DNA from: Aequitasia blattaphilus
Lineage (GTDB): Bacteria > Bacillota > Clostridia > Lachnospirales > Lachnospiraceae
Direction of reading: 5' to 3'
Assembly: GCF_024721305.1 (NCBI RefSeq)
Contig: NZ_JAMXOD010000004.1
Span: forward strand, 1 to 64,000
Length of the DNA stretch: 64,000 nucleotides
Shown here: positions 1 through 64,000 of the stretch, in pieces
How the letters are laid out: every line of letters begins with the position of its first letter
Numbering within the stretch: the first letter of the stretch is position 1
Program-made: the position numbers and the translations under genes
The notes under the pieces: model-generated
Databases searched by the model: none
The model's input: the letters and a program-made list of their open reading frames with translations, nothing else
What the model was told of the DNA's origin: nothing

Positions 1-54
1 GAAAGAACTGAGAAAGCGATGGAAGAACTTCGTAAAGCAGGATATATTCAATAG
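1..54 (+). CDS. C-terminal end of an unidentified protein (cut by window edge)
   Basis: The first 17 codons of the window read in frame to a TAG stop at 52-54 and end in ERTEKAMEELRKAGYIQ. A transcription terminator follows within 15 bases, which supports a real gene end. The tail is a charged helix and is too short to name; the ending resembles the last helix of small ACT-like domains, but that is only an impression. Confidence 0.6.
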   Translation, partial: ERTEKAMEELRKAGYIQ

Positions 55-66
55 TGAATCTATGTA

Positions 67-113
67 AGGGTGTAGTAAATGATTTTAAACTTTGCTGCAC
101 CCTCTTTTTTTTT
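67..113 (+). terminator. Rho-independent terminator
   Basis: A 13-pair stem (arms at 67-79 and 91-103, two G-U pairs) with an 11-base loop is followed by a run of nine T. It ends the partial gene at the window edge and sits between it and the next promoter. Confidence 0.85.
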
Positions 114-124
114 GGTGGTTCCCG

Positions 125-133
125 TGCTATAAT
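125..133 (+). promoter_or_regulatory. Extended -10 promoter for the GNAT-ThrE operon
   Basis: TGCTATAAT at 125-133 is a perfect -10 hexamer with the TGN extension. No good -35 box can lie upstream because the terminator T-run occupies that place, which is typical of extended -10 promoters. The Shine-Dalgarno AGGAG follows at 144-148. Confidence 0.6.
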
Positions 134-155
134 CTTCTATTACAGGAGTAAAAAA

Positions 156-1394
156 ATGAGAGTTGAACCAATTTTAAAGGATAAGGAAGATTTCTTGGAT
201 GTGCTGCTAATTGCAGACCAGGAAGAAGGCATGGTACGGCAGTACCTGGAAAAGGGAGAGTTGTTTGCTCTTTATGACGATGAAGTCTTAAGGGCTGCTT
301 GTGTTGTCGTCTTATTGAATAATCGGAAATGTGAATTAAAGAATATCGTTACACTGGAAGAAGACAGAAACAAAGGGTATGGAAGTTATTTAGTGAACTA
401 TATATGTGAGTACTATAGTGGTACCTGTGATTTAATATATGTAGGAGCGGGAAACACAAAAGAAGCTTTGAATTTTTACCATAAGCTTGGGTTTGAAAAT
501 TCCCATATAAAAGCAAACTTTTTTATTAATTATTATCAGCAGCCCTTGTTTGAAAACGGGGAGCGGCTGCGAGATATCATTTATCTAAAAAAGCGATTGG
601 AATCAGAGGTCAATGTAAAGCGAGTTGTAGATTTGGCTTTAAAGGCAGGGGAACTACTTTTGCAGTATGGAGGAGAAATTTTTCGTGTAGAAGAGACAAT
701 TACCAGGGTGTGTAATCGTTTCTTCGTAGATAAGGTTGATACTTTTGTGATTAGCCATGGTATATTTATTAGCGCTCGTAATGGTGAAAATGATGTATAT
801 ACCAGGGTAAAGCATGTTCCCCTATCGGGAGCTAACCTGGAAATTGTAGCAAAAGTAAATGAGTTATCCCGAGAAATTTCAGCAGGGAAAGTAGATATTG
901 ATGAAGCCTTTAAGCGATTGGATCAAATCGAAAACACCTTGCCGGTAAGGGCACGATATCGTGTTTTGGCTGGAGGATTGGGAAGTGGATTTTTTGGATA
1001 TTTGCTGAGTAATGGAGCGCTGGTTGAAAGTATTATCGCATTTTTTATCGGATGCATTTTATACGTATGGGTTCTATTCGCAAAAAAGCATAATGTCCCA
1101 AAGATTATATTAAACATTATGGGGGGGATTATTATTACCACCTTGGCATTAGCAGCAACCAATATTCCTCTTTTTGCCTCTCAGCCTAAAATGGATCCGA
1201 TTATTATAGGGGGAATTATGCCGTTGATTCCAGGAGTTGCATTTATTAATTCAATACGTGATATTGCAGATGGTGATTTCTTGTCTGGAACGGTTCGTAT
1301 GATTGATGCCTTGCTGGTCTTTGTATATATTGCAATAGGAGTCGGGGTGGTTCTGGGGATTTTTGATGGTATGATAGGAGGGCTGCTATTATGA
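156..1394 (+). CDS. GNAT acetyltransferase fused to ThrE-type exporter subunit (DUF1212)
   Basis: The 412-residue protein has two parts. Residues 1-148 are a GNAT N-acetyltransferase: R71-x-x-G-Y-G is the acetyl-CoA loop and FYHKLGF (107-113) is the usual late motif. Residues 153-412 match the ThrE/YjjP family: a cytosolic region of about 110 residues, then about five membrane helices with the conserved MPLIPGVAF segment. ThrE exports threonine and serine in Corynebacterium; in E. coli, YjjP with YjjB exports succinate. The small partner subunit overlaps the 3' end by ATGA. I chose the ATG at 156 (AGGAG eight bases upstream); an upstream GTG at 54 would read through a terminator and promoter. 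The fusion is unusual and its substrate is unknown. The transporter part is firm and the acetyltransferase part is fairly firm. Confidence 0.85.
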   Translation: MRVEPILKDKEDFLDVLLIADQEEGMVRQYLEKGELFALYDDEVLRAACVVVLLNNRKCELKNIVTLEEDRNKGYGSYLVNYICEYYSGTCDLIYVGAGNTKEALNFYHKLGFENSHIKANFFINYYQQPLFENGERLRDIIYLKKRLESEVNVKRVVDLALKAGELLLQYGGEIFRVEETITRVCNRFFVDKVDTFVISHGIFISARNGENDVYTRVKHVPLSGANLEIVAKVNELSREISAGKVDIDEAFKRLDQIENTLPVRARYRVLAGGLGSGFFGYLLSNGALVESIIAFFIGCILYVWVLFAKKHNVPKIILNIMGGIIITTLALAATNIPLFASQPKMDPIIIGGIMPLIPGVAFINSIRDIADGDFLSGTVRMIDALLVFVYIAIGVGVVLGIFDGMIGGLLL

Positions 1395-1867
1395 TATGGG
1401 ATATTTTCTTGAATGTTGTATGTCCTTTTATGGGTACAATTGCATTTGCTGTCTTATTCAGTGTTCCATCAAAATACTTTATAAGCTGCGGGCTTACAGG
1501 GTTAATGGGCTGGCTTGCTTATTATTTCACAGAACCCTATGTATCCATAGCAATTGCCTCTTTTTTTGGAGCATTGGTAGTGGTTTTAATATCCCGAATT
1601 TTAACCGTTCGAAAAAAATGTCCCATTACAATTTTTTTGGTTGCGGGAATTTTCCCCCTGATTCCAGGATCAGGAGTTTATTATACTGCTTATTATTTAG
1701 TTACTAATCAGTTAAACCAAGCGGCATTTAAAGGCTTGGAATCTTTGAAAATAGCGTTTGCAATTGTAATAGGAATCGTTGTTATTGTATCAATTCCCAG
1801 ACAATTTTTTAGTATAGAGTACTGGGTTCGTAAATGGAAAAGAAAAGGAGAGTTTAAAAATGACTAA
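1391..1867 (+). CDS. ThrE_2/YjjB-type exporter subunit (DUF3815)
   Basis: This 158-residue, almost wholly hydrophobic protein has about four to five membrane helices and an [13 protein letters not shown] segment. That segment mirrors the MPLIPGVAF motif of the larger subunit encoded just upstream, as expected for the two half-subunits of the ThrE superfamily (single-chain in Corynebacterium, split as YjjP/YjjB in E. coli). The start overlaps the upstream stop (ATGA), so translation is coupled and the two products probably form one transporter. The substrate, an amino acid or a dicarboxylate, cannot be read from sequence. The 3' end overlaps gltX by eight bases. Confidence 0.85.
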
Positions 1868-3314
1868 AGTGAGAACAAGATTTGCACCAAGTCCAACAGG
1901 AAGAATGCATGTGGGGAACCTGCGTACAGCACTCTATGCATATTTAATTGCAAAACATGAAAAAGGAGATTTTATTCTTCGTATAGAGGACACAGATCAG
2001 GAGCGATTTACAGAGGGTGCATTAGAGATTATCTATCATACTTTAGAAGAGACCAAACTGGAACATGATGAAGGTCCTGATAAAGATGGAGGAGTTGGTC
2101 CTTACGTACAAAGTGATAGAAATAAAGAAGGTATCTATGAAAAGTATGCAAAGCAACTGATCGATAGTGGACATGCATATTATTGTTTTTGTGATAAAGA
2201 AAGATTAGAGTCCTTAAAAACACAGGTATCCGATGGGGGAGTTGAGATTGTTATGTATGACAAGCACTGCTCCAAACTCTCGAAGGAAGAAATTGAAAAG
2301 AATTTAGCAGAAGGAAAGCCTCATGTGGTACGTATTAACATGCCAACAGAGGGGACGACAGTTTTTCATGACGAAATTTATGGAGATATTGAAGTTCCCA
2401 ATAATGAGCTAGATGATATGATTTTAATGAAATCGGATGGATATCCTACTTACAATTTTGCGAATGTTATTGATGACCATTTAATGGGAATTACACACGT
2501 TGTAAGAGGAAATGAGTATTTGTCTTCTGCTCCAAAGTATAATCAATTGTATCAGGCATTTGACTGGGAAGTACCTACCTATGTACACTGTCCTTTGATT
2601 ACAGATGAGAACCATAAAAAATTAAGTAAAAGATTAGGTCATTCTTCCTATGAAGATTTAGTTGAGGCTGGATTTGTCACAGAAGCAATTGTAAACTACG
2701 TGGCTTTACTGGGATGGTCACCATCAGATAATCAGGAAATATTCAGCCTGGATGAGTTGGTAGAGGCTTTTGATTATCGGCACATGAGTAAATCTCCCGC
2801 AGTGTTTGATATGGTTAAGTTAAAATGGATGAATGGTGAGTACTTGAAAAAAATGGAGTTTGATGATTTTTATAAGATGGCACTTCCGTACATAAAAGAG
2901 GCCATCACAAAAGATTATGATTTGAAAAAAATTGCTTCACTCATCAAGACTCGCATTGAGACATTCCCGGAAATCAAAGAGCAGGTTGATTTCTTTCAAG
3001 AGCTTCCAGAGTATGACATTGCGATGTACAGCCATAAAAAAATGAAAACCAATGCTGAAACTGCAAAAGAAGTATTGATTGATATTCTTCCAAGGCTGGA
3101 AGTACAGGAAGATTATTCCAATGATGCATTATATGAAGTTTTAAAGACCTATGTGGATGAAAAAGGATATAAAAACGGGTATGTAATGTGGCCAGTCCGT
3201 ACGGCTGTATCTGGAAAGCAAAACACGCCAGGGGGAGCAACGGAAATCATGGAAATAATAGGCAAAGAAGAGACGATTGCACGTATCAAAAAAGGAATCG
3301 AGCTGTTAGGATAA
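1860..3314 (+). CDS. gltX: Glutamyl-tRNA synthetase
   Basis: This is a 484-residue class I synthetase that charges tRNA-Glu. It begins with the family signature [14 protein letters not shown] (HIGH motif at 17-20) and has KLSKR (KMSKS loop) at about 254-258. A CFC pair and a later KHC suggest the small zinc-binding insert, although the ligand pattern is not exactly the E. coli one. The C-terminal anticodon-binding helical domain is full length. AAAAGGAG precedes the ATG, which lies inside the end of the ThrE_2 gene, so it is probably cotranscribed with the exporter. Whether it also mischarges tRNA-Gln, as in many Clostridia, cannot be decided here. Confidence 0.97.
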
Positions 3315-3318
3315 AAGG

Positions 3319-5151
3319 ATGAATTTAAATAGAAGTCAGGAGAAGGCAGTTGCCCATGAAAATGGGCCTTGTCTTGTAGTTGCGGGTCCTGGTTCGGGAA
3401 AAACCTATACCATAGCAACACGAATTAAATATTTGATTCAAACTTGTAAAGTAAGGCCAGAAGAAATTCTGGTCATTACTTTTACAAAAGATGCGGCAAA
3501 AGAAATGAAAAATCGCTATTGCCACATGAATCAGGATAACCTACATTCAAATGAAATTACTTTTGGAACTTTTCACGGTGTGTATTACAGCATTTTAAAG
3601 AGAAATTATTCTTTCAATGAAAAGAGTATACTGACGGAAAAAGAAAAGTTTATACTGATTAAAGGAATAATCGAACAAAAGGGTCAGTTTAAAGGGTATT
3701 CTTTAGAGGATTTTGATGAATTAGTTTTCGGACTTTTGCAGGATATTGGGAAGATTAAAAATGGCCTTGTGACCCTTGCTGATATGGAAGAGAAGAAAAG
3801 GGGCAGAATACCGGTTGTAGAGGTGTACAAGGACTACCAAAGGCTTAAAAAGAAGGAAAATAAAATAGATTTTGAAGATATGATTTTACTCTGTTACAAG
3901 CTGTTTCAAAATAATTCGGAAGAGCTTTTATTTTGGCAGAAAAAATTCAAGTATATTCTGGTGGATGAGTTTCAAGATGTTAATAAGGCTCAGTATGAAG
4001 TCTTAAAATTGCTTGCGTTACCAGAGAATAATCTCTTTGTAGTAGGAGATGATGATCAAGCTATTTACGGATTTCGAGGAGCAAAGCCAGGTATTATGGA
4101 GGATTTTTTACAGGATTATCCAAAGGCAGAGCGATACGATTTAAATGTGAACTACCGCTCCACCAAACACATAATCCGAAATTCCATGAAGGTAATCTCA
4201 AATAACAAAAAACGTTTAGCCAAGGATATTATGGGAAGAAAGGACTCGAAGGAAACGGTACATGTACAAGAGGTGAAGGATGTACATGAGGAGAGTGAGT
4301 ACTTAATAGAAATGATTCGCAGATATCTGGAAGAAGGAGTTCAACCAGAGGAGATTGCTGTTTTGTACCGAACGCATATGGAGGTTCGCGTTCTGAAGGA
4401 AAAATTGGAAGGCCAGATGATTCCTTTTCAAATGAGCGACCACATTCCAAACATCTATAATCATTTTACGGTAAAAGACATTGTTGCTTATTTGCGTTTG
4501 GCGGCAGGAGAAAGAAGCCGTAAATTATTTATTCAGATTGGGAATAAGCCTCTGCGCTATCTATCCAGACATAGTTTTACGAAAGAGGAAGTGAGTTTTA
4601 GAGATTTGAAGAATTATTACGTAAATCAGGATTGGATGCATAAGCGTGTCGAGGAGATGGAACGAGATATTCGAAATTTATCAGGGAAGTCCCCTTATTT
4701 AGCAATTTCTTATATTCGAGAGAAAATGGGATATGACAAGTATTTGATTGAGTATAGTAAAGAGAGAAACCTGGAGCCGGGAGAATTTCTGGTGAGATTA
4801 GATGAAATTCAGGAGCTTTCCAAATCATATACAACAGTATATGAATGGCTGGATCACATTGATGAATCTTATAAGCAAAAACAGAAGAAAGAGACGAAGG
4901 GTATTATTTTGTCATCGATTCATGCATCAAAGGGATTGGAATACTCTGTGGTTTTTATTTTACGCAGTAACGAAGGCAGTATACCTCACAGGAAAGCAGA
5001 GACAAGGGCGGAGATAGAAGAAGAAAGAAGATTGTTTTATGTGGCAATGACAAGAGCCAAAGAAAAACTTATTATAACCTATATAAAAGAACAAAGAGGA
5101 AAGGATTTAAATCCTTCCCTCTTTGTAAAAGAGTTATTAAAACCTTTATGA
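3319..5151 (+). CDS. UvrD/PcrA-like superfamily 1 DNA helicase, short form
   Basis: The 610-residue protein carries the SF1A helicase motifs in order: Q motif and Walker A (AGPGSGKT, 22-29), motif II DEFQD (about 216-220), motif III GDDDQAIYGFRG (about 244), and motif VI VAMTRAKEK near residue 573. It is about 100 residues shorter than PcrA, lacking the C-terminal tail that binds RNA polymerase in PcrA, so it is probably a separate UvrD-like paralogue in DNA repair. It starts four bases after gltX. Its 3' end holds a 36-base palindrome, and its stop codon overlaps the convergent DUF1292 gene. Confidence 0.93.
   Translation: MNLNRSQEKAVAHENGPCLVVAGPGSGKTYTIATRIKYLIQTCKVRPEEILVITFTKDAAKEMKNRYCHMNQDNLHSNEITFGTFHGVYYSILKRNYSFNEKSILTEKEKFILIKGIIEQKGQFKGYSLEDFDELVFGLLQDIGKIKNGLVTLADMEEKKRGRIPVVEVYKDYQRLKKKENKIDFEDMILLCYKLFQNNSEELLFWQKKFKYILVDEFQDVNKAQYEVLKLLALPENNLFVVGDDDQAIYGFRGAKPGIMEDFLQDYPKAERYDLNVNYRSTKHIIRNSMKVISNNKKRLAKDIMGRKDSKETVHVQEVKDVHEESEYLIEMIRRYLEEGVQPEEIAVLYRTHMEVRVLKEKLEGQMIPFQMSDHIPNIYNHFTVKDIVAYLRLAAGERSRKLFIQIGNKPLRYLSRHSFTKEEVSFRDLKNYYVNQDWMHKRVEEMERDIRNLSGKSPYLAISYIREKMGYDKYLIEYSKERNLEPGEFLVRLDEIQELSKSYTTVYEWLDHIDESYKQKQKKETKGIILSSIHASKGLEYSVVFILRSNEGSIPHRKAETRAEIEEERRLFYVAMTRAKEKLIITYIKEQRGKDLNPSLFVKELLKPL
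5091..5126 (-). terminator. Terminator for the DUF1292 gene, nested in the helicase coding end
   Basis: A 36-base palindrome with a single mismatched pair lies inside the last codons of the helicase. Read on the reverse strand it follows the DUF1292 stop by about 20 bases and is trailed by a T-rich stretch (TCTTTTATAT). On the forward strand no T-run follows. It therefore best fits a reverse-strand terminator. Confidence 0.6.
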
Positions 5152-5439
5152 TTCTTCTGTTTCGTCAAATTCTAACGTATCGAGCCATTCGTCGAAGGCG
5201 TCTGCTACGATTTCATATTCCTCATCAGATTCAATGTTTAGAAGTTCAGGCTCTTCGTCTCCAGCTTGTATAAAGCGATATAAGAAAACCTCACCATCTT
5301 CGTTATCGCCATCTTCATCCAAAGGAAGAAGGGCAATATACTCTTTATCTTCTACTTCAAAGAGTGTTAAAACTGCACAGGTAACCTCTTCATCATTTTC
5401 AAGTGTTAGTGTTACAAGCATGTCATTATCTTGATTCAT
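5146..5439 (-). CDS. DUF1292 family small acidic protein
   Basis: The 97-residue, very acidic protein has the DUF1292 pattern: a beta-strand start (MLVTLTLENDEEVTCAVL), a central YIALLPLDED segment, and an acidic tail with EYEIVADAFDEWL. The ATG at 5439 follows AAAGGAGA at a good distance; an in-frame start 57 bases upstream has no such site. The family is widespread in Firmicutes, usually next to ruvX/yrrK, but stands alone here, facing a helicase gene whose stop codon it overlaps. No biochemical role is established, and I do not infer one. Confidence 0.88.
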   Translation of the reverse strand: MNQDNDMLVTLTLENDEEVTCAVLTLFEVEDKEYIALLPLDEDGDNEDGEVFLYRFIQAGDEEPELLNIESDEEYEIVADAFDEWLDTLEFDETEES

Positions 5440-5576
5440 AAGCATCTCCTTTTTTTCTCTTTTTTCAACAATAACAAATGGCGGAGGAAAATGCAAGTTT
5501 CTTTAACTGGTAGCAAAAAAGCAGGAAATAGTGTAGAATGTTTATGTGTTTTAAGGAACGCACAGGAGGATGGAAA

Positions 5577-6590
5577 ATGAAAAAACAATATAGAAGTATT
5601 TTTTTGTTGCTAATTGTCGTTCTGAGTCTGTCTTTAATAGGATGTAAGAAAAATGTAGGGACAGCAGAGGACAATCCAGTAAAGGAAGAAGAGGCTAAAG
5701 AAGAGAAAGAAAAGGATGAGACGGTTGAAAAGACGAAAATAGGAATATCAGTTGTAAACCTTGACAATCCGTTTTACAGTGTTATTTATCAATCCATATC
5801 TGAGGAAATAGAAAAAAGTGAGGACTTGTTGGTGGTTGCGAAAGATCCAGGTGGAGACGCACAGAAGCAGGAAGAACAAATTCTTGAAATGATAGATGGT
5901 GGAATAGAGCTGCTATTTCTTTCCCCAGTTAATTGGGAAGAGATTACTCCTTCGCTGGAGGCATTAAAGGAAGCAGGAGTTAAAGTTATTAATGTGGATT
6001 CAAGAGTTAAGGAAACGGAGCTGACAGATGCTTATATAGGCTCAGATAATGTAACGGCAGGGATACTCATAGGAGAGGATATGATAAAACGTTTCCAGGA
6101 AGGTGGAAAGATTGCCATCATAGAAACGAAAGGACAAAATGCCATTACCGATCGTATGAAAGGATTAGAGGAAACCATTGCAAAGGCAGAAAAAGGTTTT
6201 GAAGTAGTTGGAAGAAGCAGTGGTTTGGATTACGATTCATTAAAGTCTTATGCCAAAGAACTTCTGGTTGCTAACCCAGATATAGATGCAATTATATGCG
6301 GAAATGATCAGATGGCATTAGCGGTAAATGAAGGAGCAAAAGAGGCAGGGAATACCAAGGTTGAAATTTATGGTGTGGATGGTTCCCCCGACAGTAAAAA
6401 GGAGTTAATTAAAGAGGATACAAGGATTGTGGCTACTGTGGCACAATCCCCCATAAATATGGGAAAGAGTGCCTATAAAATAGCAAGGCAAATGCTTGAA
6501 AAAGAAGAGTATGAGAAGGAAACCTTAGAAACAGTTTTTTTGATTACAAAAGATAATGTAGATGCATACGGTGCAGACGGGTGGCAATAA
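5577..6590 (+). CDS. Sugar-type periplasmic-binding-fold lipoprotein (RbsB-like)
   Basis: The 337-residue protein has a lipoprotein signal (about residues 1-22, lipobox LIGC) and a lysine/glutamate-rich tether. A type I periplasmic binding fold of the ribose/galactose class follows: VNLDNPFYSVIYQSI, SPVNWEEITPSLEALKEAGVKVINVDSR, GSDNVTAG and GVDGSP. AGGAGG lies seven bases before the chosen ATG. It should be anchored outside the cytoplasmic membrane and bind a small ligand, probably a sugar. No ATPase or permease gene is nearby, so it may serve a distant transporter or act as a sensor. Its stop overlaps the next start (TAATG), tying it to the GH13-like gene. Confidence 0.9.
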   Translation: MKKQYRSIFLLLIVVLSLSLIGCKKNVGTAEDNPVKEEEAKEEKEKDETVEKTKIGISVVNLDNPFYSVIYQSISEEIEKSEDLLVVAKDPGGDAQKQEEQILEMIDGGIELLFLSPVNWEEITPSLEALKEAGVKVINVDSRVKETELTDAYIGSDNVTAGILIGEDMIKRFQEGGKIAIIETKGQNAITDRMKGLEETIAKAEKGFEVVGRSSGLDYDSLKSYAKELLVANPDIDAIICGNDQMALAVNEGAKEAGNTKVEIYGVDGSPDSKKELIKEDTRIVATVAQSPINMGKSAYKIARQMLEKEEYEKETLETVFLITKDNVDAYGADGWQ

Positions 6591-8284
6591 TGGAAAAAAG
6601 CGAAGGCAGTGTACTTCCCTTTGGGGTAAAGGAAACAAATGAAGGAGTTAATTTTTCTTTGGCAGTGAAAAATAAGGTACAGCAGGTAAGTCTTCTTCTT
6701 TACAAAAAAGAAGCAAAAGACCCGGTGCATAAGCTGCCTATGTTTAATCCAATTGGCAATATGTGGACTCTTATGTTAAAGCATGTAGAGGATAGGGAGT
6801 ATGAATACAATTATTTAATTGATACAGAAGTTTGTCTTGACCCATATGTAGAAGAAGTAACAGGGCGGGAGAAATTCGGAGAAAAAGTTTCAGAGGAAGA
6901 TTGTAGATTAAGAGGAAAGGTTTTTTCAAAACCCTATGACTGGGAGGGAGACGTTCCACTGAATCTGCCTTACCACAGTGTGATTGCCTACAGTCTTCAT
7001 TTGAGAGGATTTACAAAGCATTCTTCCTCAGGAGTGAAAAGGAAAGGGACATATCTTGGGCTGGTGGAAAAAATCCCATATCTGACAGAGCTTGGAATCA
7101 ATCAAATTCATTGTATGCCTTTGTATGACTTCGTGGAAAATCAGAGTTATCAGAATTATTGGGGATATGGAGAAGGGAATTTCTTTGCGCCAAAACCAAC
7201 CTTTGCTGCTCATAAGGAAGGAAAAACAGAACTAAAAGATATGATAAAAGCTTGTCATAAAGCAGGAATAGAAGTAATCCTTGAAATGCCATTTACAAAT
7301 CAAACATCTTATCAGTTGATGATAGATTGTCTGAGATATTATGTTATGGAATATCATGTAGATGGATTTATCATCAATCCGGAAATATTGTCCAGAGAGT
7401 CTCTGCTGAGTGATGGTGTGATTAGTAGTGTTAAAATTATGTACCATGATCTAAGCTACCAGACGGTTATGCGTCGATTTTTAAAAGGGGATGAAGGAAT
7501 GGTACAGGATGCAATGTACCAAAGCCGGAGATTTTCAGGAGCGGAGGGAACCTATAATTATATTACGAATCAAAATGGATTCACGTTATTGGATTTGGTT
7601 TCTTACGATGGAAAACACAATGAAGGAAATGGAGAGGGAAACTCAGATGGTCCTGTGTTTAACTACAGCTGGAACTGTGGAGCGGAAGGACCCAGTCGTA
7701 AAAAAGCTGTGAGGGAGCTACGGCAAAGACAAATCAGAAATGCATTTTTCCTGCTTTTAACATCTCAAGGGGTGCCTTTGATTTTAGCGGGAGATGAGTT
7801 TGGAAATTCTCAAAAAGGAAATAACAATGTGTACTGCCAGGACAATCCTATTGGGTGGGTAGATTGGAGTGTTTTCGAAAAAAACAAGGAAACCTATCAG
7901 TTTGTAAAAGAGTTGATTGCATTTCGGAAGTCTCATCCAATTCTGCATTCCAGTCAGGCGTTAATAGGACAGGATCAGATAAGCTGCGGTGTACCAGATG
8001 TATCTTATCATGGAGAAAGCGCGTGGATAGTTCCCAAAGATATTGCCAGCAGACACTTCGGGGTGTTTTACTGCGGAAAATTAGAAGAGGATAATGACAT
8101 ATATATTGCATATAATATGCACTGGCTGAGTCACAAGTTTGCAATCCCGGCAGGAGAGAAGGCAAAGGAATGGTATTTGGCAGCATCAACAAAGGATGGT
8201 GTCCTTGAAAAGCCACTGCTACTGAAAAATCAGCGAATGATAGAACTTGAAGAAAGAACAATATGGATTTTGGTGGAAAAATAA
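6590..8284 (+). CDS. GH13 isoamylase/GlgX-like protein lacking catalytic residues (pseudoenzyme)
   Basis: The 564-residue protein has an N-terminal CBM48-like domain (1-100), a GH13 barrel (about 128-460) and a C-terminal beta domain. It is clearly related to debranching enzymes: GDEFGNSQKGNNNVYCQDNP and DLVSYDGKHNE are almost unchanged from GlgX/isoamylases. The active-site regions are not. Region I (DVVYNH) reads EMPFTN (232-237); region II (DGFRFD) reads DGFIIN, so the nucleophile Asp is Asn263 and the Arg is Ile261; the acid/base Glu stretch is absent; the region IV His-Asp is Q328-N329. Hydrolysis is therefore unlikely, and a glucan-binding or sensing role is an inference. A GTG nine bases upstream is an alternative start. 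Confidence 0.87.
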   Translation: MEKSEGSVLPFGVKETNEGVNFSLAVKNKVQQVSLLLYKKEAKDPVHKLPMFNPIGNMWTLMLKHVEDREYEYNYLIDTEVCLDPYVEEVTGREKFGEKVSEEDCRLRGKVFSKPYDWEGDVPLNLPYHSVIAYSLHLRGFTKHSSSGVKRKGTYLGLVEKIPYLTELGINQIHCMPLYDFVENQSYQNYWGYGEGNFFAPKPTFAAHKEGKTELKDMIKACHKAGIEVILEMPFTNQTSYQLMIDCLRYYVMEYHVDGFIINPEILSRESLLSDGVISSVKIMYHDLSYQTVMRRFLKGDEGMVQDAMYQSRRFSGAEGTYNYITNQNGFTLLDLVSYDGKHNEGNGEGNSDGPVFNYSWNCGAEGPSRKKAVRELRQRQIRNAFFLLLTSQGVPLILAGDEFGNSQKGNNNVYCQDNPIGWVDWSVFEKNKETYQFVKELIAFRKSHPILHSSQALIGQDQISCGVPDVSYHGESAWIVPKDIASRHFGVFYCGKLEEDNDIYIAYNMHWLSHKFAIPAGEKAKEWYLAASTKDGVLEKPLLLKNQRMIELEERTIWILVEK

Positions 8285-8820
8285 TGAAGATATTAAAACA
8301 CTTACACACAATTAATACGCATAAGCTAATGGTCATGAAAATGCTGTTTAAAGTAGGCCTTTATAAGCAAGGATTGTTACATGATATGTCGAAATATACC
8401 TATACGGAGCTACGCGTTGGAGCGAAGTATTATCAAGGATATAGAAGTCCGAACAATGCAGAGAGAGAAGCGCTTGGCTATTCAAGCGCGTGGCTTCATC
8501 ATAAAGGAAGAAACAAGCACCACTTTGAGTATTGGATTGATTACAGTACAAATAAGGAAAGCGCATTCGAAGGGATTCGAATGCCGGTTCGATATGTGGT
8601 GGAAATGTTTGTCGATCGTGTGGCAGCATCGAAGACATATCAGAAAGAGAATTACAGGGATGACCATCCCCTGTTTTATTATGAACAAGGGGTGAAAAAA
8701 TTAGGAAATATGATTCATCCAGATACGTCAAAGCTATTACATCATTTGCTAAGGAAGCTGGCAAAGGAAGGCGAAAAGGAAACCTTTCGCTATATTCGGA
8801 AAGAGATACTAAAAAAATGA
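8284..8820 (+). CDS. DUF5662 family protein (HD-like motif)
   Basis: The 178-residue soluble protein begins MKILKHLHTINTHKLMVM and has GLLHDMSKYTYTEL, then a histidine-rich WLHHKGRNKHHFEYW and VEMFVDRVAAS. This is the DUF5662 pattern; the spaced His, HD and later Asp residues resemble a metal-binding HD-type helical domain, but no activity is known. The ATG overlaps the stop of the GH13-like gene (TAATG), so it is translationally coupled to it. No terminator is evident before the tRNA promoter. Confidence 0.8.
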   Translation: MKILKHLHTINTHKLMVMKMLFKVGLYKQGLLHDMSKYTYTELRVGAKYYQGYRSPNNAEREALGYSSAWLHHKGRNKHHFEYWIDYSTNKESAFEGIRMPVRYVVEMFVDRVAASKTYQKENYRDDHPLFYYEQGVKKLGNMIHPDTSKLLHHLLRKLAKEGEKETFRYIRKEILKK

Positions 8821-8828
8821 TTTTGTTA

Positions 8829-8858
8829 TTGACATCTACTTGGTATTCATAGTATTAT
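8829..8858 (+). promoter_or_regulatory. Promoter of tRNA-Leu
   Basis: TTGACA at 8829-8834 and TATTAT at 8853-8858 are separated by 18 bases. The likely start is about 20 bases before the tRNA. Confidence 0.75.
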
Positions 8859-8886
8859 ATCTCTTGGACAACAAATAAGTTGTTAA

Positions 8887-8971
8887 GCGGAAGTGTCGGA
8901 ACTGGCAGACGAGCAAGACTAAGGATCTTGTGAGCAATGCGCTCGTGTGGGTTCAAGTCCCATCTTCCGCA
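8887..8971 (+). tRNA. tRNA-Leu, anticodon AAG
   Basis: The 85-base type II tRNA has an acceptor stem GCGGAAG/CTTCCGC with discriminator A, a D-arm with TCGGAACTGGCAGAC, an anticodon stem CAAGA/TCTTG with loop CTAAGGA, a long variable arm GAGC/GCTC, and a T-arm with GGGTTCAAGTCCC. The anticodon is AAG, so it reads CUU and, if A34 is deaminated to inosine, also CUC and CUA. CCA is not encoded. It stands alone with its own promoter and terminator. Confidence 0.96.
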
Positions 8972-8979
8972 GTAGTTCT

Positions 8980-9025
8980 AGGTTACTATATTTCTTTATT
9001 ATAAAGGAATGTGGTGACCTTTTTT
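8980..9025 (+). terminator. Terminator of tRNA-Leu
   Basis: A long, nearly uninterrupted hairpin (about 19 pairs including several G-U, loop TTA) is followed by TTTTTT. It lies nine bases after the tRNA and just before the convergent ECF gene end. Confidence 0.8.
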
Positions 9026-9042
9026 GAATCTGTAAAACTCCG

Positions 9043-9579
9043 CTATTGATAGTATAGCTTTCCTACAAGATGATAAATTGGTTTGAAAAGATATAAGGTA
9101 ATAAAGAAGTTAGCAACACCATGTATGATGTCAAAAGGAATCCCGGAAATCCACCATGCAAGCATACCGCCAATGCCACCAGCAAACAGATAAGGAATCG
9201 AGCATAAGAAGCCGAAAGAAAGTCCAAAGAAGCCGCTGACAAGAGACCAAACAAGAACACTTTTGTTTTTTTTCAGGGCTATGACAATTATGCAAAGAAT
9301 CGTCCAGACATACAGATACATAAACCACCAAATGCCAAATCCATAGAACAGACCTTCTAAAAGAGCGAAGCCATAGATTACATATAAGGTTTTCCATTTA
9401 TATACAAGAGAAAAAACGATGATAAGTAAGGAAATAACCTCTATATTAGGGAGAAAGCCCAAAGAAATCTGCAGTACAACAAGAAGGGCAGCACTTAGTG
9501 ACAGTACTGCCAGTTCCTTGACGGTTAATCCCTTTTTTGTTTTATGACTACTCTGTTGTATAGGCAATCTCAAATTCAT
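9043..9579 (-). CDS. ECF transporter S component (vitamin-binding membrane subunit)
   Basis: The 178-residue protein has a short basic cytosolic start and about six hydrophobic helices, including LAVLSLSAALLVVLQISLGFLPNIEVISLLIIVF, GLFYGFGIWW and GGIGGMLAWWISGIPFDIIHGVANF. This matches the ECF-type S-component fold, which captures a vitamin and docks on a shared EcfAAT module encoded elsewhere. The start lies inside the end of the DUF4430 gene. I prefer the ATG at 9579 (AGAGG six bases upstream) over one six bases earlier. The coupling to a DUF4430 protein points to a cobalamin-like ligand, an inference from the fold of that partner. Confidence 0.85.
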   Translation of the reverse strand: MNLRLPIQQSSHKTKKGLTVKELAVLSLSAALLVVLQISLGFLPNIEVISLLIIVFSLVYKWKTLYVIYGFALLEGLFYGFGIWWFMYLYVWTILCIIVIALKKNKSVLVWSLVSGFFGLSFGFLCSIPYLFAGGIGGMLAWWISGIPFDIIHGVANFFITLYLFKPIYHLVGKLYYQ

Positions 9580-9955
9580 CTCCATCCTCTACAGGCTGTG
9601 TGGATATTCCATAATTGCAATATTCACCATTGACTGAAAAGGCCCAATAAGCCCCTTTATCTTCAAATTTAGCGATTTCCCCATTGACTTTTTCGACGAC
9701 AAATCCATATTCACCATCAACGCCGTCATAAGTTAGATCTTTGGCTTCATCCATAACTTCTTGTAAGTACTGGCTATTCGTTTTGAGCGTATAGTCGGTT
9801 TTCGCTCCGGATTTCGAAATAACAGTCAGGGTTACATTTTTTGCTCCTTGCTGTGTTTTTGGCTTTTGTGTGGTATACACAATGAGAAGCGCTGAGATTA
9901 TGACGAGGAACGAAATCACTCCCAGTATAATTTTTTTTGATACATTTTTTTTCAT
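9548..9955 (-). CDS. Membrane-anchored DUF4430 protein (transcobalamin-like C-terminal fold)
   Basis: The 135-residue protein has an N-terminal signal anchor (about 8-28, no lipobox cysteine) and an extracellular DUF4430 domain: VTLTVISKSGAKTDYTL, EVMDEAKDLTYDGVDGEYGFVVEKVNGEIA, GAYWAFSVNGEYCNYGISTQPVEDGDEFEIAYT. The YWAFSVNGE and DGDEFEI elements are those of the beta-grasp domain that caps cobalamin in transcobalamin and intrinsic factor. AAGGAG precedes the ATG. It is the first gene of a two-gene unit with the ECF S component, which it overlaps by over 30 bases. It may deliver the ligand to that membrane subunit; this is not shown. Confidence 0.85.
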   Translation of the reverse strand: MKKNVSKKIILGVISFLVIISALLIVYTTQKPKTQQGAKNVTLTVISKSGAKTDYTLKTNSQYLQEVMDEAKDLTYDGVDGEYGFVVEKVNGEIAKFEDKGAYWAFSVNGEYCNYGISTQPVEDGDEFEIAYTTE

Positions 9956-9975
9956 AATGGGACTCCTTTGAAGAT

Positions 9976-9981
9976 ATTATA
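9976..9981 (-). promoter_or_regulatory. -10 box for the DUF4430/ECF unit
   Basis: TATAAT lies on the reverse strand about 20 bases before the DUF4430 start codon. No convincing -35 is visible. The leader is too short to hold a cobalamin riboswitch. Confidence 0.45.
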
Positions 9982-10054
9982 GTGTATTAAAAAGAGAATG
10001 GATAGTAATTATTTTAGGAATTTTGTATTTTGTACATGAAATTCTCCCATTTTA

Positions 10055-10084
10055 TTGGGAAAATGAGCCAAGATAGTGTATACT
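10055..10084 (+). promoter_or_regulatory. Promoter of the pap-dgt-dnaG-rpoD operon
   Basis: TTGGGA at 10055-10060 and TATACT at 10079-10084 are 18 bases apart, 39 bases before the pap start. AGGAGG lies just before that start. Confidence 0.5.
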
Positions 10085-10122
10085 ATACTATGTATGTTGA
10101 AACGAAAACTAGGAGGTTGCCT

Positions 10123-11580
10123 ATGCCAAAAGATTATCGTAGTCAAATGGAAATACTAATACCGAAACTTTCAATGCTTCAAAGAGAGCTCAAAGATTTG
10201 GAAGTTCCGGTGATGATTGCTTTTGAAGGCTATGGAGCTTCAGGGAAAGGTGTGCAGATCAGCGAGTTGATTCAGGCGCTGGATCCCAGAGGATTCGAAG
10301 TGTTTCCTGTAAAAACGGAAACGAGAGAAGAGAAACTTCGCCCATTCCTTTGGCGATTTTGGAGTAAGCTTCCTGAGAAAGGACGTATCTCCATTTTTGA
10401 TAGCAGCTGGTATCGCAAAGTATTAATTGACCGGTTTAACAAGAAGGTGAAAAAGGCAGAGGTAGCAAGAAGCTTTGAATCGATTCGGGAGTTTGAAAAA
10501 CAGTTAACGGATGACGGAATGATTTTGATTAAAATCTTTCTTTCGATTACAAAGGAAGAACAAAGCAAGCGTTTTAAAAAACTTTTAAAAAACAAGGATA
10601 CTGCATGGCGGGTTAGTGCAGGGGATTTAGAAAGAAATCATAAATTCAAGAAGTACAAAAAAATGAACGAAGAAATGCTTGAGGAAACAGATACCTACTG
10701 TGCTCCTTGGATTCGAATCGATGGAAATGACAGAAAAAATGCAACCCTTAACATATATAAAAATGTTATTACTATTTTAGAACAGGAAGTTGAAGTAAGA
10801 AAAATCGGAAAAAGCATTACAGAGTATCCAGGAAACAATCGGGAATATATAGGAGAGAAAATTCTTGCTAAATCTGATTTAAGTTTAACGTTAGATCGAG
10901 ACACATATAAAAAGAAATTGAAAGAGTTACAAAATAAAATAGAAAGGCTTCACAATGAGCTGTATTATCGAAGGATTCCCCTTGTGATTGGTTTTGAGGG
11001 CTGGGATGCCGGAGGTAAAGGAGGGGCAATTAAGCGCCTGACAAAGAAAATGGATCCAAGAGGATATGTGGTGCATCCTACAGCGGCACCAAATGCAGTC
11101 GAAAGACAGTATCACTATTTGTGGAGATTTTGGAATGACGTTCCGAAAGCAGGGCATATTACGATATTTGATCGTACATGGTATGGTCGGGTAATGGTCG
11201 AGAGAATTGAAGGATTTGCAAAACCTTCGGAATGGCAAAGAGCCTATAAAGAAATGAATGATATGGAACGTGATTGGGCCGATTTTGGCTGTATTGTCTT
11301 AAAATTCTGGCTCAATATAGATAAAGATGAGCAGGAGAGACGTTTCAAAGAAAGACAGAACAATCCGGACAAGAGTTGGAAGATAACGGATGAGGATTGG
11401 AGAAACCGGGAAAAATGGGATCAATATGAAGAAGCCGTTGATGAGATGCTTCTTCGTACTTCAACAACCTATGCACCATGGATTGTTGTGGAAGGAAATT
11501 GCAAATATTATGCTCGAATAAAAGTATTGGAAACCGTGGTAGAAGCAATTGAAAAGCGATTAAGCAAGGAGTCTAAATGA
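10123..11580 (+). CDS. pap: Polyphosphate:AMP phosphotransferase (class II, two-domain PPK2)
   Basis: The 485-residue protein is a tandem of two PPK2 domains. The first has EGYGASGKGVQI (Walker A) and FDSSWYR; the second has EGWDAGGKGGAIKRL, DPRGY, FDRTWYGRVMVERI and DEDWRNREKW, the full catalytic set. Two-domain class II PPK2 enzymes convert AMP to ADP with polyphosphate. The more divergent first half is usually the inactive one. The ATG at 10123 follows AGGAGG; an upstream in-frame ATG at 10030 would place the promoter inside the coding region. The stop overlaps the dGTPase start (ATGA). Confidence 0.92.
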   Translation: MPKDYRSQMEILIPKLSMLQRELKDLEVPVMIAFEGYGASGKGVQISELIQALDPRGFEVFPVKTETREEKLRPFLWRFWSKLPEKGRISIFDSSWYRKVLIDRFNKKVKKAEVARSFESIREFEKQLTDDGMILIKIFLSITKEEQSKRFKKLLKNKDTAWRVSAGDLERNHKFKKYKKMNEEMLEETDTYCAPWIRIDGNDRKNATLNIYKNVITILEQEVEVRKIGKSITEYPGNNREYIGEKILAKSDLSLTLDRDTYKKKLKELQNKIERLHNELYYRRIPLVIGFEGWDAGGKGGAIKRLTKKMDPRGYVVHPTAAPNAVERQYHYLWRFWNDVPKAGHITIFDRTWYGRVMVERIEGFAKPSEWQRAYKEMNDMERDWADFGCIVLKFWLNIDKDEQERRFKERQNNPDKSWKITDEDWRNREKWDQYEEAVDEMLLRTSTTYAPWIVVEGNCKYYARIKVLETVVEAIEKRLSKESK

Positions 11581-12578
11581 CAATCAGAGAGCAGCTGGAG
11601 TTAAGAGAAATTGAATATCTGAGTCCCTACGCAACTTTGAGCAAGGACTCAAAGGGACGAAAAAGAGAAGAGTCAGAGTGTGATATCAGACCGGTTTTTC
11701 AAAGAGACAGGGATCGAATTTTGCACTGCAAGGCTTTTCGACGTATGAAACAGAAGACTCAGGTATTTCTATTACCAAAAGGCGATCACTATCGAACCCG
11801 ATTAACCCACACACTGGAGGTATCTCAAAATGCCAGAACTTTGGCAAAAGCACTGCGTCTAAATGAAGACCTGGTTGAAGCGATTGCTCTGGGACATGAT
11901 TTAGGACATACCCCCTTTGGACATGCTGGAGAGAGGGCGTTAAATGAGGTGAGTGAAAATGGATTCTCCCATAACGAACAGAGCATTCGCGTGGTGGAGA
12001 GAATCGAGCGTCACGGTCAGGGATTAAACCTTACCTGGGAGGTTTTGGATGGCATTGTGAATCATAAGTCCAGTAAAATGCCTCAGACCTTAGAAGGACA
12101 AATTGTGAGGCTTTCCGATAAAATCGCTTATATCAATCATGATATTGATGATGCAATGCGAGGCGGAATATTGAAAGAAGAAGATATACCACAAGAATAT
12201 GCAGAGATTTTAGGATGCTCCAGTAAAGAGCGTTTGGACACGATGGTACACGATGTGATTATTCATAGTATGGATAAAGATAAAATACAGATGTCACAAG
12301 AAGTGAACAAAGCAACTATGGGATTACGTAAGTTTATGTTTGAACATGTGTATTTAAATCCAGTTGCAAAAGCGGAAGAAGATAAGGCAGTTGAAATGAT
12401 AAAAAAACTTTTCGAGTATTATACATATCATCCTTGTCTTTTACCAGAGAAATATAAGAAGATGCTGGACGAACAAGAAAAAGATGTGGTTATTTGTGAT
12501 TATATTGCAGGCATGACAGATAATTTTGCTGTTAAGATGTTTGAAGAATTTTTTGTTCCCAAAGCTTGGAGATTATAG
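11577..12578 (+). CDS. dgt: dGTPase-like HD-domain triphosphohydrolase
   Basis: The 333-residue protein carries the dGTPase signature: CKAFRRMKQKTQVF, HYRTRLTHTLEV, the HD motif ALGHDLGHTPFGHAGE (H107-D108) and the later metal-site region LSDKIAYINHDIDDA. These enzymes hydrolyse dNTPs to the nucleoside and tripolyphosphate. The length fits the short bacterial type 2 class, whose substrate preference is broader than E. coli Dgt. It overlaps pap by four bases and lies 20 bases before dnaG, an order common in Clostridia. Confidence 0.93.
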   Translation: MTIREQLELREIEYLSPYATLSKDSKGRKREESECDIRPVFQRDRDRILHCKAFRRMKQKTQVFLLPKGDHYRTRLTHTLEVSQNARTLAKALRLNEDLVEAIALGHDLGHTPFGHAGERALNEVSENGFSHNEQSIRVVERIERHGQGLNLTWEVLDGIVNHKSSKMPQTLEGQIVRLSDKIAYINHDIDDAMRGGILKEEDIPQEYAEILGCSSKERLDTMVHDVIIHSMDKDKIQMSQEVNKATMGLRKFMFEHVYLNPVAKAEEDKAVEMIKKLFEYYTYHPCLLPEKYKKMLDEQEKDVVICDYIAGMTDNFAVKMFEEFFVPKAWRL

Positions 12579-12598
12579 AGACTGAAAAGAGGATGAGA

Positions 12599-14371
12599 AT
12601 GTTTTATCCAGAAGAGATAATTGAGGAAGTTCGCTCCAGAAATGATATTGTGGATGTGATTTCCAGTTACGTCAAGTTACAAAAAAAGGGAAGTACTCAC
12701 TTTGGATTATGCCCCTTTCATAATGAAAAAACCCCCTCTTTTTCTGTTAGTCAAGGAAAACAAATGTATTATTGTTTTGGGTGTGGCGCGGGAGGAAATG
12801 TGCTGACCTTCATAATGGAGTATGAGAATTACTCTTTCCCCGAGGCATTAAAAGTATTAGCAGACAGAGCGGGAATTGATTTACCGGAAGAAAACAACTC
12901 GAAAGAGGAAAAGAAAAAGTCGGATGAGAGATTGGTTCTGAAAGAAATTAATAAATTGGCAGCACAATTTTTCTATACCGCCCTTAGAAAAAACAACAGA
13001 GGGCTGGAGTATCTGGAAAATCGAGAAATTCAAAATGACACCATTGTGGAGTTTGGATTGGGATATTCTCCAAAAGACAGCAGAGAGCTGTATCGCTATT
13101 TAAAGAGTAAAGGGTATTCTGATGAGATTTTGTTGAAGTCCGGACTTTTTAGTGGGGATGAAAAAAATGGTGCTTATTGCAAGTTCTGGAATCGAATTAT
13201 GTTTCCTATAATGGATGGGAATAATCGAGTAATTGGTTTCGGTGGACGGGTAATGGGCAGTGGTGAGCCCAAGTACTTAAACTCTCCGGAAACTCCAATT
13301 TTTGATAAGAGCCGTAATCTTTATGGACTGAATTTTGCAAGAAAGGCCAGAGCTCCCTATTTTCTTTTGTGTGAAGGGTATTTGGATGTAATATCCCTTC
13401 ATCAAAATGGATTTCCAATGGCTGTTGCCTCATTAGGAACTGCTTTTACATCGGGGCAGGCATCGTTGATACGAAGATACGTACAAGAAATATATCTTAC
13501 CTATGACAGTGATGAGGCAGGAACAAAAGCTGCGCTTCGCGCTTTGCCAATTTTGAAAGAAGCAGGGATATCTGCTAAAATAATACGGATGGAACCCTAC
13601 AAGGATCCAGACGAGCTTTTGAAAAAGGCAGGTAGGGAAGAATTTGAGAAACGAATAAAAGAAGCCAGAAATGGATTTCTGTTTAGTCTGGAAGTTTTAG
13701 AGCGGGATTATGATTTGAATTCACCAGAAGAAAAAACAATGTTTTTTAAAGAGGTTGCCACAAGGCTGAGTAAGTTTGAAGAAGATATTGAACGAAATAA
13801 CTATATTGAAGCAGTGGCGAGGTCTTATCATGTTGCCTACGAAGATTTAAAGAAATTAGTTGCGAAAACCGCCATTTCTTTAGGACAGGCAAAACCGGTG
13901 AACCGGCCGAAAAATTTAGACAAGGGTGCAAAGAAGGAAGAAGGAATTATTACAGCCCAGAAACTTTTGCTGACTTGGATTGCAGAAAATGAAGGTGTAT
14001 TCCGTAGTTTAAAAGAATATTTGAAGGAAGAAAACTTTACAACACCTCTTTATCGGGAAGTTGCGAGAAAGCTTTACGAACAGTATGAAACAGGAGAGCC
14101 AAATCCTGCAAAGCTTATGAACTTTTTTACGGATGAAGCGGAGCATAAAGAAGTGGCCAGTCTTTTTCATACAAAGATAAGGGAGCTATCCACAAGTACA
14201 GAGCAGGAAAAAGCAATCAGGGATTCATTGATAAAGGTTAAGAATGCTTCGATTGAAAAAAATACAAAAGAGTTAGACCCCACCGATATGGAGGGATTAC
14301 AAAGATTGATGAAAGATAAAAAGGAACTGCAGGAATTACAAAAAATCAAAATTCAGATTCAGGCAGAGTAA
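12599..14371 (+). CDS. dnaG: DNA primase
   Basis: The 590-residue primase has a CHC2 zinc finger (C38, H41, C59, C62 in GLCPFHNEKTPSFSV...CFGCGAGGN), the RNA polymerase core with GFGGRV, and the TOPRIM domain with CEGYLDVISL and TYDSDEAGTKAA. A C-terminal helicase-binding region follows. It makes RNA primers for replication. The ATG at 12599 gives the family-typical start MFYPEEIIEEVRSRNDIVDVI and has AGAGG six bases upstream; ATG 12593 is less well placed. It is followed by rpoD, the classical macromolecular synthesis order. Confidence 0.97.
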   Translation: MFYPEEIIEEVRSRNDIVDVISSYVKLQKKGSTHFGLCPFHNEKTPSFSVSQGKQMYYCFGCGAGGNVLTFIMEYENYSFPEALKVLADRAGIDLPEENNSKEEKKKSDERLVLKEINKLAAQFFYTALRKNNRGLEYLENREIQNDTIVEFGLGYSPKDSRELYRYLKSKGYSDEILLKSGLFSGDEKNGAYCKFWNRIMFPIMDGNNRVIGFGGRVMGSGEPKYLNSPETPIFDKSRNLYGLNFARKARAPYFLLCEGYLDVISLHQNGFPMAVASLGTAFTSGQASLIRRYVQEIYLTYDSDEAGTKAALRALPILKEAGISAKIIRMEPYKDPDELLKKAGREEFEKRIKEARNGFLFSLEVLERDYDLNSPEEKTMFFKEVATRLSKFEEDIERNNYIEAVARSYHVAYEDLKKLVAKTAISLGQAKPVNRPKNLDKGAKKEEGIITAQKLLLTWIAENEGVFRSLKEYLKEENFTTPLYREVARKLYEQYETGEPNPAKLMNFFTDEAEHKEVASLFHTKIRELSTSTEQEKAIRDSLIKVKNASIEKNTKELDPTDMEGLQRLMKDKKELQELQKIKIQIQAE

Positions 14372-14389
14372 GAAAAGGAGAAGTGCTTA

Positions 14390-15502
14390 ATGGAAGAAAA
14401 CGTAGTAAAGTTTGAGGAACGTCTAAAGGAATTGGTGGTTTTAGGAAAGAAGAAAAACAGCATTCTTGAAATTCAGGAGATTAATGAGTTTTTCGTCGGA
14501 ATAGAGCTTGAAACGGAGCATATGGAAAAGGTATATGAACGTCTGGAACTCAGTGGGATTGATGTTCTTCGCATTACAGCAGATGAAGAAGATATTGATG
14601 ATGATGCAATTGAATTAACAGATGAAGAGGAGGTAGACGTTGAAAAAATCGATTTGTCTGTGCCAGATGGTATCAGCATCGAGGATCCGGTTCGTATGTA
14701 TCTTAAAGAAATTGGAAAAGTCCCTCTTTTAACTGCAGAGGAAGAAGTAGAACTTGCAAAGCGTATGGCAGATGGAGATGAAGAGGCTAAAAAGCGTCTG
14801 GCAGAAGCCAATTTACGTTTGGTTGTAAGTATTGCAAAACGCTACGTAGGAAGAGGTATGCTTTTCCTGGACTTAATTCAAGAAGGGAATTTAGGCCTTA
14901 TTAAGGCAGTTGAAAAATTTGATTACCACAAAGGATTTAAATTTTCCACCTATGCTACATGGTGGATTCGTCAGGCAATCACAAGAGCTATTGCGGATCA
15001 GGCAAGAACAATTCGTATTCCGGTTCATATGGTTGAAACAATTAATAAACTAATTCGTGTTTCCAGACAATTGCTTCAGGAGCTGGGGAGAGAACCAACG
15101 CCGGAAGAAATTGCCGCTAATTTAGACATGCCAGTAGAACGTGTTCGAGAAATCCTCAAAATATCGCAAGAACCGGTATCTTTGGAAACACCAATTGGTG
15201 AAGAGGAAGATAGCCACTTGGGAGATTTTATTCAAGATGATAATGTTCCGGTTCCGGCAGAGGCAGCTGCTCAGACTTTGTTAAAAGAGCAGTTAGACGA
15301 GGTTTTAGATACCTTAACAGAAAGAGAACAAAAAGTACTACGTCTTCGATTTGGTATGAATGATGGAAGAGCAAGAACTTTGGAAGAAGTGGGAAAAGAG
15401 TTTGATGTAACAAGAGAACGTATCAGACAAATTGAAGCAAAAGCCCTTCGGAAGCTGCGCCATCCAAGCCGCAGCCGTAAATTAAGGGATTATTTAGATT
15501 AG
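14390..15502 (+). CDS. rpoD: Primary RNA polymerase sigma factor (sigma-A)
   Basis: The 370-residue protein has a short acidic region 1.1, region 1.2 ([21 protein letters not shown]), region 2 with [17 protein letters not shown] (-10 recognition), region 3 ([17 protein letters not shown]) and region 4 ([27 protein letters not shown], -35 recognition). This size is normal for the housekeeping sigma of Firmicutes. AAAAGGAG precedes the ATG, 18 bases after dnaG. Its presence agrees with the TTGACA/TATAAT-type promoters seen through the window. Confidence 0.98.
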
Positions 15503-15515
15503 GAAAGAGGCGCCT

Positions 15516-16211
15516 ATGGAACTATCAAAAAGACTGGCCATGATTGCAAGTCTTGTGACAGAGGGCGCCTCTGTTGCAGATATAGGAACGGATCATGGAT
15601 ACGTACCAATCTATTTAGTGAAAAATAATATTGCATCCAAAGCAATCGCAATGGATATTAATGGTGGCCCTTTATTAAGGGCAAAGGAAAATATTATAAA
15701 ATATAATTTGGAGAATAAGATTGAAACACGCTTGTCAGACGGTTTAGAACAATTAGAACCAGGTGAAACGGACACCATCATTATAGCAGGCATGGGTGGC
15801 GATTTGATGATGGCTATTTTAGACAGGAAAAAGGAGGTCGTAAAAGAAGCGACTACTCTTATCCTTCAGCCACAATCCAAGTGGCCGCTATTTCGCAGAT
15901 ATCTCCACCACGAAGGCTTTAAGATTCAAAAGGAAGAGATGGTTTTTGAGGATGGAAAGTTCTATTTCATAATGCATGTGATGAAGGGTGAAGAAAAGCC
16001 TTATAGTGAAGTGGAAGAACACTTTGGAAGAAGACTTTTAGAAAGCAAAAATCCAATACTGTTAAACTATTTAAAAAGGGAATCTCAAATCAAAGAAAAT
16101 ATTTTAGCTTCTTTAGGAGAACAAAAAGGAGACAAGATTCAAAATCGTATAGAAGAAGTAAAAAAAGAAATCTTACTAATACGGGAGGCAGAAAAAGCTT
16201 ATGAAATGTAG
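15516..16211 (+). CDS. trmK: tRNA (adenine(22)-N1)-methyltransferase
   Basis: The 231-residue protein begins with an SAM-binding Rossmann motif (VADIGTDHGYVPIYLV, then AIAMDINGGPLLRAKENI), followed by IIAGMGGDLMM and the LQPQSKWPLFRRYL segment of the TrmK (YqfN) family. A C-terminal coiled coil closes it. In Bacillus it makes m1A22 in tRNAs such as tRNA-Ser and tRNA-Tyr. It lies 13 bases after rpoD and overlaps the next gene by 11 bases, the conserved Firmicutes order. Confidence 0.95.
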   Translation: MELSKRLAMIASLVTEGASVADIGTDHGYVPIYLVKNNIASKAIAMDINGGPLLRAKENIIKYNLENKIETRLSDGLEQLEPGETDTIIIAGMGGDLMMAILDRKKEVVKEATTLILQPQSKWPLFRRYLHHEGFKIQKEEMVFEDGKFYFIMHVMKGEEKPYSEVEEHFGRRLLESKNPILLNYLKRESQIKENILASLGEQKGDKIQNRIEEVKKEILLIREAEKAYEM

Positions 16212-16977
16212 AGAGTTGATTAGAGAAATAGAAAAGCATTACAATAAGAGCTATGCACTCGAATGGGATAATGTTGGACTTTTAGTTGGAAGTTTTGATA
16301 AGAAGATTGAGAAAATCTATATTGCTCTGGATGCTACAGAGGAGGTGATTGATCATGCTATAGAATTTGGTGCTGATCTTTTACTTACTCATCATCCATT
16401 GATTTTTCAGTCTATGAAGCAGATAACGAATGAGAGTCTAAGTGGAAGAAAAATTCTTAAGCTGATCGAGAATCATATCTGCTGCTACGGGATGCACACG
16501 AATTATGATGTTTTAAAAATGGGAGACTTGGCGGGAGAAATATTCGGAATTAAGAGTTTAGAGCCCTTAGAAGTGACGTGTCTTGAGGAGAAGAAGGGAA
16601 TAGGCACCATTGCTGATTTAGAGAAAGAAATAACGGTGAGAGAATGTGCAGATAAAATCAAGAAAAACTTTACCTTGAAGGAAGTACGCGTATTTGGCAG
16701 CTTGAATAAAATCATAAAACGTGTGGCTATTTCTCCCGGTTCTGGAACGCATATGATAGAACCGGCATTACAAAAGAAAGCAGACGTATTAGTGACAGGA
16801 GATATTGATCATCATACAGGAATAGACGCTGTTGATTCTGGACTGATTGTTATTGATGCAGGCCATTACGGTTTGGAGCATATATTTATAAAGGATATGG
16901 AGCAATATATCCAACAAAGTTTTAAGGAGATTGAGACAAGGGTAGAATCTTTTCGTCAACCCTTTGAATTTGTTTAG
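16201..16977 (+). CDS. Nif3-like dinuclear metal centre protein (YqfO)
   Basis: The 258-residue protein has the Nif3 pattern: WDNVGLLVG, LLLTHHPLIFQSM (metal-binding His pair), GMHTNYDV, and C-terminal TGDIDHHTGIDA plus IDAGHYGLEHIF with further ligands. It lacks the roughly 110-residue central PII-like insert of Bacillus YqfO, so it is the short form. A role as GTP cyclohydrolase-like or metal chaperone has been suggested for relatives, but none is settled. It is coupled to trmK by an 11-base overlap. Confidence 0.93.
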   Translation: MKCRELIREIEKHYNKSYALEWDNVGLLVGSFDKKIEKIYIALDATEEVIDHAIEFGADLLLTHHPLIFQSMKQITNESLSGRKILKLIENHICCYGMHTNYDVLKMGDLAGEIFGIKSLEPLEVTCLEEKKGIGTIADLEKEITVRECADKIKKNFTLKEVRVFGSLNKIIKRVAISPGSGTHMIEPALQKKADVLVTGDIDHHTGIDAVDSGLIVIDAGHYGLEHIFIKDMEQYIQQSFKEIETRVESFRQPFEFV

Positions 16978-16993
16978 AAAGGGGAGCATAATT

Positions 16994-18658
16994 ATGGGAC
17001 AACAAATTTTTCATGTCAAAATAGGAGAGGAAATAAAAGAATATCCAAGAGGGACAACTTTTGAAGATTTGGCACGAGAGCATCAGAGTCGTTTTGAAGA
17101 TGATATTGTATTAGCTTTTTCGAATGGACGTTTAATTGAGCTGCAAAAGGAAATCACGGAAGACTGCGAAGTGGAATTTGAGACAACAAAGAATGATGCA
17201 GGCCATAAGACGTATAAGCGAAGCATGTGTCTTATGATGGTGAAAGCAGTTTATGATGTGATGAACAATCCTGCTATGAAGGTTCGAATCCATTATGCCG
17301 TAAGCAAGGGATATTATTGCACAATAGAAGGGGGCCAAAGGATTACAGAGGAATTACTTGCTAAAATAGAAGGTAGAATGCAGGAATTAGTGAATTTGGA
17401 TATTCCAATTGCAAAAAAATCAGTGCATACAGATGATGCAATTAAAATTTTCCATCAGCATGGAATGTATGATAAAGAGGAGCTGTTTCGCTATCGGCGA
17501 GTATCCAGAGTAAATATTTATAGTATGAATGAATTTGAAGACTACTATTATGGATATATGGTGCCCAGCGCAGGATATTTAAAGTACTTTAAACTTTATG
17601 CTTATGATGAAGGATTTGTTCTTCAAATGCCTTCTGTCGCCAATACCAAAGAGGTACCAGCTTTTGAACCTCAGAGTAAATTATTTCAAGTCCAAAAAGA
17701 ATCCACACAATGGGGAGATATGCTTGGAATTGAAACAGTCGGCGCACTGAATGGACAAATTGCCCATCACAATATTAGTGAACTCGTTTTGGTTCAGGAA
17801 GCGTTACAAGAAAAGAAGATTGCAGAAATCGCAACGATGATTTCAAGTAAACCAGATGTGAAGTTTGTTTTGATTGCTGGTCCGTCTTCCTCGGGAAAAA
17901 CAACATTTTCCCATCGACTCAGTGTTCAATTGAAAGCAAACGGAATGAAACCCCATCCAATTGCAGTAGACAATTACTTTGTAGAGCGGGATCAAAATCC
18001 TGTGGATGAAAATGGGAAATATGATTTTGAAAGCATCCATGCCGTGGATGTTGAACTGTTTAACCAACATATGAATGCTCTCCTGAGAGGAGAGGAGGTT
18101 GTAATTCCCCGATTTGATTTTATTGTTGGACGAAAGGATTTTTCAGGTCCGGCAGAAAGACTTGGACCTCATGATATTTTGGTAATTGAAGGAATACATT
18201 GCTTAAATCCTTTACTGACAAAGGATTTAGATGATAAAAATAAGTTTCGCATTTATATTAGTGCATTAACCCAGTTAAACATTGATGAACATAATCGAAT
18301 TCCGACAACAGATGGACGCTTGCTTAGAAGAATTGTCAGAGATGCAAGGACGAGAGGTGCAGATGCAAGAAAAACAATTGATATGTGGGAATCTGTAAGA
18401 AAAGGAGAAGAAGCAAATATTTTTCCTTATCAGGAAGATGCAGATATTATGTTTAATTCAGCCCTTATATATGAGCTGGCAGTTCTCAAACCCTATGTGG
18501 AGGCTCAGTTGTTTGCAATTGACAAGGATTGTAAGGAGTATTTGGAGGCAAAAAGGCTTCTTAAGTTTTTGGATTACTTCTTAACAATTGGAAGTGAGCA
18601 TGTTCCGAAAAATTCTTTACTACGTGAGTTTGTAGGTGGTGGAAGTTTTCGGATTTAG
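16994..18658 (+). CDS. Nucleoside (uridine-type) kinase with ThrRS-like N-terminal domains
   Basis: The 554-residue protein combines three modules. Residues 1-65 are a TGS-like domain. Residues about 74-215 resemble the threonyl-tRNA synthetase second additional (editing) domain, but its four metal/catalytic positions are changed: HxxxH reads R76 and L80, and CxxxH reads Y185 and M189. Residues about 285-554 are a P-loop uridine kinase/PRK domain with GPSSSGKTTF (296-305), DNYFVERD and IEGIHCLNP. The kinase part should phosphorylate uridine/cytidine or a related compound; the front part may bind a ligand or RNA. The ATG at 16994 follows GGGGAGC; 16964 is a weaker start. A strong terminator follows directly. 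Confidence 0.9.
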   Translation: MGQQIFHVKIGEEIKEYPRGTTFEDLAREHQSRFEDDIVLAFSNGRLIELQKEITEDCEVEFETTKNDAGHKTYKRSMCLMMVKAVYDVMNNPAMKVRIHYAVSKGYYCTIEGGQRITEELLAKIEGRMQELVNLDIPIAKKSVHTDDAIKIFHQHGMYDKEELFRYRRVSRVNIYSMNEFEDYYYGYMVPSAGYLKYFKLYAYDEGFVLQMPSVANTKEVPAFEPQSKLFQVQKESTQWGDMLGIETVGALNGQIAHHNISELVLVQEALQEKKIAEIATMISSKPDVKFVLIAGPSSSGKTTFSHRLSVQLKANGMKPHPIAVDNYFVERDQNPVDENGKYDFESIHAVDVELFNQHMNALLRGEEVVIPRFDFIVGRKDFSGPAERLGPHDILVIEGIHCLNPLLTKDLDDKNKFRIYISALTQLNIDEHNRIPTTDGRLLRRIVRDARTRGADARKTIDMWESVRKGEEANIFPYQEDADIMFNSALIYELAVLKPYVEAQLFAIDKDCKEYLEAKRLLKFLDYFLTIGSEHVPKNSLLREFVGGGSFRI

Positions 18659-18660
18659 AA

Positions 18661-18698
18661 ATGTTAAAGTCCACGGATTGAACCGTGGACTTTAACAT
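18661..18698. terminator. Bidirectional terminator between nucleoside kinase and potCD
   Basis: A perfect 16-pair stem (arms 18661-18676 and 18683-18698, loop ATTGAA) lies between two convergent stop codons. On the forward strand TTGCTTTTT follows; the reverse T-tract is poor. The reverse stop codon touches the stem. Confidence 0.85.
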
Positions 18699-20563
18699 TA
18701 GTTGCTTTTTACTTCTCGCCATAGCCGGTTATAGAGGGCGTCGTTTTCATCTCCTAAGAAGGAGAAGGTTTCACATCTTTCTAAATCCTCTTTTGGAGGA
18801 AAAGCTATAGGACTGTTTTTGAGAGCTTCATCTTCAATGAGATCACGGGCTGCATCATTGGGTGTGGAATACGTAATATAGTCGAAATTCATTTTCGCAA
18901 TATCAGCTCTGCAGAGGAAATTTATAAACGCCTCTGCATTTTCTTTATTCTTTGAGTTTTTCGGAATGACCCATGAATCAATCCAAACATTGGAGCCTTC
19001 TTTTGGAATGACATATTCAAGGTTTTCGTTTTCCCATTGTGTATAGATAGCCTCACCCGAGTAAATCACTCCAAGTGCTGCTTCATTACCAATCATTTTA
19101 TCCCGAACCTGATCAATAACGTAGGCCTGTACAAGGGGCTTTTGTTCAATGAGAAGTTTTTTAGCGGCTTCCAATTCATCTAAATCTGTTGAGTTAAGAG
19201 AATAGCCCAAATATTTTAGAGTAACCCCAAAGGCATCACGAACACTATCCTGCATTAATATGTTATCTTTATACTGCTCATCCCAAAGCACAGACCAACT
19301 GTCGATGGGTTCCTCTACCATCGTTTTATTGTACAGAATACCCACTGTTCCCCAGCAATAGGGAATGGAGAAGTTGTTTTCGGGATCAAATTGTTTGGAT
19401 TGTATAAAATAAGTTTCTCCAATATTTTTGGCATTTGGAATGTTGTCATAATTCAATTCTGCAAGTAGATTATTTTCAATCATCCGTTGAATCATATAGT
19501 CAGAAGGACAAACTACATCATAGGCAATGGCACCGGATTGAATTTTGGGGTACATGATTTCATTGGTTTCAAACTCTTCATAAACTACTTGAATACCTGT
19601 TTCTTCTTCAAATAAATCTAAGACCTCAGGATCCATATACTCTCCCCAGTTATATACAATTACCTGCTCTTTACCGGTGAGGTTAGAGCTGCGTCCGTAG
19701 AAGATTCCACCTCCAATAAGTACAAGAAGGAGAAGGGCAGGAACCAGCCTGCGGAAAATAAACTGCTTTTGTTTTCGATGTTTTACCACCTTTTTATTTT
19801 CCTTATCAGAAGGAGAAAGATTGACAACAAAAAGCAATAGTAGAACTGAGACAAATAAAAGTGTAGACAGAGCATACATTTCCGGCTTTATCCCTTTACG
19901 GACTTCGCCATAAATTTTTGTGGACAAAGTATCTACTCCCGGGCCTTTGGTGAAGTGTGTGATAATAAAATCATCCAGGGACATCGTAAAGGCGAGTAAA
20001 AATCCGGAAGAAATTCCAGGAAAGATGTCTGGAAACACTACTTTAAAAAAAGCATAAATAGGAGAAGCGCCGAGATCTAATGCGGCTTCATAGGTAGCTT
20101 TATTGGTTTGTTTTAACTTTGGCATTACGCTTAAAATTACGTAAGGAATGTTAAAGGTAATGTGTGCAAATAAAATTGTTGTAAATCCAAGGGAGAACCG
20201 AATTGCCACAAACAGCAGCATAAGTGAAATACCGGTTACAATATCGGCATTTAACATGGGAATATTTGTAACAGCCATAATAGGTGTCCGTACACTTTTG
20301 CGCATTGCCTGTATGCCAATAGCGGCGGCGGTACCAATAATGGTAGCGAGAAAGGCACTTGCAAAGGCGATGATTAATGTGGTATAGAGGGCGTTCATAA
20401 TGTCCTGATTCTGGAAAAGAGAGGCATACCACTTTACTGTGAACCCACCCCATTTTGCTCTGGTCTTTGAGTTGTTAAAGGATAAAACAATCAGTGTAAC
20501 AATAGGAGAGTACAATAGTATTAAAATCAAAATGAGATAGAATCTCTGTATAAACTTTTTCAT
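18698..20563 (-). CDS. potCD: Spermidine/putrescine ABC transporter, fused permease PotC and binding protein PotD
   Basis: The 621-residue protein joins two normally separate subunits. Residues 1-250 are a PotC permease with six helices and the EAA loop (EAALDLGASPIYAFFKVVFPDI, 159-180). A seventh membrane helix (273-290) crosses outward, and residues 298-621 are a PotD-type polyamine binding protein (VIVYNWGEYMDPEVLDLFEEETGI, CPSDYMIQRMI, GVIYSGEAIYTQWEN, WIDSWVIPKNSKNKENAEAFINFL). The binding domain is thus tethered to the outer face and needs no lipoprotein anchor. It overlaps potB by one base (20563) and ends the operon at a strong hairpin. Confidence 0.96.
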   Translation of the reverse strand: MKKFIQRFYLILILILLYSPIVTLIVLSFNNSKTRAKWGGFTVKWYASLFQNQDIMNALYTTLIIAFASAFLATIIGTAAAIGIQAMRKSVRTPIMAVTNIPMLNADIVTGISLMLLFVAIRFSLGFTTILFAHITFNIPYVILSVMPKLKQTNKATYEAALDLGASPIYAFFKVVFPDIFPGISSGFLLAFTMSLDDFIITHFTKGPGVDTLSTKIYGEVRKGIKPEMYALSTLLFVSVLLLLFVVNLSPSDKENKKVVKHRKQKQFIFRRLVPALLLLVLIGGGIFYGRSSNLTGKEQVIVYNWGEYMDPEVLDLFEEETGIQVVYEEFETNEIMYPKIQSGAIAYDVVCPSDYMIQRMIENNLLAELNYDNIPNAKNIGETYFIQSKQFDPENNFSIPYCWGTVGILYNKTMVEEPIDSWSVLWDEQYKDNILMQDSVRDAFGVTLKYLGYSLNSTDLDELEAAKKLLIEQKPLVQAYVIDQVRDKMIGNEAALGVIYSGEAIYTQWENENLEYVIPKEGSNVWIDSWVIPKNSKNKENAEAFINFLCRADIAKMNFDYITYSTPNDAARDLIEDEALKNSPIAFPPKEDLERCETFSFLGDENDALYNRLWREVKSN

Positions 20564-21393
20564 TAGAATCCACTTCCCTCCCCTTCTTTATCGTATTTGG
20601 CTATCAAGGCCATACTGATAATAATAAAAACCATCATGACAAGAGAAAGACCACTTCCTACATGCCAGTTACTTCCCTGTTTAAATTCTTGTTCGATGAC
20701 ATTACCAATTAGTAAAATCTTACTTCCGCCTAAAAGGTCAGAAATCACAAAGGTGGTAAGGGCAGGAACAAAGACCATGGTAATACCACTGATAATACCT
20801 GGTACACTTAAAGGCAGGATAATACGCATAAAGGTTTGAATACTGTTCGCACCTAAATCCTGGGCAGCATGAACCACATCTTTATCAATCTTTGAAAGAA
20901 CATTATAAATAGGCAGTACCATAAAAGGCAAAAAGTTGTATACCATGCCAAGAATGATTGCGTAGGGCGTATTGATAATATTAAGAGTCGGCAAGTGAAG
21001 TGCGTTTAAAATAGTATTGACGACTCCATTTTTTTCTAATAGATTCTGCCATGCCAGTGTACGAAGTAAAAAATTCATCCACATAGGAAGAATAAAAATC
21101 AAAACAACAAAACTGGATTGATTGACATTGAAACTTGTTAAAATCATTGCTAATGGATAAGCTAAAATCAAGCAAATCACTGTGCTTATAAAAGAAAGAA
21201 GCAGGGCAAGGCCCAAAGCCTTTAAGTTTTCGTCTGTTGTAATTTGAGCAATATTACGGAGGGTAAAGGTATTGTCTGATGTGGTAAGTCCGTAATATAC
21301 AATCATAAAAAGAGGTATTAAGATAAAAGCAATTGACCACAATAAATAGGGTCCTGCAAGTAATTGTTTGTAAATTTTTCTTTTATTCTTCAA
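20563..21393 (-). CDS. potB: Spermidine/putrescine ABC transporter permease PotB
   Basis: The 276-residue membrane protein has six helices and the EAA loop [26 protein letters not shown] that docks with the ATPase. [13 protein letters not shown]-like openings (here [13 protein letters not shown]) and [16 protein letters not shown] are typical of PotB. With the PotC part of the next protein it forms the heterodimeric channel. Its start overlaps potA by 11 bases. Confidence 0.96.
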
Positions 21394-22456
21394 CGCCTAC
21401 CGCCTCCGCATCTTCTGTTTTTGGTTTCTTCATTATCTGGATATTATAGGGATCTACATAAATTCCTACATTTGTTCCCACTGGAAACATATCAGTACTG
21501 TGTACAAGCCAAGTGAAATTATTCGCTTCTACCTCCATCTCGTAATGTACCCCTTTAAATATTAAGTGGCTGACGATACCTTGGAGAATTCCTTTGTCAG
21601 GAGTCACAAGTTCTACGTCTTCCGGCCTGATTACGGCATCTACGGGTCTGTTTTTACCAAATCCTATATCAACACAGGGAAAATCAACTCCGAGGATTTT
21701 TACAAGCTTATCTTCAACCATGAGAGCGGAAAGAATATTGCTCTCCCCAATGAAGTCAGCAACAAAGGCATTTTGTGGTTCGTTATAAATATCTTCTGGA
21801 GTCCCGATTTGTTGGATGTATCCTTGGTTCATAACCACAATTGTGTCGGACATAGTAAGGGCTTCTTCTTGATCATGGGTCACATAGACAAAGGTAATAC
21901 CCAGCTCATTTTTTAAGCGGATCAACTCGTACTGCATATCTTGTCGAAGTTTTAAATCAAGAGCCCCTAATGGTTCGTCCAACAAAAGAACTTTCGGCTC
22001 GTTTACAATGGCTCTGGCAATGGCAACACGCTGTTGCTGACCACCACTTAAAGAATCCGGCATACGATTTTCGAATCCATCTAAATTCACCAGTTTTAGT
22101 GCATATTTAATTTTGTCACTGATATAGGAAGAGGTCTTCCCCTTAATTTTTAGTCCGAATGCAATATTTTCAGCAATTGTCATATGGGTAAAAAGCGCAT
22201 ATTTCTGAAAAACTGTATTTAGCTTACGCTTGTTTGGAGCGAGACTATTTATATTTTTCCCTTCAAAAATTATTTCTCCATGATCCGCTGATTCGAATCC
22301 GCCCAGAATACGCAAGAGAGTGGTTTTTCCACAACCACTGGGGCCTAAAAGGGTTAAAAATTCATTTTGTCTTATGTATAGATTCAAATTGTCTAAAACA
22401 AGATTGTCTCCAAAAGATTTTGAAATATTCACAATATCAATTAATTTATTTGCCAT
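21383..22456 (-). CDS. potA: Spermidine/putrescine ABC transporter ATPase PotA
   Basis: The 357-residue ATPase has Walker [10 protein letters not shown], the Q-loop, the signature [15 protein letters not shown], Walker [13 protein letters not shown] and the H-loop [11 protein letters not shown]-terminal TOBE-type regulatory domain follows ([11 protein letters not shown]...). It drives polyamine uptake with PotB and PotCD. The ATG at 22456 has GGGAGG six bases upstream; an adjacent GTG three bases earlier is too close to it. The regulator gene lies just upstream in the same direction. Confidence 0.97.
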
Positions 22457-22477
22457 CACAAACCTCCCACAATGTGT

Positions 22478-23014
22478 TTAAAAGCTAGGGGGTGTACTTA
22501 CCCAAAGAAGAGAAGCACCTTTTTTCCCAGCTTTAATATAATGTTCTTTGCTTGGTACAAAGTAAAAAGATTCACCTTTTTTTGCACTGTAACTATGTTT
22601 TCCAATAAAAATTTTAATATCACCCCGTAAGACATAACCAAATTCTTCACCTTCGTGTGGCATATCCAAATAGGTAGAACCGTTCGCTTCTAAGGTGACT
22701 CGAATAGGCTCCATCATATTCTTTTGGGCATTTGGAATAATCCATTCTGTTTTATTACAGAGTTCAGAGTCGATTTTTTCAAAATAGTCCTCATAACGAA
22801 AAACAACTTGTTCCTCCTTTTCCTCCTCAAAAAACTCGTGAATACTAGTGCCAAGGCACTGCAATATATCCACTAAAGTAGCAATCGAGGGAGAGGTTAG
22901 ATTTCTTTCTAATTGGGAAATAAAGCCTTTGGACAGTTCTGCACGATTTGCCAGCTCCTCCTGAGTTAAGTCTTTTGATACACGCAGCTCTTTTAGTTTT
23001 TGACCGATTTCCAT
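22478..23014 (-). CDS. XRE-cupin transcriptional regulator of the polyamine operon (PuuR-like)
   Basis: The 178-residue protein has an N-terminal XRE helix-turn-helix (GQKLKELRVSKDLTQEELANRAELSKGFISQLERNLTSPSIATL, about 4-46) and a C-terminal cupin sensor domain (HEGEEFGYVLRGDIKIFIG and YFVPSKEHYIKAGKKGASLLWVSTPP). This architecture is that of PuuR and related polyamine regulators. As the first gene of the pot operon it probably controls its own transcription in response to polyamines; that link is inferred from position. Confidence 0.93.
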   Translation of the reverse strand: MEIGQKLKELRVSKDLTQEELANRAELSKGFISQLERNLTSPSIATLVDILQCLGTSIHEFFEEEKEEQVVFRYEDYFEKIDSELCNKTEWIIPNAQKNMMEPIRVTLEANGSTYLDMPHEGEEFGYVLRGDIKIFIGKHSYSAKKGESFYFVPSKEHYIKAGKKGASLLWVSTPPSF

Positions 23015-23088
23015 GGGTTCTCCTTAGTGTAATAAACACAGTAAAAATAAACTTTGAATTTAGTATTAGTAAACAAGTGACTAGTACT

Positions 23089-23116
23089 ATTATACATATT
23101 TTTTTTGAAGAAGCAA
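23089..23116 (-). promoter_or_regulatory. Promoter of the regulator-potA-potB-potCD operon
   Basis: On the reverse strand TTGCTT and a perfect TATAAT are separated by 16 bases. The leader of about 70 bases is AT-rich, and AAGGAG precedes the ATG. Confidence 0.5.
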
Positions 23117-23135
23117 TAGAAAAAGCAGACAAAGT

Positions 23136-24245
23136 TTACACAAATGTCTGCTTGTAAATGATTTCCAGATATTCCATTTTTGCATGGGTATTTTCCATAA
23201 GTAAATCAAGCACTGTAATAGCTGTCATCGCCTCTGCAACCACAACTGCCCGTGGAACAATGATTGGGTCGTGTCTGCCGGTGATTTCAAGGTTGATTTC
23301 AGTATGATCCTGATTGATTGTTCTTTGCATCTGGGCAATAGAGGGGGTTGGTTTTACTGCAAGGCGATAGGTCAGCGGGCTTCCATCACTTATCCCACCA
23401 AGAATACCTCCTGCATGGTTTGTAGCCTTATCGACTTTGTTGTCTTTTATCTGAAAGGAATCATTATGAAGGCTTCCAGGCATTTTAGCTGCTTCAAAAC
23501 CACTGCCAATCTCAATTCCTTTCACTCCGCCAATGCTCATAAGTGCTTTGGAAAGACAAGCATCTAATTTATCAAAAACAGGTTCTCCAATACCCGGGGG
23601 AAGTCCCAATACTTGTCCTTCTATAATTCCTCCAACGGAATCTTTTTCTTTAATAGAGTTTTCTAAATAGAGCCCGGCTTTTGCGGCAATATTTTTAGAA
23701 GGCATATAGAGGGGATTGCAAAATATTTCATTGAGATTATAATCTTTATCATCAATCACATGAGGTCCAATGGCTTTCGTGTAGGTAATAAGGGTGATTC
23801 CCAAACCTTTTAATATTTTTGACGCAATTGCTCCAGCTGCCACACGGCCAATTGTTTCCCGGCCAGAGGAGCGGCCGCCGCCTCTGTAATCACGAATACC
23901 GTATTTAGAATCAAAGGTATAATCTGCGTGTCCGGGACGGAATGCATCTTTTATGTTTCCATAATCCCGGGAATGTTGATCTTTATTTCGGATTAGCAGC
24001 GAGATAGGGGTGCCAGTGGTTTTACCTTCAAAGACTCCAGATAATATTTCAACTTGATCATCTTCATTACGTTTGGTTGTGTATTGACTTTGACCAGGCT
24101 TTCTACGGTCTAAGTATTCTTGGATATCCTTCTCTGAAAGAGGAAGGTTGCTGGGGCACCCATCAACTACAACGCCAATGCCTTTTCCATGGGATTCTCC
24201 CCAGGTTGTAACACGAAAATTCTTTCCAAAATTAGATCCTGCCAT
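23136..24245 (-). CDS. aroC: Chorismate synthase
   Basis: The 369-residue enzyme makes chorismate from 5-enolpyruvylshikimate-3-phosphate using reduced FMN. Signature stretches are GESHGKGIGVVVDGCPSNLPL, RPGHADYTFDSKYGIRDYRGGGRSSGRET and the late GRHDPIIVPRAVVVAEAM. AAAGGAG precedes the ATG. It stands alone here rather than in an aro operon; pheA, which uses its product, lies 25 kb away in the window. Confidence 0.98.
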   Translation of the reverse strand: MAGSNFGKNFRVTTWGESHGKGIGVVVDGCPSNLPLSEKDIQEYLDRRKPGQSQYTTKRNEDDQVEILSGVFEGKTTGTPISLLIRNKDQHSRDYGNIKDAFRPGHADYTFDSKYGIRDYRGGGRSSGRETIGRVAAGAIASKILKGLGITLITYTKAIGPHVIDDKDYNLNEIFCNPLYMPSKNIAAKAGLYLENSIKEKDSVGGIIEGQVLGLPPGIGEPVFDKLDACLSKALMSIGGVKGIEIGSGFEAAKMPGSLHNDSFQIKDNKVDKATNHAGGILGGISDGSPLTYRLAVKPTPSIAQMQRTINQDHTEINLEITGRHDPIIVPRAVVVAEAMTAITVLDLLMENTHAKMEYLEIIYKQTFV

Positions 24246-24278
24246 AATTTTTCTCCTTTAACACAATATGTAGTTACT

Positions 24279-24284
24279 ATTATA
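24279..24284 (-). promoter_or_regulatory. -10 box of aroC
   Basis: TATAAT on the reverse strand lies 33 bases before the aroC start. The surrounding ATGTATAATAGT is the same 12-mer as at the pot operon promoter. No clear -35 is visible. Confidence 0.4.
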
Positions 24285-24390
24285 CATGAAAAACTTAAAA
24301 ATACTACTATACTTATGAAGGAAAATGTAATACAATGGAGCATGTAAGTGTGTGAAAACAAAGGGAGATATGAGTAAGGAGTCGATAGCG

Positions 24391-26058
24391 ATGGGTACTA
24401 ATGGTACACATAAGGATGATATTGTTGAAGAAACAATGAATGAATTCTATGAAAGTTTGTCAAAAAAGGATGAAAACAAAAAAGAAAAAGAGAAAAGTAA
24501 AAATAGGAAAAGGAAAGCAGAGCATAATTCTAGCGTGCCTGTACCTGAGCCTGAGCCTGTGGTTACGAATCTTGTCGATGAGGAAGTCATAGAAGAGACT
24601 GTAACGGATGAGACCGTCATGGTAGATGAGACCGTAACGATAGAAGAAAAGCTTGAAAAGCGCCGAAAAAAGAAGAAAGCAATAGGGATAACCTTAGGAA
24701 CGATACTAGGGTTGATTTTGGTGGTTTATTTAGCAGGCAGCTTTTATTTTTCAAGTCACTTCTTTTTCTTTACCAAAATTAATGGAACGGATTTTTCACT
24801 AAAGAGTGTCGAACAGGTGCAGGCCTACTTTGAAGAACAAGTGGATAATTACTCTTTGACACTACAAGGAAATAGTGATATTGAAGAAAAAATATTAGGA
24901 ACAGATATAGATTTAAAGTATGTTGCCGGAGATGATGTGAAAAAGCTTGTTGACAAACAGAATTCTATGCTTTGGTTTAAAGCGCTTTGGGATCATCCTA
25001 AAATGAAGGCGAATGTTGGGGTAGAGTATGATAAAGAAAAGCTGGAAGCAAGGCTTGCAACATTAGAGTGTCTAAAAGAGGAAAATCAGGTTGCGCCAGT
25101 TAATGCCCATCCAGTTTTTAAGAATGGAAGCTTTGAAGTAGAGAATGAGGTAGTTGGATCAAAGGTGGTTCGGGAAAAGTTTGATGAAGCCATTAAAACA
25201 GCACTGAATGGATTTAATTCTGAAATCAATCTTCAAAAAGCGGGAGTTTATGAAACGCCAGCATACACCTCTGAATCAAAGGAGGTCATAGCTGCAAAGG
25301 ATACGATGAATAACTATTTAGGAGCAAAAGTCACCTATGACTTTACTCCCAGTGAAGAGGTAGTAGATGGAACACTGATTTCTCAATGGCTTAGTACAGA
25401 CGGGAAAATGAATGTTTCTTTTAATGAGGATGCAGTACGTGCTTATATTGCGTCTTTAGCTGAAAAATATAATACAGTTGGACAAACAGTTGACTTTACC
25501 ACGCCTGATGGAAGAGCGGCACAGGTGAATAGTGGTAGTTTTGGATGGAATATTAATCAGGAAGAAGAATTTACAGCGTTAACAAACAATATAAAAAACA
25601 AGGAAGAAATCAAGCGTGAGCCGGCTTATAGCAGCAGAGGTATTACCCATGAAAATAATGGGTTTGGCAATACGTATGCAGCCGTTGATTTGAGTGGACA
25701 GAGAGCATTTTTTGTACAAGACGGACAGGTTGTTTTAGATTCTCCAGTTGTAACTGGAAATCCGAACAAAGGATGGGAAACTCCTCCGGGACTGTTCTTT
25801 TTAGCTTATAAGACAACGGATCAAGTTCTTCGTGGCAAGAAGATGCCAGATGGTTCTTATGAATATGAGTCACCAGTTCAATATTGGATGCCTTTCAATG
25901 GTGGAATCGGATTTCACGATGCTTCATGGCAGCCAGTGTTTGGAGGAGATCGTTATTTGACTTATGGTTCGAGAGGGTGTATTAATATGCCTACGGATCA
26001 GGCAGCGTTGATGTATAGTCTTGTATATTCTGGTGTTCCAGTTGTTTGTTATTATTAG
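24391..26058 (+). CDS. L,D-transpeptidase with YkuD domain, membrane anchored
   Basis: The roughly 555-residue protein has a long charged cytosolic N-terminus (1-94), a membrane helix (about 96-118), two repeated outer domains of the PG-binding type that often precede YkuD domains, and a C-terminal YkuD domain. The catalytic signature is HDASWQPVFGGDRYLTYGSRGCINM (nucleophile Cys near 530). Such enzymes make 3-3 peptidoglycan cross-links. The start is uncertain: ATG 24391 has AAGGAG nine bases upstream, while ATG 24370 and GTG 24352 are possible. The acidic repeat EETVTDETVMVDETVTIEE in the cytosolic tail is low complexity. tgt follows nine bases after the stop. Confidence 0.9.
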   Translation: MGTNGTHKDDIVEETMNEFYESLSKKDENKKEKEKSKNRKRKAEHNSSVPVPEPEPVVTNLVDEEVIEETVTDETVMVDETVTIEEKLEKRRKKKKAIGITLGTILGLILVVYLAGSFYFSSHFFFFTKINGTDFSLKSVEQVQAYFEEQVDNYSLTLQGNSDIEEKILGTDIDLKYVAGDDVKKLVDKQNSMLWFKALWDHPKMKANVGVEYDKEKLEARLATLECLKEENQVAPVNAHPVFKNGSFEVENEVVGSKVVREKFDEAIKTALNGFNSEINLQKAGVYETPAYTSESKEVIAAKDTMNNYLGAKVTYDFTPSEEVVDGTLISQWLSTDGKMNVSFNEDAVRAYIASLAEKYNTVGQTVDFTTPDGRAAQVNSGSFGWNINQEEEFTALTNNIKNKEEIKREPAYSSRGITHENNGFGNTYAAVDLSGQRAFFVQDGQVVLDSPVVTGNPNKGWETPPGLFFLAYKTTDQVLRGKKMPDGSYEYESPVQYWMPFNGGIGFHDASWQPVFGGDRYLTYGSRGCINMPTDQAALMYSLVYSGVPVVCYY

Positions 26059-26066
26059 GAGAATAA

Positions 26067-27197
26067 ATGTACGAATTATTAAAAACAGAAGGTAAAGCAA
26101 AACGGGGGCGTCTACACACGGTACACGGGGTGATAGAAACCCCGGTTTTTATGAACGTAGGAACTGCGGCGGCGATTAAAGGAGCTGTCTCTACAGAAGA
26201 TTTAAAGGAGATTGATACACAGGTCCAGTTATCGAATACGTATCATCTTCATTTGAGACCAGGGGATGAAGTTGTAAAAAAACTTGGAGGACTCCACAAA
26301 TTTATGGTGTGGGATCGTCCTATTCTAACAGACTCAGGTGGTTTCCAAGTGTTTTCTCTTGCAGGTCTTCGGAAAATAAAAGAAGAGGGTGTACATTTTC
26401 AATCCCATATAGATGGGCGGAAAATTTTTATGGGTCCGGAAGAAAGCATGCAGATTCAATCCAATCTTGGATCTACGATTGCCATGGCTTTTGATGAATG
26501 TCCGGCAAGCGTCCATGAAAGAGCTTATATTGAGCAGTCGGTAGAACGTACAACCAGATGGCTTAAGCGTTGTAAAGCAGAGATGAGCCGGTTAAATGAT
26601 TTGCCGGATACAGTGAATAAGGAGCAGCTTCTTTTTGGTATTAACCAAGGAGGTGTTTTAGAAGATGTACGTATTGCTCATGCGAAGGAAATCGCGGAAT
26701 TGGATTTACCAGGATATGCAATCGGTGGTTTGGCAGTAGGGGAAAGTCACGAAGAGATGTATCGTATACTGGATGCGGTCGTGCCACATCTTCCTCAGAA
26801 CAAACCCACCTATTTAATGGGAGTGGGTACTCCTATCAATATATTAGAGGCTGTGGAGCGAGGTGTTGATTTCTTTGATTGTGTCTATCCCAGCCGCAAT
26901 GGCAGGCATGGACACGCCTATACAAATCAAGGGAAAATCAATCTATTTAATGCAAAGTTTGAATTGGATGCCAGACCAATAGAAGAGGGGTGTGGATGTC
27001 CAGCCTGCAGCAAGTATTCCAGAGCCTACATCCGACATTTGCTAAAAGCAAAAGAAATGTTGGGTATGCGCTTGTTAGTACTTCATAATTTGTATTTTTA
27101 CAATCATTTGATGGAGGATATCAGACTTGCGTTGGATGAGGGCAGGTTTACAGAGTTTAAGAAAAGAAAAATAGAGGAAATGACGAAAAATACTTGA
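26067..27197 (+). CDS. tgt: tRNA-guanine transglycosylase
   Basis: The 376-residue enzyme exchanges G34 for the queuosine precursor in GUN-anticodon tRNAs. It shows LSNTYHLHLRPGDE, DSGGFQVFSLAGL (catalytic Asp region), AFDECPA, GGLAVGES, and the zinc site CGCPACSKYSRAY with a later His in LLVLHNLYFYNHL. AGGAG precedes the ATG. It lies between the L,D-transpeptidase and yajC, the tgt-yajC order being widely conserved. Confidence 0.98.
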   Translation: MYELLKTEGKAKRGRLHTVHGVIETPVFMNVGTAAAIKGAVSTEDLKEIDTQVQLSNTYHLHLRPGDEVVKKLGGLHKFMVWDRPILTDSGGFQVFSLAGLRKIKEEGVHFQSHIDGRKIFMGPEESMQIQSNLGSTIAMAFDECPASVHERAYIEQSVERTTRWLKRCKAEMSRLNDLPDTVNKEQLLFGINQGGVLEDVRIAHAKEIAELDLPGYAIGGLAVGESHEEMYRILDAVVPHLPQNKPTYLMGVGTPINILEAVERGVDFFDCVYPSRNGRHGHAYTNQGKINLFNAKFELDARPIEEGCGCPACSKYSRAYIRHLLKAKEMLGMRLLVLHNLYFYNHLMEDIRLALDEGRFTEFKKRKIEEMTKNT

Positions 27198-27228
27198 TGT
27201 AAGGATATAAATTGTGTATGATATCCTT
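27194..27228 (+). promoter_or_regulatory. yajC promoter with an 8-bp inverted repeat
   Basis: TTGATG (27194-27199) and TATGAT (27217-27222) are 17 bases apart. AAGGATAT at 27201-27208 and ATATCCTT at 27221-27228 form a perfect inverted repeat across the spacer and -10 box, without a T-run, so it is more likely an operator or RNA stem than a terminator. Confidence 0.5.
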
Positions 27229-27257
27229 AGTGTGAAAAAAAGTCAGGAGGAAAGAAC

Positions 27258-27563
27258 ATGTATGTTTTAGCAAACGCGGGCGGCGGAATGAATTCGGCAT
27301 TGCTCATCGTAATATATGCTGTAATTATTGGTGGTTTTTGGTTTATTTTCATGAGACCACAAAGAAAAGAACAGAAGAGAGTACAATCTATGCTGTCTGA
27401 AATGGCTGTTGGAGATACAGTACTTACAACAAGTGGTTTTTACGGTGTGATTATTGACATGACGGATGAAGACGTTGTTGTAGAATTTGGAAGTAATAAG
27501 AATTGTAGAATTCCAATGAAAAAAGAAGCAATTTCTCAGGTTGAAAAACCAGGACAAGAATAA
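27258..27563 (+). CDS. yajC: Preprotein translocase subunit YajC
   Basis: The 101-residue protein has one N-terminal membrane helix (about 14-32) followed by MRPQRKEQKRVQSMLSEMAVGDTVLTTSGFYGVIIDM, the diagnostic YajC pattern. It is an accessory of the SecDF complex. AGGAGG precedes the ATG. The downstream hairpin ends the unit; secDF is not adjacent as it is in some genomes. Confidence 0.96.
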   Translation: MYVLANAGGGMNSALLIVIYAVIIGGFWFIFMRPQRKEQKRVQSMLSEMAVGDTVLTTSGFYGVIIDMTDEDVVVEFGSNKNCRIPMKKEAISQVEKPGQE

Positions 27564-27575
27564 GTTATAAGATTT

Positions 27576-27608
27576 AGAAGACCCATTTTTATGAAGGGTC
27601 TTCTTTTT
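27576..27608 (+). terminator. Terminator after yajC
   Basis: AGAAGACCC and GGGTCTTCT pair in a nine-base-pair stem around an 11-base loop, followed by TTTT. Confidence 0.85.
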
Positions 27609-27609
27609 A

Positions 27610-27677
27610 TTGTACTAATCCCCGTACATAAATTGTACTAAATCGCGTACAAAGTAAGTATTGATTACTATTATCAA
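27610..27677 (+). promoter_or_regulatory. Operator region upstream of pflB: two tandem palindromes plus one more
   Basis: Two sites of the form TTGTAC-N8-GTACAA lie at 27610-27629 (last base differs) and 27633-27652 (perfect), 23 bases apart, about two helical turns. A third palindrome, TATTGAT-N7-ATCAATA, spans 27659-27679 just before the -35 box. The position suggests activator or repressor sites controlling pyruvate formate-lyase. The half-sites do not match the Rex or FNR consensus I know. Confidence 0.55.
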
Positions 27678-27685
27678 TAAAACCA

Positions 27686-27713
27686 TTGACTTGGCTTTTT
27701 AAAATGCTATACT
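27686..27713 (+). promoter_or_regulatory. Promoter of pflB-pflA
   Basis: TTGACT (27686-27691) and TATACT (27708-27713) are separated by 16 bases, 46 bases before the pflB start. GAAAGGAG lies before the ATG. Confidence 0.7.
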
Positions 27714-27759
27714 TCATGTGAAAAGATTAATCACCTTATTTTGAAAGGAGAAATAACAT

Positions 27760-30012
27760 ATGAAAGAATGGACACAATGGGACGGTTTTAAGGGTAGGTT
27801 ATGGAAGTATGGTGTAGACGTACGTGATTTTATTCAGGAGAATTACACACCCTATGAAGGAGATGAATCTTTCTTAAGTGATCCTACAGAGGCAACAAAT
27901 AAGCTTTGGGGAGAATTGCAAAAATTACAAAAAGCTGAAAGAGAAAAAAATGGTGTCTTGGATATGGAGACAGAAGTGGTATCCAGCTTAACAGCCTATG
28001 GACCTGGATATATTAATGAGGAATTAAAGGAATTAGAAAAGGTAGTGGGCATCCAGACTGACAAACCCCTCAAAAGAGCTTTTATGCCTTATGGAGGAAT
28101 TAATCTTGCAGTAAAAGCGTGTGAAACATATGGTTATAAGCCGAATGAAAAGATGGTAGAAATATTTACAAAGTACCACAAGACACACAATCAAGGTGTA
28201 TTTGATATTTATACACCGGAAATGAAAAAAGCAAGACATAACAAAATCATTACAGGACTTCCAGATACCTATGGACGAGGACGAATTGTAGGGGATTACA
28301 GAAGAATTGCCCTTTATGGCATTGATGAGCTGATTGAATGCAAAAAAGCTGATTTTATAGAAGGTGAACGTCATGGGATGAAAGGGACAGATTTCCGTTT
28401 AAGAGAAGAAATCGCAGATCAGATTAAGGCTTTAAAAGAAATGAAAGAAATGGCTGCAATCTATGGGTTTGATATTAGTGAACCAGCCCAAAATGCGAGA
28501 GAGGCAGTTCAGTGGTTATACTTTGGCTACCTTGCAGCAATTAAAACTCAAAATGGTGCTGCAATGAGTGTGGGAAGAATATCCACCTTCTTAGATATCT
28601 ACATTAAAAGAGATATGGAAAAAGGAATTTTAACAGAGGATGAAGCACAAGAGTTAATTGACCACATGGTTATGAAGTTCCGTATGGTTAAATTCGCAAG
28701 ACATACCGCCTATAATGAGTTGTTTTCAGGTGATCCGGTATGGGCTACATTGGAAGTGGGAGGACTCGGTCAGGATGGCAGAAGCATGGTGACAAAAAAT
28801 GATTTCCGATTCCTGCATACACTGGAGAATATGGGTCCTTCTCCAGAACCAAACCTAACGGTCCTTTATTCAGAACGTTTACCAGAAACTTTCAAGAAAT
28901 ATGCAGCTTATATTTCAGTGGAAACCAGTTCTATACAATATGAAAATGATGATGTGATGAGACCGGTATGGGGAGATGATTATTCAATTTGCTGTTGTGT
29001 ATCTGCAACCCAAACAGGAAAAGAAATTCAATTTTTTGGAGCAAGAGCAAACTTGGCAAAATGCTTACTTTATGCAATCAATGGTGGTGTAGATGAGAAG
29101 ACAAAAGAACAGGTTGCACCGGCATACAGACCAATTACAGGAGAATATTTGGACTACGATGAGTTAATGGAACGCTATGACGTGATGCTGGAATGGCTCT
29201 CGAAATTATATGTTGATACCTTGAATATGATTCATTACATGCATGACAAGTATTATTATGAATCGGCAGAAATGGCTCTTATTGATACGAATGTAAGACG
29301 TACCTTTGCAACAGGTATTGCAGGTTTCTCTCATGTAGTAGATTCTCTGTGCGCTGTGAAATACGGAAAAGTAAAGGTCATCCGTGATGAACAAGGAATC
29401 GCAGTTGATTACATACCCGAAGGAGAATTTCCACGTTATGGAAATGATGATGATAAAGCAGATGATATTGCGGTTTGGCTTTTAAAGACATTTATGAGTA
29501 AGCTCAAAAAGTGTCACACTTACAGAGACTCTGAACCAACGACATCAATTCTTACGATTACATCAAACGTAGTCTATGGAAAAGCAACCGGATCATTACC
29601 TGACGGAAGAAAAGCAGGAGAACCTTTAGCGCCTGGAGCAAATCCATCTTACGGTGCAGAACAAAGTGGTTTGCTGGCATCCCTGAACTCTCTTACAAAA
29701 CTTCCATATGAGGAGGCTTTAGATGGGATTTCTAACACACAAACAATTAATCCGGGAGCACTGGGACACACAGAGGAAGAAAGAATCAATAAGCTGACGA
29801 CTATTATGGATGGATATTTCTCTCAGGGAGCCCATCACTTAAATGTCAATGTTTTTGGGGTAGAGAAGCTAAAAGATGCTATGGAAAATCCTCAGAAGGA
29901 AGAGTATGCAAACTTTACCATTCGTGTGTCAGGCTATGCGGTTAAATTTATTGACTTAACAAAAGAGCAGCAACTAGACGTAATAGCAAGAACGTGTCAT
30001 AATACCTTATAG
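27760..30012 (+). CDS. pflB: Pyruvate formate-lyase (formate C-acetyltransferase)
   Basis: The 750-residue glycyl-radical enzyme splits pyruvate with CoA into acetyl-CoA and formate. The thiyl site is [14 protein letters not shown] (Cys 411-413, one more Cys than the usual pair), and the glycyl radical site is RVSGYAV with Gly725, 25 residues from the end as usual. Length and the overall sequence fit true PFL, not the related diol or choline lyases. It is first of a two-gene operon with its activase. This marks a fermentative anaerobe. Confidence 0.98.
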
Positions 30013-30037
30013 AGTTTGAAGAAAGGAAGGGATTTTT

Positions 30038-30775
30038 ATGGCAAAAGGATATGTGCACTCTTTGGAAAGCTTTGGTTCAGTTGACGGTCCAGGGGTACGA
30101 TATGTGATTTTTACAGCAGGTTGTCCCATGAGGTGTCAGTTTTGTCACAACCCAGACACTTGGGATATACAAGGCGGAACACCTTATGAGGCAAAAGAGC
30201 TGATTCAAAAAGCTCTCCGGTATCGCTCGTATTGGGGGAAAGAAGGGGGAATCACTGTAAGCGGTGGAGAACCTTTGATTCAGATTGACTTTTTGATTGA
30301 ATTATTCACCCTGGCCAAGGAAGAGGGCATTCACACGACCTTAGATACCAGTGGGAATCCTTTTACCAGACAGAATCCCTTTTTTATGAAATTCCAACGG
30401 CTGTTGGAAGTGACGGATTTGATTTTATTAGATATTAAGCAGATTAATGAAGAGAAACATATAGAGCTGACAAGGCAAAAGAATTCCAATATTTTGGATA
30501 TGGCTCAATATTTAAGTGAGATTCGTCAGCCAGTCTGGATTCGCCACGTTTTGGTTCCTGGATTAACGGACAATGATAGAGATTTAAAGGCGTTAAATTC
30601 ATTTATTCAAACCTTAAAAAATGTTGAGAAGGTAGAAGTGCTTCCCTACCATAACTTAGGAGAATACAAGTGGAAGGAATTGGGGCTGGATTATCCATTA
30701 AAAGGAGTTGAGCCACCTGAAAAAGATAGAGTGGATAATGCAAACAGGATATTACATACAGGGAAGGTTGATTAA
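30038..30775 (+). CDS. pflA: Pyruvate formate-lyase activating enzyme (radical SAM)
   Basis: The 245-residue protein has the radical SAM cluster motif GCPMRCQFCHNPDTW (C29, C33, C36), GGEP, and the DTSGN and LLDIKQI stretches of PFL activases. It installs the glycyl radical on Gly725 of the neighbouring lyase. There is no extra ferredoxin-like insert as found in activases of other glycyl-radical enzymes. AAAGGAAGGG precedes the ATG. Its last codons form one arm of the terminator. Confidence 0.97.
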   Translation: MAKGYVHSLESFGSVDGPGVRYVIFTAGCPMRCQFCHNPDTWDIQGGTPYEAKELIQKALRYRSYWGKEGGITVSGGEPLIQIDFLIELFTLAKEEGIHTTLDTSGNPFTRQNPFFMKFQRLLEVTDLILLDIKQINEEKHIELTRQKNSNILDMAQYLSEIRQPVWIRHVLVPGLTDNDRDLKALNSFIQTLKNVEKVEVLPYHNLGEYKWKELGLDYPLKGVEPPEKDRVDNANRILHTGKVD

Positions 30776-30793
30776 TACCGTCCCTGTTTTTTT
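30758..30793 (+). terminator. Terminator of pflBA, overlapping the pflA 3' end
   Basis: ACAGGGA (inside pflA) pairs with TCCCTGT after the stop, with an inner GGT/ACC stem, followed by seven T. Confidence 0.85.
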
Positions 30794-30804
30794 GTGTTAA
30801 AAAA

Positions 30805-30813
30805 TGATATGAT
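30805..30813 (+). promoter_or_regulatory. Extended -10 box before deoD
   Basis: TGATATGAT has the TGN extension and a five-of-six -10 hexamer, about 33 bases before the start codon. No -35 is clear because the pfl terminator lies there. Confidence 0.4.
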
Positions 30814-30845
30814 AGTAGAAATGTCAAAAAAAGGAGGAAAAGCAT

Positions 30846-31544
30846 ATGAGTACACCACATAATTCGGGAGAAAAAGGTGAAATTGCCAAAAAAGTATTAA
30901 TGCCGGGAGATCCTCTGCGGGCAAAATTTATTGCAGAGACTTATTTGGAGGACGTTCGGGAATTTAATACCGTTCGCAATATGCTGGGATATACAGGAAC
31001 ATATAAAGGAAGAGAAGTTTCCGTTATGGGAAGTGGAATGGGAATTCCATCGATTGGTATCTATTCCTATGAGTTGTTTCATTTTTACGATGTGGAGGAG
31101 ATCATTCGAGTGGGTTCAGCCGGAGGTCTTGCCATGGATTTGAATTTAAAGGACGTAGTAATTGGTATGGGGGCATGTACCGATTCCAGTTACCAAAGAC
31201 AATTTAATTTGCCGGGAACTTTTGCACCGATAGCAGATTATGATTTATTGGAAAGAGCTGTAAAAAAGGCAAAAGATATGAAAGTCTCTGTTAAGGTAGG
31301 GAACTTGGTGTCTTCAGATGTTTTCTATAATGCAGACGAGACGGTAAATAAGAGATGGCAGAAAATGGGTGTATTAGCAGTAGAGATGGAGGCGGCAGCC
31401 TTATATATGAATGCAGCATGGGCTAAAAAGAAGGCTCTTTGCATAGCCAGTATATCCGATCACTTATTCAAAGAAGATGCTTTGACTTCTCAAGAACGGG
31501 AAACCGGGTTTACTCAAATGATGGAAATCGCTTTAGATATATAG
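30846..31544 (+). CDS. deoD: Purine-nucleoside phosphorylase, DeoD type
   Basis: The 232-residue protein is a hexameric-type phosphorylase: MPGDPLRAKFIAETYL (phosphate binding), GMGIPSIGIYSYELF, RVGSAGGL and VEMEAAALY with SDH later. It splits purine (deoxy)nucleosides with phosphate. AAAGGAGG precedes the ATG. cdd follows after 12 bases, forming a nucleoside-salvage pair. Confidence 0.97.
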   Translation: MSTPHNSGEKGEIAKKVLMPGDPLRAKFIAETYLEDVREFNTVRNMLGYTGTYKGREVSVMGSGMGIPSIGIYSYELFHFYDVEEIIRVGSAGGLAMDLNLKDVVIGMGACTDSSYQRQFNLPGTFAPIADYDLLERAVKKAKDMKVSVKVGNLVSSDVFYNADETVNKRWQKMGVLAVEMEAAALYMNAAWAKKKALCIASISDHLFKEDALTSQERETGFTQMMEIALDI

Positions 31545-31556
31545 GAGGTTTGGAGC

Positions 31557-31955
31557 GTGAAAGAGAAATTAATACAAGAGGCCAAAAAGGCGATGGAAAA
31601 TTCCTATTCTCCTTATTCCGGTTTTCAAGTAGGAGCAGCTGTTCTTACAAAAGAAGGTAGTATATTTAAAGGAACCAATATTGAGAATGCAGCCTATTCA
31701 CCAACAATATGTGCAGAGAGAGTTGCAATTGCCAAAGCAGTCAGTGAAGGACACAAAGAGTTTGCTGCAATTGCTGTAACGGCAAAAAACAGTGAAGGGG
31801 AAGAAGTGATGGCTTCGCCTTGTGGAGTGTGCCGTCAGGTAATGAGTGAATTTTGTCAGGATGATTTTCAGATTTTTCTGGAGGAGAAAGGGGAAATCAA
31901 AGAATATAGTCTGGCACAGATATTGCCTCTTCGTTTTGTAAAAGAGGTGTTATAA
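31557..31955 (+). CDS. cdd: Cytidine deaminase
   Basis: The 132-residue homotetrameric-type enzyme has SPYSGFQVGAAV, ENAAYSPTICAERVAIAKA (zinc Cys and catalytic Glu in CAE) and SPCGVCRQVMSEF (two more zinc Cys). It deaminates cytidine and deoxycytidine to uridine forms. The start is GTG at 31557 with AGGAGG eight bases upstream. It is cotranscribed with deoD. Confidence 0.96.
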   Translation: MKEKLIQEAKKAMENSYSPYSGFQVGAAVLTKEGSIFKGTNIENAAYSPTICAERVAIAKAVSEGHKEFAAIAVTAKNSEGEEVMASPCGVCRQVMSEFCQDDFQIFLEEKGEIKEYSLAQILPLRFVKEVL

Positions 31956-32040
31956 GAGGTGAAAATGTCCAAAGAGAGTATTCGACAGAAGAGAGTTACT
32001 GTGCTGATGTGACAATTTAACAATTTAGTGAAGTAAAGTC

Positions 32041-32069
32041 TTGAAAGGAATATAAAAATAAGATATGAT
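32041..32069 (+). promoter_or_regulatory. Promoter of leuB-ilvD-ilvB-serC-serA
   Basis: TTGAAA (32041-32046) and TATGAT (32064-32069) are 17 bases apart, 34 bases before leuB. The leader is too short for a T-box or peptide attenuator, so regulation must act elsewhere. Confidence 0.7.
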
Positions 32070-32102
32070 GTACTGTATAGTTTTAAAAGGAAGGGTGATG
32101 AA

Positions 32103-33188
32103 ATGAAAGCAACAATTGGAGTGATAAGAGGTGACGGAATCGGTCCGGAAATCGTACAGGAAGCAATTAAGGTTCTTGATAAGATTGCTGGTTCTTTCGG
32201 TCACACTTTTGTATATAAAGAGCTTTTAATGGGAGGAGCTTCCATTGATGTATACGGAGAACCACTAACGGATGAGACCATAAGAGAAGGACAACAGTGT
32301 GATGCCATTTTAATGGGGTCTATAGGTGGGGATCCCACTACTTCGCCATGGTATCAATTAGAACCAGCAAAGAGACCGGAAGCAGGTCTTTTAAAAATCC
32401 GGAAGGCCTTTAATCTTTTTGCCAATCTTCGTCCGGCTACCTTGTATGAAGAACTAAAAGAGGCGTGCCCTCTAAAGGAGAGCATTATATCAGGCGGCTT
32501 TGATATGGTGATTATGCGGGAGCTGACAGGTGGCTTGTATTTCGGTGAGAGAAAAACGGTAAATGAAAACGGTATGCGTGTAGCATATGATAGTCTTACA
32601 TACAGTGAAGAAGAAATAAGAAGAATCAGTATAAAGGCATTTGAAATTGCAAAGAAAAGAAGCTGTAAAGTCATCAGTGTTGATAAAGCAAACGTATTGG
32701 ATTCTTCCAGATTGTGGAGAAATGTCGTAGAAGAAGTTGCAAAAGACTACCCAGAGGTAACATTGACACATATGCTTGTAGATAATTGTGCAATGCAGCT
32801 GGTGAAAAATCCAAAGCAATTTGATGTAATTTTAACTGAAAATATGTTTGGAGACATCCTGTCTGATGAGGCGAGTATGGTAACCGGATCTATTGGCATG
32901 CTGCCAAGTGCTAGTTTTAATGAAACGAAGTTTGGGCTCTATGAACCAAGTGGTGGTTCGGCACCGGATATTGCGGGACAAAAAATAGCAAATCCGATTG
33001 CGACAATCTTATCTGCTGCAATGATGCTTCGTTATTCCTTTGACTTGGATGCAGAAGGGAAAGCCATAGAAGAAAGTGTTAAAAATGTATTAAAGCAAGG
33101 ATACCGTACCATTGATATTGTGTCAGAAGGCACAACTCTGATTGGGACAGAAGAAATGGGAAGTAAAATCGCTGAAGGGATACAATAA
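32103..33188 (+). CDS. leuB: 3-Isopropylmalate dehydrogenase
   Basis: The 361-residue enzyme oxidises and decarboxylates 3-isopropylmalate in leucine synthesis. It shows [21 protein letters not shown], the [11 protein letters not shown] loop with [20 protein letters not shown], and the metal-binding DNCAMQL and GDILSDEAS. The GSIGG/RPE loop marks LeuB rather than isocitrate or tartrate relatives. leuC and leuD are not adjacent; instead ilvD follows. Confidence 0.96.
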
Positions 33189-33201
33189 GAGGAGGCAAAG
33201 T

Positions 33202-34878
33202 ATGAAAAGTGATGCTGTAAAAACAGGGAAGCAACAAGCACCCCATCGTTCGCTCTTTAATGCGGCAGGGTTTACAAAGGAAGAACGAGAGCGTCCATTG
33301 GTGGGAATCGTAAGTTCTTATAATGAAATTGTTCCAGGTCATGTGAATCTGGATAAGATTGTAGATGGCGTAAAACTAGGAGTTGCCATGGCAGGGGGAA
33401 CACCGGTTGTTTTTCCGGCAATTGCTGTTTGTGATGGGATTGCCATGGGACATACAGGAATGAAATATTCTCTTGTAACAAGAGATTTAATTGCAGATTC
33501 AACAGAGGCAATGGCCATCGCGCACCAATTTGATGCTCTTGTAATGGTGCCTAACTGCGATAAAAATGTACCGGGACTTTTAATGGCAGCGGCCAGAGTC
33601 AATGTGCCTACGATATTTGTAAGCGGAGGCCCTATGCTGGCAGGAAAAATGTTTGGAAAGAAAACTTCCTTATCCAGTATGTTTGAAGCGGTAGGGGCGA
33701 ATGCGGCAGGACTTATGTCAGATGAGGATTTGGAGGAGTTTGAAAATAAAGCATGTCCAACTTGTGGATCCTGCTCAGGGATGTATACGGCGAATAGCAT
33801 GAATTGTTTGACAGAAGTTTTAGGAATGGGATTAAGTGGTAATGGAACCATACCTGCTGTTTATTCCGATCGTATTCGCTTGGCAAAGCATGCAGGAATG
33901 CAGGTTATGGAGTTATATAGAAAAGGAATCAAGCCAAGAGACATTATGACAGAAGAAGCAATTTTAAATGCTTTAACGGTAGATATGGCTCTCGGATGTT
34001 CTACAAACAGTATGCTTCATTTACCCGCAATTGCTCATGAGATAGGAATGGATTTTGAGATTGATTTTGCAAACGGAATCAGTGAAAAGACACCGAACCT
34101 GTGTCACTTAGCACCAGCAGGAAACACCTACATGGAAGACCTAAATGGGGCAGGTGGAGTATACGCTGTCATGAAAGAGCTGGATAAAAAATCATTGCTT
34201 CATACAGAATGCATGACTGTTACGACAAAAACAGTAAAGGAAAATTTGGAAGGAGTACAAAATTTAGATGCAGATGTCATCCGGCCAATTGAGAATCCTT
34301 ACAGTGAAACAGGTGGAATTGCGGTCTTGAAGGGAAACCTTGCACCAGATGGAAGCGTGGTAAAGAGATCGGCTGTTGTTGAAGAAATGCTTGTGCATGA
34401 AGGACCGGCAAGGATATTTGATTGTGAAGAGGATGCAATTGATGCAATTAAGAAGGGTTGTATTGTAGCAGGAGATGTTGTGGTAATTCGCTATGTGGGT
34501 CCAAAGGGTGGCCCTGGCATGCCTGAAATGCTGAATCCTACCTCAGCAATTGCAGGTATGGGACTGGGTTCTTCTGTTGCATTGATTACAGATGGACGAT
34601 TCAGTGGAGCGTCCAGAGGCGCTTCAATTGGACACGTATCACCGGAAGCGGCAGTCGGCGGTCCTATTGCGTTGATTGAAGAAGGGGATATTATTCGCAT
34701 CAATATACCAGAGTATACCCTGGAGGTTCAAGTAAGTGATGATGAAATGGAAAAAAGAAAGCAAAACTGGGTACCGAGAAAGCCGAATATTACATCCGGC
34801 TATTTAACCAGATATGCAAGCATGGTAACCAGCGGAAATCGTGGTGCGATATTAGAAGTACCTAAATGTGAAGAGTAA
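33202..34878 (+). CDS. ilvD: Dihydroxy-acid dehydratase
   Basis: The 558-residue Fe-S dehydratase acts in isoleucine and valine synthesis. [11 protein letters not shown] and [20 protein letters not shown] hold cluster cysteines, and GRFSGASRG is the C-terminal signature. The ATG at 33202 follows AGAGGAGG; an in-frame start 60 bases earlier lies inside leuB and lacks such a site. It is 13 bases after leuB and 14 before ilvB, so one operon. Confidence 0.97.
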
Positions 34879-34892
34879 GGAGGATTACATTC

Positions 34893-36572
34893 ATGCAGAA
34901 ATCAGGAGCAGAGATTGTAATTGAATGCCTCAAGGAGCAGGGTGTAGACACTGTATTTGGGTTTCCGGGAGGAGCAATTTTAAATGTATATGATGAATTG
35001 TATAAACACAGTGATGAAATCACCCATGTGTTAACCTCCCATGAACAAGGGGCGTCCCATGCTGCAGATGGGTATGCACGAGCAACAGGAAAAGTCGGAG
35101 TTTGTCTGGCAACAAGTGGACCCGGTGCAACCAATCTGGTTACTGGGATTGCTACGGCATATATGGATTCAGTGCCAATGGTGGCAATCACTTGCAATGT
35201 GGGAGTTTCTCTTCTTGGAAAGGATAGCTTTCAGGAAATTGATATTGCAGGCATTACCATGCCAATTACAAAGCACAATTATATTGTAAAAGATGTGAAG
35301 GACCTTGCAACTGCAATTCGCAAAGCTTTTATTATTGCGAAGCAGGGAAGGCCAGGACCTGTATTGGTGGATATACCAAAGGATGTTACAGCAAGTAAAA
35401 CAGATTTTAAGTCTGGTGTTGTTAAGACAAATAAAGTAGAACGTGTATTGAACGAAAAGTCGATTGATGCTGCATTGAAAATGATCCGAAAGTCAAAAGC
35501 ACCTTATGTATTTGTAGGAGGCGGAGCAATTATTTCGGAGGCAGATCAAGAAATCTGGGAGTTTGTCCAGAAGATAGATGCACCGGTTTGTGATACGTTA
35601 ATGGGAAAAGGAGCGTATCCCGGAAATGATAAACGATACACAGGAATGCTTGGGATGCATGGAACAAAAACCGCCAATTATGGTGTGAGTGAATGTGATT
35701 TACTTGTGGTAATAGGTGCCAGATTCAGTGATCGTGTTACAGGGAATGCCAAGAAATTTGCCCGGAATGCAAAAATTCTTCAGATTGATATAGATGAAGC
35801 GGAAATAAATAAAAATGTGTTGGTTCAAGGCATTATTATAGGAGATATAAAAGAAGTATTACAGAAGTTGAATGAAAAGCTGGAGCCTCAAAATCATGAA
35901 ACATGGGTGAATCGAATTTTGGGATACAAACAAAAATATCCTCTCAGTTATCCGACACATGGCTTGACGGGTCCTGGTATTGTAGAAGAAATCTACAAAG
36001 AAACCAAGGGAGAGGCAATTATTGTTACAGAAGTAGGACAGCATCAAATGTGGGCATCCCAGTTTTATGCATATACAAAGCCAAGAACTTTCTTAAGCTC
36101 AGGAGGTCTTGGAACTATGGGATATGGTCTTGGAGCATCCATAGGGGCAAAAATAGGATGCCCGGACAAGGTGGTCATCAATGTGGCAGGAGATGGGTGC
36201 TTCCGTATGAATATGAATGAGATTGCGACTGCAGTCAGATATAATGTTCCTATTATTCAGGTTGTAGTAAATAATCATGTACTGGGAATGGTAAGACAGT
36301 GGCAGGATTTGTTTTATGGAAAGCGTTATTCGGCTACGGTACTCAATGATCAGGTTGACTTTGTTCTTCTTGCAGAAGCAATGGGGGCAAAGGGAATCCG
36401 CGCAACGACAAAGCAAGAATTTAAAAAGGCATTAAAAGAAGCACTGACTTTTGGGAAACCGGTTGTGATTGATTGTCAGATTGATTCAGATGAAAAGGTT
36501 TGGCCTATGGTAGCACCGGGAGCAGCAATTGATGAAGTGTTTGATGAAACTGATATGGAAAAAAAGGAGTAA
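34893..36572 (+). CDS. ilvB: Acetolactate synthase, large (catalytic) subunit
   Basis: The 559-residue ThDP enzyme condenses pyruvate with pyruvate or 2-oxobutyrate. The N-terminal HEQGASHAADGYARATG contains the catalytic Glu, the middle is FAD-binding-like, and the C-terminal GDGCFRMNMNEIATAVRYN region is the ThDP motif. KHNYIVKD and KDSFQEIDIAGIT fit the biosynthetic type rather than catabolic AlsS. No ilvN regulatory subunit follows; serC comes next. A regulatory subunit may be encoded elsewhere. Confidence 0.96.
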   Translation: MQKSGAEIVIECLKEQGVDTVFGFPGGAILNVYDELYKHSDEITHVLTSHEQGASHAADGYARATGKVGVCLATSGPGATNLVTGIATAYMDSVPMVAITCNVGVSLLGKDSFQEIDIAGITMPITKHNYIVKDVKDLATAIRKAFIIAKQGRPGPVLVDIPKDVTASKTDFKSGVVKTNKVERVLNEKSIDAALKMIRKSKAPYVFVGGGAIISEADQEIWEFVQKIDAPVCDTLMGKGAYPGNDKRYTGMLGMHGTKTANYGVSECDLLVVIGARFSDRVTGNAKKFARNAKILQIDIDEAEINKNVLVQGIIIGDIKEVLQKLNEKLEPQNHETWVNRILGYKQKYPLSYPTHGLTGPGIVEEIYKETKGEAIIVTEVGQHQMWASQFYAYTKPRTFLSSGGLGTMGYGLGASIGAKIGCPDKVVINVAGDGCFRMNMNEIATAVRYNVPIIQVVVNNHVLGMVRQWQDLFYGKRYSATVLNDQVDFVLLAEAMGAKGIRATTKQEFKKALKEALTFGKPVVIDCQIDSDEKVWPMVAPGAAIDEVFDETDMEKKE

Positions 36573-36576
36573 GAAA

Positions 36577-37659
36577 ATGAAAACAGTCTATAATTTTTCG
36601 GCAGGTCCAGCGGTACTTCCGAAAGAGGTATTGCAAGAAGCAGCAAATGAAATGTTGGATTATAAGGGAAGTCAGATGTCCGTTATGGAGATGAGCCATA
36701 GATCGAAGGTATATGAAGGGATTTTAAATGAGGCAAAGGCTGATTTGAAAGAACTTTTATCAATACCTGATAACTATAAGATTCTTTTTTTGCAAGGAGG
36801 GGCTTCAACACAATTTGCAATGATTCCCATGAACCTTATGAAAAACCATGAAGCAGATTATATTGTAACAGGGCAGTGGGCGAAGAAAGCGGCTCAGGAA
36901 GGGCAGTTGTATGGAAAGGCAAATGTGATTGCCTCTTCAGAGGATAAGACCTTTTCCTACATACCGGACTTGGACAATTTGGCATTTTCGAAAAATGCAG
37001 ACTACGTTTATATTTGTGAGAATAATACAATTTATGGTACGAAGTATAGTACCCTTCCGGATACAAAAGGAATTCCCCTGATTTCGGATATATCCTCTTG
37101 TTTTCTATCAGAACCTATGGATGTTACAAAATATGGAATGCTCTTTGGTGGGGCACAAAAAAATATTGGACCGGCAGGAGTCACAATTGCAATTATCCGC
37201 GAGGATTTATTAGGAGATGAGGTATTTGAGGGTACGCCAACTATGCTGCGTTATGATACTCATGTCAAAGCAGATTCTCTTTATAATACACCACCGGCAT
37301 ATGGGATATATATTTGCGGGCTGGTTTTTAAATGGATTAAATCTCAGGGCGGTTTAGAAGGTATGAAGAAGATGAACGAGGAAAAGGCCGGGATTCTTTA
37401 TGATTTTCTTGACAGCAGTCATATGTTCAAAGGAACTGCACGAAAGCAGGACCGATCTCTTATGAACGTTTGTTTTATAACGGGAGATGAAAAACTCGAT
37501 AAAAAATTTGTAGAAGAAGCAAAAGAAGAAGGCTTTGAGAATCTAAAAGGACACCGAAGTGTAGGCGGTATGCGTGCAAGCATATACAATGCCATGCCGA
37601 AAGAGGGTGTTGAAGCATTAATAAAATTCATGAAGAAGTTTGAAGAGGAGAACCTTTAA
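36577..37659 (+). CDS. serC: Phosphoserine aminotransferase
   Basis: The 360-residue PLP enzyme converts 3-phosphohydroxypyruvate to phosphoserine. It shows NFSAGPAVLPKEVL, GGASTQFAMIPMNL, the lysine motif GGAQKNIGPAG and GGMRASIYNAMP. AAAAGGAG lies before the ATG at 36577, just after ilvB. It is the middle gene of a branched-chain/serine operon and precedes serA by one base. Confidence 0.97.
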   Translation: MKTVYNFSAGPAVLPKEVLQEAANEMLDYKGSQMSVMEMSHRSKVYEGILNEAKADLKELLSIPDNYKILFLQGGASTQFAMIPMNLMKNHEADYIVTGQWAKKAAQEGQLYGKANVIASSEDKTFSYIPDLDNLAFSKNADYVYICENNTIYGTKYSTLPDTKGIPLISDISSCFLSEPMDVTKYGMLFGGAQKNIGPAGVTIAIIREDLLGDEVFEGTPTMLRYDTHVKADSLYNTPPAYGIYICGLVFKWIKSQGGLEGMKKMNEEKAGILYDFLDSSHMFKGTARKQDRSLMNVCFITGDEKLDKKFVEEAKEEGFENLKGHRSVGGMRASIYNAMPKEGVEALIKFMKKFEEENL

Positions 37660-37660
37660 G

Positions 37661-38824
37661 ATGTATCACTATCATTGCTTAAATCCAATTGCAGAGGTTG
37701 GATTAAATCGTTTTACAGAAAATTACATACCAGTTAAAGACGCGAAAGATGCCCAGGCAATTCTTGTACGTAGTGCGTCTATGCACGAAATGGAGCTGGG
37801 AAAAGAGCTTCTGTGCATCGCTCGTGCAGGAGCAGGAGTTAATAATATTCCATTAGATCAATGTACCAAAGAAGGAGTTGTAGTTTTTAATACTCCAGGT
37901 GCCAATGCCAATGGGGTTAAGGAGCTTGTTATTGCAGGAATGCTGTTGGCTTCCCGGGATATTATCGGTGGAGTTAATTGGGTTCAGGAAAAAGAAGAAG
38001 ATGGTAATATTGCGAAAGAAACAGAAAAGGCAAAAAAAGCTTTTGCAGGACGGGAATTAGATGGAAAAAAACTGGGAGTTATTGGTTTAGGTGCGATTGG
38101 TGTATTGGTAGCAAATGCAGCAACCCATCTGGGAATGGATGTTTATGGATACGATCCCTATGTATCGGTTGATGCGGCATGGAGACTCTCCAGAAGCATA
38201 CATCATGCAAAAACCTTGGATGAACTTTACAAAGAGTGTGATTATATAACCGTACATGTACCAGCATTAGAGTCTACCATAGGAATGATTGATAAAAATG
38301 CAATGACCTTAATGAAAAAAAATGTTGTGATTTTAAACTTTGCAAGAGATACCTTGGTAAATGAAGAAGATATGGTAGATGCATTGCTTTCCGGAAAAGT
38401 TAAAAATTATGTTTCGGATTTTCCAACACCTAAAATTGTTGGAGTGAAGGGTGCGATTGTAATTCCTCATTTAGGGGCTTCAACAGAGGAGTCGGAAGAT
38501 AACTGTGCAAAAATGGCTGTCAAGGAAACGATGAATTACATTGAAAATGGAAATATTAAAAATTCGGTGAATTATCCGGATTGTGATATGGGATTCCGGG
38601 GTGAAAATTCAAGAATCACTCTTCTCCATGAGAATAAGCCAAACATGATTGGGCAATTTTCTAATATTCTGGGAGAAGCTTCTATGAATATAGCGGATAT
38701 GTCAAATAAAGGGAAAAAGAGTTTTGCATATACGATGATTGATATTGACAGCGAGGTTCCTCAAGATGTGATTGATAAATTGGCATCTGTAGATGGAGTA
38801 AAAAAAGTGCGTTTGTTAACATAA
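37661..38824 (+). CDS. serA: D-3-phosphoglycerate dehydrogenase with ACT domain
   Basis: The 387-residue protein has an NAD-binding domain (GVIGLGAIGVLVANAA, then VYGYDP), the substrate-side Arg in NFARDTLVNE and His in PHLGASTEES, and a C-terminal ACT domain (ENKPNMIGQFSNILGEASMNIADMSNKGKKSFAYTMIDID). It catalyses the first step of serine synthesis, and the ACT domain suggests feedback by serine. The Glu normally in DVFxxEP is not seen: the matching stretch reads SDFPTPK. This short form appears common in anaerobes. GAGGAG precedes the ATG. Confidence 0.93.
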   Translation: MYHYHCLNPIAEVGLNRFTENYIPVKDAKDAQAILVRSASMHEMELGKELLCIARAGAGVNNIPLDQCTKEGVVVFNTPGANANGVKELVIAGMLLASRDIIGGVNWVQEKEEDGNIAKETEKAKKAFAGRELDGKKLGVIGLGAIGVLVANAATHLGMDVYGYDPYVSVDAAWRLSRSIHHAKTLDELYKECDYITVHVPALESTIGMIDKNAMTLMKKNVVILNFARDTLVNEEDMVDALLSGKVKNYVSDFPTPKIVGVKGAIVIPHLGASTEESEDNCAKMAVKETMNYIENGNIKNSVNYPDCDMGFRGENSRITLLHENKPNMIGQFSNILGEASMNIADMSNKGKKSFAYTMIDIDSEVPQDVIDKLASVDGVKKVRLLT

Positions 38825-38853
38825 ACGTAAGAAAAACGTAATAGATATTTAAA

Positions 38854-38882
38854 TTGAAAAAAGCATCTCGTCACAGTATACT
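38854..38882 (+). promoter_or_regulatory. Promoter of the polysaccharide deacetylase gene
   Basis: TTGAAA (38854-38859) and TATACT (38877-38882) are exactly 17 bases apart, 32 bases before the start codon. Confidence 0.75.
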
Positions 38883-38914
38883 GGAATTAGAGTTTTATTA
38901 TAGGGGAGAACAGT

Positions 38915-40378
38915 ATGAGTAGTCGAGGAATGAGCAGAAAACGTGTTTTAGCACGTAGAAGAAAAAAAAGGAATGTCAGAATACTAATGTTACTGGGCAT
39001 TCTTTTTTTGATATTTATTTTATTAATACAAGGAATTAAGTTTGTGAAATCAAAAATCAAACATCCTGAAATCACTCTTACAGTTAAAAGTATCCAAATT
39101 AAAAGAGGAGAGGAAATTCCAAGCTTTGAAGTACAAGTGAAAGGAAAAGATTTAAAAGATAAACCGTTATCGAAAGAAGCGGGCCTTACTTCAAAGGATT
39201 TATTGGAGGAATTTCAAGGAAAGAAAGGTTATAAAATATCTTTTGATTCGGAGAAAGCAACGATGGAAGGAAAGTATGGGGTAAAGATTCTTTTAGACGA
39301 AGATATAAAGGAAAAGCTGCATTCTGACTGGAAGAAAAAGGTGAATGTAGTTGTTAAAAATGGACAGCTTACAATCGTCCATCCTGTAGGGAAATGGAAG
39401 GGAGATAAATTCCAGCGCTACGAAGGTGGATATGTTTTAAACGAATTTATTTTTTATAAAAACAAATACTATTATTTTGACGAAAACGGTGATAAGACAG
39501 TAGGCTTAAAAAGAGATACTACAGGTGTATTGTATTATTTTAATAAAAACGGGGTAATGCAAAGAGGCTGGAAAGACATTAAGGATAAGAGTTATTATTT
39601 TCAGGATAGTGGTGCCGCAACCGTAGGATTTTCTGATATAGATGGAGCAACCTACTACTTTGATGAAGAAGGACAAATGCTTACAGGGAAGCAGACAATT
39701 GGCAGATTCAAGTGTGTGTTTGGAAAAGCTGGAAAGATGACGAAGCGGGAGGTGGAAGGTATTGATACCAGCAAGCCGATGATTGCACTTACCTTTGATG
39801 ATGGTCCAGGGAAATTTACAGATGAGCTTTTGGACGGATTAGAAAAGTATGATGCAACCGCTACATTCTTTTTGCTTGGGTCGAATATACCGGGATATGA
39901 AGAGACATTGAAAAAAATGGATAAAATTGGTTGCGAAGTAGCGAATCATTCCTTTTCCCATCCTCAGCTGACGAAGCTTGGCGGGGCAGAGATAGCAGGT
40001 GAGGTTAACCGAACCAATGACTTAATAGCCGGTGCAATCGGAAAGAGGGGAACGTCTCTTCGCCCTCCCTATGGAGCAATTGATGATAAGGTTCGGACAC
40101 ATGTGGGTACACCTATGATTCTATGGAATCGGGATACGCTGGACTGGAAAACGAAGAACAAAAGACAAATTGTAGATCATATATTAGGGACTGCAGAAGA
40201 TGGAGATATTATTCTGCTGCATGATATTTATAAAGAGTCGGTTGATGCAGCAATAGAAGCTGTTCCGAAGCTTATGGAAAGAGGATTCCAGTTAGTGACG
40301 GTCTCGGAATTGGCGGCTGCAAGAGGGATTAATTTAGTGCCAGGAGAAAGCTATACCAGTTTTCCAAGGGCGGAATAG
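38915..40378 (+). CDS. Polysaccharide (peptidoglycan) deacetylase with cell-wall-binding repeats
   Basis: The 487-residue protein has a basic cytosolic start, a membrane anchor (about 24-46), an outer beta region (50-165), about four choline-binding-like repeats (KYYYFDENGDKTVG, LYYFNKNGVMQRGW, SYYFQDSGAATVG, TYYFDEEGQMLTG) and a C-terminal NodB/CE4 domain (about 285-470). The NodB motifs are TFDDGP, NHSFSHP, RPPYG, DTLDW and LLHD, all intact. It probably removes acetyl groups from peptidoglycan glycans outside the cell, contributing to lysozyme resistance. GGGGAG precedes the ATG. Confidence 0.94.
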   Translation: MSSRGMSRKRVLARRRKKRNVRILMLLGILFLIFILLIQGIKFVKSKIKHPEITLTVKSIQIKRGEEIPSFEVQVKGKDLKDKPLSKEAGLTSKDLLEEFQGKKGYKISFDSEKATMEGKYGVKILLDEDIKEKLHSDWKKKVNVVVKNGQLTIVHPVGKWKGDKFQRYEGGYVLNEFIFYKNKYYYFDENGDKTVGLKRDTTGVLYYFNKNGVMQRGWKDIKDKSYYFQDSGAATVGFSDIDGATYYFDEEGQMLTGKQTIGRFKCVFGKAGKMTKREVEGIDTSKPMIALTFDDGPGKFTDELLDGLEKYDATATFFLLGSNIPGYEETLKKMDKIGCEVANHSFSHPQLTKLGGAEIAGEVNRTNDLIAGAIGKRGTSLRPPYGAIDDKVRTHVGTPMILWNRDTLDWKTKNKRQIVDHILGTAEDGDIILLHDIYKESVDAAIEAVPKLMERGFQLVTVSELAAARGINLVPGESYTSFPRAE

Positions 40379-40389
40379 TATTTCATTAT

Positions 40390-40433
40390 AAAAGGTCTTC
40401 TATGATAATCAATTTTATCGTAGGAGACCTTTT
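40390..40433. terminator. Bidirectional terminator between deacetylase and prs
   Basis: A 19-pair stem (two G-U pairs) with a short ATCAAT-type loop separates two convergent genes. Both strands end the stem in TTTT. Confidence 0.85.
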
Positions 40434-40436
40434 GTA

Positions 40437-41609
40437 TTACTTATTATATTTTTCCAAGAGTTGTTTGATTTTTGTGGTAGGATCCAACACGCTGCTCATC
40501 GTGACATCATGATTATTTGAATCGATAATCAGTGCTAAAAACTTACTCATATCAGCAATGGTAAAATAAGGTCTTTCTAAAATAGCTGGGGGAAGATAAG
40601 TAAGGTTGGTTGTAATAACCCGGTCAAAATATCCTTTTTCATAATATTCATCGAATTTATCTAATCCCTCTGTAAAAAGGCCAAATGTGGTGCAAAGGAT
40701 AACCTTACTTGCGCCTTGTGTACTCACTTGTTTTGCAACATCTAGAATACTGTCTCCAGAGGATATCATATCATCCACAACGATTACAGCCTTGCCATTT
40801 AAATCATCGCCAAGGTATTCATGGGAAAGGATAGGGTTTTTTCCGTTTACAACGGTAGAATAATCTCTTCTTTTATAAAACATTCCCATATTAATTCCAA
40901 GTACATTTGAAAAATAAATTGCTCTGTGCATAGCTCCTTCATCAGGGCTGATCATCATGAGATGATCTTTGTCTACCTGTAAGTCTGTCTCTACTCGTAA
41001 AAGTGCTTTGATGAACTGGTAAGCAGGGCTAAAGTTATCGAAACCATGGAGAGGAATCGAATTTACAACACGAGGGTCGTGAGCATCAAAAGTGATAATG
41101 TTATCGACTCCCATTTGAATCAGTTCTTCTAAAGCAATTGCACAATCTAAAGATTCTCTTTTGGTTCTTTTATGTTGTCTGCTTTCATAAAGGAAAGGCA
41201 TGATTACATTAACTCTTTTTGCCTTGCCGGTGGTGGCTTGAATAATACGTTTTAAGTCTTGATAATGATCATCCGGAGACATATGATTAATGTGACCATT
41301 TACAGTATAGGTAAGGCTGTAGTTACAAACATCTACCATAATAAACAAGTCTTTTCCACGAATGGTTTCCCCGATGACACCTTTTCCTTCTCCAGAGCCG
41401 AAACGTGGAGTGGAAATATCAATTAAGTAATTGTCTCGATCACATTCCAGATAGTCTCTGGATTTTTCTTCACACTCTTTTTTATACTCTTTTCTGAAGT
41501 TAACGATATGATTATTCACTTTTTCGCCTAAATCCTTGCAGCTGTCTAAAGCAGCGATACGAAGTGAAGCGACGGGCATAGCTTCTTCTATTAGTTTTAT
41601 ATTAGACAT
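40437..41609 (-). CDS. prs: Ribose-phosphate pyrophosphokinase, long variant
   Basis: The 390-residue protein belongs to the PRPP synthetase family: the PRPP loop AVIVVDDMISSGDSI, FLYESRQHKRTKRESLD (ATP side) and FDAHDPRV (metal side) are clear. It is about 75 residues longer than usual Prs, with an altered N-terminus, and the normal FDLHxxQxQGFF reads FDAHDPRVVNSIPLHGF. It should make PRPP from ribose 5-phosphate and ATP; the changed regulatory surface makes ordinary ADP feedback uncertain. GAGGAG precedes the ATG. It is transcribed away from der. Confidence 0.9.
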   Translation of the reverse strand: MSNIKLIEEAMPVASLRIAALDSCKDLGEKVNNHIVNFRKEYKKECEEKSRDYLECDRDNYLIDISTPRFGSGEGKGVIGETIRGKDLFIMVDVCNYSLTYTVNGHINHMSPDDHYQDLKRIIQATTGKAKRVNVIMPFLYESRQHKRTKRESLDCAIALEELIQMGVDNIITFDAHDPRVVNSIPLHGFDNFSPAYQFIKALLRVETDLQVDKDHLMMISPDEGAMHRAIYFSNVLGINMGMFYKRRDYSTVVNGKNPILSHEYLGDDLNGKAVIVVDDMISSGDSILDVAKQVSTQGASKVILCTTFGLFTEGLDKFDEYYEKGYFDRVITTNLTYLPPAILERPYFTIADMSKFLALIIDSNNHDVTMSSVLDPTTKIKQLLEKYNK

Positions 41610-41641
41610 TTTTGATTCTCCTCAGTTATATTCTCCTATTA

Positions 41642-41670
41642 TTTATATCATTTTTTAAGAGAGTAAGCAA
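41642..41670 (-). promoter_or_regulatory. Promoter of prs
   Basis: On the reverse strand TTGCTT and TATAAA are 17 bases apart, about 33 bases before the prs start. It is divergent from the der promoter. Confidence 0.5.
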
Positions 41671-41676
41671 TAAAAC

Positions 41677-41705
41677 ATGACAAATTCTCTATTCTGATAT
41701 ATAAT
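41677..41705 (+). promoter_or_regulatory. Promoter of der-plsY-gpsA
   Basis: ATGACA (41677-41682) and a perfect TATAAT (41700-41705) are separated by 17 bases. The start codon of der is 48 bases downstream, after AGGAG. Confidence 0.7.
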
Positions 41706-41752
41706 TGTTAGGTTAGAAGTGATTGAACCAGGAATAGAAATAGGAGAAAAGA

Positions 41753-43081
41753 ATGAGTAAGCCAATTGTAGCAATTGTAGGACGCCCAAATGTAGGGAAG
41801 TCAACATTGTTTAATTTATTAGCAGGTGATAAAATATCAATCGTAAAAGATACTCCCGGTGTAACAAGGGATCGTATATATGCAGAAGTGAACTGGCTGG
41901 ATAAAGATTTTACCTTAATTGATACAGGGGGGATTGAACCAGATAGTCAGGATATTATTCTTTCCCAGATGAGAGAACAAGCCCAAATTGCTATTGATAC
42001 AGCAGATGTTATTCTATTTATAACGGATGTAAGGCAAGGTCTTGTGGATTCAGATGCGAAAGTAGCAGATTTATTAAGACGTTCCAGAAAGCCGGTTTTA
42101 CTAGTTGTCAATAAAGTCGATAATTTCAACAAGTTTTTACCAGACGTTTATGAGTTTTACAACCTGGGGATTGGGGAACCAATTCCGATTAGTGCAGCAT
42201 CTCGTTTGGGAATCGGAGATATGTTGGATGAAGTGGTGAAGCATTTTCCTTCAAATGCAAAAGAAGAGGAAGAAGATGATCGTCCAAGAATTGCCATAGT
42301 AGGAAAGCCGAATGTAGGAAAGTCCTCAATTATTAATAAGCTTTTAGGTGAGGAACGGGTTATTGTATCTGATATTGCAGGGACTACGAGAGATGCTATT
42401 GATACTCAAATACGGCATAATAAAAAAGATTATGTATTCATTGATACAGCAGGACTGCGCCGAAAATCCAAGATTAAAGAAGAGCTGGAGCGTTATAGTA
42501 TTATTCGAACGGTAACGGCTGTGGAGCGGGCAGACATTGTTCTGATTGTGATCGATGCAATAGAAGGTATTACAGAGCAGGATGCGAAAATTGCAGGGAT
42601 TGCCCATGAAAGAGGAAAGGGAATCGTTATTGTAGTCAACAAATGGGATGCCATTGAGAAGAACAATAAGACCACGAAGGAATATGAACATGAGGTGCGT
42701 CGTGTACTATCTTATATGCCGTATGCTCAGATTATGTACGTATCTGCGTTAACAGGGCAGCGGTTACCAAAACTCTTTGATATGATAGATGTGGTGATTG
42801 AAAATCAAACGCTTCGTATTGCTACGGGAGTCTTAAATGAGATTATGATGGAAGCGGTTGCTATGCAGCAGCCACCTTCAGACAAAGGAAAAAGATTAAG
42901 GCTGTATTATATTACTCAGGTTGGAATTAAACCGCCGACTTTTGTCATTTTTGTAAATGACAAAGAGTTAATGCATTTTTCATACCAAAGATATTTGGAA
43001 AATAAAATTAGAGAAGCCTTTGGATTTAAAGGCACATCGTTAAAGTTCTTCATTCGGGAAAGAAAGGAAAAAGAAAAGTAG
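41753..43081 (+). CDS. der: Ribosome assembly GTPase Der (EngA)
   Basis: The 442-residue protein has two tandem GTPase domains: GRPNVGKSTLFN, DTPGVTRD, DTGGIEP and NKVD in the first; GKPNVGKSSIINKL, DIAGTTRDAI, DTAGLRRKS and NKWD in the second. A C-terminal KH-like domain follows. It acts in 50S subunit assembly. It heads a cluster with plsY and gpsA, a common Firmicutes order linking it to phospholipid synthesis genes. Confidence 0.98.
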   Translation: MSKPIVAIVGRPNVGKSTLFNLLAGDKISIVKDTPGVTRDRIYAEVNWLDKDFTLIDTGGIEPDSQDIILSQMREQAQIAIDTADVILFITDVRQGLVDSDAKVADLLRRSRKPVLLVVNKVDNFNKFLPDVYEFYNLGIGEPIPISAASRLGIGDMLDEVVKHFPSNAKEEEEDDRPRIAIVGKPNVGKSSIINKLLGEERVIVSDIAGTTRDAIDTQIRHNKKDYVFIDTAGLRRKSKIKEELERYSIIRTVTAVERADIVLIVIDAIEGITEQDAKIAGIAHERGKGIVIVVNKWDAIEKNNKTTKEYEHEVRRVLSYMPYAQIMYVSALTGQRLPKLFDMIDVVIENQTLRIATGVLNEIMMEAVAMQQPPSDKGKRLRLYYITQVGIKPPTFVIFVNDKELMHFSYQRYLENKIREAFGFKGTSLKFFIRERKEKEK

Positions 43082-43083
43082 AA

Positions 43084-43725
43084 ATGGAAAGAATTATATG
43101 TGTGCTAATCGGATATTTATTTGGATTATTGCAGACAGGGTATTTTATAGGGCGATTAAATAATGTTGACATACGAAAGATGGGAAGTGGAAATGCAGGA
43201 ACAACCAACGCTCTCCGTACTCTAGGAAAGAGAGCAGGGGCTGTAACGTTGTTAGGAGATTGTTTCAAGTGTGTTGCTGCAGTTTTGCTTGTTCATTTCA
43301 TTTTTGGAAATGGAGCTGCTGATTTGTTACCCGTATTGTCCATGTACGCAGGTGCCGGGGTGATATTGGGACACAATTTCCCTTTTTATTTAGGTTTTAA
43401 AGGTGGAAAAGGAATTGCCGCTACGGCAGGGCTCATTATCAGTACAACGAATATATGGATTGTATTAATTTGTCTCGTTGCATTCGTTGGAATTGTGGCA
43501 ATCAGCCGCTATGTGTCAGTAGGTTCTTTGCTGGTTGTTAGTATTTTTTTTGCGGCAGTTGTAATACTGGGACAAAACGGATATTATCATACTACAGGAC
43601 GCTATTTAGGTGAGATATATGGAGTTGCATTTTTCGTGGTTATCATTGCCTTTTTTCAACATAGAGAGAATATTAAGAGATTAATTAAAGGAAACGAGAA
43701 TAAAATCGGAGCGAAAAAAAAGTAG
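43084..43725 (+). CDS. plsY: Acyl-phosphate:glycerol-3-phosphate acyltransferase
   Basis: The 213-residue membrane protein has about five to six helices and the PlsY loops GSGNAGTTNALRTLG, GHNFPFYLGFKGGKGIAAT and the later FFQHRENIKRLIKGNE. It makes lysophosphatidate from acyl phosphate. It begins two bases after der and is followed by gpsA, which provides its substrate glycerol 3-phosphate. Confidence 0.97.
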   Translation: MERIICVLIGYLFGLLQTGYFIGRLNNVDIRKMGSGNAGTTNALRTLGKRAGAVTLLGDCFKCVAAVLLVHFIFGNGAADLLPVLSMYAGAGVILGHNFPFYLGFKGGKGIAATAGLIISTTNIWIVLICLVAFVGIVAISRYVSVGSLLVVSIFFAAVVILGQNGYYHTTGRYLGEIYGVAFFVVIIAFFQHRENIKRLIKGNENKIGAKKK

Positions 43726-43736
43726 GAGGTGTCGTT

Positions 43737-44750
43737 ATGGCAAAGGTAGGAGTTCTAGGTGCTGGTAGTTGGGGAACTGCCTTAGCGTTACTATTAAGAG
43801 AGAATGGAAGTGAAGTGACCGTATGGTCTATCAATGAAGATGAAGTAAAAATGTTGTCCGAGCAAAGAGAGCATGTGCAGAAGCTTCCAGGTGTAAAAAT
43901 TCCGGAAGATATTAGGTTTACATCAGATGCCAAGGAGACTGTGGAAGACAAAGATTTTCTTGTAATGGCTGTACCGTCTGTGTTCACCAGAAGTACATCA
44001 AAGCTGATAGCACCATACGTTAAAGAGGGACAGATTATTGTAGATGTTGCCAAAGGAATTGAAGAGACATCCTTAAAAACTCTTTCTGCACAGATTGAAG
44101 ATGAAATTCCTCAGGCGGATGTTGCTGTTTTATCAGGACCAAGTCATGCAGAAGAAGTAGGGAGAGGCTTGCCTACGATTGTAGTGATTGGATCCTCAAA
44201 GAAAGAAACGGCGATTTATTTGCAAAAAGAATTTATGAACAAAGTATTTCGTGTTTATACAAGCTCAGATGTACTTGGAATTGAGTTAGGAGGAGCTTTA
44301 AAAAATGTCATTGCTTTAGCAGCTGGAATTGCAGATGGAATGGGCTATGGTGATAATACGAAAGCGGCTCTTATCACAAGAGGAATTGCAGAAATTTCAA
44401 GGCTTGGAATCGCAATGGGAGGCCGGGCAGAGACCTTTAATGGTTTGACCGGTATCGGTGATCTGATTGTTACTTGTGCAAGTGTACACAGCAGGAATCG
44501 TAAAGCAGGTTATCTGATGGGACAAGGGAAGACAATGCAGGAGGCTATGGATGAGGTTCAAATGGTTGTGGAAGGTGTTTATTCTACAAAAGCTGCAGTT
44601 GCCCTTGGTAAAAAATATGGAGTTTCTCTTCCGATTATTGAAGAAGTTAACAGTGTTTTGTTTGAAGATAAGAGTCCAAAACAAGCTGTGAATGATTTAA
44701 TGCTAAGAGAAGAAAGACCGGAGCATATAGCCATGGAATGGGAGTCTTAA
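43737..44750 (+). CDS. gpsA: Glycerol-3-phosphate dehydrogenase [NAD(P)+]
   Basis: The 337-residue enzyme has GAGSWGTALALLL (nucleotide site), VPSVFTRS, SGPSHAEEVGRGLPT, the catalytic Lys in ELGGALKNVIALAAGIADG, and GLTGIGDLIVTCASVHSRNRKAG. It reduces dihydroxyacetone phosphate to glycerol 3-phosphate for lipid synthesis. AGGAGG precedes the ATG. Confidence 0.98.
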   Translation: MAKVGVLGAGSWGTALALLLRENGSEVTVWSINEDEVKMLSEQREHVQKLPGVKIPEDIRFTSDAKETVEDKDFLVMAVPSVFTRSTSKLIAPYVKEGQIIVDVAKGIEETSLKTLSAQIEDEIPQADVAVLSGPSHAEEVGRGLPTIVVIGSSKKETAIYLQKEFMNKVFRVYTSSDVLGIELGGALKNVIALAAGIADGMGYGDNTKAALITRGIAEISRLGIAMGGRAETFNGLTGIGDLIVTCASVHSRNRKAGYLMGQGKTMQEAMDEVQMVVEGVYSTKAAVALGKKYGVSLPIIEEVNSVLFEDKSPKQAVNDLMLREERPEHIAMEWES

Positions 44751-44751
44751 A

Positions 44752-45135
44752 ATGAAGATTGTAAAGCAGCTGGTTATTATTCTTTCCATATGCGTTGTAA
44801 GTGATGGGATAGCAAAAGCCTTACCATTTTCATTTCCAGGAAGTGTTGTTGCATTAGTATTACTTGCTATATTGTTAGTAAGTGGGCTTATAAAAGAAAA
44901 ACAAATACAGGAAACAGCAGACTTTTTATTAGTGAATATAGGTCTCGTATTTATTCCATGGTCTGTAGGAGTTTTGTATGAATTAAAAGTATTAAAGGGA
45001 CAATTGCTTGTATTCTTTTTTGTTGTTATACTGTCATTGTTTCTTACCTTTTTAAGCACATATTACACGGTTTATTTTGTACAAAAGCTTATTGCAAAAA
45101 GAAAGAAGGAAAAAAAACATGGAAGAAGTCTTTAA
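44752..45135 (+). CDS. lrgA: LrgA/CidA-type holin-like protein
   Basis: The 127-residue protein has four hydrophobic helices and the LrgA/CidA pattern (VSDGIAKALPFSFPGSVVALVLLAILLVSG, then FLLVNIGLVFIPWSVGV). The family affects murein hydrolase export and, in some bacteria, pyruvate or small-acid transport. It starts one base after gpsA and overlaps lrgB by 17 bases, so the pair appears attached to the der-plsY-gpsA operon. Confidence 0.9.
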   Translation: MKIVKQLVIILSICVVSDGIAKALPFSFPGSVVALVLLAILLVSGLIKEKQIQETADFLLVNIGLVFIPWSVGVLYELKVLKGQLLVFFFVVILSLFLTFLSTYYTVYFVQKLIAKRKKEKKHGRSL

Positions 45136-45808
45136 AAACCCGCTTTTTGGAATTCTAATTACGACAATGGGATTTTTACTGGGGGTTTGGCTTCAAAAAA
45201 AGTTTAAGAACTTTCAATTAAATCCATTGCTCAATCCTGTTTTAATCGGGACATTATTTTGTTATTGTATTTTAAATATATTTGGTATATCTTATGAAGA
45301 TTACAGTCAAGGCGGAAATTTTCTGGCAAGTTTCGTTTTACCGGCAACAGCGGTTTTAGGACTTTCTATTTACCGTCAGAGAAAAATTTTAAAGGAACAG
45401 TTTATTCCGGTTTTTTTAGGATGCTTGGTAGGTAGTTTGGTTTCGATATCCAGTGCTTTTCTTTTAGGAAAGGTATTTAACCTTAATGATAAGGTGATTT
45501 ATTCAATATTACCAAAGTCTGTAACCACAGCAATTGGCGTGGACTTATCAGCGCAGCTGGGAGGAAATCGTTCCATTACAATTTTGGCAATTATGGTTTG
45601 TGGTATGATGGGTGCAATTTTTCATCCATTTATCATTAAATTTCTGAAATTAAAGGATAAAGTAGCGATTGGTGCAGCGTTTGGAACCTCTTCTCATGCA
45701 GTGGGAACAACAAAAGCACTTGAAATGGGAGAAGTGGAAGGTGCAATTAGTGGTGTATCCATAGGTGTTGCAGGAATTTGCACTGTAATTATTGCTTTAT
45801 TTTTATAA
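45119..45808 (+). CDS. lrgB: LrgB/CidB-type membrane protein
   Basis: The 229-residue protein has about seven helices and the LrgB signature: NPLFGILITTMGFLLG, LLNPVLIGTL, LLPKSVTTAIG-like SILPKSVTTAIGVDLSAQLGG, and GTSSHAVGTTKALEMGEVEGAISG. It is the usual partner of LrgA. The ATG at 45119 follows GAAGGAAA inside lrgA; an in-frame start 42 bases earlier is weaker. Confidence 0.93.
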   Translation: MEEVFKNPLFGILITTMGFLLGVWLQKKFKNFQLNPLLNPVLIGTLFCYCILNIFGISYEDYSQGGNFLASFVLPATAVLGLSIYRQRKILKEQFIPVFLGCLVGSLVSISSAFLLGKVFNLNDKVIYSILPKSVTTAIGVDLSAQLGGNRSITILAIMVCGMMGAIFHPFIIKFLKLKDKVAIGAAFGTSSHAVGTTKALEMGEVEGAISGVSIGVAGICTVIIALFL

Positions 45809-45862
45809 GTAGTATAATATTTTATATAGATACAAAATACGAAGGAAAGTTGAGGAAAAATC

Positions 45863-46333
45863 ATGAGAGTAGCGCTTATTACAGTTAATACAGCGGTATA
45901 TAAAAACGAAGAAGAAGATGCAGCAGGAATTTTGCTGAAAGAGATTCTGGAAGAAGATAATATTGAAGTTGTTTTTTCAAAAGCATTACCAAGTGACAGA
46001 GAAGTTTTGTCGAAAGTAATGCAAAGAATTGCCGACAGTGATATGGCGGATTTGATTCTGACTACAGGTGGTGCGGGTTGTGGACCGGAAGACTTTACTC
46101 CAGAGGCAACAATGGACATTACAGATCGTATGCTGTGGGGAATTCCTGAGGCAATGAGAGCTTACACTTTGCAAAAAACAAAGAGAGCAATGCTCAGTAG
46201 AGGTGTTGCAGGAATTCGTACAGAGACCCTTATTGTAAATTTACCAGGAAAAGCGAAAGCGGCAGCCAGTGTTTTGAAATATTTACTTCCTACATTAACC
46301 CATGCCGTTGGTGTAATTCGCCAGGCGGATTAG
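45863..46333 (+). CDS. MogA/MoaB-type molybdopterin adenylyltransferase-like protein
   Basis: The 156-residue MoCF-fold protein has ILTTGGAGCGPEDFTPEATMDITDRMLWGIPEAMR, the MogA/MoaB substrate loop, and a late NLPGKAKAA segment. Relatives adenylate molybdopterin or have lost activity. No other molybdenum cofactor gene is in the window, so cofactor synthesis is not otherwise supported here. A TATAAT at 45813-45818 with TTGCTT 15 bases upstream may be its promoter. The MBL-fold gene follows by one base. Confidence 0.85.
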   Translation: MRVALITVNTAVYKNEEEDAAGILLKEILEEDNIEVVFSKALPSDREVLSKVMQRIADSDMADLILTTGGAGCGPEDFTPEATMDITDRMLWGIPEAMRAYTLQKTKRAMLSRGVAGIRTETLIVNLPGKAKAAASVLKYLLPTLTHAVGVIRQAD

Positions 46334-46334
46334 G

Positions 46335-47021
46335 ATGAAAGTAACGTATGTGAATCACTCTGGTTTTGTGGTTGAGTTTGATGATAAGATTCTTGTATTT
46401 GATTATTACAGGGGAGAGCTTCCCAAATTCGACAAGAGCAAAAGTATATACGTCTTTGTGAGTCATGGACATGAAGACCATTTTAATCAAGAGATATTTA
46501 AATGGAAATCAAAGTTTCAAAAAGTGGTTTATATCTTAGCATCAGAAATTAATGATTCCAGCTGGGATGAGACGATTAGTGTTTTTCCGAATCAAGAGAT
46601 TAAGCTTTCAGATGAGTTTATAATTCGTACATTACCATCAACAGATGAAGGGGTTGCTTTTTTGATAAATGTAGATAAGAAGACCTTGTTTCATGCTGGT
46701 GATTTGCACTGGTGGCATTGGAATGGAGAGACGGATTTATTTAATCAGGAAATGGAACGAGACTATAAGAAATATATTGAGGAAGTTAAGGGAGAGCATA
46801 TTGATTTTGCGTTTATACCCTTAGATCCAAGACAGCAAAACGCATACTATTGGGGGATGCTCTATTTCCTGGAAAATATGGATGTATCTTATGTGTTTCC
46901 CATGCATATGTGGGGACGGTACCGTATTGTTACAGAGCTTCTGGAAAAGCAGGAAATGCAACCCTACAGGGATAAAATTATTAGGATTACAAGAGAGAAC
47001 GAGAGTTTTAATTTTAATTAA
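46335..47021 (+). CDS. Metallo-beta-lactamase-fold hydrolase (UlaG/YtkL-like)
   Basis: The 228-residue protein has a reduced MBL fold: HSGFVVEFDDKILVFDYYRG, the metal motif SHGHEDHFN (HxHxDH), LFHAGDLHWWHW and a late MHMWGRYRI histidine. This fits the family of metal-dependent hydrolases related to UlaG. The substrate is unknown; the gene is one base after the MogA-like gene and 12 bases before rnhA, suggesting one transcript. Confidence 0.85.
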   Translation: MKVTYVNHSGFVVEFDDKILVFDYYRGELPKFDKSKSIYVFVSHGHEDHFNQEIFKWKSKFQKVVYILASEINDSSWDETISVFPNQEIKLSDEFIIRTLPSTDEGVAFLINVDKKTLFHAGDLHWWHWNGETDLFNQEMERDYKKYIEEVKGEHIDFAFIPLDPRQQNAYYWGMLYFLENMDVSYVFPMHMWGRYRIVTELLEKQEMQPYRDKIIRITRENESFNFN

Positions 47022-47033
47022 GGGAGCATACAA

Positions 47034-47492
47034 ATGTTAGTAGATATTTATACCGACGGTGCGGCAAGAGGAAATCCGGAAGGACCAGGCGGCTATGGAA
47101 CGGTTTTAGAATATGTAGATGGAAAAGGGATACTTCATAGGAAAGAGCTCTCTCAAGGGTACATTAAAACCACAAATAATAGAATGGAATTGATGGCTGT
47201 TATTGCAGGCTTAGAGGAATTAAACAGGCCGTGCCGTGCAAGGATTCATTCGGATTCTAAATATGTTGTGGATGCTTTTAATAAATTTTGGATTGACAAT
47301 TGGCTAAAAACGGATTGGAAAAAGGGAAAGGTGAAAAATATTGACCTTTGGAAAAGACTGTTAAAAGCAAAGGATCCCCACCAAGTAACCTTTCATTGGG
47401 TGAAGGGACATGATGGGCATCCTCAGAATGAACGATGTGATCAACTCGCCACCACAGCGGCGGATGGAGATGATTTAATAGAAGATAAGTAG
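47034..47492 (+). CDS. rnhA: Ribonuclease HI
   Basis: The 152-residue enzyme has all catalytic residues: [17 protein letters not shown] (Asp), [16 protein letters not shown] (Glu), [11 protein letters not shown] (Asp) and the [15 protein letters not shown] loop (His and Asp). It cuts RNA in RNA-DNA hybrids. GGGAGC precedes the ATG. Its stop codon lies at the 5' edge of the RNase P RNA. Confidence 0.96.
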
Positions 47493-47823
47493 TACAGGTA
47501 ATCGCAGCTGTAAAGCCGAAAGGCTGCAGTTGAGGAAAGTCCGGGCTTCGTAGGGCAGGATGCCGGATAACGTCCGGTGGAGGTGACTCCAAGGCTAGTG
47601 CAACAGAAATATACCGCCTTTTATAAGGTAAGGTTGGAAGGGCAGTGTAAGAGACTACCGCCTTCCTGGCAACAGGAAGGGCATATGTAAACCCCATCCG
47701 AAGCAAAACCGAATTGAGACTATGTGGCGGCCCGTCACGTCTTTGGTAGGTTGCTAAAGTCTGTCGGCAACGACAGAATCAGATAGATGATTACCAGATA
47801 CAGAACCCGGCTTATAGTACTGC
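47491..47823 (+). ncRNA. rnpB: RNase P RNA, bacterial A type
   Basis: The universal core is plain: GAGGAAAGTCCGGGCT near 47523, AGTGCAACAGAAATATACCGCC, GGTAAGGTTGGAAGGGCAG-like P3/P10-11 region, GGCGGCCCGTCA, and the 3' ACAGAACCCGGCTTATAG. The two ends pair (AGTAC with GTACT and GGTAATC with GATTACC). The layout fits the ancestral A type rather than the Bacillus B type. It processes pre-tRNA 5' ends. The 5' boundary touches the rnhA stop. TTATTTATTTTTTT after the end may terminate it. Confidence 0.95.
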
Positions 47824-48270
47824 TTATTTATTTTTTTCATCACAGTATTTACATCTGTAAACTTTATTCTTTTTGTCTGTTAGAACGAAGATGTGATCCA
47901 GTTCCTGTTCAATGGAAGTGATACATCTAGGATTCTTACATTTAATTAAATTAGTAACTTTTTCAGGAAGATGAAGTGATTTCTTTTCAACAATCACTTC
48001 ATCTTTTATAATATTGATTGTAATTTTATGATCAATAAATCCTAACACGTCTAAATCTACAACGTCGATAGGACATTCTATTTTCATAATATCTTTTCTT
48101 CCCATTTTATTGCTTTTTGCATTTTTGATAATTGCAACGACGCAATCTAAACGGTCTAAATTTAAATATTTGTAAATTTCCATGCTTTTTCCAACCTGTA
48201 TATGATCAAGAACAAAGCCTTCTGAGAGTCCACTTACATTTAATGTGTTTTTTACTGATTTAGATGTCAT
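47824..48270 (-). CDS. pyrI: Aspartate carbamoyltransferase regulatory chain
   Basis: The 148-residue protein has the allosteric nucleotide domain (GFVLDHIQVGKSMEIYKYLNLDRLDCVVAIIKNA, SNKMGRKDIMKIE) and the C-terminal zinc domain with CKNPRC and CKYC (four Cys). It confers CTP/ATP control on PyrB, encoded three bases upstream. Its stop lies directly after the RNase P RNA on the other strand. Confidence 0.96.
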   Translation of the reverse strand: MTSKSVKNTLNVSGLSEGFVLDHIQVGKSMEIYKYLNLDRLDCVVAIIKNAKSNKMGRKDIMKIECPIDVVDLDVLGFIDHKITINIIKDEVIVEKKSLHLPEKVTNLIKCKNPRCITSIEQELDHIFVLTDKKNKVYRCKYCDEKNK

Positions 48271-48273
48271 TTC

Positions 48274-49200
48274 TTATTCCTCCTCCACTTTGATTTCCAA
48301 TAGCTTTAAAATTAGAGCCATACGAATGTAGACGCCGTATTGCGCTTGCTTAAAATAGGCTGCCCGTTCATCTTTGTCAATTTCGACAGATATTTCATTG
48401 ACTCTGGGAAGAGGATGAAGAACATACATACTCTTTGGTGCCAGCTTCATTTTATCGGTATCCAGAATATAAAAATCTTTCATGCGTACATAGTCATCTT
48501 CGTTAAAAAAGCGTTCCTTTTGTACCCGGGTCATGTATAAAAAGTCTAGTTTATCAAGAGCGTCTTCCATACGAACCATTTCTTTGTACTGAATATTATT
48601 TTTCTCTAAAACATCTTCACGTATATAATCAGGGAGTCTTAATTCATCCGGTGAAATAAGATAGAATGTAACGTTAGGATAGCGGACAAGAGCATTAATC
48701 AATGAGTGGACGGTACGACCAAATTTTAAGTCGCCGCAGATACCAATAGTCGTATTACTAATTTCGCCTTTTAAAGTACGAATTGTCAATAAATCGGTAA
48801 GGGTTTGAGTTGGATGTTGATGTCCACCATCACCGGCATTTATAACAGGAATTGATGAATATTTACTTGCCACAAGAGGAGCACCTTCTTTCGGATGTCT
48901 CATTGCACATATATCAGCATAGCAGGAAATGGTACGTATCGTATCGGCAACACTTTCTCCCTTTGAAGCAGAACTGGAATCTGCAGATGAAAAGCCAAGA
49001 ACACTTCCACCTAAATTTAGCATTGCTGCTTCGTGGCTTAATCTTGTACGAGTACTGGACTCATAAAAACAGGTGGCTAGTTTTTTGCCTTTACAAGCTT
49101 CAGCATATTTCTGGGGATTCTTTTCAATATCGTTTGCTGTGTCCATAAGGGCGTTGATTTCTTCGACGGAAAAATCTAAAGGGCTGATTAAATGTCTCAT
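48274..49200 (-). CDS. pyrB: Aspartate carbamoyltransferase catalytic chain
   Basis: The 308-residue enzyme commits carbamoyl phosphate to pyrimidines. It shows [16 protein letters not shown] (carbamoyl phosphate loop), [21 protein letters not shown] and [10 protein letters not shown]. The ATG at 49200 has GGAGG five bases upstream; a start 12 bases earlier is less likely. With pyrI it forms the E. coli-like holoenzyme. No PyrR attenuator is visible in the short leader. Confidence 0.97.
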
Positions 49201-49273
49201 GATTACCTCCAATTTGTTATTTTATACTTCAAATAATAATATAATATCTATGAGAGTTTTTCAACCAAAATTA

Positions 49274-49282
49274 TGATATACT
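49274..49282 (+). promoter_or_regulatory. Extended -10 promoter of pheA
   Basis: TGATATACT has the TGN extension and a good -10 hexamer 42 bases before pheA. No good -35 is visible. AAAGGAG precedes the start codon. Confidence 0.55.
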
Positions 49283-49323
49283 ATATTGCGAATGAAGAGA
49301 AGCATATATAAAGGAGTAAAAAC

Positions 49324-50454
49324 ATGAATACTTTAGAAGAATTAAGAAATCGATTGGATAAAATAGATAAAGAGCTTATTGAAAAATATAAAGAGAGAAT
49401 GGAAATATCGAAAGAGGTAGGAGAAATTAAAGTGGAGATGGGGCGAGAAGTCTTAGATCCCATCAGAGAGCAGGAAAAGATAAATCAAGTGACAGAAGGG
49501 TTTCAAGATCCATTTCTTAAAACAGGCATTGCAGAATTGTACCAACAACTTTTCACCCAAAGCCGAATGCTTCAATATCAGGTATTTATTAACCGGGGAG
49601 AAGATGCCAAGCAAGGCTTTCAAGAAGTGGATGAGATTGCAGGAAAGGGAAAAAGGGTTATATACCAGGGTGTCCAGGGGGCGTATTCACATCAGGCAGC
49701 AAGAGACTTCTTCGGGGAAGATGCATTCTATACAAATGTAACGACCTTTAAAGACGCTTTTGAAGCGGTTCGAGAAGGAAGAGGTGACTATGCAGTTCTT
49801 CCTATGGAAAATTCATCTGCTGGAAAAGTGGGAGATGTCTACGATTTATTAGTGAAATATGATTTGTCAATTGTAGGAGAGATAGTACTTCCTATTTCCC
49901 ATACCTTATCCGGTGTAGAATCATCTAGCATAGAAAGCATTGAGAGGGTATATTCCCATAATCAAGCAATTATGCAGAGTAAAGAATTTCTGAATCAACA
50001 CCCTAAGTGGGAGTTGAATAGTATGGAAAACACTGCCTTAGCGGCGAAGTTCGTTTCAGAAGCTAATGATCCCCGGTATGGAGCAATCTGCAGTGAGGAA
50101 GCTTCCAAGCTTTATCAGTTGAAGGTCTTAGCAAAGGAAATTAATCAGGTTGATAATAACTCTACGCGATTTGTGGTTGTTTCAAAAGCTAAGATTTATA
50201 GAAAGGATGCCGAAAAAATAAGTGTCTGCATTGAGCTGCCCCATGAGACAGGCTCTCTTTATCGTATTCTTTCACACGTTATTTTTAATGGATTAAACAT
50301 GACTAAAATACTGAGTAGACCAATCAAACATAAGACGTGGGAATATCGATTCTTCCTGGATTTTGAAGGGAATTTGAAGGATGGTTCTGTGCAAAACGCT
50401 TTAATCGGAATCGAGAATGAAAGTAGAAAGCTTAAAATATTTGGAAATTATTAA
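49324..50454 (+). CDS. pheA: Bifunctional chorismate mutase / prephenate dehydratase (P-protein)
   Basis: The 376-residue protein has an AroQ chorismate mutase helix bundle (1-85, LRNRLDKIDKELIEKYKERMEISKEVGEIK), a prephenate dehydratase domain (about 112-290, YQGVQGAYSHQAARDFF, MENSSAGKVGDVYDLL, and the TRF motif in NNSTRFVVV) and an ACT domain (about 298-376). It leads chorismate to phenylpyruvate. The usual ESRP of the ACT site reads LSRP, so phenylalanine feedback is probable but altered. DUF815 ATPase follows after 12 bases. Confidence 0.96.
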   Translation: MNTLEELRNRLDKIDKELIEKYKERMEISKEVGEIKVEMGREVLDPIREQEKINQVTEGFQDPFLKTGIAELYQQLFTQSRMLQYQVFINRGEDAKQGFQEVDEIAGKGKRVIYQGVQGAYSHQAARDFFGEDAFYTNVTTFKDAFEAVREGRGDYAVLPMENSSAGKVGDVYDLLVKYDLSIVGEIVLPISHTLSGVESSSIESIERVYSHNQAIMQSKEFLNQHPKWELNSMENTALAAKFVSEANDPRYGAICSEEASKLYQLKVLAKEINQVDNNSTRFVVVSKAKIYRKDAEKISVCIELPHETGSLYRILSHVIFNGLNMTKILSRPIKHKTWEYRFFLDFEGNLKDGSVQNALIGIENESRKLKIFGNY

Positions 50455-50466
50455 GAGGATAAAAGA

Positions 50467-51729
50467 ATGAGAATTGAAGAATTTATTTTTTATAAAGACA
50501 TGAAGGATGGAGAAATTTTATATGATTTTCCTCAAATCTTAAGGAATAAAGCAAAAGAACCTGTATATGCATGGCTTCATAAGATTTATGAGTTTTCTGT
50601 AGAGCATGGATTTTACGGAAATTTGTGGCATGCATATTTAACCTATCTGCTTACAGGACATGAAAATGCCTATTCTCTGTCTTGCGAACTTAGAGAGGGT
50701 ACAAAGGGCAGCGTGTCTAGGATTGCTTCTCATGATTTTGGTATTTTTCATCAGTTATTCAAATTTGATTTTAAAAAAGAAGGAGAGAGGCTGGGGGTAT
50801 CGGAGCTGTCAATGATTGAAGAGTTCGAAGGAAATACGGAAGAAGGGCGTGTATTCAATCGACGTATTCGGAACCAGATTCTAGATTTGTGCAAAAAGTT
50901 AGAGCAAGCAGAATCAAAAGAAGATTTCCAAAGTGAAGTGTTGAAATTTTACCATAAATTTGGAGTCGGAAGCTTTGGTTTACATAAGGCATTTCGAATT
51001 GTAGAAGAAAACAAAAAGCTTGAGATTTATCCAATCAATAAAATTGCCCATGTGAATCTGGACGACTTGATTGGATATGATACAGCTAAAAATAAACTTT
51101 TAGAGAATACAAGAGCCTTTGTAGAGGGGAAGAAGGCAAATAATTGTCTGTTATATGGAGATGCGGGAACGGGAAAATCCTCCTCGATTAAAGCAATTTT
51201 AAATCAATTTTATGAAGATGGACTTCGTATGATTGAAATATATAAACATCAATTTAAGCATATAAATGATGTGATTGCCCGAATTAAAAATCGGAATTAC
51301 AAATTTATACTTTATATGGATGATTTGTCTTTTGAAGAATTTGAAATCGAATATAAGTATTTAAAAGCAGTGATTGAGGGAGGCTTGGAGAAAAAACCGG
51401 AAAACGTATTAATCTATGCCACATCAAATCGTCGGCATTTGATTCGGGAATCTTTCCGTGACAAGAGGGAAAGAGATGAGGATTTACATACCAATGATAC
51501 CGTTCAGGAGAAGCTTTCGCTCTCTGCCCGATTTGGAGTCAAAATCTATTTTGGAAGACCGGAAAAAACAGAGTTTCAGGAAATTGTAATAGGGCTTGCT
51601 AAGAGAAATGGAATTCATATGGAAGAAGAGGAGCTTTTGCTAGAAGCAAATCGTTGGGAGCTTACCCATGGTGGGATGTCTGGAAGAACAGCCCAGCAGT
51701 TTGTTGATTACCTGCTGGGCAAATATTAA
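50467..51729 (+). CDS. DUF815 family AAA ATPase
   Basis: The 420-residue protein has a helical N-terminal region (1-190) of unknown role and a P-loop ATPase domain: VNLDDLIGYDTAKNKLLENT, Walker A YGDAGTGKSSS (231-240), Walker B FILYMDDLSFE and sensor-1 YATSNRRHLI. This is the DUF815 family, AAA-like and of unknown function. It is coupled to pheA only by position. Its 3' end holds a hairpin, and its stop overlaps that of the convergent rqcH gene by three bases. Confidence 0.9.
   Translation: MRIEEFIFYKDMKDGEILYDFPQILRNKAKEPVYAWLHKIYEFSVEHGFYGNLWHAYLTYLLTGHENAYSLSCELREGTKGSVSRIASHDFGIFHQLFKFDFKKEGERLGVSELSMIEEFEGNTEEGRVFNRRIRNQILDLCKKLEQAESKEDFQSEVLKFYHKFGVGSFGLHKAFRIVEENKKLEIYPINKIAHVNLDDLIGYDTAKNKLLENTRAFVEGKKANNCLLYGDAGTGKSSSIKAILNQFYEDGLRMIEIYKHQFKHINDVIARIKNRNYKFILYMDDLSFEEFEIEYKYLKAVIEGGLEKKPENVLIYATSNRRHLIRESFRDKRERDEDLHTNDTVQEKLSLSARFGVKIYFGRPEKTEFQEIVIGLAKRNGIHMEEEELLLEANRWELTHGGMSGRTAQQFVDYLLGKY
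51691..51720. terminator. Hairpin at the DUF815/rqcH convergent ends
   Basis: GCCCAGCAG and CTGCTGGGC form a perfect nine-pair stem around a 12-base loop, inside the last codons of the DUF815 gene and just after the rqcH stop. The T-tracts are weak on both strands (TGTTCTT on the reverse), so it may slow rather than fully stop transcription. Confidence 0.45.
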
Positions 51730-53462
51730 TCAAGCTGTTCCAAGTGGCTGATATCAGAATCAACTACAATGGAGTAGTTTGTATAATAAACGACAAATCC
51801 AGGTTTGCCCTTGTTGGGCTTTTTGATATTTTTCTTCAAGGAATAATCCACCTCGACTTTGTCGTTATTTCTCTTTTTTGAATAAAATGCAGCAAGTCTT
51901 GCAGCGTCTTCAAAAGCGGAATCAGGGATTTCCCGATCATCTGTCTTGAGAATAACATGAGAGCCTGGAGCTTCCTTTGCATGGAACCACCAGTCACCAC
52001 CGGTTGCAAACTTAAATGTGAGTTCATCGTTTTGCAGATTGTTTTTCCCAACGTAGATATGGAAACCGTCCTTTGTAAGATAGTGAAAAGGTTTGTTTTT
52101 AACTTTCTTTCCTTTCTTGGAGGGCCGTTTTCTTATGTAACCAGATTCAACGAGTTCTTCTTTGATTTCAAGAAGATCCTCTTCCTTGGCGGCAATGTCA
52201 AGAGAATTACTTAAAGAATCTAAATAATCAATTTCTTGTTTTGTCTCCAGGGTAAGAGATTGCAACGCCTCGGCTGTTCGTTTTTTCTTATTATATTTGT
52301 CGAAATATTTGGTGGCGTTTTCTTGAGGTGTTTTCTGAGGATCTAAGGAAATTGTTACTTCCTGATTCGTATAGTAATTTAATACTTGAAGCTTTTCCGC
52401 ACCTTCTTCAAGATTATAGCCATAGGTATGAATCAGCTCGCCATATTCTTTGTATTTATCCCGGTCTTCCGTGTCTTTTAACTGACGCATCTGAAGCTGA
52501 TATTTTTTTCCGTTTCGATCCAGAGCTGTTTGGACAATATGTCGTAAATCGGTAGACTTTTGCCGGATTCGGCTTTGTTGATTTTTCTTCTCATAATAAT
52601 CAAAAAGCAAAGGGAATACGGAAGTGTATCTTTCTTCTCTTAAATAGGATAAATGGGAAAGAGTAAGACTTGAGAATTCAACTGCTTTTTGTCCCTCTAA
52701 GTAAAGAGTGGGGGTGTAATTGTTGTTCCTTACGTTTTCAAAGAAATAGTGAAATTGTTTGTACAGATGGAAATAAAAATCCTCACTTAAATCCTTGGGA
52801 GAAATAGCGGTATCAATTCCACATAAAAAACAAATTTCCTCGGCAATTACAGGACTTATGCCGGTAAAGCTTTGATACAAAGCCTTTAAAATTGACATGG
52901 GTTTTTCTTGTAGTATTGCAGCAAAATCTCCTTCAGAAACATCGAAAGGATTCCGTTTCTGATTTTGGTCTGGAATAAAATAATCTCTTCCTGGCAACAC
53001 CTCTCGTACAGAGCTCATGCTTAGGGAAACATGTTTTATGCTGTCTAATATTTTATTCTGGTCATCAAGGAATATAATATTACTATGCTTGCCCATAAGT
53101 TCTATAACCAGACGTTTTCTTTTTAAATCTCCCAATTCGTCATAATGTTCTACATCAATGAATATAACCCGCTCTAAGCCAGGCTGGGTAATCGACAGAA
53201 TTTTCCCGCTTCCGATATGTTTTCGGAGAAACATACAAAAGTTTGGTGCTGTCATGGGACTGGGTTTATTTTCTTTCGTCAGATAAATCAAAGGAAGAGA
53301 AGGGTTTGCCGAAATCAAAAGACGTACTTGTCCTTCCCTTGTTTTCAACGTCAGTAAAAGTTCATCGGTTTCAGGCTGTGCAATTTTATTTATTCTGCTT
53401 TCTGCTAGTTTTTGATTTAATTCATATACAATATTTGCTACGGTAACTCCATCTAATGCCAT
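51726..53462 (-). CDS. rqcH: Ribosome quality control protein RqcH (NFACT family)
   Basis: The 578-residue protein has the NFACT layout: NFACT-N (MALDGVTVANIVYEL... and VIELMGKHSNIIFLD), a helix-hairpin-helix region, a long coiled coil (about 290-440) and NFACT-R (YVGKNNLQNDELTFKFATGGDWWFHAKEAPGSHVIL). It recruits tRNA-Ala to stalled 50S subunits to add alanine tails; the older name is FbpA. The ATG at 53462 gives the family-typical MALDG start. In this numbering residues 97-98 are E-R, where Bacillus RqcH has the key D97-R98. The gene is divergent from yloC. Confidence 0.94.
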   Translation of the reverse strand: MALDGVTVANIVYELNQKLAESRINKIAQPETDELLLTLKTREGQVRLLISANPSLPLIYLTKENKPSPMTAPNFCMFLRKHIGSGKILSITQPGLERVIFIDVEHYDELGDLKRKRLVIELMGKHSNIIFLDDQNKILDSIKHVSLSMSSVREVLPGRDYFIPDQNQKRNPFDVSEGDFAAILQEKPMSILKALYQSFTGISPVIAEEICFLCGIDTAISPKDLSEDFYFHLYKQFHYFFENVRNNNYTPTLYLEGQKAVEFSSLTLSHLSYLREERYTSVFPLLFDYYEKKNQQSRIRQKSTDLRHIVQTALDRNGKKYQLQMRQLKDTEDRDKYKEYGELIHTYGYNLEEGAEKLQVLNYYTNQEVTISLDPQKTPQENATKYFDKYNKKKRTAEALQSLTLETKQEIDYLDSLSNSLDIAAKEEDLLEIKEELVESGYIRKRPSKKGKKVKNKPFHYLTKDGFHIYVGKNNLQNDELTFKFATGGDWWFHAKEAPGSHVILKTDDREIPDSAFEDAARLAAFYSKKRNNDKVEVDYSLKKNIKKPNKGKPGFVVYYTNYSIVVDSDISHLEQLD

Positions 53463-53495
53463 TTTCATTTTCTCCTTCGTTTTCAATACTCTTAT

Positions 53496-53523
53496 ATCCT
53501 AGCATATGCCAAAGAAAAATCAA
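53496..53523 (-). promoter_or_regulatory. Promoter of rqcH
   Basis: On the reverse strand TTGATT and TAGGAT are 16 bases apart, close upstream of the start. Divergent from the yloC promoter. Confidence 0.4.
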
Positions 53524-53532
53524 ATAGATAAG

Positions 53533-53561
53533 TTGACGCTTAGGTGGAAATAGCATATAAT
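53533..53561 (+). promoter_or_regulatory. Promoter of yloC-gmk-rpoZ
   Basis: TTGACG (53533-53538) and a perfect TATAAT (53556-53561) are 17 bases apart, 36 bases before the yloC start. The -35 is 10 bases from the rqcH -35 on the other strand, so the two divergent promoters lie back to back. Confidence 0.75.
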
Positions 53562-53597
53562 TAATAGGTTATCAAAAAAGATACCGAGGTAGAAATC

Positions 53598-54479
53598 ATG
53601 ATTAAAAGTATGACTGGATTTGGACGATGTGAACAGGTAAGTGAAAGCAGAAAAATAACAGTTGAGATGAAAGGTGTAAATCACCGCTATCTCGATGTGA
53701 ATATCCGAATGCCTAAAAAATTAAACTTTTTTGAGACTGCAATACGTAGTCTTCTGAAAAAGTCTGTAACCAGAGGAAAGGTGGATATATTCATTAGCTA
53801 TGAGGATACAGCAGATGGGCAAATGTCTCTTCGGTATAATGAGGCTCTTGCGGCGGAATATATGGAAAAGCTGATGGTTATTAAGGAGCAATTCAACTTA
53901 GATAATGATGTGCGGGTATCTACCATGGCAAGATTTCCAGAAGTATTAACGATGGAAGAGCAAACCATTGATGAAGATGAGCTGTGGAGTGAATTGGAGA
54001 AGGCTCTTTCAGGAGCAATTTCTCAATTTGTAGAAACCAGAATTTTAGAGGGTGAAAACCTAAAAGAGGACATTTTATCAAAGCTTGATGGGATGCTTCA
54101 TAATATTAATATTATCAATGAGCATGCACCAGAGATTGTCAGTAATTATCGAACGAAAATTGAAAATAAGGTGAAAGAAGTTTTGGAAGATACCCAGATG
54201 GATGAAAGCCGAATTGTTCAAGAAGTTGTGGTTTTTGCAGAAAAGATTTGTACAGATGAGGAAACGGTTCGTTTGGAAAGCCACATTGGCCATATGAAAG
54301 ATACGCTAAACAGTAAGGATTCAGGAATTGGAAGAAAGCTTGATTTCATTGCACAGGAAATGAATCGAGAAGCAAATACCATTCTTTCAAAGGCAAATGA
54401 TTTAATGGTTTCCAATCAGGCTATTGATTTAAAAACAGAAATCGAGAAGGTAAGAGAACAGATTCAGAATATAGAGTAA
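53598..54479 (+). CDS. yloC: YicC/YloC family endoribonuclease
   Basis: The 293-residue protein begins MIKSMTGFGRCEQ and has MKGVNHRYLDVNIRMPKKLNFFE, both diagnostic of the family, and a C-terminal ELKSHIGHMKDTL-like segment ending in QAIDLKTEIEKVREQIQNIE. E. coli YicC is an endoribonuclease; the Bacillus protein sits before gmk as here. GAGGTAG precedes the ATG. The small remA-like gene (DUF370) often found between yloC and gmk is absent. Confidence 0.95.
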   Translation: MIKSMTGFGRCEQVSESRKITVEMKGVNHRYLDVNIRMPKKLNFFETAIRSLLKKSVTRGKVDIFISYEDTADGQMSLRYNEALAAEYMEKLMVIKEQFNLDNDVRVSTMARFPEVLTMEEQTIDEDELWSELEKALSGAISQFVETRILEGENLKEDILSKLDGMLHNINIINEHAPEIVSNYRTKIENKVKEVLEDTQMDESRIVQEVVVFAEKICTDEETVRLESHIGHMKDTLNSKDSGIGRKLDFIAQEMNREANTILSKANDLMVSNQAIDLKTEIEKVREQIQNIE

Positions 54480-54490
54480 AGAGGTAAAAG

Positions 54491-55117
54491 ATGAAACAAA
54501 AGGGCATATTAACGGTTGTCTCAGGTTTTTCTGGCGCAGGAAAAGGAACCCTTATGAAAAATCTGGTTCAACGATATGAAGAGTATGCACTGTCAATATC
54601 CGCAACCACACGAAACCCCAGAGAGGGAGAGGTGCATGGGAAGGATTATTTTTTCAAAACAAAAGAAGAATTTGAAAAAATGATTGATAAAGAAGAATTG
54701 ATAGAGTATGCTAATTACGTAGATAACTACTATGGAACACCAAGAGATTACGTTGAATCCCAGCTTTGCGAAGGAAAAGATGTGATTTTGGAAATAGAAA
54801 TGATTGGTGCACTAAAGGTAAAAGAAAAGTATCCAGATACATTGTTATTATTTGTTACACCACCCAATGTAGAGGAGCTTAAGAAGCGGCTAATCGGGAG
54901 AGGAACAGAGTCGATTGAGGTGATTCGTTCCAGGTTGAACCGAGGCAAAGATGAAGCAAAGGTTATGAACCAATATGACTATCTGATTGTGAATGACAAT
55001 TTGGATGATACCGTACAAAAGATGCATCAGATTATTCAAAATGAGCATTTAAGATGTTCGCGAAATGAAGAGTTTATACAATGCATTATGGAAGATTTGA
55101 AAGGAGATTTGCTATGA
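54491..55117 (+). CDS. gmk: Guanylate kinase
   Basis: The 208-residue enzyme phosphorylates GMP to GDP. It shows VVSGFSGAGKGTLMK (P-loop), SISATTRNPREGEVHGKDYFF (GMP-binding), YANYVDNYYGTPRDYV and IGRGTESIEVIRSRLN. The 3' end overlaps rpoZ by ATGA. It sits in the yloC-gmk-rpoZ cluster. Confidence 0.98.
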   Translation: MKQKGILTVVSGFSGAGKGTLMKNLVQRYEEYALSISATTRNPREGEVHGKDYFFKTKEEFEKMIDKEELIEYANYVDNYYGTPRDYVESQLCEGKDVILEIEMIGALKVKEKYPDTLLLFVTPPNVEELKKRLIGRGTESIEVIRSRLNRGKDEAKVMNQYDYLIVNDNLDDTVQKMHQIIQNEHLRCSRNEEFIQCIMEDLKGDLL

Positions 55118-55350
55118 TACACCCATCTTATACAGATTTAATGAAAGTGGTAAATAAGGACGTTGAGGAAGGACAGACAAAAGTTGTAAATAGTCGATAC
55201 TCAATTGTTATGGCGACGGCAAAAAGGGCACGGGAAATAATTGACGGTGATTTACCTTTGGTAAAAGCAAAAGAGGGTGAGAAACCACTTTCGATTGCAA
55301 TTGAAGAACTAAACGAAGGCAAAATAACAATCCATGCAGAAGAGGAATAA
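55114..55350 (+). CDS. rpoZ: RNA polymerase omega subunit
   Basis: The 78-residue protein has HPSYTDLMKVVNK...SRYSIVMATAKRAREI, the omega subunit pattern, and KPLSIAIEELNEGKI near the end. The ATG at 55114 overlaps the gmk stop and has AAAGGAG upstream; a start 33 bases earlier lies inside gmk. It stabilises the beta-prime subunit. Confidence 0.95.
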   Translation: MIHPSYTDLMKVVNKDVEEGQTKVVNSRYSIVMATAKRAREIIDGDLPLVKAKEGEKPLSIAIEELNEGKITIHAEEE

Positions 55351-55362
55351 AGAGGGAGGAGA

Positions 55363-55386
55363 CAGATGCTTAGGTATCTGTTTTTT
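55363..55386 (+). terminator. Terminator between rpoZ and rimO
   Basis: CAGATGC and GTATCTG pair (one G-U) around a TTAG loop, followed by six T. It lies 25 bases before rimO, so some read-through may feed rimO. Confidence 0.7.
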
Positions 55387-55410
55387 CTATAAAAGAAAGG
55401 TGTAAGTTTT

Positions 55411-56751
55411 ATGAAGAAAGTGTTATTTATTTCTCTTGGATGTGATAAAAATCTTGTGGATTCAGAAGTGATGCTGGGATTGTTAAATGACCGAGGTTAT
55501 ATCATAACAGATAATGAAGAAGATGCAGATGTGGTAGTCATCAATACGTGTTGTTTTATTCATGATGCAAAAGAAGAGAGCATTGAAAATATTTTAGAAA
55601 TCGCAGAACTTAAAAAGAAGGGAAGTATTTCTAAGCTTATTGTGACCGGTTGTATGGCCGAGAGATATCGGGAAGAAGTATTGGAAGAGATCCCAGAGGT
55701 AGATGGAGTGCTCGGAACCAATTCTTATGATAAAATTGTTGAAGCTATTGAGGAATCCGGAGATGGAAAAAGAAGCCTTTATATGAGTGAATTAAGAGGC
55801 TTTCCCCAGGAGGAAACGAACCCTCTTGTTACAACAGGAGGCCATTATGCATACTTAAAGATTGCAGAAGGCTGTGACAAGCATTGTACCTATTGTATTA
55901 TACCAAGCCTGCGTGGAGCTTATCGTAGTATCCCGATGGAGAAGGTAATAAAGAGAGCTGAATATCTCGTAGAAGGTGGAGTGAAAGAGCTCATTTTAGT
56001 GGCTCAGGAAACAACTGTGTATGGGAAAGATATTTATAATGACAAATATTTACCTCAATTATTAAAAGAGCTTTGCAAGATTGAAGAACTGCAGTGGATA
56101 CGAATCTTGTATAGTTATCCAGAGGAAATTAATGAAGAGTTGATTCAAACAATTAAAAGTGAGAAAAAAATCTGTCATTATTTAGACCTTCCAATTCAAC
56201 ACTGTAATGATAGAATCTTGAGACGTATGGGAAGAAGAACCTCTAAAGAGGATATTGTGTCACTTATTACGAATCTGCGTGAAAATGTACCAGATATATG
56301 CTTGCGTACAAGTTTAATAACGGGATTTCCGGGAGAGACAGAAGAAGAACATGATGAGTTGAAGGCCTTTGTAAAGGAAATCGGTTTCGATCGGCTAGGG
56401 GTATTTACCTATTCACAGGAAGAAAATACACCTGCGGCGGATATGGAAGATCAGATTGAGGAAGAGGTAAAACAAAGAAGAAGAGATGAAATCATGGAAA
56501 TTCAACATGAAATTGTCTGTCAGAAGAGTGAAGATAGAATTGATGAGACATACCTGGTTATGATAGAGGGATACATTCCGGAAGATAATATATATATTGG
56601 ACGAACCTATATGGATGCTCCCAAAGTAGATGGATACATGTTTGTTCACTCAGAAGATGTTTTAAACTCAGGAGATTTTGTCTGGGGAAAAGTAACAGAA
56701 GCACTAGAATATGACTTGATAGGAGAAAAAGTAGATGAATTTACCAAATAA
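55411..56751 (+). CDS. rimO: Ribosomal protein S12 methylthiotransferase
   Basis: The 446-residue protein adds a methylthio group to Asp of S12. An N-terminal UPF0004 domain has Cys10, the NTCCF cysteines and Cys81 (second Fe-S cluster); the radical SAM core has EGCDKHCTYCIIP (C155, C159, C162); a C-terminal TRAM domain follows. ISLGCDKNLVDSE marks RimO rather than MiaB. It overlaps pgsA by 17 bases. Confidence 0.96.
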   Translation: MKKVLFISLGCDKNLVDSEVMLGLLNDRGYIITDNEEDADVVVINTCCFIHDAKEESIENILEIAELKKKGSISKLIVTGCMAERYREEVLEEIPEVDGVLGTNSYDKIVEAIEESGDGKRSLYMSELRGFPQEETNPLVTTGGHYAYLKIAEGCDKHCTYCIIPSLRGAYRSIPMEKVIKRAEYLVEGGVKELILVAQETTVYGKDIYNDKYLPQLLKELCKIEELQWIRILYSYPEEINEELIQTIKSEKKICHYLDLPIQHCNDRILRRMGRRTSKEDIVSLITNLRENVPDICLRTSLITGFPGETEEEHDELKAFVKEIGFDRLGVFTYSQEENTPAADMEDQIEEEVKQRRRDEIMEIQHEIVCQKSEDRIDETYLVMIEGYIPEDNIYIGRTYMDAPKVDGYMFVHSEDVLNSGDFVWGKVTEALEYDLIGEKVDEFTK

Positions 56752-57277
56752 ACTAACATTGTTAAGAGTGTGTATGGTTCCAGTATTTGTTGTTTTCATG
56801 CTGACAGATATTGGAGGCGATGCAAATAAGTGGATAGCCCTTACTTTGTTTTGCATTGCAAGTATTACGGATTGGCTGGATGGTAAGATTGCCAGAGCCA
56901 ATAATCTGGTAACAAATTTCGGAAAATTTATGGATCCCTTAGCGGATAAATTATTGGTTTGCTCGGCCCTTGTTTGTTTGATTCCAGAAGGAAAGCTTCA
57001 GGCGTGGGTGGTGATTGTGATTATATCCAGAGAATTTATTATTAGTGGATTTCGTTTAGTGGCATCGGACGCAGGAATTGTCATTGCTGCAAGCTACTGG
57101 GGAAAGTTTAAAACAGTTTCACAGATGGCAATGATAATTCTTTTGATTGCCGATTTTGGTGGTATATTTACAACAATTGAAGTGATTTTAATCTGGATTG
57201 CGTTGATTCTGACAATTGTTTCCCTTTTGGATTATATTATAAAAAACTTAGAAGTATTGACAAAAGGAGGCATGTAA
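56735..57277 (+). CDS. pgsA: CDP-diacylglycerol-glycerol-3-phosphate 3-phosphatidyltransferase
   Basis: The 180-residue membrane protein has the CDP-alcohol phosphotransferase motif DGKIARANNLVTNFGKFMDPLADK (D-G-x2-A-R-x8-G-x3-D-x3-D) in the first third and about four helices. It makes phosphatidylglycerophosphate. It starts inside rimO and is one base before cinA, the conserved pgsA-cinA order. Confidence 0.96.
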   Translation: MNLPNKLTLLRVCMVPVFVVFMLTDIGGDANKWIALTLFCIASITDWLDGKIARANNLVTNFGKFMDPLADKLLVCSALVCLIPEGKLQAWVVIVIISREFIISGFRLVASDAGIVIAASYWGKFKTVSQMAMIILLIADFGGIFTTIEVILIWIALILTIVSLLDYIIKNLEVLTKGGM

Positions 57278-57278
57278 G

Positions 57279-58526
57279 ATGGTTGTGGAATTGATTTCTG
57301 TAGGTACGGAAATTCTAATTGGATCTATTGTCAATACAAATGCGGCGTATTTAGCAGAGAAATGTGCTGCTTTGGGACTTTCTTGTTATCATCAAAGTGT
57401 TGTGGGAGACAATAGAGGAAGGTTGGAAGAAAGTGTTAAAGTTGCATTGAATCGTTCCGATATTGTTATTTTGTCAGGAGGCCTTGGTCCCACAGAGGAT
57501 GATTTGACGAAGGATGTGGTTGCGCAGGCAATGGGACTTCCTATGGTGGAAGATGCACATTCAAAAGAACGAATTCAGAAATATTTTGACAAGATTGGTG
57601 CCAAGGATATTACGAGTAATAATTGGCGGCAGGCAATGATACCGGAAGGCTCTATTGTTGTGGACAATCATAATGGTACAGCTCCAGGAATTATTGTAGA
57701 GAAAGATGGCAAAACGGCGATACTTTTGCCGGGACCTCCAGGTGAAATCAGACCCATGTTTGAGCGGGACATACAAGTCTATTTGGAAAACCTGCAAGAA
57801 TTAAGATTTTTTTCTTATATGATTAAGGTGACTGAAATTGGTGAGAGCAAAGCTGAAATGATGATAAAGGACTTGATTGACAAACAAACAAATCCAACGA
57901 TAGCACCCTATGCCAAAATTGGTGAGGTTCACTTTCGAATCACAACCAGTGCAAAAAACCAGGAAGAAGCAACGGAAATAATGAGGCCCACGGTGGAGGA
58001 GTTATTTCGTCGTTTTGGCGATAAAATTTTTACGACAAAAGAGGAAGAGACACTAGAAGAAGTAGTGGTACATTTATTGGAAGAAAAGAAGTATAAAATT
58101 GCGGCGGCTGAGTCTTGTACTGGTGGACTCTTTATGGGGCGGCTTATTAATGTAAGTGGAGCCTCTAACGTAGTAGGAGAAAGCTATATCACGTATTCAA
58201 ATGAAGCAAAAGAAAGACTTTTAGGGGTTTCAAAAGAGACACTTGAAAAGCATGGAGCAGTCAGTGAAGAAACGGCGATGGAAATGGCAATTGGTGCGGC
58301 GAAAAGAGCACATGCAGATGTTGGAGTTGGTATTACAGGAATTGCTGGACCAACAGGCGGCACAGATGAAAAGCCAGTTGGATTGATTTTTATCGGCTGT
58401 TTTATAAAAGGAAAAACAGAGGTTTTTCGTTTTCAGTTGAGAGGAAACAGAGAAAAAAACAGAGATAATGGCGTCGTGAAAGCATTAACTGTGTTAAGAC
58501 AATGTTTGATCAATGGAAAGGAATAA
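57279..58526 (+). CDS. cinA: CinA protein (competence/damage-inducible; NMN amidohydrolase-like)
   Basis: The 415-residue protein has an N-terminal MoCF-like domain (SVGTEILIGSIVNTNAAYLAEKC, SGGLGPTEDDLTKDV, LPGPPGEIRPMF) and a C-terminal PncC-type domain (AESCTGGLFMGRLINVSGAS, GITGIAGPTGGTDEKPVG). The latter deamidates NMN in relatives; the former acts on ADP-ribose. It follows pgsA by one base. recA, often next in Firmicutes, does not follow. Confidence 0.96.
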   Translation: MVVELISVGTEILIGSIVNTNAAYLAEKCAALGLSCYHQSVVGDNRGRLEESVKVALNRSDIVILSGGLGPTEDDLTKDVVAQAMGLPMVEDAHSKERIQKYFDKIGAKDITSNNWRQAMIPEGSIVVDNHNGTAPGIIVEKDGKTAILLPGPPGEIRPMFERDIQVYLENLQELRFFSYMIKVTEIGESKAEMMIKDLIDKQTNPTIAPYAKIGEVHFRITTSAKNQEEATEIMRPTVEELFRRFGDKIFTTKEEETLEEVVVHLLEEKKYKIAAAESCTGGLFMGRLINVSGASNVVGESYITYSNEAKERLLGVSKETLEKHGAVSEETAMEMAIGAAKRAHADVGVGITGIAGPTGGTDEKPVGLIFIGCFIKGKTEVFRFQLRGNREKNRDNGVVKALTVLRQCLINGKE

Positions 58527-58528
58527 TT

Positions 58529-59980
58529 ATGGAGATTAGAGTATTAAGACAAGAGGAAATATTACCAGCCTTAAATCTTCTTTGGGATGTGTTTATTACA
58601 GAGGTTGCACCTACCTACCAAAATAAAGATGAGGGAGTGAAAAGCTTTCAAAATATCATTAAATATGAAAATATTATGCCTCAGGCAATGTCAGGAAGCT
58701 TGGTTTTATTTGGAGCCTTTGAGAATGAGGAGCTTGCAGGAGCTTTGGCATTGGAAACCAGAGGACATATTACTCTTTTTGGTGTAAAAAAAGAATATCA
58801 GGAAAAGGGTGTTGAAAGTCAACTTTTCAATGTGGTTAAAAATTATGGAATATTCACCTTGAAAGTGCAGCGTATTACGGTGAATGCTGCTCCAAATGCT
58901 GTTCAACAATATCAGCAGTTTGGAATGCAGGTAGTTGGACCAAGAACGGTTCGTAATGGAATTGAATTTGTTCCAATGACAACTTTGGATCAAGGGGCGA
59001 AAAATAAAACAGGGCTTGTTGTGGGCATTGTTGTCGGGGTGATTATACTTTGTTCTATCCTTTGCGGTGTTCTTTTTATAAATGTAGCAAGAGAATTCTA
59101 TACCTCTCAAACATCTACAGAAATAATAGAAGGCTATGATAATGATACACCGGATGAAGAGTATAGGGATGAATTTGAAGATGATTATGAGGATGATTTC
59201 GAAGATGATTATGAGGATGAGGATTTAGGCGGAATAGCCGCTGTTGAAGCCTATGAAGCGAAGGATTTAAGCATTAATATCTTAGAAGATTCCTATGAAA
59301 ATGATGATACCCCTACTGGTAATAGCTATTTGGATTTTGAGGTTAACTATCCTCAGATATCGGGTATGAAAGATGGAGAATTACAAAAGAAAGTCAATGA
59401 TGCAATAAGATCCACGGCCATGAGAACGACTGATGAGATATACATAAATCCCAGTCAGGATTTCAAGGAAAAAATGTTGGAGGTGGAAACCCCTTATCTT
59501 GTAAGCTATGTAGATTATAAGGTAACGTATGCTTCTAATGATTTCCTGAGTATTGCATTTGAAGATAATTGCTGCAAAGGTGACGTAGTTGATGTTAATC
59601 TTGAGCTGCGGACTTTAAACATCAGCCTAAAAAATGGTAAAATTTATGAGACGAAAGATATTGTAAACTTAGATAGTGATTTTGTCGATGAATTCCGTAT
59701 TATTATGCAGTTAGAAACGGGAGATAGTAAGTTTTTAAATCAAAAAAGCGATGATGAGGTGATTGATGCACTGAAAGGGAAAGATGAGGAAGGGATTTTA
59801 AGCTCTGTATTTTTCCTTGATAAGGAAGGGATTGAGATTGGCTTCGATGTTAATAATGGGAAGGATACTGCAGCTGAATATAGTTACGCATGGGTAACTG
59901 CGCCGTTTACACCAAAAGAGATAAAAGACTTTAAAAATAATAGTGATTTTTGGGGATTTTTAGAAGACTTTTTTGATTGA
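58529..59980 (+). CDS. Membrane chimera: GNAT domain, transmembrane helix, acidic linker, outer DUF3298-like domain
   Basis: The 483-residue protein begins with a GNAT-like acetyltransferase fold (1-150; VKKEYQEKGVESQLF is the acetyl-CoA region, Q91-x-x-G94, followed by APNAVQQYQQFGMQVV). One membrane helix follows (162-186), then a very acidic stretch (about 203-233) with a 24-base tandem repeat, and an outer domain (about 246-483) with LDFEVNYPQISGMKDGELQKKVNDAIR and YKVTYASNDFLSIAF. The latter recalls the DUF3298/RsiV family of cell-envelope sensors. A cytosolic enzyme tied to an outer sensor is one reading; neither activity is shown. The ATG at 58529 follows AAGGAAT just after cinA. Confidence 0.75.
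   Translation: MEIRVLRQEEILPALNLLWDVFITEVAPTYQNKDEGVKSFQNIIKYENIMPQAMSGSLVLFGAFENEELAGALALETRGHITLFGVKKEYQEKGVESQLFNVVKNYGIFTLKVQRITVNAAPNAVQQYQQFGMQVVGPRTVRNGIEFVPMTTLDQGAKNKTGLVVGIVVGVIILCSILCGVLFINVAREFYTSQTSTEIIEGYDNDTPDEEYRDEFEDDYEDDFEDDYEDEDLGGIAAVEAYEAKDLSINILEDSYENDDTPTGNSYLDFEVNYPQISGMKDGELQKKVNDAIRSTAMRTTDEIYINPSQDFKEKMLEVETPYLVSYVDYKVTYASNDFLSIAFEDNCCKGDVVDVNLELRTLNISLKNGKIYETKDIVNLDSDFVDEFRIIMQLETGDSKFLNQKSDDEVIDALKGKDEEGILSSVFFLDKEGIEIGFDVNNGKDTAAEYSYAWVTAPFTPKEIKDFKNNSDFWGFLEDFFD
59174..59221 (+). repeat. 24-bp tandem repeat encoding an acidic linker
   Basis: Two copies of a 24-base unit (59174-59197 and 59198-59221, two base differences) encode FEDDYEDD and FEDDYEDE in the linker just after the membrane helix. 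Copy number could vary by slippage without loss of frame. Confidence 0.85.
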
Positions 59981-60005
59981 AATAGATTGTTAAATATGAG
60001 ATAAT
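59977..60005 (+). promoter_or_regulatory. Promoter of the NifU-like/GGGtGRT pair
   Basis: TTGAAA (59977-59982) and GATAAT (60000-60005) are exactly 17 bases apart. The -35 box overlaps the stop codon of the upstream gene. AAAGGAG precedes the start at 60047. Confidence 0.7.
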
Positions 60006-60046
60006 GTCAAGGTATGACACAAAAGTAGTTTGAAAGGAGTCTTAAC

Positions 60047-60739
60047 ATGATTTATTCACATGAAGTAGAGATGATGTGTCCAGTAGCACAAGGTGCTAAC
60101 CATGGACCAGCCCCAATCCCGGAAGAAGCAAAATGGGTAAAGGCAAAAGAAGTAACAGATATTTCCGGTTTAACACACGGTGTGGGTTGGTGTGCACCAC
60201 AACAAGGAGCCTGTAAGTTGACCTTAAACGTAAAAGAGGGAATTATTCAGGAAGCACTAATTGAAACAATTGGATGTTCAGGTATGACACATTCAGCAGC
60301 AATGTGCTCAGAAATTCTTCCAGGAAAAACCATATTAGAAGCTTTAAATACAGACCTTGTCTGTGATGCAATTAATACAGCTATGAGAGAATTGTTCTTA
60401 CAAATCGTTTATGGTCGAACACAAAGTGCGTTCTCCGAAGATGGACTTCCAGTAGGAGCAGGTCTTGAAGACTTAGGAAAAGGACTTCGTTCTCAAGTAG
60501 GTACTATGTATGGAACATTAGCAAAAGGACCACGTTACCTTGAAATGGCAGAGGGTTATGTAACAGGTATTGCTCTTGATAAAAATGATGAAATCATTGG
60601 ATATCAGTTTGTAAGCCTTGGAAAAATGACAGACTTTATTGCAAAAGGTGATGAACCAAATGTTGCATATGAAAAAGCGAAAGGTCAATATGGACGTGTA
60701 GAAGAAGCGGCTAAGATTATTGATCCGAGAAAAGAATAG
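60047..60739 (+). CDS. NifU/IscU-like protein paired with GGGtGRT protein
   Basis: The 230-residue protein is annotated in relatives as an iron-sulfur assembly scaffold-like protein. It has cysteines in the order C11, C49, C56, C77, C87 and C106 within GVGWCAPQQGACKLTLNVKEGIIQEALIETIGCSGMTHSAAMCSEILPG, resembling the IscU/NifU and TSCPD folds. The second half (about 120-230) has no motif I recognise. It is followed after 18 bases by the GGGtGRT gene, its constant neighbour in many anaerobes as I recall. Both have strong ribosome sites and a clear promoter, suggesting high expression. The function is unknown. Confidence 0.85.
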   Translation: MIYSHEVEMMCPVAQGANHGPAPIPEEAKWVKAKEVTDISGLTHGVGWCAPQQGACKLTLNVKEGIIQEALIETIGCSGMTHSAAMCSEILPGKTILEALNTDLVCDAINTAMRELFLQIVYGRTQSAFSEDGLPVGAGLEDLGKGLRSQVGTMYGTLAKGPRYLEMAEGYVTGIALDKNDEIIGYQFVSLGKMTDFIAKGDEPNVAYEKAKGQYGRVEEAAKIIDPRKE

Positions 60740-60757
60740 TACAGGAGGAAGACGATA

Positions 60758-61759
60758 ATGGCTTTATTTGAATCATATGAAAGAAGAATAGATAAGATCA
60801 ATGCTGTACTAAATAGCTATGGCATTGCTTCAATAGAAGAAGCAGAAAAGATTACAAAGGATGCTGGATTAGAAGTATACGACCAAGTGAAATCCATTCA
60901 ACCAATTTGTTTTGAAAATGCCTGTTGGGCTTATGTTGTAGGTGCAGCGATTGCAATCAAAAAAGATTGTAAGAGAGCAGCAGATGCAGCAGCAGCAATT
61001 GGTGAAGGGCTTCAAGCTTTCTGTATCCCAGGATCTGTAGCAGATCAAAGAAAAGTTGGTTTGGGACATGGAAACTTAGGAAAAATGCTTCTGGAAGAAG
61101 AAACAGAATGTTTTGCGTTCTTAGCAGGTCATGAATCTTTTGCAGCAGCAGAAGGTGCAATCGGTATTGCTGAAAAAGCGAACAAAGTACGTAAGAATCC
61201 TCTTCGTGTTATTTTAAATGGACTGGGTAAAGATGCTGCAAAAATCATCTCAAGAATTAACGGCTTTACTTATGTTGAGACAGACTATGATTATTATACA
61301 GGTGAGTTAAAGGAAGTTGGAAGAACTGCTTATTCAGAAGGACTTCGTGCTAAGGTTAACTGCTATGGTGCAAACGATGTTCGTGAAGGTGTTGCAATTA
61401 TGTTTAAAGAGGGTGTTGATGTATCGATTACAGGAAATTCAACAAACCCAACACGTTTCCAGCATCCAGTAGCTGGAACTTATAAGAAAGAATGTATTGA
61501 GCAAGGAAAGAAATACTTCTCAGTAGCATCTGGTGGTGGTACAGGACGTACACTTCACCCAGATAATATGGCTGCTGGTCCTGCTTCTTACGGTATGACG
61601 GATACACTTGGACGTATGCATTCTGATGCTCAGTTTGCAGGTTCATCTTCTGTACCAGCTCATGTGGAAATGATGGGACTGATTGGCGCAGGTAACAATC
61701 CTATGGTAGGAATGACTGTAGCTGTAGCGGTTTCGATTGAGGAATGTTTCAAAAAATAA
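60758..61759 (+). CDS. GGGtGRT family protein (unknown function)
   Basis: The 333-residue soluble protein carries the name motif at 259-265, in VASGGGTGRTLHPDNMAAGPASYGMTD, preceded by SITGNSTNPTRFQHPVAGTY. Glycine-rich loops (FLAGHESFAAAEGAIGIAE, GLGHGNLGKM) and several cysteines (C51, C56, C71, C89) suggest a metabolite- or cofactor-binding enzyme, but no known active site is evident. AGGAGG precedes the ATG. It forms a two-gene unit with the NifU-like protein and ends at a terminator. Confidence 0.9.
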   Translation: MALFESYERRIDKINAVLNSYGIASIEEAEKITKDAGLEVYDQVKSIQPICFENACWAYVVGAAIAIKKDCKRAADAAAAIGEGLQAFCIPGSVADQRKVGLGHGNLGKMLLEEETECFAFLAGHESFAAAEGAIGIAEKANKVRKNPLRVILNGLGKDAAKIISRINGFTYVETDYDYYTGELKEVGRTAYSEGLRAKVNCYGANDVREGVAIMFKEGVDVSITGNSTNPTRFQHPVAGTYKKECIEQGKKYFSVASGGGTGRTLHPDNMAAGPASYGMTDTLGRMHSDAQFAGSSSVPAHVEMMGLIGAGNNPMVGMTVAVAVSIEECFKK

Positions 61760-61799
61760 AAAGTTGCTAGAAACGGCTTAAAATAAGGATTTGTAAAGG

Positions 61800-61833
61800 C
61801 TGTTCCAATCTTTCATGGTTGGAACAGTTTTTT
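61800..61833 (+). terminator. Terminator of the GGGtGRT unit
   Basis: CTGTTCCAA and TTGGAACAG form a nine-pair stem around a 10-base loop, followed by six T. Its flanks resemble the terminator at 62912-62943. Confidence 0.9.
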
Positions 61834-61845
61834 GAATGAAACGTA

Positions 61846-61874
61846 TTTACAATGTCAATACTATGTATTATAAT
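61846..61874 (+). promoter_or_regulatory. Promoter and operator of the Fic toxin-antitoxin module
   Basis: TTTACA (61846-61851) and a perfect TATAAT (61869-61874) are 17 bases apart. AATAC-TAT-GTATT (61857-61869), a perfect palindrome, lies in the spacer and touches the -10, a natural site for self-repression by the antitoxin. Confidence 0.65.
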
Positions 61875-61896
61875 TAAGATGATGGAGGTGAACAAA

Positions 61897-62226
61897 ATGG
61901 AAAAAACATTTTTACAGGTTCGAACAGAAAAATCTGACAAGGAAAAAGCAAGTGATATACTTGAAAGCTTAGGAACAAACCTATCATCTGTAGTTAATAT
62001 GTTGTTGAAGCAAATTATCTTGACGAAAAGCATTCCGTTTGAAGTGAAAATGCCGTCTGGTTATTCAACATCGGAAGTAACTGAAGAAGTAAAAGCGTCT
62101 ATGGCGATGGAGAATATGCCACTTACACAAGATGATATCAATTTACTAAAGACATATCAGATATCGACAGATTCTGAGAAGGAAAGCATTAGGAATCAGT
62201 TAATAGCTGAACTTACGGAGGAGTAA
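61897..62226 (+). CDS. Antitoxin: RelB/DinJ-like ribbon-helix-helix plus Fic-inhibitory motif
   Basis: The 109-residue protein starts with a RelB/DinJ-type ribbon-helix-helix (LQVRTEKSDKEKASDILESLGTNLSSVVNMLLKQIILTKSIPFEV, 6-50). The second half holds S68-M-A-M-E72-N73, which fits the (S/T)xxxE(G/N) motif that blocks the active site of class I Fic proteins, followed by PLTQDDINLLKTYQIS as in VbhA-type antitoxins. It would thus both repress the operon and inhibit Fic. GGAGGTG precedes the ATG at 61897. Its stop adjoins the toxin start. Confidence 0.85.
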   Translation: MEKTFLQVRTEKSDKEKASDILESLGTNLSSVVNMLLKQIILTKSIPFEVKMPSGYSTSEVTEEVKASMAMENMPLTQDDINLLKTYQISTDSEKESIRNQLIAELTEE

Positions 62227-62796
62227 ATGAGTGATAGAATTTATTGCTATCCAGAATCAAATGTTCTGATAAATAAATTGAATATTCATGAACTAGATAA
62301 ACTTAATGAAGCGGAACGAAAGTTAACGCAACTTAGACTGAGTGATTTGATAACTTCACCAGTACGTGGAAGCTATGATTTGAAACATTTGCAGAAGATA
62401 CACAGATATATTTTTCAGGATCTTTATGGATGGGCCGGTAAAATACGAACAGTGGAAATTGCTAAGTCAAATATGTTTTGTAAAGTTCAGTTTATTGAAA
62501 CACAAGCTGATGAAATATTTAAGCAGTTAAGGGATGATGATTATTTGGCTGGCTTGCCAAAGGATATGTTTATCAAGAAGATTGCTTACTATTTTTCAGA
62601 GATTAATGCCCTGCATCCATTCAGAGAGGGAAATGGGCGCTCGCAAAGAGAATTTATACGTCAATTAGCTATTCGGCAGGGATATACGGTTTGTTTTGCA
62701 GGAATTTCAGCAGAAGAGATGTTGGAGGCTAGTTTGGATTCGTTTGTCTGTAAATATGGTAAGATGGAAGCTTTATTTGAAAAGATTTTACGATAA
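62227..62796 (+). CDS. Fic family toxin (AMP/nucleotidyl transferase)
   Basis: The 189-residue protein has an intact Fic motif, H130-PFREGNGR-SQR141, with the catalytic His and the ATP-binding Glu and Arg residues. The flap region GWAGKIRTVEIAKSN and the N-terminal LKHLQKIHRYIFQDLYG are typical. It probably transfers AMP to a protein such as gyrase or topoisomerase IV when free of antitoxin, as shown for VbhT; the target here is unknown. It lacks its own inhibitory S/TxxxE(G/N) helix, which is found on the partner. It starts at the base after the antitoxin stop. Confidence 0.93.
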   Translation: MSDRIYCYPESNVLINKLNIHELDKLNEAERKLTQLRLSDLITSPVRGSYDLKHLQKIHRYIFQDLYGWAGKIRTVEIAKSNMFCKVQFIETQADEIFKQLRDDDYLAGLPKDMFIKKIAYYFSEINALHPFREGNGRSQREFIRQLAIRQGYTVCFAGISAEEMLEASLDSFVCKYGKMEALFEKILR

Positions 62797-62826
62797 TTGT
62801 TTTTCAGTGATTATTGAATGGTGTCC

Positions 62827-62868
62827 TGAGTTGCCGTCAGATGTGGATAGTAGCACACATGCAACTCA
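62827..62868. repeat. Structured intergenic element with nested inverted repeats
   Basis: TGAGTTGC (62827-62834) pairs with GCAACTCA (62861-62868), and an inner ATGTG pairs with CACAT, leaving a six-base bulge on one side. No T-run follows and no coding potential is evident. Its role is unknown. Confidence 0.45.
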
Positions 62869-62911
62869 CAAATTCTAAAGGAATAGCGTAAATATAAGGT
62901 TTATAAGGGCT

Positions 62912-62943
62912 GCACCAACTTTTATAGTTGGTGCGTTTTTTTT
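62912..62943. terminator. Terminator between fic and the LacI-type regulator
   Basis: GCACCAAC and GTTGGTGC form an eight-pair stem around a seven-base loop, followed by eight T on the forward strand. It ends fic and may also serve the convergent regulator gene. Confidence 0.85.
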
Positions 62944-62946
62944 CGT

Positions 62947-63963
62947 TTATTCTAAGGGTGGAGCAGTTGATGCGCGCAAAAGGAGCTTGGGTTGAACGAA
63001 GGAATGAGTTGCTTTGGTATCCTCCTGATCAATTAAACGGGTTAAGCGATTTAAACTCATCTTTGCAATCTCATCTATTGGCTGGACAACAGTGCTTAAT
63101 TCGGGACGAAAATAAATCCCTTCCTGTAATCCATCAAATCCCATTACGGAATACTGTTCTGGTACAGAAAATCCACGATCTTTTAAAAAGTTTATAAGAG
63201 AAAATGCGACTGGATCTGTTTGGGCAAAAAAAGCCGTACAATCACTTATTTTATCCCAGTTCATTTCAAGAGATTTGTAACCACTGGGATAAGTAAGGCC
63301 AGCATCGATAATCCAATCTGCATTAGAGGGAATCGAATTTTCCTCCAAGGCAGTTAAATATCCAGTGGTCCGTTCCGAGAAGTCAGAGCTCCCTACATTG
63401 GTTAAAGTTGCAATTCGTGTATGGCCCAGAGAAATCAAATGCTTTGTTGCAATTAAACCTCCTGCAAAATGATCCATATCAATAACATTTACACTTTTTT
63501 TCATGGGACGTGAAAAGTATTGAGTGTAGACACGGGGAATTTTACAAAGTCCCAAAGCCTCTTCAAGGGCTGCATTATAATCGTCATTAATAATGACAAC
63601 GCCTGCGGAAACTCCGGATTTTATCACAGATATTATGTGTTTCAATGCCTTTTCGCTACCATCATCAGACAGAATGATAGAGAAATAATTATGAGCTTCT
63701 GTTTGTTCGATGACGTGGTTGCATAAATGTTCAATATATAAATCAAGTACCTTGTTTTGCATTTTTTTTGCATTCAAAATAATGACGATTCCGCCATTAG
63801 AATGAGATGATTTTTTTTTGTTTTTCGTATACCCGTGAGCTTTGGCTAATTCTTGAATCTTATCCCGGGTTTCTTTCGATATATGCTGTGAGTTACTCAA
63901 GCTTCGTGAAACCGTTGATTGATTTACTCCAGCCAGTTCTGCTAATTCTTTTGTTGTAATCAT
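62947..63963 (-). CDS. LacI-family transcriptional regulator
   Basis: The 338-residue protein has an N-terminal LacI helix-turn-helix (TTKELAELAGVNQSTVSRSLSNSQHISKETRDKIQELAKAHGYTKN, about 3-50), a linker and a periplasmic-binding-type sensor domain (DMDHFAGGLIATKHLISLGHTRIATLTNVGSSDFSERTTGYLTAL, FFAQTDPVAFSLINFL, VMGFDGLQEGIYFRPELSTVVQPIDEIA). It likely senses a sugar. The ATG at 63963 has AGAGG five bases upstream; a GTG six bases earlier overlaps that site. Target genes are probably beyond the window edge. Confidence 0.93.
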   Translation of the reverse strand: MITTKELAELAGVNQSTVSRSLSNSQHISKETRDKIQELAKAHGYTKNKKKSSHSNGGIVIILNAKKMQNKVLDLYIEHLCNHVIEQTEAHNYFSIILSDDGSEKALKHIISVIKSGVSAGVVIINDDYNAALEEALGLCKIPRVYTQYFSRPMKKSVNVIDMDHFAGGLIATKHLISLGHTRIATLTNVGSSDFSERTTGYLTALEENSIPSNADWIIDAGLTYPSGYKSLEMNWDKISDCTAFFAQTDPVAFSLINFLKDRGFSVPEQYSVMGFDGLQEGIYFRPELSTVVQPIDEIAKMSLNRLTRLIDQEDTKATHSFVQPKLLLRASTAPPLE

Positions 63964-64000
63964 AAACACCTCTAAAAAGCTTCTTCCTGATTTTCTTTCT

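Follow-up and report, generated by a model that had tools for sequence, protein, structure and literature searches.

The locus at 6590..8284 (forward strand) of the window, the 64,000-nucleotide stretch of Aequitasia blattaphilus DNA analysed here (contig NZ_JAMXOD010000004.1), raises the question of what a relative of the glycogen debranching enzyme GlgX may do once its catalytic sites are gone. The ORF is open throughout, starts with the ATG at 6590 and codes for a 564-residue non-catalytic GlgX/isoamylase paralogue (pseudoenzyme) with a CBM48-like amino terminus, a GH13 barrel and an isoamylase-type carboxyl terminus domain. Sequence homology and the barrel flanked by isoamylase N- and C-terminal domains place it in the isoamylase/GlgX fold family. 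The closest solved structures are isoamylase 1 and GlgX, and the predicted fold follows that of ISA1 and GlgX from one end to the other. The match to the NCBIfam GlgX model TIGR02100 (E 7e-96, 321.8 bits) reaches about half of the curated equivalog cut-off of 640.9 bits; note that this cut-off is not sharp, as the intact GlgX that this genome also encodes scores under it as well, at 633.5 bits. The CBM48 match of 19.4 bits is below the Pfam cut-off (22.4), and only 8 of 60 clade members match CBM48 at E 0.001. The intact GlgX is encoded on another contig (C12) of the genome, which also carries glgA, and is 31.7% identical to the window protein over residues 19–564. No signal sequence was recognized by eye in the pseudoenzyme.

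The catalytic regions of the intact GlgX read DVVFNH, DGFRFD, EAWD and HDGF. In the window protein region I (residues 232–237, 7283..7300, forward strand as for all segments below) reads EMPFTN for DVVFNH, and region II (residues 258–263, 7361..7378) DGFIIN for DGFRFD, the nucleophile Asp being replaced by Asn 263. The acid/base segment (region III) is deleted, its approximate place being 7439..7453, and region IV (7571..7576) has Gln-Asn for His-Asp within QNGF (residues 328–331). None of the three catalytic residues, nucleophile Asp, acid/base Glu and transition-state Asp, is left. This comparison bears out the initial annotation, made from the window sequence, in which all four regions were described as lost and the acid/base Glu segment as missing, the latter being correct for the window protein and its close relatives (the short group). 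In a longer sub-group that segment is present but mostly degenerate, the Glu being kept in 18 of the 142 catalytically dead sequences of the clade defined below. A second deletion, overlooked in the initial annotation, removes the loop that joins region I to region II: of the columns spanning GlgX residues 291 to 329, ten that GlgX conserves are empty in the clade.

The loss extends well beyond one genome. Among 227 loci, 222 ORFs matched the clade profile, giving 195 distinct sequences from which three fragments were dropped. All three catalytic residues are found in 50 sequences and one or none in 142 (32 keep one, 110 none), while no sequence has two. The 50 active GlgX proteins also keep all four further signature residues, seven in total. 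A tree built on rows selected by the analyst (66 of the 142 dead and 24 of the 50 active sequences) places dead and active members on opposite sides of a single branch with SH-aLRT 100, and the split persists in a tree of 62 + 24 rows built without regions I–IV and without the four longest branches. Splitting the sequences by their triad is partly circular; the empty two-residue class and the tree are not. The window protein thus belongs to one clade of predicted non-catalytic GlgX paralogues, and the homology to GlgX (E 7e-96) together with the clade-wide loss of catalytic residues rules out chance.

The initial annotation proposed Asn at 263 and Gln-Asn at 328–329 as markers shared by relatives, and took their lack of conservation as an argument against its own reading. 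The altered residues are not conserved: Asn 263 is common (84/142), while Gln 328 (21/142) and Asn 329 (55/142) are not, so that the proposed markers are only partly shared. The nucleophile position is otherwise occupied by Leu (11), Val (10), Lys (9), Met (9) and other residues, and two dead sequences retain the Asp yet lack the other two catalytic residues. The region I Asp position has Glu in 100 of 142 dead members. Such variation counts against a function of the particular replacements and leaves retention of the protein untouched; the common feature of clade members is the loss itself. Some early-branching members (e.g., locus L122, 1977–3926) have DGFRFN or DGFRxN in region II, which would fit an early Asp to Asn change of the nucleophile.

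The distribution of the clade was surveyed with a dead-clade profile built from a 46-sequence alignment (threshold E 1e-100). The profile matched 237 of 299 sampled Lachnospiraceae genomes, 235 after two proved to have GlgX only. Seventeen weaker matches were re-examined, which covers every carrier scoring weaker than 1e-148, the top GlgX cross-match there being 1e-108. Catalytic residues were read in the carriers that yielded loci, the remaining members of the 235 being assigned by profile score, and a few carrier genes are broken at contig ends. Named relatives include Faecalicatena, Claveliimonas, Dorea and Mediterraneibacter. In an order-level sample (146 genomes) near full-length matches occur in 13 Lachnospiraceae members, and 17 genomes from other families have only split GlgX-type matches (E 1e-60); 12 of these were fetched, leaving five, and all 12 have intact catalytic motifs. 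No full-length match outside Lachnospiraceae was found in a phylum-level sample of 249 genomes, where one outside genome has a split GlgX-type match with intact motifs, so that the fetched matches from other families are intact GlgX in 13 of 13 cases. In a plasmid search in which 495 records matched, the five matches listed are all annotated GlgX.

Loss of every catalytic site, with two deletions, is what a decaying duplicate of GlgX could look like. Pairwise dN/dS (NG86) within the clade has a median of 0.08 and a range of 0.05–0.48 in 21 non-independent pairs, one of which repeats the same sequence; pairs were limited to dS 0.1–1.5, higher values being near saturation, and the four pairs with dS below 0.8 give 0.08–0.11. 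This is the measurement that the initial annotation had called for when it suggested selection and not decay, and its suggestion is upheld: the ratio is low, a single clade runs across Lachnospiraceae and the loss is confined to the catalytic regions. As the gene is moreover retained in 235 of 299 genomes, with conserved gene order, decay is rejected by dN/dS and distribution and keeps only a minimal probability.

What purifying selection has kept is unevenly spread along the protein. Of the columns with at least 94% invariance in GlgX, the dead clade retains 24 of 37 ahead of region I, 6 of 55 within regions I–IV, 32 of 35 between region IV and GlgX residue 565 and 4 of 4 beyond it, towards the carboxyl terminus (Fisher p 5e-15 for region I–IV versus post-IV). 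The good conservation outside the lost sites described in the initial annotation is therefore real and strongest past region IV. There, the segment 7619..7834 codes for the kept residues Asn344, Glu349, Trp361, Asn411, Asn413 and Tyr415.

Several kept residues correspond to sugar contacts of characterized enzymes. In GlgX of S. venezuelae the residues that touch the -1 sugar are Trp222, Tyr224, His271, Asp342, Glu378, Trp380 and His449, and those that touch the other sugars are Arg212, Glu470, Asn534 and Tyr536 (PMC9530166); of the former, Trp222 and Tyr224 are non-catalytic. All of these but Arg212 were assigned a position in the clade. By spacing, W222, Y224, E470, N534 and Y536 are W191, Y193, E349, N413 and Y415 of the window protein, and their equivalents are kept in 141, 129, 141, 140 and 138 of the 142 dead sequences. 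The positions of H271, D342, E378, W380 and H449 are lost or variable. In maize ISA1, R504, N561, W578 and N628 are border-lobe residues, W578 contacting glucan at the secondary site SBS2 (PMC12510319); they correspond to R295, N344, W361 and N411 of the window protein, all four confirmed by cereal ISA1 spacing, with equivalents kept in 142, 142, 130 and 140 of 142 dead members. The W361 position is Trp in 42 of 50 GlgX proteins. Sugar contacts other than the -1 catalytic set are retained almost throughout the clade, which lends indirect support to the proposal of the initial annotation that selection acts for glucan binding; the pseudoenzyme may bind glucan. The kept residues could also serve folding alone. 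Note that model pLDDT is below 50 at residues 341–358 and 360–366, around W361, and the SBS2 site may therefore have lost its geometry.

The uncertain modelling near W361 also fits a protein that has lost glucan binding and acts as a protein–protein scaffold or in signalling, its conserved residues being structural. The genes beside it, coding DUF5662, TraX-family and sugar-binding lipoprotein products and not glg functions (see below), agree with such a role. This is rather improbable given Glu349, the equivalent of a sugar contact, which is kept in 141 of 142 dead members though Glu is found at that position in only 15 of 50 GlgX proteins.

The relation to active GlgX bears on a different possibility, a regulatory subunit that forms a heteromer with GlgX and modulates it, for which plant ISA2 provides a precedent (PMC12510319). 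With presence called at E below 1e-100, GlgX is found in 99 of the 299 genomes and is commoner with the pseudoenzyme (92/235) than without it (7/64; Fisher p 1e-5, kinship ignored). In loci L094 and L228 an active GlgX gene is about 2 kb from the pseudoenzyme gene. In one genome (L228, 7807–13738) an active GlgX, an ABC-F type ABC protein and the dead paralogue are encoded in a row on one strand. GlgX is nevertheless absent from 143 of 235 carriers, some of whose assemblies are incomplete, and this co-occurrence disfavours an obligate ISA2-type partnership. ISA2 is moreover reported to have SBS1 and lack SBS2 (PMC12510319), while the clade keeps the SBS2 Trp in 130 of 142 members. A regulatory subunit of this type has a low probability.

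Glycogen synthase is near-universal in the family, glgA being present in 289 of 299 genomes. It is so widespread that its co-occurrence with the pseudoenzyme says little: the latter is found in 4 of 10 genomes without glgA and in 231 of 289 with it (p 0.008), several of the ten assemblies being incomplete. Forty-five of the 143 GlgX-less carriers were examined for other debranching functions. Eleven have type I pullulanase and six of these eleven also have GDE_C, which leaves 34 of 45 glgA-positive carriers with neither (three models searched, including GlgX). This gap is a lead, not a result, as other GH13 enzymes could debranch glycogen. It would be filled if the barrel had been re-used for a new enzyme, with a different active site or a non-hydrolytic reaction, and the Glu found at the region I Asp position in most members could belong to such a site. 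We regard a new enzyme as unlikely, since none of the nucleophile, acid/base and region IV positions carries one conserved replacement, and the loop from region I to region II is missing.

The gene neighbourhood points to candidate partners. The order in the window is gltX, a UvrD-type helicase, DUF1292 (opposite strand), a sugar-binding lipoprotein, the pseudoenzyme and DUF5662; the pseudoenzyme gene is not beside glg genes. The lipoprotein-like protein (Peripla_BP_4, RbsB-like) is coded at 5577..6590 on the forward strand, its start being placed by visual inspection of the RBS and the signal sequence (mechanical ORF start 5538). The DUF5662 protein is coded at 8284..8820 on the same strand (mechanical ORF start 8263). 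At both junctions stop and start overlap in a TAATG (6588–6592 and 8282–8286), the A of the pseudoenzyme ATG being also the final base of the lipoprotein stop codon, which suggests translational coupling of the three genes. A terminator-like hairpin followed by a T run at 8980–9020, found by pattern match only, is consistent with the end of a putative lipoprotein–pseudoenzyme–DUF5662 operon. Further upstream in the window, an ORF at 54–1394 (forward strand) combines a GNAT acetyltransferase and a ThrE threonine/serine exporter domain, and is followed by a separate ThrE_2 ORF (1391–1867, forward strand), an arrangement that reads as a split exporter with a fused GNAT domain.

Across 81 loci (the window and 80 others) the lipoprotein gene adjoins the pseudoenzyme gene in 39 of the 43 from the short group and in none of the 38 from the long group. 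A profile-based recount covered 115 distinct loci that extend 900 bases or more beyond the gene; DUF5662 and/or TraX is directly 3' in 86 of the 115 (DUF5662 adjacent in 62, TraX then DUF5662 in 15, TraX alone in 9, neither in 29). The TraX-family protein (PF05857) is directly 3' in 24 of them, e.g., at L041 4978–5637 and L228 7149–7850; TraX is known from F-plasmid conjugation. The downstream linkage is found in 27 of 49 loci where no upstream gene was found, upstream sequence being short in some, which indicates more than shared synteny. DUF5662 is present in 246 of 299 Lachnospiraceae genomes, also in some that lack the pseudoenzyme, and no paper on it was found in the literature searched. 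DUF5662, TraX and the lipoprotein are thus candidates for partners or outputs.

Taken together, a cytoplasmic, non-cutting alpha-glucan-binding pseudoenzyme that acts as a scaffold or as a regulator or reporter of the reserve is the reading that we favour, and it is probably right. It is based on lost chemistry, a polymer-contacting shell kept under strong constraint, absence of a signal sequence and a near-universal glycogen synthase. GlgX would have been duplicated or acquired in Lachnospiraceae, and one copy would have lost the nucleophile, the acid/base and transition-state residues, together with the loop that separates regions I and II, after which selection would have preserved the fold and its glucan-contacting surfaces. 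The protein would bind chains of cytoplasmic glycogen or maltodextrin without cutting them and serve as a scaffold, or report on the glucan reserve, for its co-encoded partners, DUF5662 and the TraX-family protein, with the sugar-binding lipoprotein as a further partner in the sub-group of the window. The low pLDDT near W361, the few CBM48 matches, the lack of glg neighbours, the 29 of 115 loci without a partner and the occurrence of DUF5662 apart from the pseudoenzyme count against this reading. A more specific and only tentative possibility, on the whole unlikely, is a bacterial glycogen receptor in which the dead GlgX binds intracellular glycogen and signals the state of this store to the cell envelope by way of the TraX-family protein, DUF5662 and the lipoprotein. 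The lipoprotein would, equally tentatively, take part in one sub-group, and the receptor would persist in most carriers, where GlgX is absent.

These genes matter for the reading of genomes, as homology-based surveys can count them as debranching enzymes. A survey of glycogen genes in gut commensals used BLASTP with E below 1e-5 and 20% identity (PMC10395257), thresholds that the dead clade would probably pass given the 31.7% identity of the window protein to the GlgX of its own genome. In the genome paper on Butyrivibrio hungatei, a 648-residue glgX2 lacking CBM48 appears as a debranching enzyme (PMC5716241). Surveys that take the dead clade for GlgX misread how a dominant gut family breaks down glycogen. 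The clade is also useful for asking why dead isoamylases are retained. A bacterial dead GlgX was not found in literature searches, which covered few subscription journals. In the accessible text of a review of prokaryotic alpha-glucan enzymes (PMC11046441) "catalytically inactive", "noncatalytic" and "pseudoenzyme" do not occur, "non-catalytic" is used twice with other meanings, and an archaeal table has one "inactive isoform".

Comparison with known systems defines the particularity of the clade. GlgX/TreX, the glycogen debranching enzyme, is assigned to GH13_11 (partly after PMC12510319); the clade differs from it in lacking the catalytic triad (at most one of three residues in 142 sequences), in the deleted loop between regions I and II and in the TIGR02100 score (322 bits for the window protein). 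Plant and algal ISA1 are likewise active, unlike the pseudoenzyme. Streptomyces-type sensing of c-di-GMP, by which S. venezuelae GlgX is regulated, is unsupported, the N-domain RxxD motif that marks it being absent in a scan of the window protein alone. A parallel is plant ISA2, an isoamylase paralogue that is catalytically dead yet maintained by selection (PMC12510319), which shares with the bacterial clade the loss of catalytic residues. The clade described here differs from ISA2 in being bacterial and having arisen within the GlgX relatives sampled, in the absence of an active partner from 143 of 235 carriers and in the retention of SBS2 and border-lobe residues. Dead isoamylase paralogues are known from plants, and this clade, of which no earlier report was found, is their bacterial counterpart.
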